This document shows positions 1-38,886 of a stretch of DNA of 38,886 nucleotides, piece after piece (positions within the stretch are counted from its first letter, which is position 1; each line of letters begins with the position of its first letter). A program made the position numbers and the translations under genes. A model generated the notes under the pieces. It made no database searches and was not told the origin of the DNA. It saw nothing but the letters and a program-made list of their open reading frames with translations. The stretch is taken from positions 1 through 38,886 of IMG/VR virus record IMGVR_UViG_3300036857_000285; one strand, written 5' to 3'. This stretch comes from a virus.

Positions 1-252
1 GGGGTCACCAACCATAAGCCGCATGTGGTCTTCAAGGCCCAGCCCGCCGGTCTGACCGACGAGAAGATGGAGGCCGCCGCCGAATGGCTCCACGCTCAGC
101 TCGGCGAGGGCCCCATGTCGATCAAGAAGCTGCTCCGAGCGGCGAACGATGCGGGATACACCAAGCGACTAATCAAGCAGGTCGCTGCGATGATGGAGGT
201 CGAGACGGTGAAGAAGAAGTGGAGACTCCACCCGGACTTCCCCAATGGCTGA
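1..252 (+). CDS. C-terminal fragment of a phage protein with a winged-helix-like tail (5' end cut by window)
   Basis: The reading frame is open from the first base to a TGA at 250-252, so the N-terminus lies outside the window; 83 codons are visible. An internal GTG at 25 is probably not the start. The visible part is a compact charged helical region (EKMEAAAEWLHAQL, then SIKKLLRAANDAG, then RLIKQVAAMM) ending in KKKWRLHPDFPNG. That layout resembles the helix-turn-helix found at the C-terminus of RepA/AAA_25-type phage ATPases and bifunctional primase-polymerases, which fits the replication genes that follow. The family assignment is a guess from this short tail. Its stop overlaps the next gene's ATG (245) by 8 nt, suggesting translational coupling. 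Confidence 0.6.
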   Translation, partial: GVTNHKPHVVFKAQPAGLTDEKMEAAAEWLHAQLGEGPMSIKKLLRAANDAGYTKRLIKQVAAMMEVETVKKKWRLHPDFPNG

Positions 253-697
253 TATGGACGAGGCCCTGGAAGATGACGTCCCCGTCTACCCTGAGGAATT
301 CTTCGGCTGGCGGGGCTGGACGGTGGACAAGGGAGTTCTCAAGTCCATCAACGGCGGGGATATCTGGACGCCCGGTCAGCCGTTCGAGGCCGAGTGCGCA
401 TCGGGTCGGAGTCACAAGCAAGTCCCTTGGCCGCGGTGTACATGCGGACTCTACTCCACCAAGACCCTGAAGAAGCTCCAGGCGAACGGTTACCATAACC
501 TCGGCGCGTTCGGCAAGGTGGCGATCTGGGGAGAGATCATCGAGGCGAGCGACGGCTACAGAAGCCAGTTCGCATATCCGATTCTGATCTATGTCCCGCG
601 CCTCGCGTGGAGGAGGGCCGAGTCGCTCAGCAAGCGGTACGGAGTGGAAGTGCTAGTAACTAACCCATACACGATGGTAGAGAAGGAGGCAGGATAA
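245..697 (+). CDS. Conserved hypothetical protein with CxC motif
   Basis: A 150-residue protein that starts inside the previous gene and has no clear Shine-Dalgarno, so it is probably translated by coupling. A central PWPRCTCGLYS segment is followed by VAIWGEIIEASDGYRSQFAYP and then IYVP. From memory this order (a CxCG box, a W-G-x-I/V-E patch, then a YAYP box) recurs in uncharacterised actinobacterial and actinophage proteins; no function is established. The two close cysteines with His residues nearby could bind a metal, but a complete zinc site is not evident. It sits at the head of the replication module, in a run of tightly packed small genes. I do not assign a function. Confidence 0.8.
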   Translation: MADMDEALEDDVPVYPEEFFGWRGWTVDKGVLKSINGGDIWTPGQPFEAECASGRSHKQVPWPRCTCGLYSTKTLKKLQANGYHNLGAFGKVAIWGEIIEASDGYRSQFAYPILIYVPRLAWRRAESLSKRYGVEVLVTNPYTMVEKEAG

Positions 698-837
698 TGG
701 ATATCGGCAAGGAGAAGCGGCGGATCAAGTCCGACCCGATCAACCCGCCGGTCCCGCGCGAGGAGCCGGTGGAGCCTGCGCGCAGCCCTGAGCGTGAGCC
801 GGAGCCGGAGCCGGTCAAGGAGCCCGAGAAGGTCTGA
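697..837 (+). CDS. Small Pro/Glu-rich hypothetical protein (46 aa)
   Basis: The ATG at 697 overlaps the TAA stop (695-697) of the upstream gene and follows an AAGGAGG ribosome binding site 7 nt upstream; the frame ends at TGA 835-837. The protein starts MDIGKEKRRIKSDP and continues as an alternating Pro/Glu/Arg tail (PREEPVEPARSPEREPEPEP), predicted to be disordered. Short MDIG-type proteins with acidic proline-rich tails are frequent in actinobacteria and their phages, with no known role. The good ribosome binding site and tight overlap support a real gene despite its size. Confidence 0.65.
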   Translation: MDIGKEKRRIKSDPINPPVPREEPVEPARSPEREPEPEPVKEPEKV

Positions 838-853
838 CGAGAGGAAAGAGTGG

Positions 854-1096
854 ATGAAGATCGAGACCGTATCAGCACTGTGGATTGAGCAGCCCGGCGG
901 CGGCGAGTGGATGACGGAGGTGACCATCGACCTGCGGCCCGGGGACCAGGCGGAGTTCATCGTTGTCGACGACGGCACTGGCCCCAGGGCCTGGGTGGAG
1001 ATCAAGCGCGCCAACTTCTTCAAGCGCCAGTCGACCCGGATCAGGGCGATCGCCAGTGGCAAGCGCGCGGGGCATATGGAGATTGAGCGGAGGTAG
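854..1096 (+). CDS. Small hypothetical protein (80 aa)
   Basis: Start chosen at ATG 854, which follows the purine-rich GAGGAAAGAG at 841-850; a longer in-frame version from 794 would read through SR-repeat sequence antisense-like to the previous gene's tail and is unlikely. The product (MKIETVSALWIEQPGGGEW...) is probably an all-beta fold: alternating hydrophobic strands, VTIDLRPGDQAEFIVVDD and AWVEIKR, with a basic C-terminus. No recognised motif. It is the last gene before a promoter-containing gap of about 225 bp. Function unknown. Confidence 0.65.
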   Translation: MKIETVSALWIEQPGGGEWMTEVTIDLRPGDQAEFIVVDDGTGPRAWVEIKRANFFKRQSTRIRAIASGKRAGHMEIERR

Positions 1097-1105
1097 CCTC
1101 CTGCC

Positions 1106-1204
1106 ATCGATCTCCGGGCATTCTTCAAAAGGGCCAGTAGATCCGGAAGGTAGAAAATCCCCGGAAATCGGCTATTTACTTTCCATATCGCAGTCGGCTA
1201 TACT
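1106..1204 (+). promoter_or_regulatory. Promoter module, copy 1 (TTTACT-N18-TATACT with upstream conserved block)
   Basis: A TATACT -10 box lies at 1199-1204 with TTTACT at 1175-1180, an 18-nt spacer. Upstream at 1106-1115 is ATCGATCTCC, and a GGAAGGT box is at 1145-1151. The same blocks in the same order occur at 14506-14581. The module precedes the Cas4/AddB-like exonuclease and probably drives the early operon. Promoter role is inferred from sequence only. Confidence 0.6.
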
Positions 1205-1235
1205 AGCCGGAGCGCCCCTCGCGAGGGCGTCATTG

Positions 1236-1291
1236 CCCAGCCCCTCCAAGGCTGGCGTCCGTCCACTCCGCTGGCTTTCGGAGGGGCTGGG
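1236..1291 (+). other. Leader stem-loop (12-bp perfect stem)
   Basis: CCCAGCCCCTCC at 1236-1247 is an exact inverted copy of GGAGGGGCTGGG at 1280-1291, with a 32-nt loop. It lies downstream of the TATACT promoter and upstream of the exonuclease start, so it would fold in the 5' leader of that mRNA. There is no T-run, so attenuation, RNA stabilisation or protein binding are more plausible than simple termination. Confidence 0.55.
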
Positions 1292-1322
1292 ATTATACCC
1301 CAGAGGAGAGTGGACTAGGAGA

Positions 1323-2354
1323 GTGGATAAAGTGGCTGCTCCCAAGAAGCGACTTGTCCGCACGTCGGAGCGTTCTGCGTTCAATAGGTGTCGTTGGGCG
1401 TGGGATCTCTCATTCAACCAACAACTACGTCAAAAGCGGGACAGACCTGCTCTAAGGTTCGGAAGTCTGATGCACCTTGCTCTTGCCGAGTATTACGTCA
1501 TAGGCAAGAAGCGAAAGCCCAAGGTTCTCGTGCCCGCGTTCGAGCGCGCATACGAGGCCGAGGTTCAGTATGCCGGGGAGTTCGCCATTCTGGGCGATGA
1601 TGGCAGCCCTGAAGGTGACGAGAAGTGGATCGACGCTAAGCAGCTCGGCATCGATCTATGCGAGATGTACATCGAGGAATATGGCGACGACCGGGACTGG
1701 GAGGTTCTCGGGACGGAGCAGCCCTTCCAAGTGCCCGTGCGCAATCCGCGGACGGGCGCTTATATGTTCACGTATACAGGCATCCTCGATCTCATCATGC
1801 GCAAAAGGTCAAAGGACCAGATCTGGATTTGGGACCACAAGACGACCATCGCCATCAATCTGCGCGCCCTCGGGCTGAACGAGCAGTTCGGTTCCTATTG
1901 GGCATTCGGAACCGAGTGGATCAAGAGTCAGGGTTTGCTCCACGGTAAGGACTTTCAAGACCTCTCCGGTCTGCTCGTCAACTTCATCCGACGGGCGCGG
2001 CGCGACGATCGGCCCCACAACGAGCTAGGCCAGGCGCTCAACAAGGACGGGTCAGTGTCGAAGCGTCAGCAGGCGGAAATTTTCCATCGTGAGCCAACGT
2101 ACAGAACGACGGCCGACCGCGATCGAGTCATTCGCCGCGCGATGAATGATTTCCGCGAAATGGAGATGGTACGCGCGGGTACTCTACCGGCCAAGAAGAT
2201 GCCTGACTCGCTCTTCAAGTGCCCACAGTGTCCTTGGATTGATGCTTGTGAGCTTCATGAGACGGGCTCTGACTGGCAGATGTATGTCGACGCGACCACG
2301 GAGAGGTACGACCCATACTCGCAGCATGAAATAGAAACCGCCGAGAAACAATAA
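1323..2354 (+). CDS. Cas4/AddB-type Fe-S PD-(D/E)XK exonuclease
   Basis: A 343-residue RecB-family nuclease. GTG 1323 is chosen as start, with GTG 1332 as an alternative better spaced from AGGAGAG at 1317-1323. Near residue 47 is the GSLMHLALAEYY helix typical of RecB/Cas4 motif I. Near 152 is TGILDLI and near 168 IWIWDHKTT, giving the D...D-x-K-type active site (DHKT). One cysteine sits in FNRCRWAW near the N-terminus and three in CPQCPWIDAC near 300, the one-plus-three spacing that ligates a 4Fe-4S cluster in Cas4 and AddB. It likely resects DNA ends for phage recombination or replication together with the Sak4-like ATPase and SSB-like protein downstream. No Cas1/Cas2 or array is present, so CRISPR involvement is not supported. 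Confidence 0.85.
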   Translation: MDKVAAPKKRLVRTSERSAFNRCRWAWDLSFNQQLRQKRDRPALRFGSLMHLALAEYYVIGKKRKPKVLVPAFERAYEAEVQYAGEFAILGDDGSPEGDEKWIDAKQLGIDLCEMYIEEYGDDRDWEVLGTEQPFQVPVRNPRTGAYMFTYTGILDLIMRKRSKDQIWIWDHKTTIAINLRALGLNEQFGSYWAFGTEWIKSQGLLHGKDFQDLSGLLVNFIRRARRDDRPHNELGQALNKDGSVSKRQQAEIFHREPTYRTTADRDRVIRRAMNDFREMEMVRAGTLPAKKMPDSLFKCPQCPWIDACELHETGSDWQMYVDATTERYDPYSQHEIETAEKQ

Positions 2355-2356
2355 TC

Positions 2357-2467
2357 TTGAACCTTGACGCATTCGGATTCACCCAGCTACTGTACATCTT
2401 GCTTGGCGTTCTTGCGACGCTATTGGTACTGACCCTACTGTTTGTCTTTTTGATCTTCAAGAAATGA
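2357..2467 (+). CDS. Tiny single-span membrane protein (36 aa)
   Basis: TTG at 2357, 2 nt after the exonuclease stop, opens a 36-codon frame ending at TGA 2465-2467. After MNLDAFGFTQ it is almost entirely hydrophobic (LLYILLGVLATLLVLTLL, then FVFLIF) and ends in two lysines, a single transmembrane helix with a positive cytoplasmic end. It fills the whole gap between two genes and the next gene's ribosome binding site overlaps its stop. The weak start signal lowers confidence. Role unknown; it could anchor replication proteins or be a small lysis or exclusion peptide. Confidence 0.45.
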   Translation: MNLDAFGFTQLLYILLGVLATLLVLTLLFVFLIFKK

Positions 2468-2473
2468 GGAGGG

Positions 2474-3241
2474 ATGGCTAAGCCGGAAGCAATTCAACCT
2501 GTAGGTAGAAGCAGCAAGATCAATTTCCTGCTGTACGGACCGCCGGGTGCTGGTAAGACCCGGATGATGGGGCAGAACAAACGGACGCTGATCGTCCACC
2601 CGCCGACCGACCATATGGACTCGATCCGTATCACCGGGGCCGAGGAGTGGGTCGTGTACGATTGGGGCGAGATGAACAATGTCCAGGAGTTCGCCCGGCA
2701 CGATGGGGCCAAGTATTATGACTGGATCTGGCTTGATTCTATCAGCCTCTTTCAGGACGCTGGACTGGACGATATCTGGGATGGCGTTATCGCCCAGAAG
2801 CCTCATCGGGCGCAGTACTCTCTGGACAAGGGTGAGTACGGGATCAATATGTGGCGCCTTCAGCAGTGGGTGCGACATATGGTTGGAATCCCGGGATTCA
2901 ACTTCGGGATTACCGCTCACCCGCAAGAGCTGGAGAACCCCATAACGGAGGAGTTGAAGCTTCAACCCTGGATCCAGGGCAAGAACATGTCGACGAAGAT
3001 CCAGGGCTACATGAATGTCGTCGGCTATCTGGAGGTGGTACACCAAGACGGCAAGGAACCGCGTCGCGTGCTGCGGACTTGGGGCACCGAGCGTTTTGAA
3101 GCAAAAGACCAGTTTGACGCCTTCCCAAAGGGCAGACTGGTCGACCCAACGATGGAGAAGTTCGAGGCGGCCATCGAGGCTGCCCGGGACAATGGGCGCG
3201 TCGTTCGCAAGAAGCGACGCAAATCAACTAGGAGGTCGTAG
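2474..3241 (+). CDS. Sak4-like RecA-fold recombination ATPase
   Basis: A 255-residue P-loop NTPase with Walker A GPPGAGKT at residues 22-29 and a Walker B-like strand YYDWIWLDSISL around residue 90. The GITAHPQE strand after the middle fits the sensor region of the AAA_24/Sak4 group, single-domain RecA-core proteins that promote single-strand annealing or strand invasion in phages with their cognate SSB. The C-terminus is strongly basic (VRKKRRKSTRRS), suitable for DNA contact. A strong GAGGAGGG site precedes ATG 2474. Its position between an Fe-S exonuclease and an SSB-like gene is the classic phage recombination cassette. Confidence 0.85.
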   Translation: MAKPEAIQPVGRSSKINFLLYGPPGAGKTRMMGQNKRTLIVHPPTDHMDSIRITGAEEWVVYDWGEMNNVQEFARHDGAKYYDWIWLDSISLFQDAGLDDIWDGVIAQKPHRAQYSLDKGEYGINMWRLQQWVRHMVGIPGFNFGITAHPQELENPITEELKLQPWIQGKNMSTKIQGYMNVVGYLEVVHQDGKEPRRVLRTWGTERFEAKDQFDAFPKGRLVDPTMEKFEAAIEAARDNGRVVRKKRRKSTRRS

Positions 3242-3246
3242 TCTAC

Positions 3247-4176
3247 ATGGCACGAGTCAAGTATGACGTGCGCGGAGTCGAGGGAGCCAGGACTCTGCTG
3301 CCGGCGGGCGTGTACAACGCCAAGGTCGAGTCGGCTGACGTCACGAAGCCGGAAGGCAAGGACGAGCGCATCGAGCTGGTCCTGGAGGTCGTCGGCGACA
3401 AGACGCACAAGGGGGCCAAGCTGTACGAGTACATCAACCTGGAGTCCGAGAGCGCGAAGTGGAAGCTCCGCGAGTTCTTGGAGGCCACCCAGGTGATCTC
3501 GAACGGCAAGAAGGAGTCGGGCACGCTCGACACCTCGAAGCTCGTCGGCACGGTCATCGGCGTCAAGACGTTCGTCAGGCCGGCCGATGACGCCCGTGGG
3601 TTCGACGAGTCGGCCAGAGTCCGCCGGATGTTCGCGGCCGACACTGTCTCGACCAACGGCGACACTGACGTCGAGGACTTGGACGAGGAGGAGGGCGACT
3701 ACAGCGAGATGGACCTCGCCGAGCTGAAGGCCGAGTTGAAGGAGCGCGGCCTCTCCACCAAGGGCAAGAAGCCCCAGCTCATCGCCCGCCTGGAAGAGGC
3801 CGACGAGGAGGATGAGGAGGAGGAGGAGTCCGACGACACCGAGGAGGAAGGTGAGGAGGAGGAGTACGCCTGGGAGGACATCGCCGAGCTGACCAAGGCG
3901 GAGCTGAAGGACCTTATCACCGAGGAGGAGCTGGACATCAAGGTCTCCAAGAAGGCGGATGTGGAGGACATTCGCCAGAAGGTCGCCGACGCGTTGGAGA
4001 TCGAGGTCCCCGAAGATGAGGAGGAGGACGAGGAGGACAGCGACGACTACGATGAGTGGGACGTCGATGACCTGAAGGAGGAGCTGGAGCAGCGCTCCCT
4101 CTCGGTCAAGGGCAGCAAGAAGCTGCTCGTCTCTCGCCTGCGCAAGGATGACGCAGAAGAGGATAAGCCCTTCTAG
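3247..4176 (+). CDS. SSB-like single-stranded DNA binding protein with two SAP domains and acidic DKPF tip
   Basis: A 309-residue protein. Residues 1-130 form a beta-rich domain (GVYNAKVESADVTKPEGKDE, then LVLEVVGDKTHKGAKLYEYI) of the type found in DUF669-like phage ssDNA-binding proteins. Residues about 152-185 and 268-301 are two SAP-like helix-turn-helix motifs (DLAELKAELKERGLS and DVDDLKEELEQRSLS), with a third related helical segment around 210-250. Long Glu/Asp linkers join them. The protein ends EEDKPF, matching the acidic aromatic tip (DDIPF in E. coli SSB) that recruits replication and repair partners. GGAGG lies about 11 nt before the ATG. Neighbours (nuclease, Sak4 ATPase, primase) support an ssDNA role. 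SSB plus repeated SAP domains in one chain is unusual. Confidence 0.75.
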   Translation: MARVKYDVRGVEGARTLLPAGVYNAKVESADVTKPEGKDERIELVLEVVGDKTHKGAKLYEYINLESESAKWKLREFLEATQVISNGKKESGTLDTSKLVGTVIGVKTFVRPADDARGFDESARVRRMFAADTVSTNGDTDVEDLDEEEGDYSEMDLAELKAELKERGLSTKGKKPQLIARLEEADEEDEEEEESDDTEEEGEEEEYAWEDIAELTKAELKDLITEEELDIKVSKKADVEDIRQKVADALEIEVPEDEEEDEEDSDDYDEWDVDDLKEELEQRSLSVKGSKKLLVSRLRKDDAEEDKPF

Positions 4177-4185
4177 TCAAGGCGT

Positions 4186-4226
4186 GCCCAGCCCGCGATG
4201 GACCGTGGCAAGCCCGCGGGCTGGGC
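4186..4226 (+). terminator. Intercistronic hairpin with 12-bp perfect stem
   Basis: GCCCAGCCCGCG at 4186-4197 pairs exactly with CGCGGGCTGGGC at 4215-4226 across a 17-nt loop. It lies just after the SSB-like stop and 12 nt before the primase ATG, which has no Shine-Dalgarno. No U-tract follows, so it may be a leaky terminator, an RNA-processing boundary or a translational control element. It shares the CAGCCC/GGGCTG core with hairpins at 1236, 18383, 20481 and 25222. Confidence 0.55.
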
Positions 4227-4238
4227 TCCTATTCCGGT

Positions 4239-7010
4239 ATGAGTACAAGAGCGAAAGCTCAGCAACTGCTTACGCCTTATCTGGCGGGCGGCGACATGCG
4301 TGCGGGCGGCGACCTCGACATGCATTGCCCTATCCATGGCGACAAGCACCGTAGCGCGGCGGTCAATTTCAAGACGGGAGAGTGGTACTGTAACGCGTGT
4401 CACGATGGCGGTTCGCTTCAGAAGTTGCTCGACCGACGCGATGAGTGGTATGACCCACCCGAGGGCGCGGGAGGATGGAGTGGTAAGCAGAAGCGGAAGT
4501 GGCCGCTTCCGGACTCAGCCCGCCTCGACGGGTGGCAGCAGGCTCTCCTCGGCCGCGAGGATCTGCTCGAATTTCTAGAGGTCAAGCGCGGGCTTTCGCT
4601 TGATACAATTCAAAGGTACAGACTGGGGTGGGATGGAAAAAGATATACTATACCAGTATACGATGACACCGGCGTTCTCAAGAACATTCGCTGTTACAGT
4701 CCCGTTCTTGAACCGAAGATCATCCATTGGAGTGGTCATGGTACGCCGCCGCGCCTCTATCCGATGGAGGTTCTTCTTCGAGACCCAAAGGTCGTCTGGA
4801 TCTGCGAGGGCGAGTTCGATGCCCTTCTCGCGAACCAGCAAGAGGTGGCGGCTGTAACGGCGACGGCTGGAGCCAAGCAACTTGGTCGCTGGCGCCACGA
4901 ATGGACATCTTGGTTCCGAGGCAAGACGGTCTACGTCTGCTTCGACCGCGACCGCGACGGTGAGGTAGGAGCCAGAGGCGTCGCTAAGCATCTTGAGAAG
5001 GCGGCCAAGAAGATTCGGGTCATCGAGCTACCGTTCCCGCTGGAGAATAAGAACGGCAAGGATCTAACTGACTACCTGCTTGAAGTTGGTTCTGTTCGTT
5101 CGCTTGTCAAGCAGCACAGCAAGCAGCCAAAGGCACTCAAGCGCAAGCGTCGTTATCACGATATCACATATGAAGATTTGCGAAAGGGAGACGTTGTCGG
5201 AAAGGCCGTCAGATTCCCGGCGACACTCTCTGCCATCACAGAGCGTCAGAGACTTTTGCCTGACTCGATCAACGCTTTATGCGCCGTAGATTGGGACCCC
5301 AAGCGATGCTCTGTTTGTCCGTGCTCTGGAGCAAACGGCGATTTGAAGTTTGATGTTCAGTACGACTATGACCTTTTGCTTGATCTTCTAAATACGAGTC
5401 GGTCTGAGGAGCGCGACAAACGTTACAAGCGTTTGATGAAGATTCCTCCGGCTTGCCCAGAAGTGACGTTGAAGACAAAAACCGGAACAGCTTGGCCTGC
5501 CGAAGTTCGGAACGGCTCCAATCTTCACGAAGAAGCCTACACAATTCTCATCAAGCAAGATGGCCCTTCTCCTGACGCCAATTATATGTACAATTGGTCG
5601 GGAGTTCTACAGCCGAATCCCAAGGGTCAGCAAGCGGTCTTTATCGTCCACAAATGGGAGTCGGCAAATCAGGATTTGGATGAGTTTACTCCAACTCCTG
5701 AGAGTATAGGATTGGCTCGCGAGTGGGTCAATAGCTTTAGTGGATCGTCGCCAGAGGAAAAGATTGACCAAATAGCTTCGCAGTTTGAGCAAGGTATCAC
5801 TAGAATCTTCGGACAGCGAAAGCTTCATATAGCGATTGATCTCGTCTACCATTCCGTTCTGAAGTTTGATTTCGCCGATGGAATTGCCGGTCCGGAGCGC
5901 GGGTGGATGGAAACGCTAGCTGTAGGCGAGACTCGATCCGGCAAAAGCTCAACCGCTCGGGAACTCAAGAACTTGTATGACAATGGGTTCCTTTGCTCCG
6001 GGGAGAACACAACTGTCGCCGGTCTTTTGGCCGGAGTCGAGAAACACGGCGGTATTAGTCAAGAAGCCTGGGCTATCTCTATGGGGATTCTTCCTCTGTC
6101 GAATCGACGACTGCTTATTATCGACGAGGCGCAGGGCCTGAGGAAAGAAGATATCGGACAACTATCTGACGTTCGCTCTCGTGGCGTCGCTGATGTCCGA
6201 AAGATCAGATCAGGTACGTATCCATCTAGAGTTCGGATCATTTGGTTGGCGAATCCTCGGCAGGATAGCTACAGATACGGGATTGAGGCGCTCAAAGATC
6301 AGATGGGTCAGCGCGAGGATTTGGCTCGCGTAGACATCCCTCTCTTCATCGATACGGCTCCTGACGAGGAAGTCTCAAAGGCATTTGAGCACCACAGCGA
6401 CCTGGCGGATGATGATAAGGATATCGTTCGTTGGATTTTGTTGTGGGCTTGGTCGCGAAAGAAGGGCCAAGTTATTTGGACTGCGAATGCAATGGCTGCG
6501 CTAAAAAGTTTGACTCCGGAACTGACGCATGACTTTTCGATTGCTCGACCTCCGATCTTCCAATCAACTGAAGCGCGTGTCAGAGTGGCTCGTATGGCGG
6601 TAGCGATAGCAGCTCGTTTGTTCTCTACTAAAGATGGAGAGAATCTCCTCGTCAAATCCGATCATGTTCAAGCAGCATGTAATCTCTACAGGATGTTCTT
6701 TAGCGATGATCATCTAGGGATTACTGACATTAGAGCTGGAGAGATCGCCACAGAGGAGGCCGAGGATCTTCACAGCGATGAGGTACGGACTATTCTCCGC
6801 AATTCACCAAGCGAGGTCAGAGAGAAACTAGCCAGCGGAGCATTCGACAAATTCGAGTATGGGGCATCCTACGAGGTCTGGTCGTTGACTTCAGAACTTG
6901 TAGATTTGAAGGCGATTCGGCGACGGACCGACGATCAATCAAAGATGTACATCGTTAGCAAATGGGCCAGAGACATCGCAATTGAGTTGGAGCGGGAGGG
7001 ACGTAAATGA
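4239..7010 (+). CDS. Primase fused to MCM-like AAA+ helicase/ATPase
   Basis: A 923-residue multidomain replication protein. Residues 30-54 hold a CHC2-type zinc finger (Cys30, His33, Cys51, Cys54), followed by DnaG-type primase sequence. A Toprim domain has ICEGEFDALLA near 189 and the metal-binding FDRDRDG near 234. A Cys-containing linker (CSVCPC) leads to an AAA+ domain with Walker A GETRSGKSS near 563 and Walker B LLIIDEAQG near 625. GILPLSNRRLLIIDEAQGL followed by a WLANPR strand resembles MCM-family proteins. It would unwind and prime the fork and work with the DnaE polymerase at 8826. ATG 4239 lacks a ribosome binding site. The AAA+ half has visibly lower GC and more AT-ending codons than the N-terminal half, suggesting a mosaic origin. 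Confidence 0.85.
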   Translation: MSTRAKAQQLLTPYLAGGDMRAGGDLDMHCPIHGDKHRSAAVNFKTGEWYCNACHDGGSLQKLLDRRDEWYDPPEGAGGWSGKQKRKWPLPDSARLDGWQQALLGREDLLEFLEVKRGLSLDTIQRYRLGWDGKRYTIPVYDDTGVLKNIRCYSPVLEPKIIHWSGHGTPPRLYPMEVLLRDPKVVWICEGEFDALLANQQEVAAVTATAGAKQLGRWRHEWTSWFRGKTVYVCFDRDRDGEVGARGVAKHLEKAAKKIRVIELPFPLENKNGKDLTDYLLEVGSVRSLVKQHSKQPKALKRKRRYHDITYEDLRKGDVVGKAVRFPATLSAITERQRLLPDSINALCAVDWDPKRCSVCPCSGANGDLKFDVQYDYDLLLDLLNTSRSEERDKRYKRLMKIPPACPEVTLKTKTGTAWPAEVRNGSNLHEEAYTILIKQDGPSPDANYMYNWSGVLQPNPKGQQAVFIVHKWESANQDLDEFTPTPESIGLAREWVNSFSGSSPEEKIDQIASQFEQGITRIFGQRKLHIAIDLVYHSVLKFDFADGIAGPERGWMETLAVGETRSGKSSTARELKNLYDNGFLCSGENTTVAGLLAGVEKHGGISQEAWAISMGILPLSNRRLLIIDEAQGLRKEDIGQLSDVRSRGVADVRKIRSGTYPSRVRIIWLANPRQDSYRYGIEALKDQMGQREDLARVDIPLFIDTAPDEEVSKAFEHHSDLADDDKDIVRWILLWAWSRKKGQVIWTANAMAALKSLTPELTHDFSIARPPIFQSTEARVRVARMAVAIAARLFSTKDGENLLVKSDHVQAACNLYRMFFSDDHLGITDIRAGEIATEEAEDLHSDEVRTILRNSPSEVREKLASGAFDKFEYGASYEVWSLTSELVDLKAIRRRTDDQSKMYIVSKWARDIAIELEREGRK

Positions 7011-7789
7011 AGGTTACTGTGCTGGGATGCGGACCCGCCGGACTGGTGGCGGCCCAAGGCGCTGCGGACGCCGGGGCTGAGGTCGCGATCGTCAGCAACA
7101 AGGTCCAGTCGTTCATCGCGGGCGCGCAGTTCATTCATGCGCCGATCCCGGGGATCAAAGCCAGGCCCGAGCGCGTGATGATCGCGAAGCGTGGATCGGA
7201 GGAGAACTACGCCAAGAAGGTGTACGGCGATCCCGAGCGGCGAACGTCATGGGGCGCATACGAGCATGGCGACGAGTTGGCCGCCTGGTCGATGCGTGAG
7301 GTCTACGGCGAGTTGTGGGCACGGTGGGAGGACAGCATCATCGGTACGGTGCTGACTCCGGTCAGTATCTCCGAGATTGAGGAATCGGACGAGCTGGTCA
7401 TCTCGACGATCCCCGCTCACGCACTCTGCCAGGCAGACGGTCAGCATACCTTCGAGGGCCAGGAGGTTGCCATTACGGTCGCGCCTTGTAAGACGACGCA
7501 CAGCTCGATCATCTACAACGGTGACATGCGACAGCGTTGGTCGCGCGCGTCGTACCTGTTTGGCGACCTCAGTATCGAGTATGGTCTCGAAAGTTTCAAG
7601 CATGCGGCTAAGGCGGTCCCGCACAACGCTAAGCGGATCATCAAGCCGCAGTGGACGGACTGCTCCTGTCGGTCTGGCATCATGAGGGTCGGCCGGTACG
7701 GCAGATGGCAGCGTGGCGTATTCGTTCACGAGGTCTACGAGGAGGTGTTCACTCGTGTCCAGTCCTCTGCTATGCAGCGAGTGTCGTAA
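7007..7789 (+). CDS. FAD/NAD(P)-binding Rossmann-fold protein
   Basis: A 260-residue protein whose start overlaps the primase stop (ATGA). The N-terminus is a classic dinucleotide-binding beta-alpha-beta: VTVLGCGPAGLVAAQGA with G7-x-G9-x-x-G12, and an IVSN strand end near residue 35. A second patch, ELVISTIPAHALC, resembles the later strand and loop of amine-oxidase/UGM-like flavoproteins. Family members with this fold are oxidoreductases; here the chain is short and the substrate domain is not recognised, so substrate and reaction are unknown. It sits between replication genes and a nucleotidase-like gene, so a role in nucleotide or base metabolism is possible but unproven. It overlaps the next gene by 35 nt. 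Confidence 0.7.
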   Translation: MKVTVLGCGPAGLVAAQGAADAGAEVAIVSNKVQSFIAGAQFIHAPIPGIKARPERVMIAKRGSEENYAKKVYGDPERRTSWGAYEHGDELAAWSMREVYGELWARWEDSIIGTVLTPVSISEIEESDELVISTIPAHALCQADGQHTFEGQEVAITVAPCKTTHSSIIYNGDMRQRWSRASYLFGDLSIEYGLESFKHAAKAVPHNAKRIIKPQWTDCSCRSGIMRVGRYGRWQRGVFVHEVYEEVFTRVQSSAMQRVS

Positions 7790-8492
7790 GGAAATCAAGC
7801 CGGTCGTAGCCATCGACATCGACGGCACCCTCGGCGACTTCCACACGCACTTCCTGAAGTTCGCGACCGGTTACCTGTTCGGGAAGCCGTCGCTCAGCCC
7901 GCCTGTTGCGGCTTACGATGGAACAGTTCTATACCGTCGGTGGTTCTGCAACTACTATGGGGTCGGAGAAGATGTCTGGCGGGACATCAAGTTGGCGTAC
8001 CGACAGGGCGGGCAGAAGCGGACGATGCCTTCGTATGGCTACGGCGGGTGGCTGACTAATGCCTGTCGGCGAGCGGGGGCTGAGGTCTGGATCACGACGA
8101 CGCGGCCGTACCTCCGGCACGATAACATCGATCCGGACACGAGGTTCTGGTTGGATCGAAACGATATCGCATACGACGGGCTGATCTATGAGGAGGGGAA
8201 GTACCATCGGCTGGCGGCATTGGTGGGTAATTGGAGGGTGGCGGCCGTCCTGGAAGATTTGCCCGAGGAGTTCAACGTCGCCATGCGGCTATTCGGCAAC
8301 AACGTTCCGATCTTGTACCGAGGCGATCACAATCGGTACATTTGGGATGGGCTCCAACCTAGTCAGCTTGCTCATTCGGGCGATGTGGCGTGGAGTAGAA
8401 TCCAAGCGCGGTTGCTCACGTGGAAAGGACTGGCAGATGAGGGACGATTCGAGGGATCAGTTAGCGGAAGCTGCGGAGGGCAAGCAGCGTAG
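7755..8492 (+). CDS. HAD-superfamily phosphatase (nucleotidase-like)
   Basis: GTG 7755 is chosen because GGAGG at 7741-7745 lies 9 nt upstream; the product is 245 residues. A CSEC pair precedes the HAD motif I AIDIDGTLGDF (Asp21 and Asp23), where the first Asp is the nucleophile. Motif II-like VWITTTRP and a late VLEDLPEEF acidic motif complete the fold. Phage proteins of this layout are usually treated as 5'-deoxynucleotidases or polynucleotide phosphatases that clean up nucleotide pools; substrate cannot be read from sequence. It starts inside the upstream Rossmann gene, so the two are probably coupled. Confidence 0.75.
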   Translation: MSSPLLCSECRKEIKPVVAIDIDGTLGDFHTHFLKFATGYLFGKPSLSPPVAAYDGTVLYRRWFCNYYGVGEDVWRDIKLAYRQGGQKRTMPSYGYGGWLTNACRRAGAEVWITTTRPYLRHDNIDPDTRFWLDRNDIAYDGLIYEEGKYHRLAALVGNWRVAAVLEDLPEEFNVAMRLFGNNVPILYRGDHNRYIWDGLQPSQLAHSGDVAWSRIQARLLTWKGLADEGRFEGSVSGSCGGQAA

Positions 8493-8829
8493 GCAGGGAG
8501 GACTGGCACACAAGTCGGTGAGCGGTGATATGGATCCGGTCGCAGCGGACATCCCTGACTATGAGAAGTACAAGGCAATCCTCACACAGGCTGATGCGAT
8601 CTTCCGTGAGCGGAATCGGACCCGGCTCTCCGCTTTCAGAGGCGCTGGCTGGAAGGGAAACCTGGTCGAGGCGCGGAAGAAGATGGACAGGCTTTGGTCG
8701 ATGTGGAAAGATGGCCGCAGCCCTGAGGCGAAGGATTTTGACGAGGCACTCGATCTCATCAACGCCGTCGTCTTCACGCTCATGCTGATGGGCGAGGATG
8801 ACCCCAACGGAAGGTGGGACTGGCCGTGA
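8437..8829 (+). CDS. Small helical actinophage-type hypothetical protein
   Basis: The conserved part runs from about residue 38: DYEKYKAILTQADAIFRERN, then KKMDRLWSMW and a final DEALDLINAVVFTLMLM. This resembles a family common in mycobacteriophages (helical, ending in a D-x-x-D-I-I-N-Y-A-A-like segment), of unknown function. Two starts are possible: ATG 8437 (AAAGGA 7 nt upstream, overlapping the phosphatase gene) or ATG 8530, which would leave repeat copy A (8500-8522) intergenic with its GGTGAG end as ribosome binding site. I give the longer form with reserve. The stop overlaps the polymerase GTG. Confidence 0.7.
   Translation: MRDDSRDQLAEAAEGKQRRQGGLAHKSVSGDMDPVAADIPDYEKYKAILTQADAIFRERNRTRLSAFRGAGWKGNLVEARKKMDRLWSMWKDGRSPEAKDFDEALDLINAVVFTLMLMGEDDPNGRWDWP
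8500..8522 (+). repeat. Dispersed 23-nt element, copy A
   Basis: Ungapped match to four other copies (14179, 17372, 18482, 18534) with consensus GGACTGGCNCA...GTGAG. It directly follows the HAD phosphatase stop at 8492 and ends 7 nt before an in-frame ATG at 8530. Confidence 0.6.
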
Positions 8830-11800
8830 AGAAGGTAACTCCCAAGCACGAGAAGGTCGAGCATGAGATCCAGAAGGGACTGGGTGCACAACTGGGCTTC
8901 CACGGAGAGGTTCTTGAGCCAGGAGGCTCAGGGCACCGGACGCCGGTGGGGGTTAGACGTCAAGCCAACGGGTCGCGACACCCTATGCGTTGGGTTTCGC
9001 TTCACCATCATTCAACCTTCTCCTATGGAGACGGGTTCCAACTTCCCGAGGCGCATGTTCGCCGCGCCACTGAACTCAATATGGGGTCCATTGCCCTCAC
9101 TGAGCACGGGAATGTTAGTTCGCACATCAAGCTCGAAGGTGCGGCTAACCGCCAGGGTATCAAGCCGATCTTTGGCGTTGAGCTATACACGGGGGAGGTT
9201 GACGAAGAGCATCGAGATCAAAAGAAGAACCACCTGACGGTCCTGGCGGAGAACGCCGAGGGCTACCAGAATATGCTCTCGCTCGTTACCGACTCCTGGG
9301 ACAAAGGCTTCTACCATGAGCCCACCATCGACGGCCAGTTGCTATTTGATAAGCGTGAGGGGCTGGTCGTTCTCTCTGGGTGCCAAGGAAGTTTGTTGGC
9401 TACCAGTTTGGTCGGAGGCAAGCTCATCTCTCCAAAGTATGCTTCTTATGGACGCGGGCTTCGCGTGGCGGAGCGGTTTGCCCGTGCCTTTCCGGGTGCG
9501 TACTATTTGGAGGTACAAGCATTCCCTGAACTAGAAGCGACCTGTGCCATCAACCAGATGATTGAGCGGATCAGTCGGCGGACAGGTATCCCGCTGGTCG
9601 CTTCGATGGACGTCCACTACACCGCGCCGACCGAGGCTGAGGTTCAGAAGATCCTTCACAATGTGAGGCCCGGCGAGAAGCGAACACTCGAGGATATGGA
9701 GAGATCCTGGGGCTATGATGTACCTTTGTGTCCAGTCCTCACTGACCGGGTCCTGCTTCGTCGGCTTATTGCGACTGGACTATCGCGTCGAGCTGCGCTC
9801 TCGGCAATCAACAATGCGGCGGAAATTGCCGAGCGTTGTAACGTCACGCTCCCCAAACTCCCTGACCTTGAGTACCCACTTCCTCCTGCCTATTCGTCGG
9901 CACGTGATCTCTGGCGGGATTGGCTTGCTGATGGTTGGCGGTTCCGAGGATGTGATCGACTCCGACCGGGGCTGAGGGCACAATACCGCAGGCGGCTCCG
10001 CAAGGAGATGCGGTTGATCGAATCGAAGGGCTATGAAAACTATTTTCTCGTTGTCAGCGATGCAGTCAAATGGGCGAAGGATCATGACGTCCCTGTTGGC
10101 CCAGCCCGAGGGTCCGCGGCTGCGAGTCTCGCAGCTTGGTTGCTTCGGATCACCGAAGTGGATCCTATGCGCCACCCGCAACTGGTATTTGAACGTTTCA
10201 TCGACGAAAATCGAAAGGACATGCCTGACATCGATTTGGATTTTGATGCTCAGACCCGATGGCGTCTACGTGAGTACTTGTTGGGTAAGTACGGATCGTG
10301 TTACAATATTGGGACATTCACTTATTACCGAGCAAAGAACTCCCTCGATGACGTGGCACGGGCGCACCAAATCCCGAAGTGGGAAGTAGAGACAGTCAAG
10401 AACCAGCTCATCGAACGGTCGTCTGGCGACCTGCGAGCGAGCGCGACTATTGAGGACACAATTGAGCAATTTGACGAGAGCCGAGCAGTCGTTGAGAAGT
10501 ATCCAGAACTCAGGCGGGCAACTGACCTTGAGGGTAACATCAAGGGATTTGGAGTCCACGCGGCGGGCCTGGTTCTTGGTAAGGTCGATACGGTCGCTCC
10601 CATCCTCAAACGAAAGATCAACGGCCGTGAGGTCGAGGTCGTGGCTATTGATAAATGGGACGCTGAGCGTCAAGGTCTCCTGAAGATGGACTTCCTCGGC
10701 CTCAATACTATGTCGCTCGTAGCGACGGCGCTGCGAGAGCTGGGGATGAAACTGCAGGACCTGTACGACCTACCGCTCGACCTGCCCGAACCGATCAAAG
10801 TAATCCACGACAATGACGTCGTGGGGATCTTCCAGTTCGAGGGTCGGGCGGTACGACTCGTCAACGGCCAGATCAAACCCGACAACTTCAACGAGATATG
10901 CGATGTCACCTCACTGGCTCGTCCTGGACCTCTACACAACGGAGCGGCCGAGGCTTATGCGCAGATCAAGTCTGGTAAGGCGGAACCAGAGCGTCTACAC
11001 CCTGCGCTTGACCGCATCCTCATGGGTACTTACTACCAGATTGTTTACCAAGAACAGATCCTGCGCATTGTTCGTGAAATTGGCGACTTCGACTGGACTG
11101 CGGCGGCGTACATTCGCAAAATCATATCAAAGAAGCTAGGCGACCAGGAGTTCAACCGACAGAAAGAGAGGTTCATGCAGGGTGCGGCTAGCATTCACAA
11201 CCGAATGGACGTCCCGCCAATGGAAGGGGATATCGCCGAGCGAGTCTGGGGAGGTTGTATCACATCTGGTTCTTATGCGTTCAACTTTGCGCATGCATGC
11301 TCATATGGAATGCTCAGCTACTGGTGCGCGTGGCTCAAGACCCACTATCCGCAGGTGTTCTATATGGCTGCGCTTCGCACCATGGGAGATGACCGCCGGA
11401 ACACTCTCATCAGAGATGCGATCAAGCACGGTATCGAGATCAAGCCTCCGAGTGTACGACGGTCCGGTCACACATGGTCTTCGGTTCGGCGGAATGGGGG
11501 AGGGCGTCCTCCTGCTATCCGAATGGGCTTTGAACAGCTGCCTGGAATCGCTACGAAGATGGCGGACGCGATCATAGAGGCACGCGGAGAGCGTGGGGCT
11601 GAGCACGGATGGACCTCGTGGGACGATCTCAACCAGGTGAAGGGGATTGGCCCGGCGAAGCTGGATAAGATTCTGACGTTTATCTCGGCGGATGATCCGT
11701 TCGGAGTCTTTGACGTAGACAGGCGGATCTTGGAGGCCAAGAAGGACCTATGGCGGTTCAGACTTCGACACCCAACGCACAAGTCAACCGACATTCCGTA

Positions 11801-12179
11801 TGAGGCCGGCAAGCAGGTACTGGCGACCTGGATGGGGGTCGTCCGCAAGAAGAACCTCCGTGACATCTACGAGACAAACGCAAGGGCCGGCAAGATCATC
11901 GACCCGACGCAGATCAAAGAGCCGGACTTGCGAGAGTTTATGCTACTCGTCTGCGAGGACGACGAAGACATCCTTCAGCTGCGCGTAGACCGGTTCAAGT
12001 ATCCGGCGATGCGCGACGCACTGTGGGCCATCAAGGAGGATACGGATGTCATTTGGGTTCAAGGATTCAAGCGGGGATACCGCTCAGCCCGCGAGCTAGT
12101 TGTCAACAGGATGGTCGTGATTGAGCTCGACGAGGATCGGGAGCAGGAGGCGGACAATGGCGTCGAAGCCGAAGCCTGA
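8826..12179 (+). CDS. dnaE: DNA polymerase III alpha subunit (DnaE-type)
   Basis: A 1117-residue C-family polymerase. The start is GTG 8826, forming a GTGA overlap with the upstream stop; an in-frame GTG at 8814 is an alternative. The PHP domain begins around residue 57 (SLHHHSTFSYGDG, TEHGN). GPARGSAAASL near 425 and PDIDLDFD near 468 are the palm motifs with two catalytic aspartates; the third is in LLKMDFLGL. A helix-hairpin-helix (VKGIGPAKLDKI) lies near 937. Length matches bacterial DnaE. It is the replicative polymerase of the phage, acting with the primase-helicase at 4239. The first 55 residues before MRWVSLHHHS are extra relative to typical DnaE and rich in charged residues. No separate proofreading exonuclease is visible. 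Confidence 0.93.
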   Translation: MKKVTPKHEKVEHEIQKGLGAQLGFHGEVLEPGGSGHRTPVGVRRQANGSRHPMRWVSLHHHSTFSYGDGFQLPEAHVRRATELNMGSIALTEHGNVSSHIKLEGAANRQGIKPIFGVELYTGEVDEEHRDQKKNHLTVLAENAEGYQNMLSLVTDSWDKGFYHEPTIDGQLLFDKREGLVVLSGCQGSLLATSLVGGKLISPKYASYGRGLRVAERFARAFPGAYYLEVQAFPELEATCAINQMIERISRRTGIPLVASMDVHYTAPTEAEVQKILHNVRPGEKRTLEDMERSWGYDVPLCPVLTDRVLLRRLIATGLSRRAALSAINNAAEIAERCNVTLPKLPDLEYPLPPAYSSARDLWRDWLADGWRFRGCDRLRPGLRAQYRRRLRKEMRLIESKGYENYFLVVSDAVKWAKDHDVPVGPARGSAAASLAAWLLRITEVDPMRHPQLVFERFIDENRKDMPDIDLDFDAQTRWRLREYLLGKYGSCYNIGTFTYYRAKNSLDDVARAHQIPKWEVETVKNQLIERSSGDLRASATIEDTIEQFDESRAVVEKYPELRRATDLEGNIKGFGVHAAGLVLGKVDTVAPILKRKINGREVEVVAIDKWDAERQGLLKMDFLGLNTMSLVATALRELGMKLQDLYDLPLDLPEPIKVIHDNDVVGIFQFEGRAVRLVNGQIKPDNFNEICDVTSLARPGPLHNGAAEAYAQIKSGKAEPERLHPALDRILMGTYYQIVYQEQILRIVREIGDFDWTAAAYIRKIISKKLGDQEFNRQKERFMQGAASIHNRMDVPPMEGDIAERVWGGCITSGSYAFNFAHACSYGMLSYWCAWLKTHYPQVFYMAALRTMGDDRRNTLIRDAIKHGIEIKPPSVRRSGHTWSSVRRNGGGRPPAIRMGFEQLPGIATKMADAIIEARGERGAEHGWTSWDDLNQVKGIGPAKLDKILTFISADDPFGVFDVDRRILEAKKDLWRFRLRHPTHKSTDIPYEAGKQVLATWMGVVRKKNLRDIYETNARAGKIIDPTQIKEPDLREFMLLVCEDDEDILQLRVDRFKYPAMRDALWAIKEDTDVIWVQGFKRGYRSARELVVNRMVVIELDEDREQEADNGVEAEA

Positions 12180-12711
12180 ACCGATCCTTGGGCGGATCAA
12201 CTGTGCGCGTTGTTCTCGTTGGCGCCATCTGATTGACTTTCCCGCGCGCTACTACAAGACCAAGACTGGTAAGATCTGGCGACGCGAGAACGTTTGTGAA
12301 GTGTGTCGGCGCGCGGGCTGGAATCGGCATTATGATTCGCTCAGTTATGAGGAGAAGAAGCGTCGTTGGACGGTAGCAAATAGGGCTCGGCAGAAGAAGA
12401 TCGAGACAGTCAATGAGGCCAAGGCTCTTCGGCATGAGGTGACTGGCAAGCTGAACGGCCGGCTGGTGTCGATTGTCCCGTTCCGGATGTGGTTGATCAA
12501 GAAATTGAAGCAATATGAGAGTCTCGAAGAACTCTCAAGGCGGACCGGGGTCAACCACTCGCAGTTGACAAAGTACATCCAAGGTTACGAGTGGAACGAG
12601 AGCCTCACTTGCGACCCAAAGCCGGTCCTGACGTTGCCAATTACCGTAGTGGACAAGGCTCTCCAAAAAGAGGGGACAGACCATTTGAGGAGTATTGGAT
12701 ATGAGTCTTAG
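12157..12711 (+). CDS. Zinc-ribbon plus helix-turn-helix DNA-binding protein
   Basis: ATG 12157 follows AGGAGG by 6 nt and overlaps the end of the polymerase gene; the product is 184 residues. An N-terminal zinc ribbon is formed by Cys16/Cys19 and Cys47/Cys50 (CARC and CEVC). The C-terminal third carries a helix-turn-helix, SLEELSRRTGVNHSQLTKYI. This suggests a sequence-specific DNA- or RNA-binding regulator. The CxxC spacing is also seen in HNH/endonuclease VII-like phage proteins, but no HNH catalytic histidines are evident, so a nuclease role is not favoured. Partner and target are unknown. Confidence 0.7.
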   Translation: MASKPKPEPILGRINCARCSRWRHLIDFPARYYKTKTGKIWRRENVCEVCRRAGWNRHYDSLSYEEKKRRWTVANRARQKKIETVNEAKALRHEVTGKLNGRLVSIVPFRMWLIKKLKQYESLEELSRRTGVNHSQLTKYIQGYEWNESLTCDPKPVLTLPITVVDKALQKEGTDHLRSIGYES

Positions 12712-12964
12712 GGACGAAGTCAATCAGGGACGGTTACGTAGCGATCATCTGTACTATCCAAGGACGGGGGCTGAGCCTTGGGGTCTTTGTGGCGAGTGTG
12801 GTCTGGCGGAGGCCGCGCACGAAGGGGCAGTGGCCCCCTATGACCCGGTGAAGTCTGCAGAGATTCGGGCCATGTATCTACAGTCAGATTACCGGAAACC
12901 GGTAGATCGTACCAATGGAGGTTCAAATGACGTACCAGATCGAACTGATCGAGGGGATCATTGA
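12701..12964 (+). CDS. Small CxxC hypothetical protein (87 aa)
   Basis: ATG 12701 lies 9 nt after GAGGAG and overlaps the preceding stop at 12709-12711. Residues around 31-34 form a CGEC pair followed by GLAEAAH, a half zinc site with a possible histidine ligand. The C-terminal part (RKPVDRTNGGSNDVPDRT) overlaps the ribosome binding site and start of thyX, so it may be under two constraints. No family recognised. It is part of the continuous replication-nucleotide operon. Confidence 0.6.
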   Translation: MSLRDEVNQGRLRSDHLYYPRTGAEPWGLCGECGLAEAAHEGAVAPYDPVKSAEIRAMYLQSDYRKPVDRTNGGSNDVPDRTDRGDH

Positions 12965-13910
12965 CGACGGCCTGACCAAGGACGTCGCCTTCAACCGGAA
13001 GTCGTTTGGGCTTCCGGGCCATGTGTCGCCGTACGACCAGGCGCTGATCTTCGTCGGTCTCTCGGACATCGACGTTCGCCTGGTCCAAGGCATCAACGAA
13101 GATGACTTCCGTCGCACTTTGTCGCGCGCCATCAACGCGACGTCAGGTGTCGACCTCAGCAACCCGCCCGACGAGGGTGACTGGGAGGAGATGCTGAAGG
13201 GCGGACTCCAAACGGCGCTAGAGACCCAAACGATCGTGTTCGAGGTCTCGGGCGTGACCCGGACCGCAACGCACCAGATTGTCCGTTCGCGTAGGGCAAG
13301 TTTCCACCAGCAGTCGCAGCGGGCCTCGTTCATGGGCTACGAACCCAATGTGCGGATGCCGAAGTCTGTGTACAACAACGAGCGCGCTCGGCTGGCGTTC
13401 GAGGCGGCGGCCGAGGCATCAGCCCACGCGTACCGGGTTGCGGTCTCGGAAGACATCTCATATCAGGATGCGCGGTTCGCGCTTCTGGAGGGGACGACGA
13501 CCTACATTCTCTGCGAGTACCCGGTGCGCGAATTCCTCGCGCTGTACGCCTACCGGGCCTGCTCGATGTTCCAATGGGAGATTTGCCACACGGTTCGGGA
13601 GATGGGTCGGGTCCTGACCGAGCGGTATCCCTGGCTGGCTCCGTACGTCAAGATCAGCTGCGAAAAGACGCACGGCGCGCTCGACGCGATCCCGAGCACC
13701 ACTGTGGAGTTTGGCGACCACAAGATGGCGGTCACCGACGACCCCGAGGCAACAGCTCACACCTGTACGTTCCAGGGATGGGAGGAAGTCGATGAGCAGT
13801 GTGACTTCCCTTGGGCGCGCGAAACTAACCGGCAGTTCCGCTCGGACCGGCATGTGATCCGCAAGACTTGCGTCCAGCATCAGTACCTCGATCAGGAGGG
13901 GAAGATTTGA
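12927..13910 (+). CDS. thyX: Flavin-dependent thymidylate synthase ThyX
   Basis: A 327-residue ThyX homologue. The signature RHRxxSFxxQSxR appears as RSRRASFHQQSQR at about residues 120-132, with Ser in place of the second signature residue His. Further conserved patches are VYNNERARLAFE, the REFLALYAYRACSMFQWEI helix and YPWLAPYVK. ThyX makes dTMP from dUMP using methylenetetrahydrofolate, FAD and NADPH, supplying thymidine for phage DNA synthesis. GGAGG is 5 nt before ATG 12927; an ATG at 12915 is a less likely start. The chain is somewhat longer than typical ThyX, with a Cys-containing C-terminal extension (DEQCDFPW, RKTCVQHQY). It overlaps its upstream and downstream neighbours. Confidence 0.93.
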   Translation: MTYQIELIEGIIDDGLTKDVAFNRKSFGLPGHVSPYDQALIFVGLSDIDVRLVQGINEDDFRRTLSRAINATSGVDLSNPPDEGDWEEMLKGGLQTALETQTIVFEVSGVTRTATHQIVRSRRASFHQQSQRASFMGYEPNVRMPKSVYNNERARLAFEAAAEASAHAYRVAVSEDISYQDARFALLEGTTTYILCEYPVREFLALYAYRACSMFQWEICHTVREMGRVLTERYPWLAPYVKISCEKTHGALDAIPSTTVEFGDHKMAVTDDPEATAHTCTFQGWEEVDEQCDFPWARETNRQFRSDRHVIRKTCVQHQYLDQEGKI

Positions 13911-14128
13911 TGGACATTCGGCTTCAAATTACGCGGCCCATGATGACGTCGATCCCGTGGGTCACGATCGATGTCAACAACGCATCGACGGATGACGTGG
14001 TCTCGGTTATGCCTATCATTCAGACAGCGGCCGAGGCGATTCTGACCGCCGCCCAGCCCGCCCGGGACTCAGTAAGCCCTTCCAAGAGCACCACCAAGCG
14101 GGCCGTCGTCGATCGGCCGCAGGCATGA
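13910..14128 (+). CDS. Small hypothetical protein (72 aa)
   Basis: ATG 13910 overlaps the thyX TGA and follows AGGAGGGG. The first half (MDIRLQITRPMMTSIPWVTI) is strand-rich, and the tail is basic and Ser/Thr/Lys-rich (SPSKSTTKRAVVDRP). No motif recognised. It is the last gene before an intrinsic terminator-like hairpin at 14134-14171, so it closes the long early operon. Confidence 0.6.
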   Translation: MDIRLQITRPMMTSIPWVTIDVNNASTDDVVSVMPIIQTAAEAILTAAQPARDSVSPSKSTTKRAVVDRPQA

Positions 14129-14133
14129 TTGAT

Positions 14134-14171
14134 TTATCCGGCGGGCGTTATCTGTTTCGGATAATTTTTTT
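14134..14171 (+). terminator. Rho-independent terminator
   Basis: TTATCCG at 14134-14140 pairs with CGGATAA at 14158-14164 and is followed by seven T residues at 14165-14171. It lies 6 nt after the stop of the gene ending at 14128. This is the only hairpin in the window with a proper U-tract. Confidence 0.75.
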
Positions 14172-14178
14172 ACAGAGG

Positions 14179-14201
14179 GGACTGGCACACAAATGGGTGA
14201 G
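14179..14201 (+). repeat. Dispersed 23-nt element, copy B
   Basis: Shares GGACTGGCACACAA with copy A and ends GTGAG like all copies. It lies 7 nt downstream of the terminator T-run and upstream of the gene at 14233, so it would be in the 5' region of any transcript starting there. Confidence 0.6.
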
Positions 14202-14232
14202 ATCACAGATGGGCTTCTCGTCAGGAGGTCAC

Positions 14233-14499
14233 ATGAGTGATTATCTGTACGTCCAGGTTTGGTGGGAGACAGATCAGTACGGCTTTCAGTGGTGTCATGC
14301 GGTCGTAGTCCTTCAGGGCGTGCCTCAGATCGAGCGAAGTGCGCGGCGTGAGAAGAGTGGCGAACTCTCGAATCCTGAGACAGCTCGGCAGACGGCGATT
14401 AGCCTTTGCAAGCACGAGTTCTGTCGCTCAATCAAGGACTTCCGCGACGCCCAGTCGGACGGGGCGAAAAAGGGGTTGGAGAAGCAGGATTCTCACTAG
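14233..14499 (+). CDS. Small hypothetical protein (88 aa)
   Basis: ATG 14233 is placed 3-4 nt after AGGAGGT. The product has an aromatic strand-rich N-terminus (DYLYVQVWWETDQYGFQW) and a helical C-terminus with two cysteines (SLCKHEFCRS). It stands alone between a terminator and the second promoter module. No function recognised. Confidence 0.65.
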   Translation: MSDYLYVQVWWETDQYGFQWCHAVVVLQGVPQIERSARREKSGELSNPETARQTAISLCKHEFCRSIKDFRDAQSDGAKKGLEKQDSH

Positions 14500-14505
14500 A
14501 TTCCC

Positions 14506-14581
14506 ATCGATCTCCCGGCTGCTTCCATAAGGTCGGGAAGGTCCGCTAGGGCTAGCTATTTCCTATGAAACCCAGTATACT
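14506..14581 (+). promoter_or_regulatory. Promoter module, copy 2 (TATACT with conserved upstream block)
   Basis: ATCGATCTCC at 14506-14515, GGAAGGT at 14536-14542, CTATTT at 14556-14561 and TATACT at 14576-14581 repeat the order found at 1106-1204, though about 23 nt shorter overall. The -35 region is less clear. It precedes the gene at 14609 after a terminator, so it likely begins a new transcription unit. Two diverged copies suggest co-regulation by one phage or host factor. Confidence 0.6.
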
Positions 14582-14608
14582 TAGAGGAGACCGCGAAGGG
14601 AGGTGAAT

Positions 14609-15424
14609 ATGAGCGAAAGAGAAGAAGCAGCGAAGTTTCTTACCAAACTCACGGACCGATTCCTGTATCAACTCTCACACGACAAGGTTCCTGGCGGAAG
14701 ACACGGTCGTTTGTTGAATGATCTTGGGATTGTTTATGACGTGTTTGGTGACGGCAAGAAGTTCCGAGTTGGAATTCTCGGGGCCAGCTTGATCAGTAAA
14801 GAGATTGAGCGAAGGCGATCCCGGATGTCGAAGGAAGCGCGGCGAACTGCAAACATCATTACAGATGAGGAGAAGCGTCGACGCAAGATCGAGCGCGACG
14901 TACGCATAGTTCAAAGGCGGATTGAGCTAGAGCGTCAGGAGGAGGTTCGGACTCGGATGTCCGACGAGGAGCGTTGGGCGGAATCGTACAGGACTGGACG
15001 GCCAATCTACGACCGTTTGAACGATCATAGCCTGAACCCCGTCGTCGACGGAATGAAGCGACTGAGCGAGGTTTTCATGGGACAAGCAGCGCGCGGGCTG
15101 AGTCACACCAAGTGCGTTACCTGCAAGTGCGAGATTGACTATAAAATGCTCAGAGTCTTTGACCGCAGGAAGAAATACGAATGTGTGATTTGCGGATCGA
15201 TGATTCGGCCGAAGAAGGTGCCGAAGGTCTCTGGGCGAAACAATAACAGGCCAAGAACTGAGCAAGAAAGGAATATGGGCCAGCTTGCGACGATTGTTCT
15301 GGGCGAGTCGGGGTTTTGCGCGATTGTCTGCACGGACTGCCGCGATCACTGCTCGTCCTGCTGGACCGACGGAACGTACAAGTACCTGATCCGAAAGTAT
15401 GGAGTAGATCTGCGTGACTCATAG
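14609..15424 (+). CDS. Coiled-coil protein with zinc-binding cysteine clusters
   Basis: ATG 14609 follows GGGAGGTG by about 5 nt; 271 residues. Residues about 70-125 are a long, highly charged helical region likely to form a coiled coil (EIERRRSRMSKEARR, RRKIERDVRIVQRRIELERQ). From about 168, CVTCKC and YECVICG form a first CxxC pair set, and near the C-terminus CTDCRDHCSSC provides a second. The protein probably binds one or two zinc ions and nucleic acid, but I do not recognise the family. Codon use is somewhat less GC-rich than its neighbours. First gene after promoter module 2. Confidence 0.7.
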   Translation: MSEREEAAKFLTKLTDRFLYQLSHDKVPGGRHGRLLNDLGIVYDVFGDGKKFRVGILGASLISKEIERRRSRMSKEARRTANIITDEEKRRRKIERDVRIVQRRIELERQEEVRTRMSDEERWAESYRTGRPIYDRLNDHSLNPVVDGMKRLSEVFMGQAARGLSHTKCVTCKCEIDYKMLRVFDRRKKYECVICGSMIRPKKVPKVSGRNNNRPRTEQERNMGQLATIVLGESGFCAIVCTDCRDHCSSCWTDGTYKYLIRKYGVDLRDS

Positions 15425-15683
15425 CTTCAGTGTTGATTCTGATAGTCCTGAGGTCCGGCGGCGCAAGTACCGCCGGACTCAGCCCCAGTGCCGACTGTGT
15501 TGGCAGAAGGAGCATCCGGATAAAAAGTGCGGGGAGTTGCTGTCCGGTTCGGCCGAGCGCTGCGTGACGTGCGGTGGCTGGTTTCGGGTGATTGTGTGGA
15601 TCGAGATTGATCCGGTGGAAGCTCCGTACCCCTCGTTGCTGAATGTCCCAGATGGCCGGGGACTTGATAGGGAGGCTTACTGA
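15414..15683 (+). CDS. Small zinc-ribbon protein (89 aa)
   Basis: GTG 15414 overlaps the previous stop and lies 8-9 nt after GGAG. CRLC near residue 26 and CVTCGGW near 50, with a further Cys in KKCGEL, form a probable C4 zinc ribbon. The C-terminus (VIVWIEIDPVEAPYP) is strand-like. Function unknown; location immediately before a RuvC-like resolvase hints at a DNA-related role. Confidence 0.65.
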   Translation: MTHSFSVDSDSPEVRRRKYRRTQPQCRLCWQKEHPDKKCGELLSGSAERCVTCGGWFRVIVWIEIDPVEAPYPSLLNVPDGRGLDREAY

Positions 15684-16235
15684 GTGTTCTCGGAAAGCGG
15701 GCATAAGGCCATAATTGGCGTTGATGCTGGGAAAACGACGGGCTTGGCTTGGGGAATGTTTTCGCCCCGCCTGCGTGACAATGTGGGGTTGTGGCATGCT
15801 TTGGCGCGGGGGCGGCGTTGTGGATGGGCTGAGGTTGGGGGCGGGGAGGACATGTTCGAGAACGGGGTCGCTGCTTGTAAGCGGGTGACCGATTTGATCG
15901 GGGACTGGAACATGGGCCCGTGGGGAATTGGGGTGGGCGATGTGATCGTTATGGTCGAGCACTTTCAGGTTCAAAAGCGGGCGGTGGGTGGCACTTTTGA
16001 ATCAACTGTGGCGCCGGTGTTTGTGACCGGGATGTTGACAGGGGCGCTGATTGGGGCGGGCTGGGGTCGGTGCCTTGCTTTCTGTATGCCAAGTGAGTCG
16101 AAGGCGCTTGGTACTGATGCGCGGTTGCGGGCTCTTGGGCGGGCGACCGGTGGGCGGCGGGGCTGGGTGCGAGGTAAGCGGCATGCGAGGGACGCTTGGA
16201 GACTTGTTAGTGTCGGATTGGAGAAGACACCGTGA
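15684..16235 (+). CDS. RuvC-like Holliday junction resolvase (RNase H fold)
   Basis: GTG 15684 sits 8 nt after GGGAGG; 183 residues. The first strand AIIGVDAGKTTGLAW carries the catalytic Asp14. VMVEHF near residue 90 supplies the second carboxylate (Glu) and KRHARDAWRL near 167 the His/Asp pair of the last helix. This arrangement matches phage RuvC-like resolvases, which cut branched DNA before packaging or during recombination. The gene's end merges into a 3 x 12-bp tandem repeat. The sequence is G-rich on the + strand. Confidence 0.8.
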   Translation: MFSESGHKAIIGVDAGKTTGLAWGMFSPRLRDNVGLWHALARGRRCGWAEVGGGEDMFENGVAACKRVTDLIGDWNMGPWGIGVGDVIVMVEHFQVQKRAVGGTFESTVAPVFVTGMLTGALIGAGWGRCLAFCMPSESKALGTDARLRALGRATGGRRGWVRGKRHARDAWRLVSVGLEKTP

Positions 16236-16270
16236 CATCGAACCGGACATCGAACCGGACATCGAACCGG
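16235..16270 (+). repeat. Tandem repeat, 3 x 12 bp (ACATCGAACCGG)
   Basis: Three perfect copies at 16235-16246, 16247-16258 and 16259-16270 begin at the last base of the resolvase stop codon. The flanking 11-mer GACACCGTGAC occurs at 16226-16236 and again at 16285-16295, the second copy containing the GTG used as the next gene's start. The pattern looks like replication slippage at the gene junction. Confidence 0.9.
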
Positions 16271-16290
16271 ACTAAAGTGCGAGTGACACC

Positions 16291-17178
16291 GTGACGAACC
16301 GGACGGTTTATGACGATTTGGAGTTTTGGATCTGGCCGAATCGGCGAGCAGACGTCGGCTATGACGACATGACGCCTCGCTCGGTCGGTGAGCTTGACGA
16401 GAAGATCGCTGACCTTGGCGTTGCATGGGAGAGGACTGGATCGTGTTGCCGGCCGGTGACTGATGAAGAGGTTGTTGAGCTTGACCGGTTGGCACGTACG
16501 TGGTACAACGCAGAGAGTCGGGATATCAAGTTGATTTACGCGCACGCGTGGCATCGGTACGTGTCACGGGCCGGGCTGGGCGGTGGCGGTGGCGGGGTCG
16601 GCCGCTGCCGCTGCCTCAGCCTTGAGCAGTGGCGGAGCAGTGGGTATGACGCTTGGTCGCCTTTGTTATATACAGACGTTGTGTCTGTAGACGAGCTTGT
16701 GCGGGTGTTCGTCGGGTTTTTGCTTCGGAGTTGGGAGTTCGTTGACCGTGGGATAAGGAAGGGCAAGGCTGGGATCTCGGATGTCAGGTTCTCGTACTTT
16801 GAGGAGCGCGATCTGGTCCGTGTGCGACGGGCACTTCAGGGTGTGATTGCGCATACATTTGGGTCAAGTCGATCGGCGTTGTACGTACCCGAGCTTGGTG
16901 AGTTTGCGTCTGCTGGGGTTTTGCCTCTGAAGGTGCGCGGCGGGTCCTGGACTGAGATGGTGGCGTTTGGTCTTGGGGCTCGGACGTACGGTGACGTGTG
17001 CAAGCGCCTCGCGAGCGCGTCCGCGGGCGAGGGTTCGCGCCGCATAAATCGGCGACCCGGCAACGCCATAGCTGCTGGATTTGACAATATGTACAGGGGT
17101 TCGATGCCGCTCGTTCTCGATATAGCTAATCAAGGTTCCATGCGTGAGAATGCCGGGGGAGGGGGCGAAAAGTGGTGA
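16291..17178 (+). CDS. Hypothetical protein (295 aa)
   Basis: GTG 16291 is the first plausible start and lacks a strong ribosome binding site. The protein is tryptophan- and arginine-rich with a seven-residue polyglycine run near residue 100 followed by CRC. The middle has helical segments (VDELVRVFVGFLLRSWEFVD, VRRALQGVIAHTF). No catalytic motif or family is recognised. The start lies in a duplicated segment shared with the end of the resolvase gene, so the true N-terminus may be new. It is the last gene before a 468-bp gap. Confidence 0.65.
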   Translation: MTNRTVYDDLEFWIWPNRRADVGYDDMTPRSVGELDEKIADLGVAWERTGSCCRPVTDEEVVELDRLARTWYNAESRDIKLIYAHAWHRYVSRAGLGGGGGGVGRCRCLSLEQWRSSGYDAWSPLLYTDVVSVDELVRVFVGFLLRSWEFVDRGIRKGKAGISDVRFSYFEERDLVRVRRALQGVIAHTFGSSRSALYVPELGEFASAGVLPLKVRGGSWTEMVAFGLGARTYGDVCKRLASASAGEGSRRINRRPGNAIAAGFDNMYRGSMPLVLDIANQGSMRENAGGGGEKW

Positions 17179-17371
17179 TTGTAGCCTCGTACGCGCGAGC
17201 GCGCGTGCTACGCGCGGGGGAGGGCGGGGGAGAGGGGGTGAGAGAGAGAGGTAGAGAGAGAGATGTATATCTATATATATCATATATATAACAGAAGCAA
17301 ATCCTTCATACTAGAGAAAAAAATTTCTAGAGGGCTTGGGTCGCTTCCGCCCGCCCTCGCGCGCGAGGTGG

Positions 17372-17394
17372 AGACTGGCTTGTGGTGCGGTGAG
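17372..17394 (+). repeat. Dispersed 23-nt element, copy C
   Basis: AGACTGGCTTGTGGTGCGG followed by TGAG aligns without gaps to the other four copies, with five or six differences from copy E. It is the most diverged copy and lies between the origin-like block and the 17552 promoter. Confidence 0.55.
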
Positions 17395-17551
17395 AACACA
17401 TGGTGTAAACCCCCGATTTGCCTAGTTCAGCAGCGGCCTGCCTCTTGCGTCTGCAATGTGAAAATTTGTGTATTTTATGCTAAATGCATCATATAGCACC
17501 ATCTACGCCCTGAAACCTGGGTTATTATTCGAAATATTCCAGAAAAGCCTT

Positions 17552-17580
17552 TTGTACCCTCCTGGCCGGCCCGATAATAC
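17552..17580 (+). promoter_or_regulatory. Sigma70-type promoter (TTGTAC-N17-TAATAC)
   Basis: TTGTAC at 17552-17557 and TAATAC at 17575-17580 are separated by the optimal 17 nt. The gene at 17647 starts about 60 nt downstream of the predicted start site. The stretch 17565-17632 has no CA or TG and shares the 11-mer CGGGTACGCGG with 20212-20222. Confidence 0.6.
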
Positions 17581-17646
17581 GGGTACGCGGTCGCGGGTAA
17601 CCGAAGCCCGGTACGGACCGGGCGACGCGGCCTGGAGGGAAGCAAA

Positions 17647-18090
17647 ATGGAAGTTCCGACCCGCAAGATCAGGGCCGAGGCCAACCGCCCCGGCTTCTCA
17701 GGTCTCGAGATCACGAACACCGAACTCGGTGACCGTGTGGAGGCCGCCCTGGCGGCGAAGCTCGGCTGGACGCCGCTCGTCGGCCCGGCGGCGGGCCGCG
17801 CCCGCCAGGGAGCGTTCGACCTCATTGACGAGAACGGCATGTACGTCGAGGTCAAGGCGGTGAGCGTTTTCGCCAAGGAGTACAAGATCAAGTCCGGCGC
17901 TCGCGCGAACACCCGCAAGACCAACTTCGGCAACGGCCACGGCGTCAAGTTCGGGACCGTCATGGCGATCGTCGAGCAGCGCCCCAACGGCAAGCTGAAG
18001 GCGTGGCTCTACCGGCGCGAGGGTGTCGGCTGCTTCCGCCTCGGCGCTGACGGGCTGGGTTGGGAGTTCGTCGGGAAGGTGACGGTCTGA
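17647..18090 (+). CDS. PD-(D/E)XK nuclease-like protein
   Basis: ATG 17647 follows GGAGGG by 7 nt; 147 residues. The core QGAFDLIDENGMYVEVKAVS gives Asp58 and Glu68-x-Lys70, the D...E-x-K active-site pattern of PD-(D/E)XK nucleases such as Hjr, Mrr and many restriction enzymes. A helix with an acidic residue (GDRVEAALAAKLGW) precedes it, as in that fold. The C-terminal half has strands and basic residues (KIKSGARANTRKTNFG). Whether it is a junction resolvase, a restriction-like endonuclease or a helper is not decidable. It lies 670 bp upstream of the CA/TG-free zone and has normal CA/TG content itself. Its own promoter is at 17552. Confidence 0.65.
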   Translation: MEVPTRKIRAEANRPGFSGLEITNTELGDRVEAALAAKLGWTPLVGPAAGRARQGAFDLIDENGMYVEVKAVSVFAKEYKIKSGARANTRKTNFGNGHGVKFGTVMAIVEQRPNGKLKAWLYRREGVGCFRLGADGLGWEFVGKVTV

Positions 18091-18377
18091 TGCGTGCGGC
18101 TCTGACGATTGCGATCGTGGCGGGCGCCCTGTTTGGGATGTCCCTGATGTCCGTCATCACCGCCGCTAACGCGCGCGCGAGCGCGCCGCGCTGCGGGGCT
18201 GAGGACTCCCCCGGTTGGGTCTGGTCGAAGTGCGGGAACCGCAAGCGTGGAGTCGTCACGATGTGGGGTACGCCCAAGACGGTGACGTGTGGCGACCTTC
18301 GTTGGCTCGTTCGCCATGGCGATCTCGATCCCCATACGCCGCGCCTCCCAGGCGATCGCGCCTGTGGACGCCGGTAG
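18090..18377 (+). CDS. Small secreted or membrane-anchored hypothetical protein (95 aa)
   Basis: ATG 18090 overlaps the nuclease-like gene's TGA. The N-terminus is a signal-type helix (ALTIAIVAGALFGMSLMSVI) ending in ANARASA, a plausible signal peptidase site. The mature part has four cysteines (RCGAED, SKCGN, VTCGD, RACGRR), which could form disulphides outside the cell, and tryptophans typical of small extracytoplasmic proteins. Such proteins could alter the host surface or block superinfection, but that is speculation. A 9-bp hairpin lies just after the stop. Confidence 0.55.
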   Translation: MRAALTIAIVAGALFGMSLMSVITAANARASAPRCGAEDSPGWVWSKCGNRKRGVVTMWGTPKTVTCGDLRWLVRHGDLDPHTPRLPGDRACGRR

Positions 18378-18382
18378 CAGGT

Positions 18383-18404
18383 TCAGCCCGCTCGCGCGGG
18401 CTGA
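18383..18404 (+). terminator. Hairpin after 18090 gene (9-bp stem, 4-nt loop)
   Basis: TCAGCCCGC at 18383-18391 pairs with GCGGGCTGA at 18396-18404 around TCGC. It lies 6 nt after the stop at 18377, the position expected for a terminator, but without a U-tract. It belongs to the CAGCCC/GGGCTG hairpin family seen elsewhere in the window. Confidence 0.6.
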
Positions 18405-18481
18405 GCTCATGCTCTAGGCCCTGGCGTTTGAGTCAGGAGTCATGGCAATGGCGTGTGATTCAAATTTCATTTTTGGCAGGG

Positions 18482-18504
18482 GGACTGGCTCATGGTGCCG
18501 TGAG
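18482..18504 (+). repeat. Dispersed 23-nt element, copy D
   Basis: GGACTGGCTCATGGTGCC then GTGAG; differs from copy E by one base. Preceded by an AT-rich patch and followed by a GCATGAA...TTCATGC inverted repeat that separates it from copy E. Confidence 0.7.
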
Positions 18505-18533
18505 AATTTTGCATGAAATTTTTTCATGCGAGA

Positions 18534-18556
18534 GGACTGGCACATGGTGCCGTGAG
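18534..18556 (+). repeat. Dispersed 23-nt element, copy E
   Basis: GGACTGGCACATGGTGCC then GTGAG. The inner GGCACATGGTGCC is a perfect 5-bp inverted repeat with a 3-nt loop. Immediately downstream is a second hairpin, GTGAAAC-AAG-GTTTCAC. Confidence 0.7.
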
Positions 18557-18862
18557 CTCGGTAGGTGAAACAAGGTTTCACACGCCAGCGCCCACGCCCA
18601 TGCCCCTACCCACACTCATGCCCCTCCTCATGCCCAGGGCGCTGCCCACGCCCCTGGTCGTCGCCCTGCCCCTGCCTTTGCCCCTACCCCTCTGCCGGCC
18701 CGCTACCCGCCGGCCGCTAAGGCCCCTTCCCGCGCCCCGCTCCGGCGCCCCGCTAGGCTGCCTTCCCGTACCCCGCTTAGACCGCCGGCCCGCTAACCGG
18801 CCTAACCCTAACGGGGGTAGCGGCCCGGCCGCTAGGAGCTCCCCGCTAACCGGCCTTCGCGC

Positions 18863-18898
18863 TACCCCTCGCCGCGCCCCTACCCCTCGCCGCGCCCC
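18863..18898 (+). repeat. Direct tandem repeat, 2 x 18 bp
   Basis: TACCCCTCGCCGCGCCCC occurs twice in tandem at 18863-18880 and 18881-18898, followed by a diverged TACTCGTACCCCTC. It lies inside the CA/TG-free zone. Confidence 0.9.
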
Positions 18899-19361
18899 TA
18901 CTCGTACCCCTCTTAGCGACGAGCCCCTAGCGGCCGGCCGCTAACCCTACCTACTAACCGGCCTTCCGGCCGCTACGCGAAACCCTACCCTCCGCTTTTC
19001 GTCGCCCCGAAAGAGGGGTTAGAAAAGTAGGCGATTTCCGGCTAGCGGTCGTTCTAAGGCGCGTTCCGGTCTTAGTCGGTCCGATCGTCCTAGCGAACCC
19101 CGAACGGCGCTTAGAACGAACGGAAGGCGGCTCTACGGCGATCCTCGCGTTCGGGCCGTCCGCTAAGCGGGGTTCCCGTACCTAGGTACGGACTTTCGCT
19201 CCTCCGCTTCGCCTCTCGCGCGGGCGGAGTAACCCCGCTTAGGGGATAGGAAAAAGCCTATCCCGAAGACTACCCTTTCGAGAAGTACGGTTCCGACGCC
19301 GGGTAGCCGATACTTAGGGCGTCGGGAGAAACGGTCTCCCGCTAACGAAAGAAGGGTTACG

Positions 19362-20072
19362 ATGGGACGAAAGAAGAACGAGACGGGCGAGCGGACGCTT
19401 ACCCCGGTCGAGACGACGATTTTCGAGCGGTACGGTCTCCGCCCGGACTTCCCGACGGGCGCGGCGCTTCGGAACTCCGGTAAGGCGCTCGCCGAGATCC
19501 GCGACGCGAAGGGCGCGAAGTGGGACGATATCGGAACCCTCGTTAGCGGGAACCCCGAGCGGCCCGTCTCGGCGATTACCCTCCGCGTCCCGTACCGCGC
19601 TTTCCTCGCGTCGAACGAGAAGGCGCGGGCGGCGGCGGTCGAGAACGGGAAGGCCGACCTAAGCGCCCTTCCGGCGGACGGGCCGACGATCGTCGCCGAG
19701 CGCGACGGGCGCGGCGCGGGCTTCCCGCTCCTCGCCGTCCGTACCGGCCTTACCGAAGCGGACGTTCGCCGCCTCTACGTCGCGGCGGGCGGCGAGTCGG
19801 TCGACGGTCGGATCTACGTCGCGGCGAGCGGGGCGCGTACCCTCGTTCTCCCGAACGGCGAGCGGAAGGCGCTCGCGCCGTTCGACGCGAAGGCCGCTAA
19901 GAAGGCCGCGAAGAAGGCCGCTAAGCGGGCTTCCGAGAAGGCGGCCGCCGTCGCCGCCGAGCCCGCGCCGACGGTCGACGCCGACGCCGAGAAGGCGGCC
20001 CGTAAGGCCGCTAAGAAGGCGGCGAAGAAGGCGGCGAAGAAGGCGGCCCGGGCCGCCGAGAACGCCGCTTAG
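19362..20072 (+). CDS. Histone H1-like tailed protein encoded without CA/TG; no His, Gln or Cys
   Basis: ATG 19362 follows GAAAGAAGG; 236 residues, TAG stop. Residues 1-165 are a mixed domain with segments such as TIFERYGLRPDFPTG, SAITLRVPYRAFLAS and LTEADVRRLYVAAGG, family not recognised. From about 167 to the end is a Lys/Ala-rich tail built from AAKKAAKK repeats, like histone H1 or bacterial Hc1/AlgP tails, so non-specific DNA binding is likely. The protein has no His, Gln or Cys, one Trp and only the initiating Met, exactly the residues whose codons need CA or TG. Leu never uses CTG or TTG, Val never GTG, and Ala never GCA. Hairpins lie just before (19323-19341) and after (20081-20106) the gene. 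It may package or mark the surrounding DNA; that is inference. Confidence 0.8.
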   Translation: MGRKKNETGERTLTPVETTIFERYGLRPDFPTGAALRNSGKALAEIRDAKGAKWDDIGTLVSGNPERPVSAITLRVPYRAFLASNEKARAAAVENGKADLSALPADGPTIVAERDGRGAGFPLLAVRTGLTEADVRRLYVAAGGESVDGRIYVAASGARTLVLPNGERKALAPFDAKAAKKAAKKAAKRASEKAAAVAAEPAPTVDADAEKAARKAAKKAAKKAAKKAARAAENAA

Positions 20073-20080
20073 GGGCGACG

Positions 20081-20106
20081 CTAGGGCCGCCTACGGGCGG
20101 CCCTAG
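20081..20106 (+). terminator. Hairpin after the CA/TG-free gene (11-bp stem, TACG loop)
   Basis: CTAGGGCCGCC at 20081-20091 pairs perfectly with GGCGGCCCTAG at 20096-20106. It begins 9 nt after the gene's TAG stop, so it is a likely terminator of actinobacterial type without a U-tract. It contains no CA or TG. Confidence 0.65.
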
Positions 20107-20218
20107 TAACCCGGGTTACCGCGCCCCGCGCCTCCCGCCTCGTTCTCGCTTTCTAACCGAACTCGCGAGCGGAAGAACCGAGAGGGGACGCGACGGTTCG
20201 CGCGCGGTACCCGGGTAC

Positions 20219-20246
20219 GCGGCCGGCCGGTTTACGGGCCGGCCGC
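20219..20246. other. Boundary hairpin of the CA/TG-free zone (10-bp stem)
   Basis: GCGGCCGGCC at 20219-20228 pairs with GGCCGGCCGC at 20237-20246 across an 8-nt loop. The next two bases, 20247-20248, are the first TG after the zone, so the stem's outer edge coincides with the compositional boundary. Confidence 0.8.
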
Positions 20247-20431
20247 TGTCGGGAGGGCGCTGCCGCTGTAACCTCCCGTGTCCTCCAAAACCCCACCTCT
20301 CCACGCGAGGTGCCCCACGCGGCACCGCCCCGACACCCCGCCCCAACCCCCCAACCCCGCTCAACTCTCAATTTACTAGATTCAGGTGTCTCTACGCGCG
20401 CGCGTTATGCACCACTCCGAAAAATTTGTTT

Positions 20432-20460
20432 TTGACAGAACTATGAAAACACAGTAGCCT
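20432..20460 (+). promoter_or_regulatory. Probable late-operon promoter (TTGACA-N17-TAGCCT)
   Basis: A consensus TTGACA at 20432-20437 is 17 nt from TAGCCT at 20455-20460, in an AT-rich patch between GC-rich sequences. The -10 box is weak, which would suit activation by a phage late regulator. It precedes the terminase and structural genes. Confidence 0.55.
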
Positions 20461-20480
20461 TCCCTTCGGGAGCGGCCTAA

Positions 20481-20566
20481 TGACCAGCCCGCTCAGTCAG
20501 GGAAGCAGGGAAGCAGGGAACATCCCAGGAGCCGCAACAACCGGGCGGGCTGGGGCGGGCTGGTCA
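20481..20566 (+). other. Long leader stem-loop (12-bp perfect stem)
   Basis: TGACCAGCCCGC at 20481-20492 pairs with GCGGGCTGGTCA at 20555-20566, enclosing 62 nt with CAGGGAAG tandem repeats; a second GCGGGCTGG at 20545-20553 offers an alternative partner. It lies between the late promoter and the first late gene, as expected of a leader that could switch between two folds. Confidence 0.55.
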
Positions 20567-20592
20567 CCGTACAAGCAGACAACGGAAAGGCC

Positions 20593-21060
20593 ATGGGAAC
20601 AACCGGTACTGAAGTCAGCATCAGCATCAGCACCGAGCTAGCTGAGGCAACGTTACAAGCCCTCGCTCAGTTCCCAAACGCCGACCCCGTCAAGCAGCTG
20701 CTTTACGCGGTGCTGCACAGCAGACAAGCACTCGATCGCCTGGACAAGGCGGTCCGTAAGCAGCTCAAAAGGCAGAAGGGCGCTCCCGATCCGCTCTACT
20801 TCACGCCGGTGGGACAGTCCCTCGCCGACGCCCAGCACCGAACACGCGCCCAGCTGGGTATCCTAGCCAAGCAGTACATTGCGCTGGGAATCGAGGAACG
20901 GCAAACGAGGGTGATCGAGGACTGGTCGAACATCCTCCTCCCGTTCGTCACTCAACTCATGGACGACCCGGACCTTGCCCTGACCAGAAGGCAAAGGGAG
21001 AAGGTCCCAATGGTCGTCGAGCGCCACCTTCGCACGCTGGAGCGCCCCGAGCTAGGCTAG
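20593..21060 (+). CDS. Putative small terminase subunit
   Basis: ATG 20593 follows GGAAAGG; 155 residues, almost entirely helical and charged (ALDRLDKAVRKQLKRQ, LADAQHRTRAQLGILAKQY). Size, helical content and location (first late gene, one gene before TerL) fit a DNA-recognising small terminase subunit. No helix-turn-helix signature is decisive, so the assignment rests mainly on position. The candidate packaging region would be the 520-bp gap upstream. Confidence 0.5.
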   Translation: MGTTGTEVSISISTELAEATLQALAQFPNADPVKQLLYAVLHSRQALDRLDKAVRKQLKRQKGAPDPLYFTPVGQSLADAQHRTRAQLGILAKQYIALGIEERQTRVIEDWSNILLPFVTQLMDDPDLALTRRQREKVPMVVERHLRTLERPELG

Positions 21061-21088
21061 CACGCACACAACCAGTCACCCACCGCTC

Positions 21089-21919
21089 GTGCTCTCGAAC
21101 AACACACGCCCAATCGCGCTTGACATCTGCTGTGGTGCCGGTGGTGCCAGCATGGGCCTGTGGCAGGCTGGTTTCTTCCCGGTCGGGCTGGACAACAGGC
21201 AGGCTCCTCTGAAGCACTACCCGTTCAGCCACATCCTCGCCGACCTCCTCGACGTCGACATTCCGCTGCTCGTCGAGCAGATAAAGCCAAGTTTGATAAT
21301 CGCCGGGCCACCCTGTCAGGGCTACTCAGACAGCGCAAGCCTTCGGAACGGCAGACCAGTAACGACCCGCAGAAAGAGCGAGGCCCACCCGCCGCAGAAC
21401 CTCATCCCCTATCTGCGAGCACAACTAAACACGCTCAGCAAACAAATCCCCTTCATCATCGAGAACGTCGAGGGTGCCGAGGCCGAACTGATCCCCAGCC
21501 TGACGATTCGTCTCTGCGGCTCATCCTTCGGGCTGAGGGTCCGTCGGCATCGCCTGTTCGAGTTGCATCACATCAGCTTAGCCAACACACACGTCCCGCG
21601 CTGCGACCACAAGTGGCAAGAGGACCTTCCGCTGTACGAGAACAACAGAAGTAGGCCAACGGGCATCATTCAGGTCTTTGGCACAAGCAGTAAGGGCATC
21701 AAACTCCGTAATCCAGCTAACCGCACACAGACACAGACGGAACTCGCCAGGGTGGCGATGGGCATAGACTGGATGCCTGCACGCGACCTCTCGCAGGCCA
21801 TCCCGCCCGCCTACACGCGATACCTGGGCCGTCAGGTCATTAGGCAACTCCCACAGCCAAGTGCGGCCAGTGCGAGCCGGAATGGGCACCGGCCGAGGCT
21901 AAGGTTGGTTCATGACTGA
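21089..21919 (+). CDS. DNA (cytosine-5) methyltransferase, orphan
   Basis: A 276-residue C5-MTase. Motif I is DICCGAGGASMGLWQAGF at about residues 12-29, motif IV IAGPPCQGYS with the catalytic Cys near 76, motif VI FIIENVEGA, motif VIII RRHRLFE, and motif X PPAYTRYLGRQVIRQL. The target recognition region between VIII and X is short. These enzymes flip out a cytosine and transfer a methyl group from S-adenosylmethionine; the target sequence cannot be read from the gene. Start GTG 21089 has no clear ribosome binding site. It is inserted between the putative small terminase and TerL and overlaps TerL by 8 nt. No cognate restriction enzyme is adjacent. It likely protects phage DNA, and its proximity to the CA/TG-free zone is notable. 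Confidence 0.88.
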   Translation: MLSNNTRPIALDICCGAGGASMGLWQAGFFPVGLDNRQAPLKHYPFSHILADLLDVDIPLLVEQIKPSLIIAGPPCQGYSDSASLRNGRPVTTRRKSEAHPPQNLIPYLRAQLNTLSKQIPFIIENVEGAEAELIPSLTIRLCGSSFGLRVRRHRLFELHHISLANTHVPRCDHKWQEDLPLYENNRSRPTGIIQVFGTSSKGIKLRNPANRTQTQTELARVAMGIDWMPARDLSQAIPPAYTRYLGRQVIRQLPQPSAASASRNGHRPRLRLVHD

Positions 21920-23504
21920 CATCGGCCACGTCGGTGCCCCTCCCGGGCTGGCGCTGCAGATCCGGCAGCAGCTCGACGCGCGCCGCCAGACACAGCGCTG
22001 GGTGAGAAACCCGACGGGCTGGCTAATCAACAACACCACAGCCCGCTTCTGGTCCAAGCAGAAGGAGATCGCCAACGCGCTCGTCCGGCACCCCCGTGTG
22101 ACGGTCCGGAGCGCACATGACACAGGCAAGAGCTTTACTGCCGCCCAGCTGACGGCTTGGTGGCTATCCGTCCACCCACTCGGCTCGGCCTTCGTGGTCA
22201 CTACCGCTCCCACGGCCCCGCAGGTTGAGGTCATTCTGTGGAGGGAGATTGGCAAGGTCAAGCGCCAGGCCAATCTCCCCGGACGGATCACCTCCGGGAA
22301 CATCCCGAAATGGAAGTCCCCGGCCGACGAAATCATCGCCTACGGCAGGAAGCCGGCAGACCTCAAGAATGCCCAGGAGGCGGGTCAGGCCTTCCAGGGT
22401 ATCCACGCACGGTACATCTTGGTCATCATGGACGAGGCTTGCGGCATCCCCGAATGGCTTTGGAACGCCGTCGAGACGATCGCCACTAACCAGTACGCTA
22501 GGGTGCTGGCCATCGGCAACCCCGATGTGCCCGAAACGCCATTCGAGCGGACCCATCTCCCCACCTCCAGATGGCACAGCATCAAGATCAGCGCCTTCGA
22601 CACGCCGGCCTGGACCGGCGAGGATGTCCCAACCGCCCTCCTGACGGATCTGGTCTCCCCGGAGTGGGTCCAAGCACGAAAGGATGAGTGGGGCGAACAG
22701 AGCCCGCTCTACAAGAGCAAGGTCCTGGGTGAATTCCCCGAGGTCAGCGAGGAGACGCTCATTCACCCGCGCCTGATTCAAATGGCGCAATTCCTGGACA
22801 GAACCCAAGAAGCACTGAGTGAACCCGGAACGTTCGGGCTGGACGTCGCACGGAGCGCGAACAAGAACGAGAACGCTTGCTACAGAAACAGAGCAGGCCA
22901 TCTTCGATTGGAGTTCGCGAACTATGAGCCCAACACGATGCGTACTGCCGGTCGGGCGGTTCGGCTTCTCAACCGAACTGGAGGCAACGCTGATATGGTC
23001 GTTGATACCGTCGGAGTTGGCGGCGGTGTCTACGATCGACTCAGGGAGCAGAACTTCCCCGTCAAGCCGTTCGTCGCCTCAGAAGCCCCCAGTACGCCCA
23101 CGAACAAGAAGCGGTTCGTCAATAGGCGCTCTGAGCAGTGGTGGAACTTCCGCAAGATGTTCGAGCAAGCACTCATCGACCTCCCGCCGCAGGGAGAGGA
23201 CGACAAGCTGATCAGTCAGCTCCTCTCGATCAGATACCTGATCAGAAGCGACGGGAAGATCATGGTCGAGAGCAAGGAAGACATGGAGGACAGAGGGCTA
23301 CCATCACCGGATCGCGCCGACGCCGCCATGATGGCGTGTGTCAACCAGGTCACTTTGTCCGGCGACTTCTACATCCCGCCGCCCCAAAGCTTGAAGGCAC
23401 AGCTCGGCATCACTACCCCCGATCCGACCAACATCCTGACGGACCTTGGCATCCCGGCGGACCTCCAGGGCTTGACAGGCGACCTCCTCACGAAGCAATG
23501 GTAG
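21912..23504 (+). CDS. terL: Terminase large subunit (ATPase and nuclease)
   Basis: A 530-residue packaging motor. Walker A is SAHDTGKSF near residue 68, Walker B ILVIMDEACG near 172, followed by an AIGNP coupling-type motif. The C-terminal RNase H-like nuclease has FGLDVARS near 311, VDTVGVGGGVYD near 360 and PDRADAAMMA near 466, supplying the metal-binding acidic residues. It translocates DNA into the prohead at the portal and cuts unit genomes. The first 8 nt overlap the methyltransferase gene. Full length for the family. Confidence 0.93.
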   Translation: MTDIGHVGAPPGLALQIRQQLDARRQTQRWVRNPTGWLINNTTARFWSKQKEIANALVRHPRVTVRSAHDTGKSFTAAQLTAWWLSVHPLGSAFVVTTAPTAPQVEVILWREIGKVKRQANLPGRITSGNIPKWKSPADEIIAYGRKPADLKNAQEAGQAFQGIHARYILVIMDEACGIPEWLWNAVETIATNQYARVLAIGNPDVPETPFERTHLPTSRWHSIKISAFDTPAWTGEDVPTALLTDLVSPEWVQARKDEWGEQSPLYKSKVLGEFPEVSEETLIHPRLIQMAQFLDRTQEALSEPGTFGLDVARSANKNENACYRNRAGHLRLEFANYEPNTMRTAGRAVRLLNRTGGNADMVVDTVGVGGGVYDRLREQNFPVKPFVASEAPSTPTNKKRFVNRRSEQWWNFRKMFEQALIDLPPQGEDDKLISQLLSIRYLIRSDGKIMVESKEDMEDRGLPSPDRADAAMMACVNQVTLSGDFYIPPPQSLKAQLGITTPDPTNILTDLGIPADLQGLTGDLLTKQW

Positions 23505-23505
23505 C

Positions 23506-23817
23506 ATGAGCTTCGGCAAACTTCCAAATCCCGTCGTGTTCGCATACGTGCTCGGTATGGCCATCTCACTCATCGTGATCGTCGGCGGTGCGGTCGCGGC
23601 GGCGTGGAGCCCGAGCTACCAATGGGGCGATTACCTTCACGATCTGGTGCTTCTAGTGCTCGGAATCGCCGGCATCACCTTTTCCCTCCAGCGCGTGGCG
23701 CCGGTGGTTCACAACGTCACCAATGTCGGCGAGGAGGTCAAACAGACTACAGTCGCCACATCAGAAGGGATGACGCAGACCGAACTCCAAGTGACCAAGA
23801 ACGGTGGTGACGAGTAA
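23506..23817 (+). CDS. Small membrane protein, holin candidate
   Basis: A 103-residue protein with two hydrophobic segments: VVFAYVLGMAISLIVIVGG (about 9-27) and YLHDLVLLVLGIAGITFSL (about 43-61), then a polar C-terminus rich in Val/Thr. It starts 1 nt after TerL stops and its TAA overlaps the endolysin ATG by one base. Two membrane spans, small size and the position right before a CHAP endolysin support a class II-like holin, though the sequence itself is not diagnostic. Confidence 0.6.
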   Translation: MSFGKLPNPVVFAYVLGMAISLIVIVGGAVAAAWSPSYQWGDYLHDLVLLVLGIAGITFSLQRVAPVVHNVTNVGEEVKQTTVATSEGMTQTELQVTKNGGDE

Positions 23818-24881
23818 TGGCATCCTATTCAGACCTGACAGAGAAAGAGCAGCACTACTGGGATGAGTACCAGACCCTGCGTGCGCTCACGGACTGGGAT
23901 GCCTTCACCGACGCCCAGGAAAACCGCAAGCAAGCGGCGCGGGATTGGCTCGTAAACCAGCGCAAGGAGATCTGGCGCTGCGCCGAGGGCAAGAAGAATT
24001 GCGACGGCGGCAAGGGGTGGAATGTCAACAACCGTCGGGCCAGGTACGAGTTCCTCAAGGATGAGTCTTTGAACTCGGGGGAAAAGAAGCACGAGTACAG
24101 CCTCCCCAGCAACGGCATGACCGACACCGAGAAGGTCTATGTCGAGGAGCGCGAGGGCTACCTCATGATCGGCGGCGACGGGGCCAGCGCCGACGACGAT
24201 CAGAAGGCGCGCAAGACACAAAACAGCGACTGGCTCGTCGAGCGGCGCAAGAAGGTCTGGCACCTTGGCGAGGACGAGGGCTGGGATGAGGCCGAGCGCG
24301 AACTGCGCTACAAGAACCTTTGCATCGCCACGCACTACGGCAGCTACTGGGATGACTACGAGAAAACCCACAACAAGTACGGTCAGGAGATATCACAGGG
24401 CAACGGTGACGGAGGCTCCCGTTCTGCCTGCAAGGATTGGTTGGAGAAGTACCTCGGCGTCAACGAAAACCCAAGCGGCTCGAACAAGGGCTCACCTCAG
24501 CCCTCCGGTTGGCAGAACCGCGTCTATGGCGACGACGGCGTTCCGTGGTGCGCCTGCTTCGCGGTCTGCTCGGCCTGGGACAACGGCGTGACGGGCTCGG
24601 GCACTGCCGGCGTCGCGAACAACACCTCCCTCGCCAAGCAAGGCAAGGGCATCTACAAGGGCTACACGACAGACCACACGAAGGTCCATGCCGGCGACCA
24701 CGCCTTCATCGGCGACGACCACACCGGCGTGATCTACGACCGCGACAGCATGACGACCATCGAAGGCAATACCAGCCCTGGCTCCGAGGGTAGCCAATAC
24801 AACGGCGGTTGCGTCGCCAAGCGACAGCGCGGCGCGGGCTACTGGACGGGCTACGGCCTCGTGAGGTTCCCCGATGACTGA
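23817..24881 (+). CDS. Endolysin with C-terminal CHAP domain
   Basis: A 354-residue protein. Residues about 236-352 are a CHAP amidase/endopeptidase domain: VPWCACF with the catalytic Cys245 (or 247), GDDHTGVIYD with His302, and TTIEGNTS with Glu316/Asn318. Residues 1-170 contain two related copies of an unrecognised module: TEKEQHYWDEY with RKQAARDWLVNQRKEIW, and TDTEKVYVEER with NSDWLVERRKKVW. The repeated part may bind the cell wall. The enzyme cleaves peptidoglycan for release after the holin opens the membrane. Placement between terminase and portal is common in actinophages. Overlaps the next small gene. Confidence 0.85.
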   Translation: MASYSDLTEKEQHYWDEYQTLRALTDWDAFTDAQENRKQAARDWLVNQRKEIWRCAEGKKNCDGGKGWNVNNRRARYEFLKDESLNSGEKKHEYSLPSNGMTDTEKVYVEEREGYLMIGGDGASADDDQKARKTQNSDWLVERRKKVWHLGEDEGWDEAERELRYKNLCIATHYGSYWDDYEKTHNKYGQEISQGNGDGGSRSACKDWLEKYLGVNENPSGSNKGSPQPSGWQNRVYGDDGVPWCACFAVCSAWDNGVTGSGTAGVANNTSLAKQGKGIYKGYTTDHTKVHAGDHAFIGDDHTGVIYDRDSMTTIEGNTSPGSEGSQYNGGCVAKRQRGAGYWTGYGLVRFPDD

Positions 24882-25035
24882 TCACAAGCGACACAACGAG
24901 CCGGGCAGCGACGAGCAGATGGGTCCTGATCGTCTCAAGAACATCGAGGAAAGGTTGGATCTGGAACAGGCGGAGATGCTGGAAGAGGAGCGCAAGACCG
25001 AAGCCATTACCCCGGAGGATGATCCAGAACCATGA
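24874..25035 (+). CDS. Small acidic hypothetical protein (53 aa)
   Basis: ATG 24874 overlaps the endolysin's end, and the frame stops at TGA 25033-25035, which overlaps the next ATG (25032). The product is charged and helical in the middle (DRLKNIEERLDLEQAEMLEE). The ATGA-type junctions at both ends argue for a real, translationally coupled gene. No function recognised. Confidence 0.6.
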   Translation: MTDHKRHNEPGSDEQMGPDRLKNIEERLDLEQAEMLEEERKTEAITPEDDPEP

Positions 25036-25238
25036 GTGAAGAAGTCCAAGGCACCCCCGCCCCTGGTGAGCCCGGCGCGGCCGGAGCCGATCCCAACCTG
25101 ACCGACGCACAAAACATGGACGACCAGGAGCGGGCCAAGACCCCGGGCCTGGAGCCCATCGACCGCGACAACCCCGAGGAGCCGACCCCGCCCAAGGAGC
25201 CCGATGAGGGCGACGGCGAGGCTCAGCCCGCGGGCTGA
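25032..25238 (+). CDS. Disordered Pro/Glu/Asp-rich protein (68 aa)
   Basis: Begins in a 4-nt overlap with the previous gene. Composition is dominated by Pro, Glu, Gly and Asp (NPEEPTPPKEPDEGDGEAQ) and is predicted to be disordered. Its stop codon lies inside an 18-bp perfect palindrome (25222-25239), so the last codons are also part of a hairpin. Function unknown. Confidence 0.55.
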   Translation: MSEEVQGTPAPGEPGAAGADPNLTDAQNMDDQERAKTPGLEPIDRDNPEEPTPPKEPDEGDGEAQPAG

Positions 25239-25239
25239 G
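25222..25239 (+). terminator. 18-bp palindrome over a stop codon
   Basis: CTCAGCCCGCGGGCTGAG is perfectly self-complementary and includes the TGA stop at 25236-25238. It shares the CAGCCCGC core with hairpins at 4186, 18383 and 20481. It may act as a weak terminator or an RNA processing site between the lysis and head genes, or be a protein binding site. Confidence 0.5.
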
Positions 25240-25253
25240 AGGAGGCGATCAAA

Positions 25254-25436
25254 ATGACTGCGCCCTCGGTCGAACTGGTCTGCGCTGTTTGCGGCCGGGA
25301 AGCAATTGTCGGAGCCGACACACCGGCCGAGGGCGTTATCAGCTTTCCGACTTTTCACTGCTCAACATGTCCGGGATATCCGCAGCTGGTCACAAGGGAT
25401 ATCCGTCCTCGCCCAAACGCAACCCAGGAGCCCTAG
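25254..25436 (+). CDS. Small zinc-ribbon protein (60 aa)
   Basis: ATG 25254 lies 8 nt after GGAGG. CAVCGREA near residue 10 and FHCSTCPGY near 35 form two CxxC knuckles, a likely four-cysteine zinc ribbon. No other feature. It sits just before the portal gene. Function unknown. Confidence 0.65.
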   Translation: MTAPSVELVCAVCGREAIVGADTPAEGVISFPTFHCSTCPGYPQLVTRDIRPRPNATQEP

Positions 25437-25497
25437 GTATGGGGCCTAGCCAGCTACTGACCGACAACGCGAGATAAAGTCTGCTTCGAGATACGTC

Positions 25498-26835
25498 ATG
25501 CCACCCACTGTCCCTCCAGAACCACCTGAGCGCGAACTAGGGCGTTCCGTCGACTCCGTTCAGGACTTCACGGGCCTGCTCCCGTGGGGGCAGTGGGTGG
25601 ACGACGTAGAACAGGCTCCGCAGCTCAAGTGGCCGCTCAGCATCGCGATCTACGACGACATGGGGAACGACTCCCAGTGCCAGGGTTTGTTCCTCGGGGC
25701 CACCGCCGCGATCGAGCGGTATACCTGGTACATCGACGCCAACGACTGCCCCGCGCGTTGGGTCAAACTGCTTGCCGCCGATCTGAACCTCCCGGTCGGG
25801 CTGGACGCGGCGATCGAGGCAACCAACTCTGCAGTCAAGCGCGCGAGGTTCAGAACACAGAAGCGGTTCTCGTGGTACAACCACGTTCACACCGCGCTCA
25901 AGGCTCTCAAGTATGGCCACTACTTCTTCGAGCAGGTCGGTGAGATCACCGACGAAGGTCCGGGAGGACGTCAGGTGTGGCGGCTGCGGAAACTCGGTCC
26001 TCGACATCCGCGGACGATCACAGAGATCATCGTCGCACAGGACGGTGGGTTGGTTGCGGTGCAGCAGGGATATCCAGGGGCGGCCGTCCCGGGTTTCAAT
26101 GTGAGCCGCAACCCTCCCATTCCCATCGACCAGCTTGTCGCCTACGTCTGGGATCAGGAGCCGGGTAACTGGGTCGGGCGATCCATGTACCGGCCGATGT
26201 ACAAGAACTACCTGATCAAGGACAGACTGCTCCGAGTTGACGCCATCAAGCATGAGCGCAACGGCGTCGGCATGCCGATCATCGAGGCCCCTGAGGGCGC
26301 ATCTAAGACGCAGATCGCGGACCTCGACAAGATGGCGCAGGAGTACAAGGTTGGGGAGCGTGGCGGTGGCGCTCTGCCCTTTGGCGCTAAGTTGACGCTC
26401 GTGGGTACACAAGGCACGCTTCCCGACACCATTGCCTCGATGCGGTTCCAAAACGAGGAAATGGCCCGCAGCATGCTGATGATGTTTATGCAGCTCGGGC
26501 AGACGGAGACGGGCTCCAGAAGCCTCGGCAAGACCTTTATCGACTGGTTCAGCATCCAGCAGGAGATGATCGCAGACTGGCTCTGCGACACCGCGAACGA
26601 GCACATCATCGAAGATTGGTGGGATTGGAACGTAGATCCTGACGCAGACGAGACACCGCTCCTGGCGTACTACAAGGGTCCTGATGCACAGGCCCAAATG
26701 TCTGACTTTGGACCGGCGGGGCCAGCTGTGGATGAGGTCCAGCAAGGCTCGCCCAAGGAACACCCCGACCAGTCCACCAATCCTGCGCAGGGTTCCGCCA
26801 CCCGGCGCGGCACGCCCGTCCAGTCCCGGGCGTGA
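25498..26835 (+). CDS. Portal protein (DUF935-like)
   Basis: A 445-residue protein with the order expected of DUF935-type portals: an N-terminal part with YDDMGNDSQCQGLFLG and AIERYTWYIDA, then a VWDQEPGNWVGRSMYRPMYK segment typical of the stem/wing, NGVGMPIIEAPEG, and a late SRSLGKTFIDWFSIQQEM helix. The C-terminal about 45 residues are Pro/Gln/Ser-rich and probably disordered. Twelve copies would form the DNA gate on which TerL docks. The ribosome binding site before ATG 25498 is weak. Confidence 0.85.
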   Translation: MPPTVPPEPPERELGRSVDSVQDFTGLLPWGQWVDDVEQAPQLKWPLSIAIYDDMGNDSQCQGLFLGATAAIERYTWYIDANDCPARWVKLLAADLNLPVGLDAAIEATNSAVKRARFRTQKRFSWYNHVHTALKALKYGHYFFEQVGEITDEGPGGRQVWRLRKLGPRHPRTITEIIVAQDGGLVAVQQGYPGAAVPGFNVSRNPPIPIDQLVAYVWDQEPGNWVGRSMYRPMYKNYLIKDRLLRVDAIKHERNGVGMPIIEAPEGASKTQIADLDKMAQEYKVGERGGGALPFGAKLTLVGTQGTLPDTIASMRFQNEEMARSMLMMFMQLGQTETGSRSLGKTFIDWFSIQQEMIADWLCDTANEHIIEDWWDWNVDPDADETPLLAYYKGPDAQAQMSDFGPAGPAVDEVQQGSPKEHPDQSTNPAQGSATRRGTPVQSRA

Positions 26836-26955
26836 GGAGCGGCGGCCAAGAGCAACGGGCGATGGTCCACAGAACCTCCTGGCCCAGCGACCCTGGCGTC
26901 TACCTGGCCCTCTAAGACGCGGCAACCGTCGCTCCCAAACTTCAAAGGAGAGTAC

Positions 26956-27492
26956 ATGCCTGATCGAGTTCTAGCTGGAAGTGCCCCGCCCGCCGATGTG
27001 ACCAAGTATCCGCCCGGCACGATCTGGATGACCATCTTGGAGCGCGCGGCCGACGCGAATCACCGAACGATCAAGGTGAACGTTTACTGCACCAACATGG
27101 CCGACTATGTTGCCGTTTATCTCTCCGGTCCGGGGATGTATGGCGGCCAGGCAGTTGCGTCGGCGCGGCCGACTGCTTGGGAGTATCCGCCCAGCGGTAG
27201 CGCACCCGGGCTGGTGCTTACGACTGATGTCGTGGTTCAGAAGTCGAACTTCTACAGGGTCGAAGCCCACGCGGGGTCGGTCAAGGCTCACTACGACGTG
27301 CAGCTCGGCAAGCCCGACGAGAACCAGATGGGTCGCGACATCGATCTCGACGCTGCCTGGGAGAAGACACCGCAGGGTCGTATGGAGGTCGAGCGGCGCA
27401 AGGTCCGTGACATGATGCGGCCGACCGGCATCCTCGGCAGCCCTCGGGGCGGCAAGCGCGTCCGGATGCCCGGTAGGGTTCCGAGGTCCTGA
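26956..27492 (+). CDS. Hypothetical head-region structural protein (178 aa)
   Basis: ATG 26956 follows AAAGGAGAG. The first two-thirds look all-beta (VNVYCTNMADYVAVYLSG, LVLTTDVVVQKSNFYRVEA), followed by a charged helix and a basic tail (RGGKRVRMPGRVPRS). Its place between portal and the Mu-I-like protease suggests a minor head or decoration protein. Family not recognised. A 120-bp gap without signals precedes it. Confidence 0.6.
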   Translation: MPDRVLAGSAPPADVTKYPPGTIWMTILERAADANHRTIKVNVYCTNMADYVAVYLSGPGMYGGQAVASARPTAWEYPPSGSAPGLVLTTDVVVQKSNFYRVEAHAGSVKAHYDVQLGKPDENQMGRDIDLDAAWEKTPQGRMEVERRKVRDMMRPTGILGSPRGGKRVRMPGRVPRS

Positions 27493-27734
27493 TGGCGAAG
27501 CTGAAGGCCAAGAAGCGCAAGAAGTTGAAGAAGTCCAGCTTCGGACTTCCGAAGTCACGAAAGTACCCCATGCACGACAGAGCTCATGCCGCCAATGCGA
27601 AGGCACGGGCTACACAGATGTACAAGAAGGGGAGGATCAGCAAGAGCACACGCGACAAGATTCACGCCAAGGCCAACCGCAAGCTCGGCAAGAGCCGCAA
27701 GAAGCGCAAGAAGGGTCGGAAGCGTGCCCGCTAA
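27492..27734 (+). CDS. Lysine/arginine-rich small protein (DUF6582-like)
   Basis: 80 residues with about half basic; ATG overlaps the preceding TGA. The core SSFGLPKSRKYPMHDRAHA followed by NAKARATQM resembles the short phage and actinobacterial motif F-x-LP-x-x-R-x-Y-P-I-x-D-x-x-H-A-x-N-A-x-A-R, found in proteins encoded near head protease genes. The extreme basic ends (KKRKKLKKS and KKRKKGRKRAR) suggest contact with packaged DNA or the scaffold. Exact role unknown. Confidence 0.65.
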   Translation: MAKLKAKKRKKLKKSSFGLPKSRKYPMHDRAHAANAKARATQMYKKGRISKSTRDKIHAKANRKLGKSRKKRKKGRKRAR

Positions 27735-27870
27735 GTCCGAGAAGCAGCGTAGGTGGGCGTTCGGCGTCAAGGGCGAGGCCTGGGCGCGCCGACACCATTT
27801 CGACAACAAGGGCAAATTGCCCCTTCGCGCCAAGAAGCGCCGCACCAAGAAGCGCAAGCGCAAGAGGTAA
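27724..27870 (+). CDS. Small basic protein (48 aa, DUF3008-like)
   Basis: GTG 27724 overlaps the previous gene by 11 nt, and the TAA overlaps the next ATG by one base. MPAKSEKQRRWAFGVKGEAW followed by ARRHHFDNKGKLP resembles short PAKS-x-x-Q-R-x-motif phage proteins. The tail is almost purely basic (RAKKRRTKKRKRKR). Two consecutive tiny polybasic genes are encoded here, probably virion DNA-condensing or scaffold-associated proteins; that role is an inference. Confidence 0.65.
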   Translation: MPAKSEKQRRWAFGVKGEAWARRHHFDNKGKLPLRAKKRRTKKRKRKR

Positions 27871-28358
27871 TGGACTACCCGTCTGATAGTGCGCCGTATG
27901 GCTACGATGTCTTCACCCACACCGAGGTCGTACCCAAGCAACCACCGCTCAAGTACGTTTGGCGGATCGGTCCAGTCGCAGAGAAATCCATCAAGACAAG
28001 TTCATCCAGAAGCCGCCGAGCAAGATTCTTTGGAAGCGAGGTCGAGGTGCAGCTGACCGCAGATCAGCAGGTCGAACTCTCCATCAGTGGAGAGGACACG
28101 TACGGCAACAAGGTCGAGATCACCGGCAACACTGAGTGGTCTAGCTCTGACGACTCGATCGTCCAGGTGACCCAGTCCGGTCCCGACCAGGCGACCGCCG
28201 TGGCCGTTGGCCCGGTCGGCACGGCCTCCGTCACCGTCACCAACGATGTCGACTCGGATGGCTCGGGCGACTTCATCGGCTCTATCTCGATCAACGTCGT
28301 GGCCGGCAGGATGGCTGAGATCGAGGTCGCCGCCGGAGAGCCGACCGACAAGGCATAG
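27870..28358 (+). CDS. Ig-like (Big_2) domain virion protein
   Basis: 162 residues. From about residue 52 the sequence is a bacterial Ig-like group 2 domain: EVEVQLTADQQVELSISGED, EWSSSDDSIVQVTQSG, then ATAVAVGPVGTASVTVTND. Such domains decorate capsid or tail surfaces and help weak adhesion. The N-terminus (VFTHTEVVPKQPPLKYVW) may anchor it. It belongs to the head cluster, so a capsid decoration role is likely. Confidence 0.7.
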   Translation: MDYPSDSAPYGYDVFTHTEVVPKQPPLKYVWRIGPVAEKSIKTSSSRSRRARFFGSEVEVQLTADQQVELSISGEDTYGNKVEITGNTEWSSSDDSIVQVTQSGPDQATAVAVGPVGTASVTVTNDVDSDGSGDFIGSISINVVAGRMAEIEVAAGEPTDKA

Positions 28359-28359
28359 C

Positions 28360-28524
28360 ATGGGCCTCATTCTTGTTGTCGCCGGACTTCTGCTCTGGCT
28401 GCTCGGCGGTTACGTGATCGTCGGCCTCGTCCTGATCGTAATCGGGATCGTTCTGCTGTTCTTGCCGGGTCCGGGCTGGTATGGCTATCCGTACTATCGT
28501 GACCGGCGGAGGGGGCCGTTGTGA
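28360..28524 (+). CDS. Small two-span membrane protein (54 aa)
   Basis: ATG 28360 follows the previous stop immediately. Nearly the whole chain is hydrophobic: LILVVAGLLLWLLGGYVIVG then LVLIVIGIVLLFLPGPGW, with a Tyr/Arg-rich tail. It overlaps the next gene's GTG start by 4 nt. Holin or membrane-accessory roles are possible, but it is far from the endolysin. Function unknown. Confidence 0.6.
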   Translation: MGLILVVAGLLLWLLGGYVIVGLVLIVIGIVLLFLPGPGWYGYPYYRDRRRGPL

Positions 28525-30146
28525 GAATCAAGCGGTATCCGCCGAACATCCTCGCTAGGCAAATCGACCTGGCGGAACTGGTTGATGTCGAGGATGTGGA
28601 GGTCGTTCAAACTGGCATCGAGTACGCTCTCGCCAGTGGCCCCCGCACGTTTACGACCACCGATTTGGCGGATGCCGTTGATGCGCAGGATGACCCGGCC
28701 GTCAAGGCTCCGCGCATCAAGTTGGGTCATATTCAGGCGATGGGGATCGAGGAGGATGGGGCGCCCGCCATCGGGACTGTTACCGACATGAGATTGGAAC
28801 AGGGCGGGCACCTCATTATGGGGACTCTGAAACAAATCCCGGAATGGTTGGCGACCATTCTGCCGTCGGCCTACCCAGCCCGCAGTATTGAGGGGGCCAA
28901 TGAAGTCACGACGGCTACGGGGAACAAGTGGCGCCTGGTTATCACGGACCTTGCCCTCCTCGGGATCGTGTGGCCGGGCGTCACTACTCTTGAAGACATC
29001 CAGGCCCTGTACAGCAAGGATGGGCCGGACAACATCCAAGTCCTAACAACAAAGGAGGAGGTGGCCGCTCTGGGAGGCATCGCCGCAGCTGCGGTCACGG
29101 CGCAGATCAACGTCGATGATGTTCAGCGTGCGTGGAACAACGTTCGCCGGACCGACTCGGCCAAGATGTGGTGGTGGATCCGGGCCATGCTGCAGGAGCC
29201 GAATGAGCTCATCGTCGAGGATGAAGACGATGGTCAGCTGTACCGGGTGCCCTATTCGGTCAAGGGCGACGATGTTGCCTTCGCCGACCCCATCGCCGTG
29301 AAGATCGAGTACAAGGACAAGCCCAAGAAGAAGGAGGACAAGGAGGCAGCATCAATCGCGGCGGCAGCCGCTCTGGCCGGGTTGCAATCAGCACGCCCCG
29401 CTCAGAAGACACTCGCCAACTTCCAGACCAAGGAGGAGTCCATGGGCGGAGTCAGCTCCGACGTGGATCCTGTCGCTCTGCGGCAGGCGCTCGGGCTGGA
29501 CGATGACGCGACCGACGAGCAGGTGCAGCAGACGCTGGCCGCAGCGGGGTTTGTCGCCCCGCCTGGCAGCGAGGCACCCGGCGGCGCGCCCGCGTCCGAG
29601 CAGCCCGGCACCCAGGCCCACGGCGGCCAGGGGCAGACCGACAATCAGGCCCCCGGCAACGCCGGTGAGGACCCCAACACGGGGCAGCCGACCGTGACCC
29701 CGGCCCCGACTGACGCCCCGGCGGGCACCGTCGCGCCGCCCGTCAGTGTCGCCGCTGGCACACCCGAGGTCGTCCATCTCGACCGCTCCACATACGAGCA
29801 GCTGCTCGCCGGAGCGCAGGCCGGCACGCGGGCAGAGCATCGCCAGCAGGTCGGCGACCGGACCGAGATCATCAACGCCGCGATCAACGCGGGCAAGATC
29901 GCGCCGTCACGGCGCGACTTCTGGCTCAAGAAGTTCGAGGTGGACGAGGAGGAGGCACGTACCCTCCTGACCGCCGCCGTCGACAAGGGCGGACTGTCGC
30001 CCGGCCTGATTCCGGTCCAGGAGCGCGGCCACGAAGGCCCGCTGGAGGACACCACCGTCGAGGCGTACCCCAAGGAGTGGCTGCCCGACATCCACCAGCA
30101 GGGCAATCTCAAGGCCCAGAGAGGAGGGGGCATCACCCATGAGTAG
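28521..30146 (+). CDS. Mu I-like prohead protease with C-terminal scaffold
   Basis: 541 residues from GTG 28521, with GGAGGGGG 6 nt upstream. The N-terminal about 170 residues (RTFTTTDLADAVDAQDDPAV, KLGHIQAMGIEEDGAPAIG, EWLATILPSAYPARSIEG, WRLVITDLALLGIVWPGV) follow the pattern of Mu I-like phage proteases. A long Pro/Gly/Ala/Gln-rich disordered middle (about 330-430) leads to a helical scaffold-like C-terminus (INAAINAGKIAPSRRDFWLK). This protease-scaffold fusion directs capsid assembly and then digests itself. Catalytic residues cannot be fixed by eye. Confidence 0.75.
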   Translation: MRIKRYPPNILARQIDLAELVDVEDVEVVQTGIEYALASGPRTFTTTDLADAVDAQDDPAVKAPRIKLGHIQAMGIEEDGAPAIGTVTDMRLEQGGHLIMGTLKQIPEWLATILPSAYPARSIEGANEVTTATGNKWRLVITDLALLGIVWPGVTTLEDIQALYSKDGPDNIQVLTTKEEVAALGGIAAAAVTAQINVDDVQRAWNNVRRTDSAKMWWWIRAMLQEPNELIVEDEDDGQLYRVPYSVKGDDVAFADPIAVKIEYKDKPKKKEDKEAASIAAAAALAGLQSARPAQKTLANFQTKEESMGGVSSDVDPVALRQALGLDDDATDEQVQQTLAAAGFVAPPGSEAPGGAPASEQPGTQAHGGQGQTDNQAPGNAGEDPNTGQPTVTPAPTDAPAGTVAPPVSVAAGTPEVVHLDRSTYEQLLAGAQAGTRAEHRQQVGDRTEIINAAINAGKIAPSRRDFWLKKFEVDEEEARTLLTAAVDKGGLSPGLIPVQERGHEGPLEDTTVEAYPKEWLPDIHQQGNLKAQRGGGITHE

Positions 30147-30561
30147 CAACAACCTGTGCACGCCGTACTATGAGCCTGGCTCTCGTATCACAGGTCGGGC
30201 CACCGGCGGTGCCGTCACCGGCAAGCGGTTTGTCAGCCTGGCGGCCGTCAAGGACCCTGCCTCACGCGGGCTGGATGCTGGAGCGACGGGCGGCAACGTC
30301 CGCATCAAGGCAGCCATCGCCGATGACCCCTTCCTGTTCGGCGTCGCCGAGACCGACGCTGCCGACGGCAAGGTGACGACCGTCTTCACCGACGGGTTCG
30401 TCGTCCCGATCACCGCCGGTACGGCACTCGCGTACGGCGATTACATCAAGCCCGGTGCGGCTAGCAAGGTCGTCAAGGCCGCCGACCGCGCAACATCGTG
30501 CGGGATGTCCCTCTCGGACGCCAGCATCGATCAGGATGCGATCTGCATCCTGCGCTTCTAG
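30139..30561 (+). CDS. Capsid decoration protein (DUF2190-like)
   Basis: 140 residues, 8-nt overlap with the protease gene, with GGAGGGGG about 9 nt upstream. A beta-rich chain with GKRFVSLAAVKDPASRGLDA, PFLFGVAETDAADG and AYGDYIKPGAASKVV follows the pattern of DUF2190/gpD-like trimeric head decoration proteins that stabilise expanded capsids. It directly precedes the major capsid gene, the usual place. Confidence 0.75.
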   Translation: MSSNNLCTPYYEPGSRITGRATGGAVTGKRFVSLAAVKDPASRGLDAGATGGNVRIKAAIADDPFLFGVAETDAADGKVTTVFTDGFVVPITAGTALAYGDYIKPGAASKVVKAADRATSCGMSLSDASIDQDAICILRF

Positions 30562-30572
30562 GAGGTGATGAA

Positions 30573-31568
30573 GTGGAGCACAACCTGAGGGAGACGCCGC
30601 TCAGCGGCTTCGACCCCGTCACCTTCGAGCCGGTCACTTTCGACCGGTTCGAGGACTTCGCCAACTACGAGGGGTTCATTCGGGCAGCGGCGCTGCCGAT
30701 GCCCACCTCGCATCCGCTCGGTCCGCCGGTCGTCTCCGGCAACACGATCACGGTCGACGCCATGCTGCGGACGCCGACCCGCATTACGCGGATGATCATG
30801 GACCTCACGCAGGAACGCTTCATCGCCGATCGCATCTTCACCGGCGGCGGTGGCGTGACCGGCGGCGCGGTCGTCTACGACATGGCGGTCGAGAACGAGC
30901 TGTATCTCAACCGTGACGTCGAGGCCATCGCACCGGCGGCTGAGTTCCCGCTGATCATCTCCGACCAGCTCGTGCCGAACGTTGCTGAGGTCGAGAAGTG
31001 GGGCGCCAAGACCTTCGTCACCGACGAGGCCCGCGACCGCAACGACACGGCTGGCTTCACGAAGCTGATGCGCCAGCTTGCGAACACCTTCGTTCGCAAG
31101 CTCAACCAGCGCGCGATCGCCACGCTCGATGCGGCGCTCGCGTCGGGGTCACGCAACGTGGTTGGCAACAACTGGGCCACGTATGACCCTGAGACGGACA
31201 CGCCGCAAGACAGCCCGGCCTATGACTTCGGCCGGGCCGAGATGCAGGCGCAGAACGAGGAGATGGGCATCGACTACAACCTGTGGCTGATCAATCCGCA
31301 GGAAGCCCTCTCCCTCACCGCCATCTACGGCCCGGCGCTGGCCGGTCCGATGATGCCGTCGTTCTATTCCAGCCCGCGAGTTACGGCGGGCACCGCCTAC
31401 GTGCTCGCTTCCAACCAGGTCGGTCAGCAGCGGATCGAGAAGCCGCTCGGCACCGTCACTTGGCGGGAAGAAAAGACGGAGCGGACCTGGGTGCAGTCGT
31501 CGGTGCGCCCGCTGTGGTTCATCGACAACCTGTTCGCCGTCCTCCGCTTCACCGGACTCGCGGGGTGA
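30573..31568 (+). CDS. Major capsid protein (HK97 fold)
   Basis: GTG 30573 with GGAGGTGA 5 nt upstream is chosen over longer in-frame starts; 331 residues. Recognisable HK97-type elements are an N-terminal arm, PTRITRMIMDLTQERFIADR, a long spine-helix region (AEVEKWGAKTFVTDEARDRN, MRQLANTFVRKLNQRAIATL) and the C-terminal LWFIDNLFAVLRFTG. Context (protease/scaffold, decoration protein, then connectors) supports it strongly. Confidence 0.85.
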   Translation: MEHNLRETPLSGFDPVTFEPVTFDRFEDFANYEGFIRAAALPMPTSHPLGPPVVSGNTITVDAMLRTPTRITRMIMDLTQERFIADRIFTGGGGVTGGAVVYDMAVENELYLNRDVEAIAPAAEFPLIISDQLVPNVAEVEKWGAKTFVTDEARDRNDTAGFTKLMRQLANTFVRKLNQRAIATLDAALASGSRNVVGNNWATYDPETDTPQDSPAYDFGRAEMQAQNEEMGIDYNLWLINPQEALSLTAIYGPALAGPMMPSFYSSPRVTAGTAYVLASNQVGQQRIEKPLGTVTWREEKTERTWVQSSVRPLWFIDNLFAVLRFTGLAG

Positions 31569-31572
31569 TCTG

Positions 31573-32022
31573 ATGGCAGAAGGTGAGACCCGCAAGGTCA
31601 AGCATGCGCAGTTCAAGTACTACATCCCGACCAAGTCGGTCGATATGTCGACCGGCAAGGAGCGCGATCGACTCAGCCCGCGGATCGCACGACGCGGTGA
31701 GTGGGTCACCATCCCGCGCTCGGAGGATGTCGAGCTGGGCGAGAAGGTGGGTGCCTTCTACACCGAGGAGGAGCTGAACCCGCCGCAGGAGGAGAACGGC
31801 GATGACGACATCGCTGAAGAGGACGACGACGAAGATGAGCAGCCCTCCCACGATGAGCTCGTGGCGTGGATTCGGTCGGAGCGCCCGACCGCATCTGCGG
31901 TCGTGGCGAGGGCTGGGGACGACCCCGAGATGGCACGAGCACTGATCGAAGCCGAGAACGAAGCCAGCGGCGGTGACCCGCGAGTTACGGTGATCCGCGA
32001 GTTGGAGAAGATCGCAGGATGA
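31573..32022 (+). CDS. Hypothetical head protein with acidic linker (149 aa)
   Basis: Starts 4 nt after the capsid stop with GGGGTGAT as ribosome binding site. The N-terminal half is strand-like (AQFKYYIPTKSVDM, GEWVTIPRS), followed by an acidic linker (NGDDDIAEEDDDEDEQ) and a helical C-terminus (HDELVAWIRSERPTASAVV) that resembles small helix-extended-loop-helix domains. Such proteins often follow the capsid gene in actinophages. Function unknown. Overlaps the next gene. Confidence 0.6.
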   Translation: MAEGETRKVKHAQFKYYIPTKSVDMSTGKERDRLSPRIARRGEWVTIPRSEDVELGEKVGAFYTEEELNPPQEENGDDDIAEEDDDEDEQPSHDELVAWIRSERPTASAVVARAGDDPEMARALIEAENEASGGDPRVTVIRELEKIAG

Positions 32023-32513
32023 CTATCCCTGATCCTGATCCCACCCTGCCGACGGTCGATGAGATCGGCGCGCTGCTGCGCGCGCGTACGCAGGACACGA
32101 ACGATGAGGAGTTGGGGACGTTTACCGACGACACTCGGCCGACGGATACTGAGGTCGAACGGATCATCGCGCAAGCTGCGGCCGTGGTATACGGCTCGAC
32201 AGGTGATCTGTCCGACCTCGAATGCCAAGCTGCTGACAACATCAGGGAGGGCGCGAAATACAACATATCACTTCTGGCTGCCTGTCTGATTGAACTGTCG
32301 TACTTCCCGGAGCAGGTGCGGTCCGACCGCTCCGCGTTCCAGGCATACTACGACATTCTGACCGGAGACATGGGAATGAGGGCTCTGCTCGATTCCGTGG
32401 CTGAGTGTCGCGGAGGGGAAGTGGAGCCTGACGGCGAGGGCATTCCTGGTAGTGCATCCTGGGCCTTCCCAATTGACTGCGGCGGAATGGTCGGCTGGCA
32501 AACAAAGTGGTAA
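32019..32513 (+). CDS. Head-tail connector (HK97 gp6-like)
   Basis: 164 residues beginning in an ATGA-type overlap. PTVDEIGALLRARTQDTN, then PTDTEVERIIAQAAAVV and a helix NISLLAACLIELSYFPEQ match the helical bundle of adaptor/connector proteins that ring the portal. Position after the capsid gene fits. The C-terminus is Gly/Cys-rich and not part of the typical fold. Confidence 0.65.
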   Translation: MTIPDPDPTLPTVDEIGALLRARTQDTNDEELGTFTDDTRPTDTEVERIIAQAAAVVYGSTGDLSDLECQAADNIREGAKYNISLLAACLIELSYFPEQVRSDRSAFQAYYDILTGDMGMRALLDSVAECRGGEVEPDGEGIPGSASWAFPIDCGGMVGWQTKW

Positions 32514-32559
32514 TGACAAATAAGCGTCAAACACCGACCGGCCGTCGCATGGTTAGATA

Positions 32560-33015
32560 ATGACAAGCTACGCGATCCGCACCTATGGCGACACCGTCGT
32601 CGCCCGCAAGCTCCGTGCCATGGCGGATCGCGCTGCTGACCTATCTCCCGCTTGGCCCGAGGTTGTAGAGATTGCAGCTCGGGCCTATGCGCGTTCCTTC
32701 CGCGAGCAGGGTCCCGGCTGGGCTGACCTTCGCGAGCGCACGAAGAAGCGCAAGCGCAACGCAGTGGGGTTCGTTTACCCGATCCGCAAGCGAACGGGTC
32801 GTGATGAAGATACAGTGACGAACCCGGCCAACTTGGAGTTCCGTGGCACCGCGCACGCGCTCGACATTTGGCCGCCCGACGACACACCGGCCTACATGCA
32901 CCAGACGGGTACGATCCGGATGGTCGCGCGTCCTTTGAAGGTTTCGCGAACCTTCCAGGATAAGATGTCGCGAGCAATTCGCGACAAGTTGTCGGAGGCG
33001 TACGATCATGGCTAA
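32560..33015 (+). CDS. Head-tail joining/virion morphogenesis protein (HK97 gp10/Mu G-like)
   Basis: 151 residues; no clear ribosome binding site before ATG 32560. The sequence begins with a helical region (VVARKLRAMADRAADLSPAW), contains a GWADLRERTKKRKR patch similar to virion morphogenesis proteins, and ends in YMHQTGTIRMVARPLKVS, a strand pattern often seen (Y-x-x-x-x-G-T...-R-P-F/L). It likely joins head completion to the tail. Overlaps the next gene by 8 nt. Confidence 0.65.
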   Translation: MTSYAIRTYGDTVVARKLRAMADRAADLSPAWPEVVEIAARAYARSFREQGPGWADLRERTKKRKRNAVGFVYPIRKRTGRDEDTVTNPANLEFRGTAHALDIWPPDDTPAYMHQTGTIRMVARPLKVSRTFQDKMSRAIRDKLSEAYDHG

Positions 33016-33697
33016 TGGTAACGGCGACAACGCATTCGGCGACTTCGTGGGCGTCTATGATGTTGACGAGTGCATCATCGATCTTTACAAGACGTGGGCG
33101 CAAACTTACCTCAACGAAGTGGCGCGCCGATCTGGCGAGCCGTTCGCGCGGATGAAGGCCCCACGCAATTACAGGGCCAGTCATGAGATCGAGTTCATGC
33201 CGGAGGATCAGCGTCCGTGCGTGGTCATTGTCTGCGCTACTCCGGATGAGACTCCTTACATCACGGCCTCCAATACGCCGACCGAGTTCGGCAAGATCGT
33301 AACAATGGCTTGGCAGTATGACATTGCAGTTCAGGTCGTTGCGCAGGGGTCCAAGAAGGCGAGCATTCCTCGAGCTCATCGTCTCGCGATGCTGTATGCC
33401 ACAGCACTCAGACTTGCTGTGGTCCAAGCCGAGACAGAGCTGACGAAGAAACTCGGGTGGTTTGTCGATTGGCGAGGTGAGGAGCCGGGGGTCTTGGAAT
33501 CCGACGCTGACCGAACCACATGTGTCGGGATCGTTCATCTTACCATTACCTGTCCTGCCGCGATGGTGCGCGGCGCTGGCCCACTAGCCCCGGAGGATAC
33601 ACCAGCGGACGAATCTCCAGAATTCCCTGTCGTCGAAACGACGGGTCTCACAATCACAAAATGGCCAACTGAGGAACCATTCCCGGGAGGTGAGTAA
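33008..33697 (+). CDS. Putative tail terminator/completion protein
   Basis: 229 residues with GGAGG 9 nt before ATG 33008. A core with RPCVVIVCATPDETPYIT, AWQYDIAVQVVAQGS and helix AHRLAMLYATALRLAVVQAE follows the alpha-beta order of tail-terminator proteins that cap the tail tube. Location just upstream of the sheath gene supports this. The C-terminal 35 residues are Pro/Glu-rich. Assignment mainly by position and fold pattern. Confidence 0.55.
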   Translation: MANGNGDNAFGDFVGVYDVDECIIDLYKTWAQTYLNEVARRSGEPFARMKAPRNYRASHEIEFMPEDQRPCVVIVCATPDETPYITASNTPTEFGKIVTMAWQYDIAVQVVAQGSKKASIPRAHRLAMLYATALRLAVVQAETELTKKLGWFVDWRGEEPGVLESDADRTTCVGIVHLTITCPAAMVRGAGPLAPEDTPADESPEFPVVETTGLTITKWPTEEPFPGGE

Positions 33698-35148
33698 TGC
33701 CGCGCCCTGGCGTTGATGTCAACATCCTTGACGACCCGGTGCAGGCCGAGGCCATCCTCGACCCGTCACAGGCGTTTATGGTGGGGGTGACGGAACGAGG
33801 TCGAGCGGGCACAGTCCACTCGTACTCGGAGTTCAAGAAGAAGTACGGCGGCAGAACGGCGGCGACGGCGCTGTTGTATGACGCCGTTCGCTCGCACTAC
33901 GAGGAGGCAGGTGCAGGGACCGTCTACGTCAGTCCGGTCCACGGCGACGGCGCGGTCGAGGCAGCGGCCGACCTTGCGACATTCTTGCACGTGGTCGCTC
34001 GCGGCCCCGGTAGTTGGGGCAACGGGATCGACGTGGAGACAGTTGCGCCATCATCCCTCATCGAGCAGGCGATGGGCGGTGTCGTCTACGTCGTCAGCCT
34101 TGATGGCGAGGAGGTCGAGCGCAGCCCGGCCTACGCCACGGCCGAGGAGGCGATCAGCTGGTCGGAACGTCAGTCCAGCTACGTCATCTTCGAGGAGTAC
34201 ACCGGTGCGACGCCGGGCACCCCGACATCCGGAGCCACCGCGACTCTCACCGGCGGGGCTGAGGATGACGCATGGACCGACGTCGAGCTGAAATCCGCTC
34301 TGGAGATGTTCCCGTACGAGTTGGGGCCGGGTCAGGTGTCTGTTCCCGGGTCCGACGATCCGGGCACATTCCGTGAGGTCGCCCAGCACACAATCGACAC
34401 CTATCGTGTCGGTCTTTGGGACCTTCCCAACGAGGCCGATCCGACCGACATTGCCTCGGCGCTCAGCGGGGTCTATGAGTACCCCGGCGCGCGCAACATG
34501 TTGGCCGTCGGTGCGCTGCCGAACTACCCGTCGGAGACGCCGCCTGCGAGCATCTACGTTCCGGCCACCGGCGTCCAGTCCGGGATCATCACCCGCACCG
34601 ACAAGTTCGGCGACCCCTCGCTGTCGGCTGCCGGGGTCGATGGGTACTCAGTCCGCGCGCTCGGGCTGAGCCAGAGGTACAATGACGCGGATCGCGAGGA
34701 GATGAACGGTCTCGGCGCGTCGCTGTTCAAGGAGGTCTACGGGCAAGTTCGCATGTACGGCTACCGGACGGCTGCCGGCCCGGGCGAGACCAACTGGCTC
34801 TTCTTCCAAGAGAGCCGAGTGATCATGATGATCGCTCACGAGTGCAACGCCGTTCTGGAGGAGTACGTCCTCAAGACGATGGATGGGAAGCGTCAGCTTC
34901 TGTCTCGCGTCAACACGGCGCTGACCGGCGTCTGCTCCCGGTTCTGGGTGGCGAACGCGCTGTTCGGCGAAACGGCAGGAGATGCCTTCTTCGTCGATAC
35001 CGACTCGCCCAACTCGCTGGAGACCATGGCGAACGGCGAACTGTACGCGAACATCCTTCTCAAGACGAGCAAGCTCGCCGAGTGGATCGTTCTCAACCTC
35101 GTCAAGTACCGCACAGAGCGGCCGCTGCCGTCGGCAGCTGCGGCCTAG
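33697..35148 (+). CDS. Contractile tail sheath protein
   Basis: 483 residues; GGGAGGTGAG precedes ATG 33697. It begins PRPGVDVNILDDPVQ and has AFMVGVTERGRAGTVHSYSE with a FKKKYGG continuation, the N-terminal signature of phage tail sheath proteins. The C-terminal domain has VYGQVRMYGYRTA, NWLFFQESRVIMMIAHECNA and a final ELYANILLKTSKLAEWIVLN segment, the conserved part that makes the sheath mesh. It shows the phage has a contractile tail. Full length for small sheath proteins. Confidence 0.9.
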   Translation: MPRPGVDVNILDDPVQAEAILDPSQAFMVGVTERGRAGTVHSYSEFKKKYGGRTAATALLYDAVRSHYEEAGAGTVYVSPVHGDGAVEAAADLATFLHVVARGPGSWGNGIDVETVAPSSLIEQAMGGVVYVVSLDGEEVERSPAYATAEEAISWSERQSSYVIFEEYTGATPGTPTSGATATLTGGAEDDAWTDVELKSALEMFPYELGPGQVSVPGSDDPGTFREVAQHTIDTYRVGLWDLPNEADPTDIASALSGVYEYPGARNMLAVGALPNYPSETPPASIYVPATGVQSGIITRTDKFGDPSLSAAGVDGYSVRALGLSQRYNDADREEMNGLGASLFKEVYGQVRMYGYRTAAGPGETNWLFFQESRVIMMIAHECNAVLEEYVLKTMDGKRQLLSRVNTALTGVCSRFWVANALFGETAGDAFFVDTDSPNSLETMANGELYANILLKTSKLAEWIVLNLVKYRTERPLPSAAAA

Positions 35149-35158
35149 GAGGTGAATG

Positions 35159-35578
35159 ATGGCTAACCCCGAACGCCAGGACACTTGGCTGATCTCCTGC
35201 ACCCTTGAGGGGCGGGACATCGGCATCTGGGACACCAGCGATGGTGGCGAGAAGGACAGCGACGAGAACAAGTATCCGCCTGGCGGCATGCTGGCGGAGA
35301 TCTCACTGGGCGGTCGCCCGAGCATCGGCGAGCTGACGATCAGCCGCTACTACGACGCCACGCGCGATCATCCGCTGTTCTCCTTCTACAATCGCCATGT
35401 CGGCGCCGGTCGTGGATCGGTCGGCTTCACGCCGCTCGACTTCCACGGCAACCCGCAGGGACCGCCGTTCGTCTACAGCGGCACCCTCAAGACGTTCACC
35501 CCGCCCGTCGTGGACTCGACCTCGCAGGACGCAGCAATGGTCGAGCTTCACTTTACCGTGGAGACCCTTACGCCATGA
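35159..35578 (+). CDS. Tail tube protein
   Basis: 139 residues from ATG 35159; the ATG at 35156 is in frame, but the AGGAGGTGA ribosome binding site suits the second. PPGGMLAEISLGGRPSIGEL then TISRYYDATRDHPLFSFYNR is the strand pattern of myovirus tube proteins. It directly follows the sheath gene, the standard order. Hexameric rings of it form the inner tube that penetrates the host envelope. Confidence 0.8.
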   Translation: MANPERQDTWLISCTLEGRDIGIWDTSDGGEKDSDENKYPPGGMLAEISLGGRPSIGELTISRYYDATRDHPLFSFYNRHVGAGRGSVGFTPLDFHGNPQGPPFVYSGTLKTFTPPVVDSTSQDAAMVELHFTVETLTP

Positions 35579-36111
35579 GCATCAACGTCCAGAGCGCGGA
35601 CGTGCCGCCCGGCGACGAGCCGACTCACGAGATGAAGGCTGTCGCGCCGCCCGGCTCGATCATCGATCAGCTGCGGCGGCGCGCGGCTAACCAGCAGAAG
35701 AAGCGGATCAAGGCGTTCCCTGTCGGAGGCGATTTCGGGGAGTGGCTGCAGATCCGCTACACACCGCTCCCGCCCGATCAGCTCGACGACTTCATCGCCG
35801 GACAGACGGAGGTGTCGCAGGAGCGGGCCATCGAGATGAATATGGATATGATGGCCAAGTCCTGCGTCGATGTCATCGGCGTCGATCAGGACTCGAAGGA
35901 CATCACCATCCTGCAGGATGAGCGCGGTCCGGTCAAGCTCGAACACCGACTGATCGCGCTCCTGGAAATGCCGATTCCCGACGGCGCGCTTCTGACATCA
36001 AGGGAGGTCATCAGCTTCATCTTCGGCAACAACGGACTGGCGATCGGCTCACATGGCGATGAGATCGTCTCGTGGATGCGCAAGCCTGGGGTGGCCGAGG
36101 GAAACTCCTGA
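35575..36111 (+). CDS. Tail assembly chaperone (zero-frame product)
   Basis: 178 residues, ATGA overlap with the tube gene. A largely helical protein (SIIDQLRRRAANQQKKRIKA, ERAIEMNMDMMAKSCVDVIG) with the location, size and downstream overlapping frame of gpG-type tail assembly chaperones. It binds the tape measure before tube polymerisation. Its last codons contain the slippery heptamer at 36099-36105. Confidence 0.8.
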   Translation: MSINVQSADVPPGDEPTHEMKAVAPPGSIIDQLRRRAANQQKKRIKAFPVGGDFGEWLQIRYTPLPPDQLDDFIAGQTEVSQERAIEMNMDMMAKSCVDVIGVDQDSKDITILQDERGPVKLEHRLIALLEMPIPDGALLTSREVISFIFGNNGLAIGSHGDEIVSWMRKPGVAEGNS

Positions 36112-36338
36112 AGGAGCACTGGGCGCAGATCTTCGGCAGAGCGACGGTCTATGGAATGTCTCCTCTTGATTTCCTGCGGGCCGATCCGCTTGAGCGCCAG
36201 GCTCTTCTGGAAGTTGCCGAGCATACAATCAAAGCTGGAGTTGAAAGGGACAGACTACTTGCGAACCGAATCATCGTCGAGCTAGGCGAGGCGATGAAGA
36301 GAACGCCCAGGAAGCCGATCATCGAACCAGATGGCTGA
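35575..36338 (+). CDS. Tail assembly chaperone fusion made by -1 frameshift (gpGT-like)
   Basis: The second frame has its only in-frame ATG at 36072, inside the upstream gene and without a ribosome binding site, so it is best explained as a frameshift extension. Slippage at 36099-36105 would join the first about 177 residues to 77 more (LLKEHWAQIFGRATVYGM, then FLRADPLERQALLEVAEHTI), about 254 in all. The fused C-terminus is expected to contact the tape measure or tube. The stop overlaps the tape measure ATG (36331) by 8 nt. Confidence 0.8.
36099..36105 (+). promoter_or_regulatory. Programmed -1 ribosomal frameshift site GGGAAAC
   Basis: In the chaperone frame the heptamer reads G GGA AAC, the canonical X-XXY-YYZ arrangement, followed by TCC and the TGA stop. 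Slipping back one base gives GGG AAA CTC CTG and continues in the frame that stops at 36336-36338. No obvious downstream pseudoknot was identified. Confidence 0.85.
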
Positions 36339-38325
36339 TCCCGTAATCACAACCCTTCGCATCCTCGGTACGCGAGCGTACATCAACGGCGCCCGTGCGT
36401 CAGCCCGCGCGATCCGCGAGGTCGGCAAGGCCGGGGATGAGACGGGTACGGGTATGCAGCTTCTCAAGGGCACCCTCGGCGGAGTCACGGGGGCGCTCGG
36501 CATCATGTCATCGGCAGCCAAGTCGGCGGCCACGATCCTCGGCGCACTGACGCTCTACGGCGCAAAGGTCGGGCTGGAGTTCGACGCCTCGATTGAGCGC
36601 GCGCAGATCGGAATGGAGACTCTGCTCGGTTCATCCAAGCTCGCCAAGAAGACAGTCCAGCAAGTTCAGGACTTTGCTGTCAAGGCTCCGATGCTCTCGG
36701 TTGCCGATGCGGTTCAGTCGTCACAGATGCTCATCGGGGCCGGGCTGAAGGCCAAGGAGGCGGTCCCGACGATGAAGGCGTTCTCCGATACCATTTCCGC
36801 GATGGGTCGTCGGCCTGAGGATCTGCAGCGTATGACTTACGCATTCATGCAGATGATGTCCAAGGGCAAGATCACGGCCGAGGAGTTGCGCGGTCAGCTT
36901 GGAGAAATCTTCCCCGCGAGCAAATTGCTCGCTAAGGGTATGGGGATATCGATGGCCGAGTTGCAGGCCCGGATGAAGGAAGGCTCCGTCAAGGGAATGA
37001 AGCCGATCCGGATTCTGCTGACGGAGATGGAGAAGGAATTCGGCGGCGCGACGGAGCGCAGCGCTCAAACCTTCTCCGGCATGTTGAACAATATGAAGGA
37101 GCAAGCCAAGGTAATTCTCGGCGACATCTTCCGGCCGTTGTTCGTCGTGCTGCGAGATCGAGTGTTCCCGTGGGTCCAGAAGATCGGTGATGAGATCGGG
37201 AAGTGGGCTAAGCACGGCGGTCCTGAGCGGGCAATCCGATTCGCGACAAGAGGCTTTACGGGACAGACCGGCGCCCACGTGACGGGTCGTGCTCTCGGTC
37301 AAGCAGGTGAGCGTCCAGCCCCACCAAAACCGCCGAAGGGCATCGACAAGATAATGCTCACCCTCGGCCAACTTGCGGGCAAGATCGTTCCGGAACTCCA
37401 GAAGCAGTTCAAGGCGTTGTGGGATGCGCTCAAGCCGGCAGAGCCGTTCTGGAACAATGTCCTCAAGCCGCTGATCGAGGGATTCGCTGTCGGTCTGTAT
37501 CAAGGCATCATCGGCCTGATTCCAATCATCAAGATCGTCGCGACTGTTCTGGGTTGGATCGGAGATAAGGCCAAGCCGCTCAAGCCGCTCTTCCAGGCGA
37601 TCGGTTGGTTGATCGGTTTCGCGTTCGGACCGGGCAAGCTCGGCATCTTCCGATTGTTCGGCAAGGTCTTGGGGCCGGTCGTCCGAATCTTCGGCAGGAT
37701 CTTTGGTTGGCTAGTCAAGGTGTCTCCGGCGGTCAATCGAGTCATTTATTGGTTCCTGTCGCTGGGCCTCCGCATCCCCGCCATTATGAGAGGGGTCGGA
37801 GCTGCAATCATTCGACCGTTCGTGAGTTTCGGCAAGAAGGTGGCCGGGGCGGTCGAGGCTGGCATCGGTGCCGCGGTGTCCGCGTTCGTGAACTTTGGGA
37901 AGGCGATCGGCAAGGCTCTGGGCGACGCGATTTGGGGCGTTCTTCCGGGTTGGGCGCGGAGCCTTCTGTCGGGTGGCCTCAAGATCGGCAAGAAGTCGAT
38001 CAAGGCAGCCGGGGACTTCTTTGGCGGCGGACCAACGCGTGGAGCGCAAGGGCCGGGCGCGGTGCGTGGTAATCGTAACATCCCGCGAACCAACATCCCT
38101 GCCAACAAGCGAGCGGGCGGTGGTTGGACCAGCGGGGCGACGGTGGTTGGAGAGCGTGGACCTGAGCTGGCGTACTTCCCTGACAATACCTTCATCTATC
38201 CGAAGCCGGAGATGCCTCAGCTTCCCGGAATGAACGTTAGCCTCTACGCACCCATCTATTGGAAGGGTCGCGAGGTCGCGGCTGCCGTGGCCGAGGATAC
38301 CGCCGACAAGAAGGCGAGACGCTGA
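36331..38325 (+). CDS. Tape measure protein
   Basis: 664 residues. The N-terminal part (GLEFDASIERAQIGMETLLG, KAPMLSVADAVQSSQMLIGA, GQLGEIFPASKLLAKGMGIS) is the conserved tape measure domain. Several hydrophobic segments follow (FAVGLYQGIIGLIPIIKIVA, AIGWLIGFAFGPGKLGIF, VIYWFLSLGLRIPAIMRGVG), then Gly-rich sequence and a conserved ATVVGERGPELAYFPDNT near the C-terminus, common in phage tape measures. At roughly 1.5 angstrom per residue the tail would be near 100 nm. Short for the family. Confidence 0.9.
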   Translation: MADPVITTLRILGTRAYINGARASARAIREVGKAGDETGTGMQLLKGTLGGVTGALGIMSSAAKSAATILGALTLYGAKVGLEFDASIERAQIGMETLLGSSKLAKKTVQQVQDFAVKAPMLSVADAVQSSQMLIGAGLKAKEAVPTMKAFSDTISAMGRRPEDLQRMTYAFMQMMSKGKITAEELRGQLGEIFPASKLLAKGMGISMAELQARMKEGSVKGMKPIRILLTEMEKEFGGATERSAQTFSGMLNNMKEQAKVILGDIFRPLFVVLRDRVFPWVQKIGDEIGKWAKHGGPERAIRFATRGFTGQTGAHVTGRALGQAGERPAPPKPPKGIDKIMLTLGQLAGKIVPELQKQFKALWDALKPAEPFWNNVLKPLIEGFAVGLYQGIIGLIPIIKIVATVLGWIGDKAKPLKPLFQAIGWLIGFAFGPGKLGIFRLFGKVLGPVVRIFGRIFGWLVKVSPAVNRVIYWFLSLGLRIPAIMRGVGAAIIRPFVSFGKKVAGAVEAGIGAAVSAFVNFGKAIGKALGDAIWGVLPGWARSLLSGGLKIGKKSIKAAGDFFGGGPTRGAQGPGAVRGNRNIPRTNIPANKRAGGGWTSGATVVGERGPELAYFPDNTFIYPKPEMPQLPGMNVSLYAPIYWKGREVAAAVAEDTADKKARR

Positions 38326-38886
38326 TGCCTAGCGCGTGGACCCAAGGATTTGTAGGGTCGGGCCGACCGCCGAATCTTGGTCGTCAGGGCACGGTCTCTG
38401 TCGGTACGAAGATCATTGGGCGCACCCCGCAGCCAACAATGGGTCAGGGGCGGCTTCCGCGCCAGCGTGATGTCGGCGTTCCGCCAGGATACATCTTCCT
38501 CTCTTGTCCGAACCCGCAGCTCCAGATCCTCGTCCTGCTCGGCCCCGATCCGTTCGTGCCCACGGGTGGGTTCGGTGGATGGGATATTGTTGATCGCTCT
38601 CGCCAGGTAGCGATGACGATTCCTAAGGGCATCGAACCATATCAGTATACCGGCTCGATCATGTTCGACGGTCTCAAACACAGACAGTCACAGCAGGATG
38701 ACATCAACCGGCTGATGCGTTGTGCTCACGGTGATGACGCTAGTGATCCGGGGATCGTCTCCATCTCTGGTCTTCCCGATTTGCCGGCCGACGACTGGAT
38801 TATCGAGAATCTTGACTTCGACGCGGATAGCCAGATTCGCCACAACAAGTCGATGGAGTTGATCCGACAGAAGGTCACTCTGACGA
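38325..38886 (+). CDS. Baseplate/tail protein, 5' part (cut by window end)
   Basis: ATG 38325 overlaps the tape measure TGA, and the frame stays open to the last base, 187 codons. RQVAMTIPKGIEPYQYTGSI followed by MFDGLKHRQSQQDDINRLM suggests an early tail-tip or baseplate-hub protein of the type that follows the tape measure and often ends in a LysM domain. Only the N-terminal region is visible, so the domain structure is unknown. Confidence 0.65.
   Translation, partial: MPSAWTQGFVGSGRPPNLGRQGTVSVGTKIIGRTPQPTMGQGRLPRQRDVGVPPGYIFLSCPNPQLQILVLLGPDPFVPTGGFGGWDIVDRSRQVAMTIPKGIEPYQYTGSIMFDGLKHRQSQQDDINRLMRCAHGDDASDPGIVSISGLPDLPADDWIIENLDFDADSQIRHNKSMELIRQKVTLT

Follow-up and report, generated by a model that had tools for sequence, protein, structure and literature searches.

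One phage locus is subject to a real, conserved and selected dinucleotide ban. In two diverged phages, its control region and gene contain no CA or TG unless the protein forces one, the mark of a word banned by selection. The island is tentatively read as a regulator locus whose sequence keeps it free of CA/TG sites, and so modification-free or enzyme-proof, against a genome-wide, dinucleotide-specific DNA enzyme, most likely the phage's own C5-cytosine methyltransferase; a probability of about 0.4 is assigned to this reading.

A 1.5-kb island without CA and TG

The window, the whole stretch of DNA analysed, is a 38,886-bp IMG/VR virus record. Its island spans 1486 nt (Table 1) and holds, by direct count, 0 CA and 2 TG, against 88.8 CA and 70.4 TG (159 in all) expected from its own base composition, which reproduces the near-total absence reported in the first-pass annotation. 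The two TGs are located at 19363, in the ATG start of the 19362 gene, and at 19521, in the Trp codon TGG (19521-19523). The log10 Poisson probability of 0-2 occurrences is about -65, and among 200 simulated first-order Markov genomes the longest CA/TG-free run reaches 97 nt; chance and base composition are thereby ruled out as the cause, in line with the annotation's argument against drift. The scan across the window that it had proposed finds CA/TG close to expectation in all 500-nt blocks distant from the island, with a second-longest free run of 70 nt.

Both edges had been called sharp. This is confirmed on the right, where a TG stands at 20247, one base past a perfect hairpin, and the left edge is slightly blurred, with the final CA at 18647 and TGs at 18655-18693 and 18759. 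After the gene end, about 174 nt of downstream DNA are also CA/TG-free. When CA and TG alone are forbidden, a quasi-independence model explains most other dinucleotides, the exception being AT in the window (14 vs 30 expected). This AT depletion is not predicted by the CA/TG rule and is absent from the sister phage L003 described below (15 vs 17, not low).

Table 1 Features of the island and its right-hand neighbours in the window.
Feature	Position	Strand	Basis
CA/TG-free island, 0 CA, 2 TG	18761-20246		direct count and simulation
Left-edge transition, no CA, six TG	18648-18760		direct count
Palindrome GTACCTAGGTAC (GTAC-N4-GTAC)	19178-19189		sequence
Promoter-like GCCGATACTTAGGGCG	19306-19321	+	inferred by alignment only
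Purine-rich ribosome-binding site (AAAGAAGGG), before start codon	19348-19356	+	sequence
Gene for 236-aa protein: two helix-turn-helix-like units, beta hairpin, basic KAAK-repeat tail	19362-20072	+	predicted
First 3' hairpin, 12-bp stem, after gene	20080-20107	+	sequence
Second GTAC-N4-GTAC palindrome (GTACCCGGGTAC)	20207-20218		sequence
Hairpin GCGGCCGGCC-GGTTTACG-GGCCGGCCGC, last base is the island's last base	20219-20246	+	sequence
Putative small terminase subunit (TerS), first gene right of island	20593-21060	+	position; phrog_3678, unknown function
C5-cytosine DNA methyltransferase, GPPCQG and ENVEG motifs; candidate acting enzyme	21089-21919	+	profile match and motifs
Large terminase subunit (TerL), query for relatives	21912-23504	+	profile match

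A diverged island in a sister phage

The large terminase search recovered a sister phage, L003 (record 3300036835_000303), from another metagenome, with a TerL 86% identical to that of the window. At the left end of L003, the same locus carries an 863-nt island with 0 CA and 1 TG, this sole TG being in the same conserved Trp codon as in the window. The annotation had asked whether a homologue of the 19362 gene lies in a CA/TG-free segment elsewhere, and one other phage, L003, has such a homologue. The two island genes share 64% of residues over aligned codons and show 168 differences in 573 aligned bases. Of random single changes, a third would create a CA or TG, as would 45-49% of transitions, so both lineages have kept up the ban since their split. 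In both phages a hairpin closes the island on the right, its last base being that of the island (20246 in the window; 940, the final base of hairpin 913-940, in L003).

In L003, no in-frame ATG, GTG, TTG or CTG occurs from the upstream stop (213) to the gene body. Opposite the ATG start that the window keeps, the alignment places ATT, and from its sequence the L003 island gene appears to start with this codon. ATT is among the start codons of NCBI table 11.

All three retained TGs (window 19363 and 19521; L003 375) sit inside the octamer TGGGACGA. Two copies represent the same conserved Trp-Asp codon pair, and in the third the start codon stands before GGA CGA, two codons little used in the gene; the octamer is possibly a context where TG is tolerated. 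Just left of the L003 island, positions 17-54 form a perfect 18-bp inverted repeat (GGTGATACGTTCCACCGG), beside which the contig ends.

The ban acts on DNA and is maintained by selection

Each island gene contains the minimum CA/TG for its protein, 2 in the window and 1 in L003. Synonymous recoding of the window gene (window codon usage, 20,000 trials) yields 57.6 +/- 5.9, with a lowest value of 36; ordinary codon choice yields 49.3 +/- 5.5 for the L003 gene. Across codon boundaries, 0 CA/TG are found in the window against 26.2 expected, and 0 against 29 in L003. Upstream and downstream non-coding DNA follows the same ban, including DNA upstream of the inferred promoter. Because the ban spans codon boundaries, inferred promoter, upstream DNA and 3' hairpins, it acts on DNA, as had been proposed together with its strand symmetry. 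Protein composition as the force behind the pattern is ruled out by the recoding (57.6 vs 2) and the empty codon boundaries.

A simulation that rejects CA/TG-creating mutations from a background GC of 0.62 arrives at GC 0.66, TA 5.6% and AA+TT 7.7%, and the island non-coding DNA shows GC 0.66-0.67, TA 6.7-7.2% and AA+TT 9.2-9.7%. In these models, rejection of CA/TG-creating mutations reproduces the base composition of the island, whereas a CA-to-TA mutator does not.

Relatives without an island

Five further relatives (L004-L008; TerL about 70%) carry, at the corresponding position, a related gene whose CA/TG is ordinary (73-81 in the three tested, L004, L006 and L007), and a second gene copy about 1.3 kb upstream. 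Membership of the gene family does not by itself bring an island, since in L004-L008 the family member next to TerS is normal in CA/TG. The link to a homologue suggested in the annotation stands for L003, whose homologue lies in a CA/TG-free segment, and fails for the normal related genes of the five relatives. The first paralogue shows a mild CA/TG dip (observed/simulated 0.64 in L004, 0.65 in L006 and 0.79 in L008). In the two phages tested its codon boundaries are not depleted (24 vs 27 in L006, 29 vs 29 in L008), so the dip probably reflects codon preference and was rejected as a weak form of the rule.

The island gene, its control elements and its neighbourhood

The 236-aa island protein contains no His, Gln or Cys, one Met (the start) and one Trp, and its structure was predicted with a pLDDT of 69. 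The helix-turn-helix (HTH) assignment is weakly suggested by predicted helices and by weak Pfam HTH matches of the relatives' homologues. The protein itself has no Pfam, PHROG or PADLOC match, fold searches gave nothing significant, and no homologues were found in INPHARED, GTDB genomes or further IMG/VR contigs; L002 is a chance peptide match.

GTAC-N4-GTAC occurs at two sites only in the whole window, both inside the island. Upstream of the related genes, the relatives carry GTACAAATGTAC / GTACGAATGTAC as counterparts of the palindrome, which is present in the window, L004, L006 and L008 and not in L003. The promoter-like GCCGATACTTAGGGCG aligns with GCCGATAATAGGGGCG in L003 and with GCCGATAATAAGGGCG upstream of the first paralogue in L004/L008, and three CTACCG repeats with 21-nt spacing in L003 are matched upstream of the first paralogue in the same two relatives. 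In its CTACCG repeats, palindrome and GCCGATAAT-type promoter sequence, the island control region resembles that of the relatives' second, upstream copy. The relatives' TTACCATG corresponds to TTACGATG in the window and TTACGATT in L003, the CA within it reading GA in both island phages.

In the window, the gene order runs from a replication block of exonuclease, Sak4-like, primase/helicase, DnaE-type polymerase and ThyX to the island; to the right follow the putative TerS, the C5-cytosine methyltransferase, TerL, portal and protease. Three copies of ACTGGCNNRTGGTGCSGTGAG (17374-17394, 18484-18504 and 18536-18556; none expected by chance) precede the 17647 gene and the island. This element, a possible phage promoter or operator, was not found in L003-L008. 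The 17647 gene (17647-18090) encodes an orphan 147-aa protein with a PD-(D/E)XK-like FDLI...YVEVKA motif, recognised by eye, and a structure prediction at pLDDT 32. It was not found in L004-L008, IMG/VR or INPHARED, and the L003 contig stops short of the locus; the protein may be a nuclease that works with the methyltransferase. A short GA-repeat and TA-repeat microsatellite (17233-17292, non-coding) lies before this gene.

A methyltransferase as the candidate enzyme

Among the explanations offered in the first-pass annotation, the best fit is selection against an enzyme that recognises CA/TG. Codon choice gives way to the ban, as do His, Gln, Cys and the start codon of one phage, so that the agent must act on single CA/TG steps. 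In the proposed mechanism, the locus would combine the inferred control region, the gene for an HTH-type DNA-binding protein and the 3' hairpins, and purifying selection would remove every CA/TG step from its double-stranded DNA. Any such step would be a target of a DNA enzyme recognising CA/TG or a short motif built on CA/TG; the locus would stay unmodified or uncut, while the CA/TG-rich remainder of the genome would be modified or tolerant. The phage methyltransferase would place 5mC in CA context, leaving the island as the only methylation-free stretch, and modification would do harm either because the HTH protein or its promoter would be blocked or because 5mC-dependent nucleases could attack the locus. 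We infer an enzyme as the agent, the methyltransferase as that enzyme, its CA specificity and the harm of modification.

The methyltransferase matches PF00145 (28.3 bits, cut-off 22) and lies between TerS and TerL in 2/2 island phages, the window and L003; a PF00145 match occurs in 0/5 relatives without an island (records G002-G006, two of them about 56 kb). This distribution makes it the leading candidate, although one correlated gain common to two sister phages is not a proof of the link. Its PDB sequence matches comprise only HaeIII methylase and a cytosine-specific methyltransferase. Against the methyltransferase reading stand the AT depletion of the window and the extent of the island: a whole 0.9-1.5 kb including the gene body is free, not just a binding site, for which the reading gives no reason.

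A methyltransferase query gave 74 viral loci, L003 being one and the others carrying more distant methyltransferases, with no further island. The Arthrobacter phages Beagle (L099, 6529-8873) and Pointis (L100, 6743-9072) encode a C5 methyltransferase directly before the terminase gene, the annotated gene in Pointis spanning only part of it, and no CA/TG-free island was found in either. The island is consequently not a general property of C5-methyltransferase phages, L003 being the only further case; at these other loci either the specificity differs or the link is accidental. No hypermodification enzyme was recognised among the scanned window genes, and a search for a Tet_JBP oxygenase gave no match in either island phage, its control search also being empty.

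Alternative explanations

It is unlikely that the island represents the first DNA to enter the cell, carrying a protective gene and rid of the sites at which a host nuclease or modification-dependent restriction would act. As site avoidance requires, the target word is absent from the segment in both the window and L003. The edges are sharp, the terminase genes adjoin, the island has its own promoter-like element and encodes one small DNA-binding protein, and the ban is local, the remainder of the genome being unprotected. First-entering antirestriction genes are established, with phage T7 (ocr, gene 0.3) and conjugative plasmids (ardA) placing them first (PMC3874165). Yet no physical genome end is seen, and the window contig continues through the island. 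The contigs of the relatives begin or stop at unrelated positions around TerL, which suggests circular permutation and does not support the island as the place of a fixed genome end. For a host nuclease, a target of two bases would have no precedent, and the protein is basic, unlike an acidic DNA mimic.

A structural requirement, in which the HTH/KAAK protein or the packaging or replication machinery would assemble over the locus and be disturbed by CA/TG steps, is quite unlikely. The annotation had named an origin or packaging structure, for which the case is circumstantial: an inferred control region with direct repeats (CTACCG in L003, matched in L004/L008) and palindromes (GTAC-N4-GTAC, window and relatives), an HTH-like gene and the adjoining terminase genes. 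Opposed to this, the island has abundant TA, which like CA and TG is a flexible pyrimidine-purine step, related proteins occur with normal CA/TG loci, and a preference of structural origin would come in degrees and not as an absolute ban.

Avoidance at the RNA level is a poor prospect as well. Here an RNase or RNA-modifying toxin would destroy other mRNAs and spare a transcript without CA/UG, and the right edge falls at a hairpin end in both phages, as a transcript end might, with exactly one gene in the unit. But the island extends past the inferred promoter on its upstream side, by about 550 nt in the window and about 130 nt in L003. A rule for one strand would have to concern two unrelated dinucleotides that chance to be reverse complements, and an L003 gene that forgoes its ATG should be expressed less.

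A RIP-like C-to-T process at CpA, another proposal of the annotation, is very improbable as the eraser of CA and TG; the number of TA steps, the GC content and the choice of Leu/Val codons all contradict it as the main cause. CpA/TpG loss is present and the RIP index is 0.01 in the island against 1.1 outside; these indices are extreme largely because of the CA/TG ban itself, and quasi-independence alone gives a TA/AT of about 2.5. Full conversion of flanking DNA would leave 215-242 TA and a GC of 47-50%, against an observed 70 TA and 69%, and simulated hypermutation from a background GC of 0.62 ends at GC 0.34 and TA 20%. Leu and Val are encoded by CTC/CTT and GTC/GTT. The CTA/GTA that C-to-T at CpA would leave account for 1/30 Leu/Val codons of the window gene and do not occur in that of L003. 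RIP acts on duplicated DNA with gene inactivation, whereas the window record contains a single match to the protein and the ORFs are intact in both phages.

An assembly artefact is ruled out by the diverged island in L003, and with two IMG/VR records, diverged islands, homologous genes, a shared gene order and chance at about 1e-65, the probability that artefact or chance produced the island is negligible.

Comparison with known systems

We know of no phage or bacterial locus with an absolute dinucleotide ban over promoter, gene and 3' region in an otherwise free genome, and, to our knowledge, no sequence-encoded modification-free island has been described. The literature searched and the sequence collections gave no described counterpart of a dinucleotide-banned locus. 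The agent would be either a new dinucleotide-specific DNA enzyme that spares one locus or a new kind of counter-defence. If the enzyme-proof reading is true, a regulator locus has been made untouchable by a genome-wide enzyme, and one phage sacrifices even the ATG start codon for it. A long run without one word offers a simple genome-scan signature for similar loci. An ordinary contrast case is the 301-nt stretch without AA/TT at L065 3668-3969, a GGCGTA/GGCGTC-type low-complexity repeat.

The first-step-transfer DNA of phage T5 is site-free, and it resembles the island as a local protected segment with its own gene and an unprotected remainder. The placement of T7 ocr and plasmid ardA (PMC3874165) shares this likeness. 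In all three, the avoided sites are specific multi-base targets, whereas the island lacks one two-base word, absolutely and at one locus, and no genome end is seen there.

Fungal repeat-induced point mutation (PMC2621366) resembles the island in CpA/TpG loss and raised TpA/ApT. The island differs in having no C-to-T excess, a GC content that is up, not down, an intact gene and codon replacements that are not TA products.

In phages M6, ViI and phi W-14, the T in TG/TC is the target of hypermodification (PMC6449724), and frequent GpC, CpG and multi-specificity methyltransferases have been described as host- or phage-encoded (PMC11347163). Both systems are phage-associated and act on dinucleotides, and a dinucleotide-free island would escape them; such precedents speak for the proposed enzyme reading. 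Vertebrate CpG islands are likewise methylation-free stretches with distinctive dinucleotides over promoter and gene, but they keep the target and escape the enzyme, whereas the phage island removes the target word itself.

Follow-up and report, generated by a model that had tools for sequence, protein, structure and literature searches.

The window analysed here, a stretch of 38,886 bases that makes up a whole IMG/VR virus record, belongs to a tailed phage and contains a zone of about 1.5 kb from which the dinucleotides CA and TG are banned. Within its loose limits (Table 1) the zone has 3 CA/TG steps against 165 expected from base composition, and it comprises not a gene alone but also flanks of about 600 bp on the upstream and 174 bp on the downstream side. 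A second, diverged phage (contig L003) maintains the same ban, which costs three amino acids and, in that phage, the NTG start codon as well, and which is the product of selection. We infer that the cassette of control region, gene and terminator is exempted, at the level of DNA, from some activity that would otherwise act on it. Our best explanation as a whole, which we hold tentatively, is that the cassette is kept CA:TG-free most likely as a modification-free island, with a C5-methyltransferase of the phage as the leading candidate for the modifying enzyme, an agent that we only suspect.

A CA/TG-free zone before the terminase genes

All assigned genes of the window phage run in the + direction, and by protein comparison their products resemble those of actinobacterial phages. 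The left half encodes an exonuclease, a Sak4-like protein, a primase/helicase, DNA polymerase III alpha and ThyX, while the genes for terminase, portal, protease, capsid and tape measure are in the right half; scans for tRNAs and against Rfam yielded nothing of relevance. The zone lies directly before the gene for the small terminase subunit (TerS). Elsewhere, the replication block includes a protein with two SAP-domain matches (3247-4176) that has relatives in contigs G002 and G006, and the phages compared have alternating CGCGCG/TACGTACG tracts some tens of bp ahead of the terminase promoter (20370-20420 in the window), with another tract of this type at 17188-17215 of the window.

The ban is absolute and strand-symmetric, and it holds in coding and non-coding DNA alike and across codon borders. 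The CA/TG-free runs in the zone measure 726, 604 and 158 bp, whereas the longest such run in 3 Mb of sequence simulated with a 3rd-order Markov model trained on the rest of the phage was 97 bp. The coding sequence has 2 CA/TG steps against 58 expected (z = -10.2 by synonymous resampling with the phage's own codon usage), and the deficit is still strong (z = -7.3) when only the gene's own synonymous codons are shuffled. The non-coding flanks follow the same rule, such that the gene accounts for only half of the feature. In non-coding DNA no single dinucleotide absorbs the loss; the others rise diffusely, close to what the ban alone predicts. Outside the zone, CA/TG steps occur at about the expected rate (observed/expected per gene 0.86-1.22), and there is no shortage of CA in the structural genes, whose third codon positions even favour C ahead of an A (0.87). 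When about 130 other loci were scanned for zones free of any dinucleotide class, a CA/TG zone turned up only in the window phage and L003, and DNA-pattern searches for the same motifs in other CA/TG-free codings returned only the contig of L003 or unrelated loci that lack a zone.

Table 1. Position and basis of the zone, its elements and neighbouring genes in the window.
Feature	Position	Strand	Basis and remarks
147-aa protein with PD-(D/E)XK-like motif (FDLI...VEVK; GAFDLIDENGMYVEVKAV)	17647..18090	+	Motif by eye
CA/TG-free zone, loose limits	18694..20246	.	CA=0, TG=3
CA/TG-free zone, strict limits	18760..20246	.	1487 bp; CA=0, TG=2 (ATG 19362-19364; TGG at 19521)
Non-coding upstream part, rich in inverted repeats	18760..19361	+	Forward fold z = -3.2 against dinucleotide shuffles; sequence not conserved in L003
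Candidate -10 element GATACT within motif GTAGCCGATAMT	19309..19314	+	Putative, from motif comparison with L003 (GATAAT)
Zone gene; 236-aa product with two HTH-like modules, beta hairpin and Lys/Ala tail	19362..20072	+	ORF and predicted model; CA=0, TG=2 (ATG and TGG at 19521)
GC-rich hairpin just past the stop codon	20081..20106	+	One present in L003 too
Last hairpin, TTTA loop in both phages	20219..20246	+	Zone ends exactly at the hairpin foot in both
Terminase operon promoter (TTGACA, 17 bp, TAGCCT)	20432..20460	+	Read from the sequence; matching elements in relatives; outside the zone
Small terminase subunit (probable)	20593..21060	+	Position before TerL; conserved in 7/7 phages
C5-cytosine DNA methyltransferase	21089..21919	+	Motifs PPCQ, ENV, RRHR; PF00145 and PHROG 363 matches

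The ban is maintained in a sister phage

L003 is a contig of a related phage whose large terminase subunit (TerL) is 86% identical to that of the window phage. At L003:78-940 (about 864 bp) it shows the same ban, with 1 CA/TG step against 92 expected, and it carries an orthologue of the zone gene whose product is 63% identical to that of the window and has no His, Gln, Cys or even Met. The ribosome-binding site is conserved, but where the window has ATG behind AGAAGGGTTACG, L003 has ATT behind GGAAAGGGATTACG (L003:273-281), and after the preceding stop codon its gene has no in-frame ATG, GTG, TTG or CTG, which makes it a natural example of translation that starts without an NTG codon. The two genes are identical at 0.77, 0.75 and 0.57 of first, second and third codon positions, a pattern expected when a gene is translated and purifying selection acts on it, and the three TGs that are left in the two coding sequences are a conserved, codon-locked TGG in each gene and the single ATG.

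The upstream non-coding parts (602 bp in the window, 201 bp in L003) give no convincing alignment. Because L003 keeps the ban despite only 63% protein identity, unrelated non-coding sequence and an ATT start, the rule must be actively maintained, which bears out the view of the preliminary description that the gene had been exposed to it for long and that mutants had been selected. The case named there as contrary, an orthologue with normal His, Gln and Cys content in CA/TG-free DNA, is not what L003 presents, since its gene is equally CA/TG-free and its product is without all three residues.

Both phages share a -10-like motif, located 47 nt before the start codon in the window and 65 nt in L003, and the zone begins well ahead of it, by about 550 bp in the window and about 130 bp in L003. 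Thus, the zone is not just one transcript. Directly after the zone, a 15-nt motif (GCTGCCRCTGTAACC; window 20259-20273, L003:953-967) is conserved, unlike the surrounding non-coding DNA.

The product of the zone gene and its family

The product contains 0 His, 0 Gln and 0 Cys, one Trp and one Met (the start), and its gene is devoid of CTG, TTG, GTG and NCA codons. At the phage's composition about 16 His, Gln and Cys residues together would be expected, and the probability of finding none is about 8e-8. These counts confirm what had been reported for the gene and ascribed to its avoidance of CA/TG, although the feature has proved larger than reported. The predicted model (mean pLDDT 72, from five sequences) comprises a pair of HTH-like helical modules, a beta hairpin and a long, basic helix of Lys and Ala, the Lys/Ala-rich basic tail spanning residues 176-236, and Foldseek found a weak local resemblance to sigma region 4 that is statistically insignificant (E above 1). 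The model suggests that the product is likely a DNA-binding protein, and the DNA binding earlier predicted from the Lys/Ala tail is to that extent upheld, as a prediction. Searches for homologues found none in annotated phages, plasmids, Pfam, PHROGs, PADLOC or the PDB, and scans of genome contigs with the product alignment and with TerL returned no relatives. L002, considered as a homologue, was discarded as a chance match.

Five contigs from three lineages (G002-G006; TerL about 70%) represent relatives that lack the zone. They carry two members of the family, p1 and p2, before TerS, and the zone gene is nearer to p2 both in sequence (24-32 bits versus 7-17 for p1) and in position. The family proteins of these relatives, encoded in normal DNA, contain Gln, His and Met. 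Therefore, it is the DNA rule, and not the protein family, that explains the amino-acid gap; with L003 sharing the gap in its own CA/TG-free zone, this agrees with the earlier proposal that the dinucleotide rule overrides amino-acid choice. Moreover, since the family also occurs in phages without a zone, the protein needs no zone. The preliminary description had imagined a protein that coats, marks or protects the zone; the reverse, a zone of DNA on which the protein or a methyltransferase cannot act, is an equally good reading.

The CA/TG content of p2 is normal (1.05-1.14), while that of p1 is mildly low (0.70-0.84 in the coding sequence, 0.76-0.87 in the 300 bp upstream). In three lineages p1 either is the gene with the lowest synonymous z or overlaps the ORF that has it (-3.9, -4.9 and -3.1), and its codon-junction effect is clear only in G002 and G003. 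The p1 gene at L006:3359-3916 and its matches in G002, G003, G005 and G006 are, together with their upstream DNA, the most CA/TG-poor part of these genomes. These values hint at a weak form of the avoidance that goes with the gene family or its locus. That the zone is a foreign insert with its own composition was considered and rejected, as the gene is syntenic with the p2 of the relatives and the ban persists over unrelated non-coding sequence.

What the cassette may be exempt from

The proposal that we prefer is that purifying selection, working on the double-stranded DNA, would keep control region, gene and terminator free of the CA:TG step. Some DNA-acting activity would use CA:TG as its minimal target, and the cassette would have to stay untouched by it. 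In its most likely form, the cassette would be a modification-free island: a two-base enzyme would mark CA (or TG) elsewhere in the phage genome, and the unit for the basic DNA-binding protein would have to be read or bound unmarked. The strength with which we hold the parts of this proposal differs. We lean slightly towards exemption from some CA/TG-directed DNA activity in general. That the cassette lacks the two-base target of the phage's own modification or binding system, leaving one gene unmarked in a marked genome, is plausible if short of probable, and that a methyltransferase or another base modification is the activity in question is possible but rather doubtful.

CpG and GpC methyltransferases are established, the kinase of phage M6 (see below) sets a precedent for modification in a dinucleotide context, and by analogy we think that a base-modifying enzyme would fit a two-base rule best. 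The leading candidate would be the C5-methyltransferase, which alone among DNA-modification enzymes was recognised in the window and whose gene separates those of the small and large terminase subunits. Its gene is present in 2 of 2 zone phages and in 0 of 5 zone-less relatives, but as the two zone phages are sisters this correlation amounts to one evolutionary event. About 80 other phage loci with related methyltransferases showed no such zone, and the mild CA/TG poverty of p1 (0.70-0.87) in relatives that lack the methyltransferase counts against the enzyme and in favour of a cause that lies in the family or locus. The placement of the methyltransferase gene within the terminase block in both zone phages (window 20593-23504) may also hint at a link between methylation and packaging.

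The main rival, which we consider unlikely, is that DNA is coated or silenced, preferentially at CA/TG, by the cassette's own two-HTH, Lys/Ala-tailed protein, and that the gene for this protein, being CA/TG-free, escapes such silencing. The predicted basic protein with HTH-like modules would suit such a role, the control region and terminator are under the ban as well as the gene, and among the genes of the relatives only the family paralogue p1 is CA/TG-poor as well, in its coding sequence, its 300 bp upstream and its synonymous z. However, the p1 effect is mild and incomplete at codon junctions, the closer orthologue p2 has a normal CA/TG content, and so absolute a ban would hardly follow from a preference in binding for two base pairs.

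Less probable still is a target-free leading segment, in which the zone, by analogy, would perhaps be the first-entering end of the genome, CA/TG-free against a host nuclease, and its product would protect the rest. The location directly before TerS and a precedent among T5-like phages (see below) are in keeping with this, and the nuclease-like gene just upstream of the zone (17647-18090), which occupies the place where the relatives carry p1 and has 0 homologues in phage, viral-contig and PDB searches, could to judge from its motif belong to a target-free-segment system. Against it, the p2 of the relatives lies nearer to TerS and is not CA/TG-poor, and we know of no nuclease that has CA/TG alone as its target.

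We regard as very unlikely a rule at the level of RNA, whereby the transcript would avoid CA and UG because a ribonuclease cuts there. In both phages the zone stops, on its right, where the terminal hairpin ends, which on its own would also suit a transcript, but the zone extends well upstream of the likely promoter. Furthermore, CA and TG are a single step on double-stranded DNA and separate dinucleotides on RNA, so that the rule would have to ban two unrelated RNA dinucleotides at once, versus one step on DNA; action of the ban on DNA rather than RNA is the favoured reading. A mutational origin, with deamination turning CA/TG into TA as in the repeat-induced point mutation of fungi but only within the zone, would account for the high TA (rho 2.0-2.4) but is highly improbable and largely refuted by the codon counts: since TG to TA would turn GTG into GTA and CTG into CTA, and both are nearly absent (GTA in 0 of 25 Val codons and CTA/TTA in 1 of 31 Leu codons of the window and L003 genes), selection rather than decay is at work, while non-coding TA (72 observed) is near the 61 predicted by the ban alone, L003 starts with ATT and not ATA, and an intact frame would be unlikely.

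Comparison with known systems

That two diverged phages exclude one dinucleotide absolutely over 0.9-1.5 kb implies that a strong, specific force acts on a single base-pair step, and the open-licence literature that we searched held no precedent for local dinucleotide bans in phages. The agent, once found, would be either a two-base DNA-modifying or DNA-cutting activity with a built-in exempt gene or a binding protein that exempts its own gene. If the exemption of a modification-free island is true, the zone would amount to an epigenetic island that is hard-coded in the DNA and paid for in amino acids and a start codon.

Several known systems share single traits with the zone. Fungal repeat-induced point mutation likewise leaves a limited stretch with CA/TG loss and high TA; in the zone the codons do not have the CA/TG-to-TA signature, the gene is intact and the genome is that of a bacteriophage. 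With H1- and HU-type proteins the product has in common a Lys/Ala repeat tail of about 60 residues, unlike its body, which is predicted to consist of two HTH-like modules: no globular H1 or HU domain was matched in Pfam, and the model has HTH-like helices together with a hairpin. In both zone phages, the gene that lies between TerS and TerL carries the methyltransferase motifs of phage C5-cytosine methyltransferases (PHROG 363, PF00145), which in the other loci examined are unaccompanied by a zone.

Dinucleotide-specific thymidine hypermodification at TG or TC is described for phages M6, ViI and phiW-14, and the 5hmdU DNA kinase of M6 acts at TG (PMC6449724), thus providing a phage enzyme with a two-base context. 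A scan of the window ORFs for hypermodification genes yielded only ThyX and a weak polynucleotide-kinase match, and none of the ORFs scanned matched a hypermodification family in Pfam; a search of the first 50 kb of M6, a phage reported to carry its modification at TG, found no TG-free zone, which counts against the island model. An M6-like thymidine hypermodification was considered as the agent, and we did not recognise genes for it in the window.

A further likeness is to the target avoidance of T5-like phages, whose pre-early region lacks EcoRI sites (PMC13250531): there, as may be the case for the zone, a limited early or terminal segment is without the target of an enzyme, which occurs in the remainder of the genome. 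The zone differs in that the missing word is only two bases long and in that the ban reaches into the amino-acid content of the product and into the start codon.
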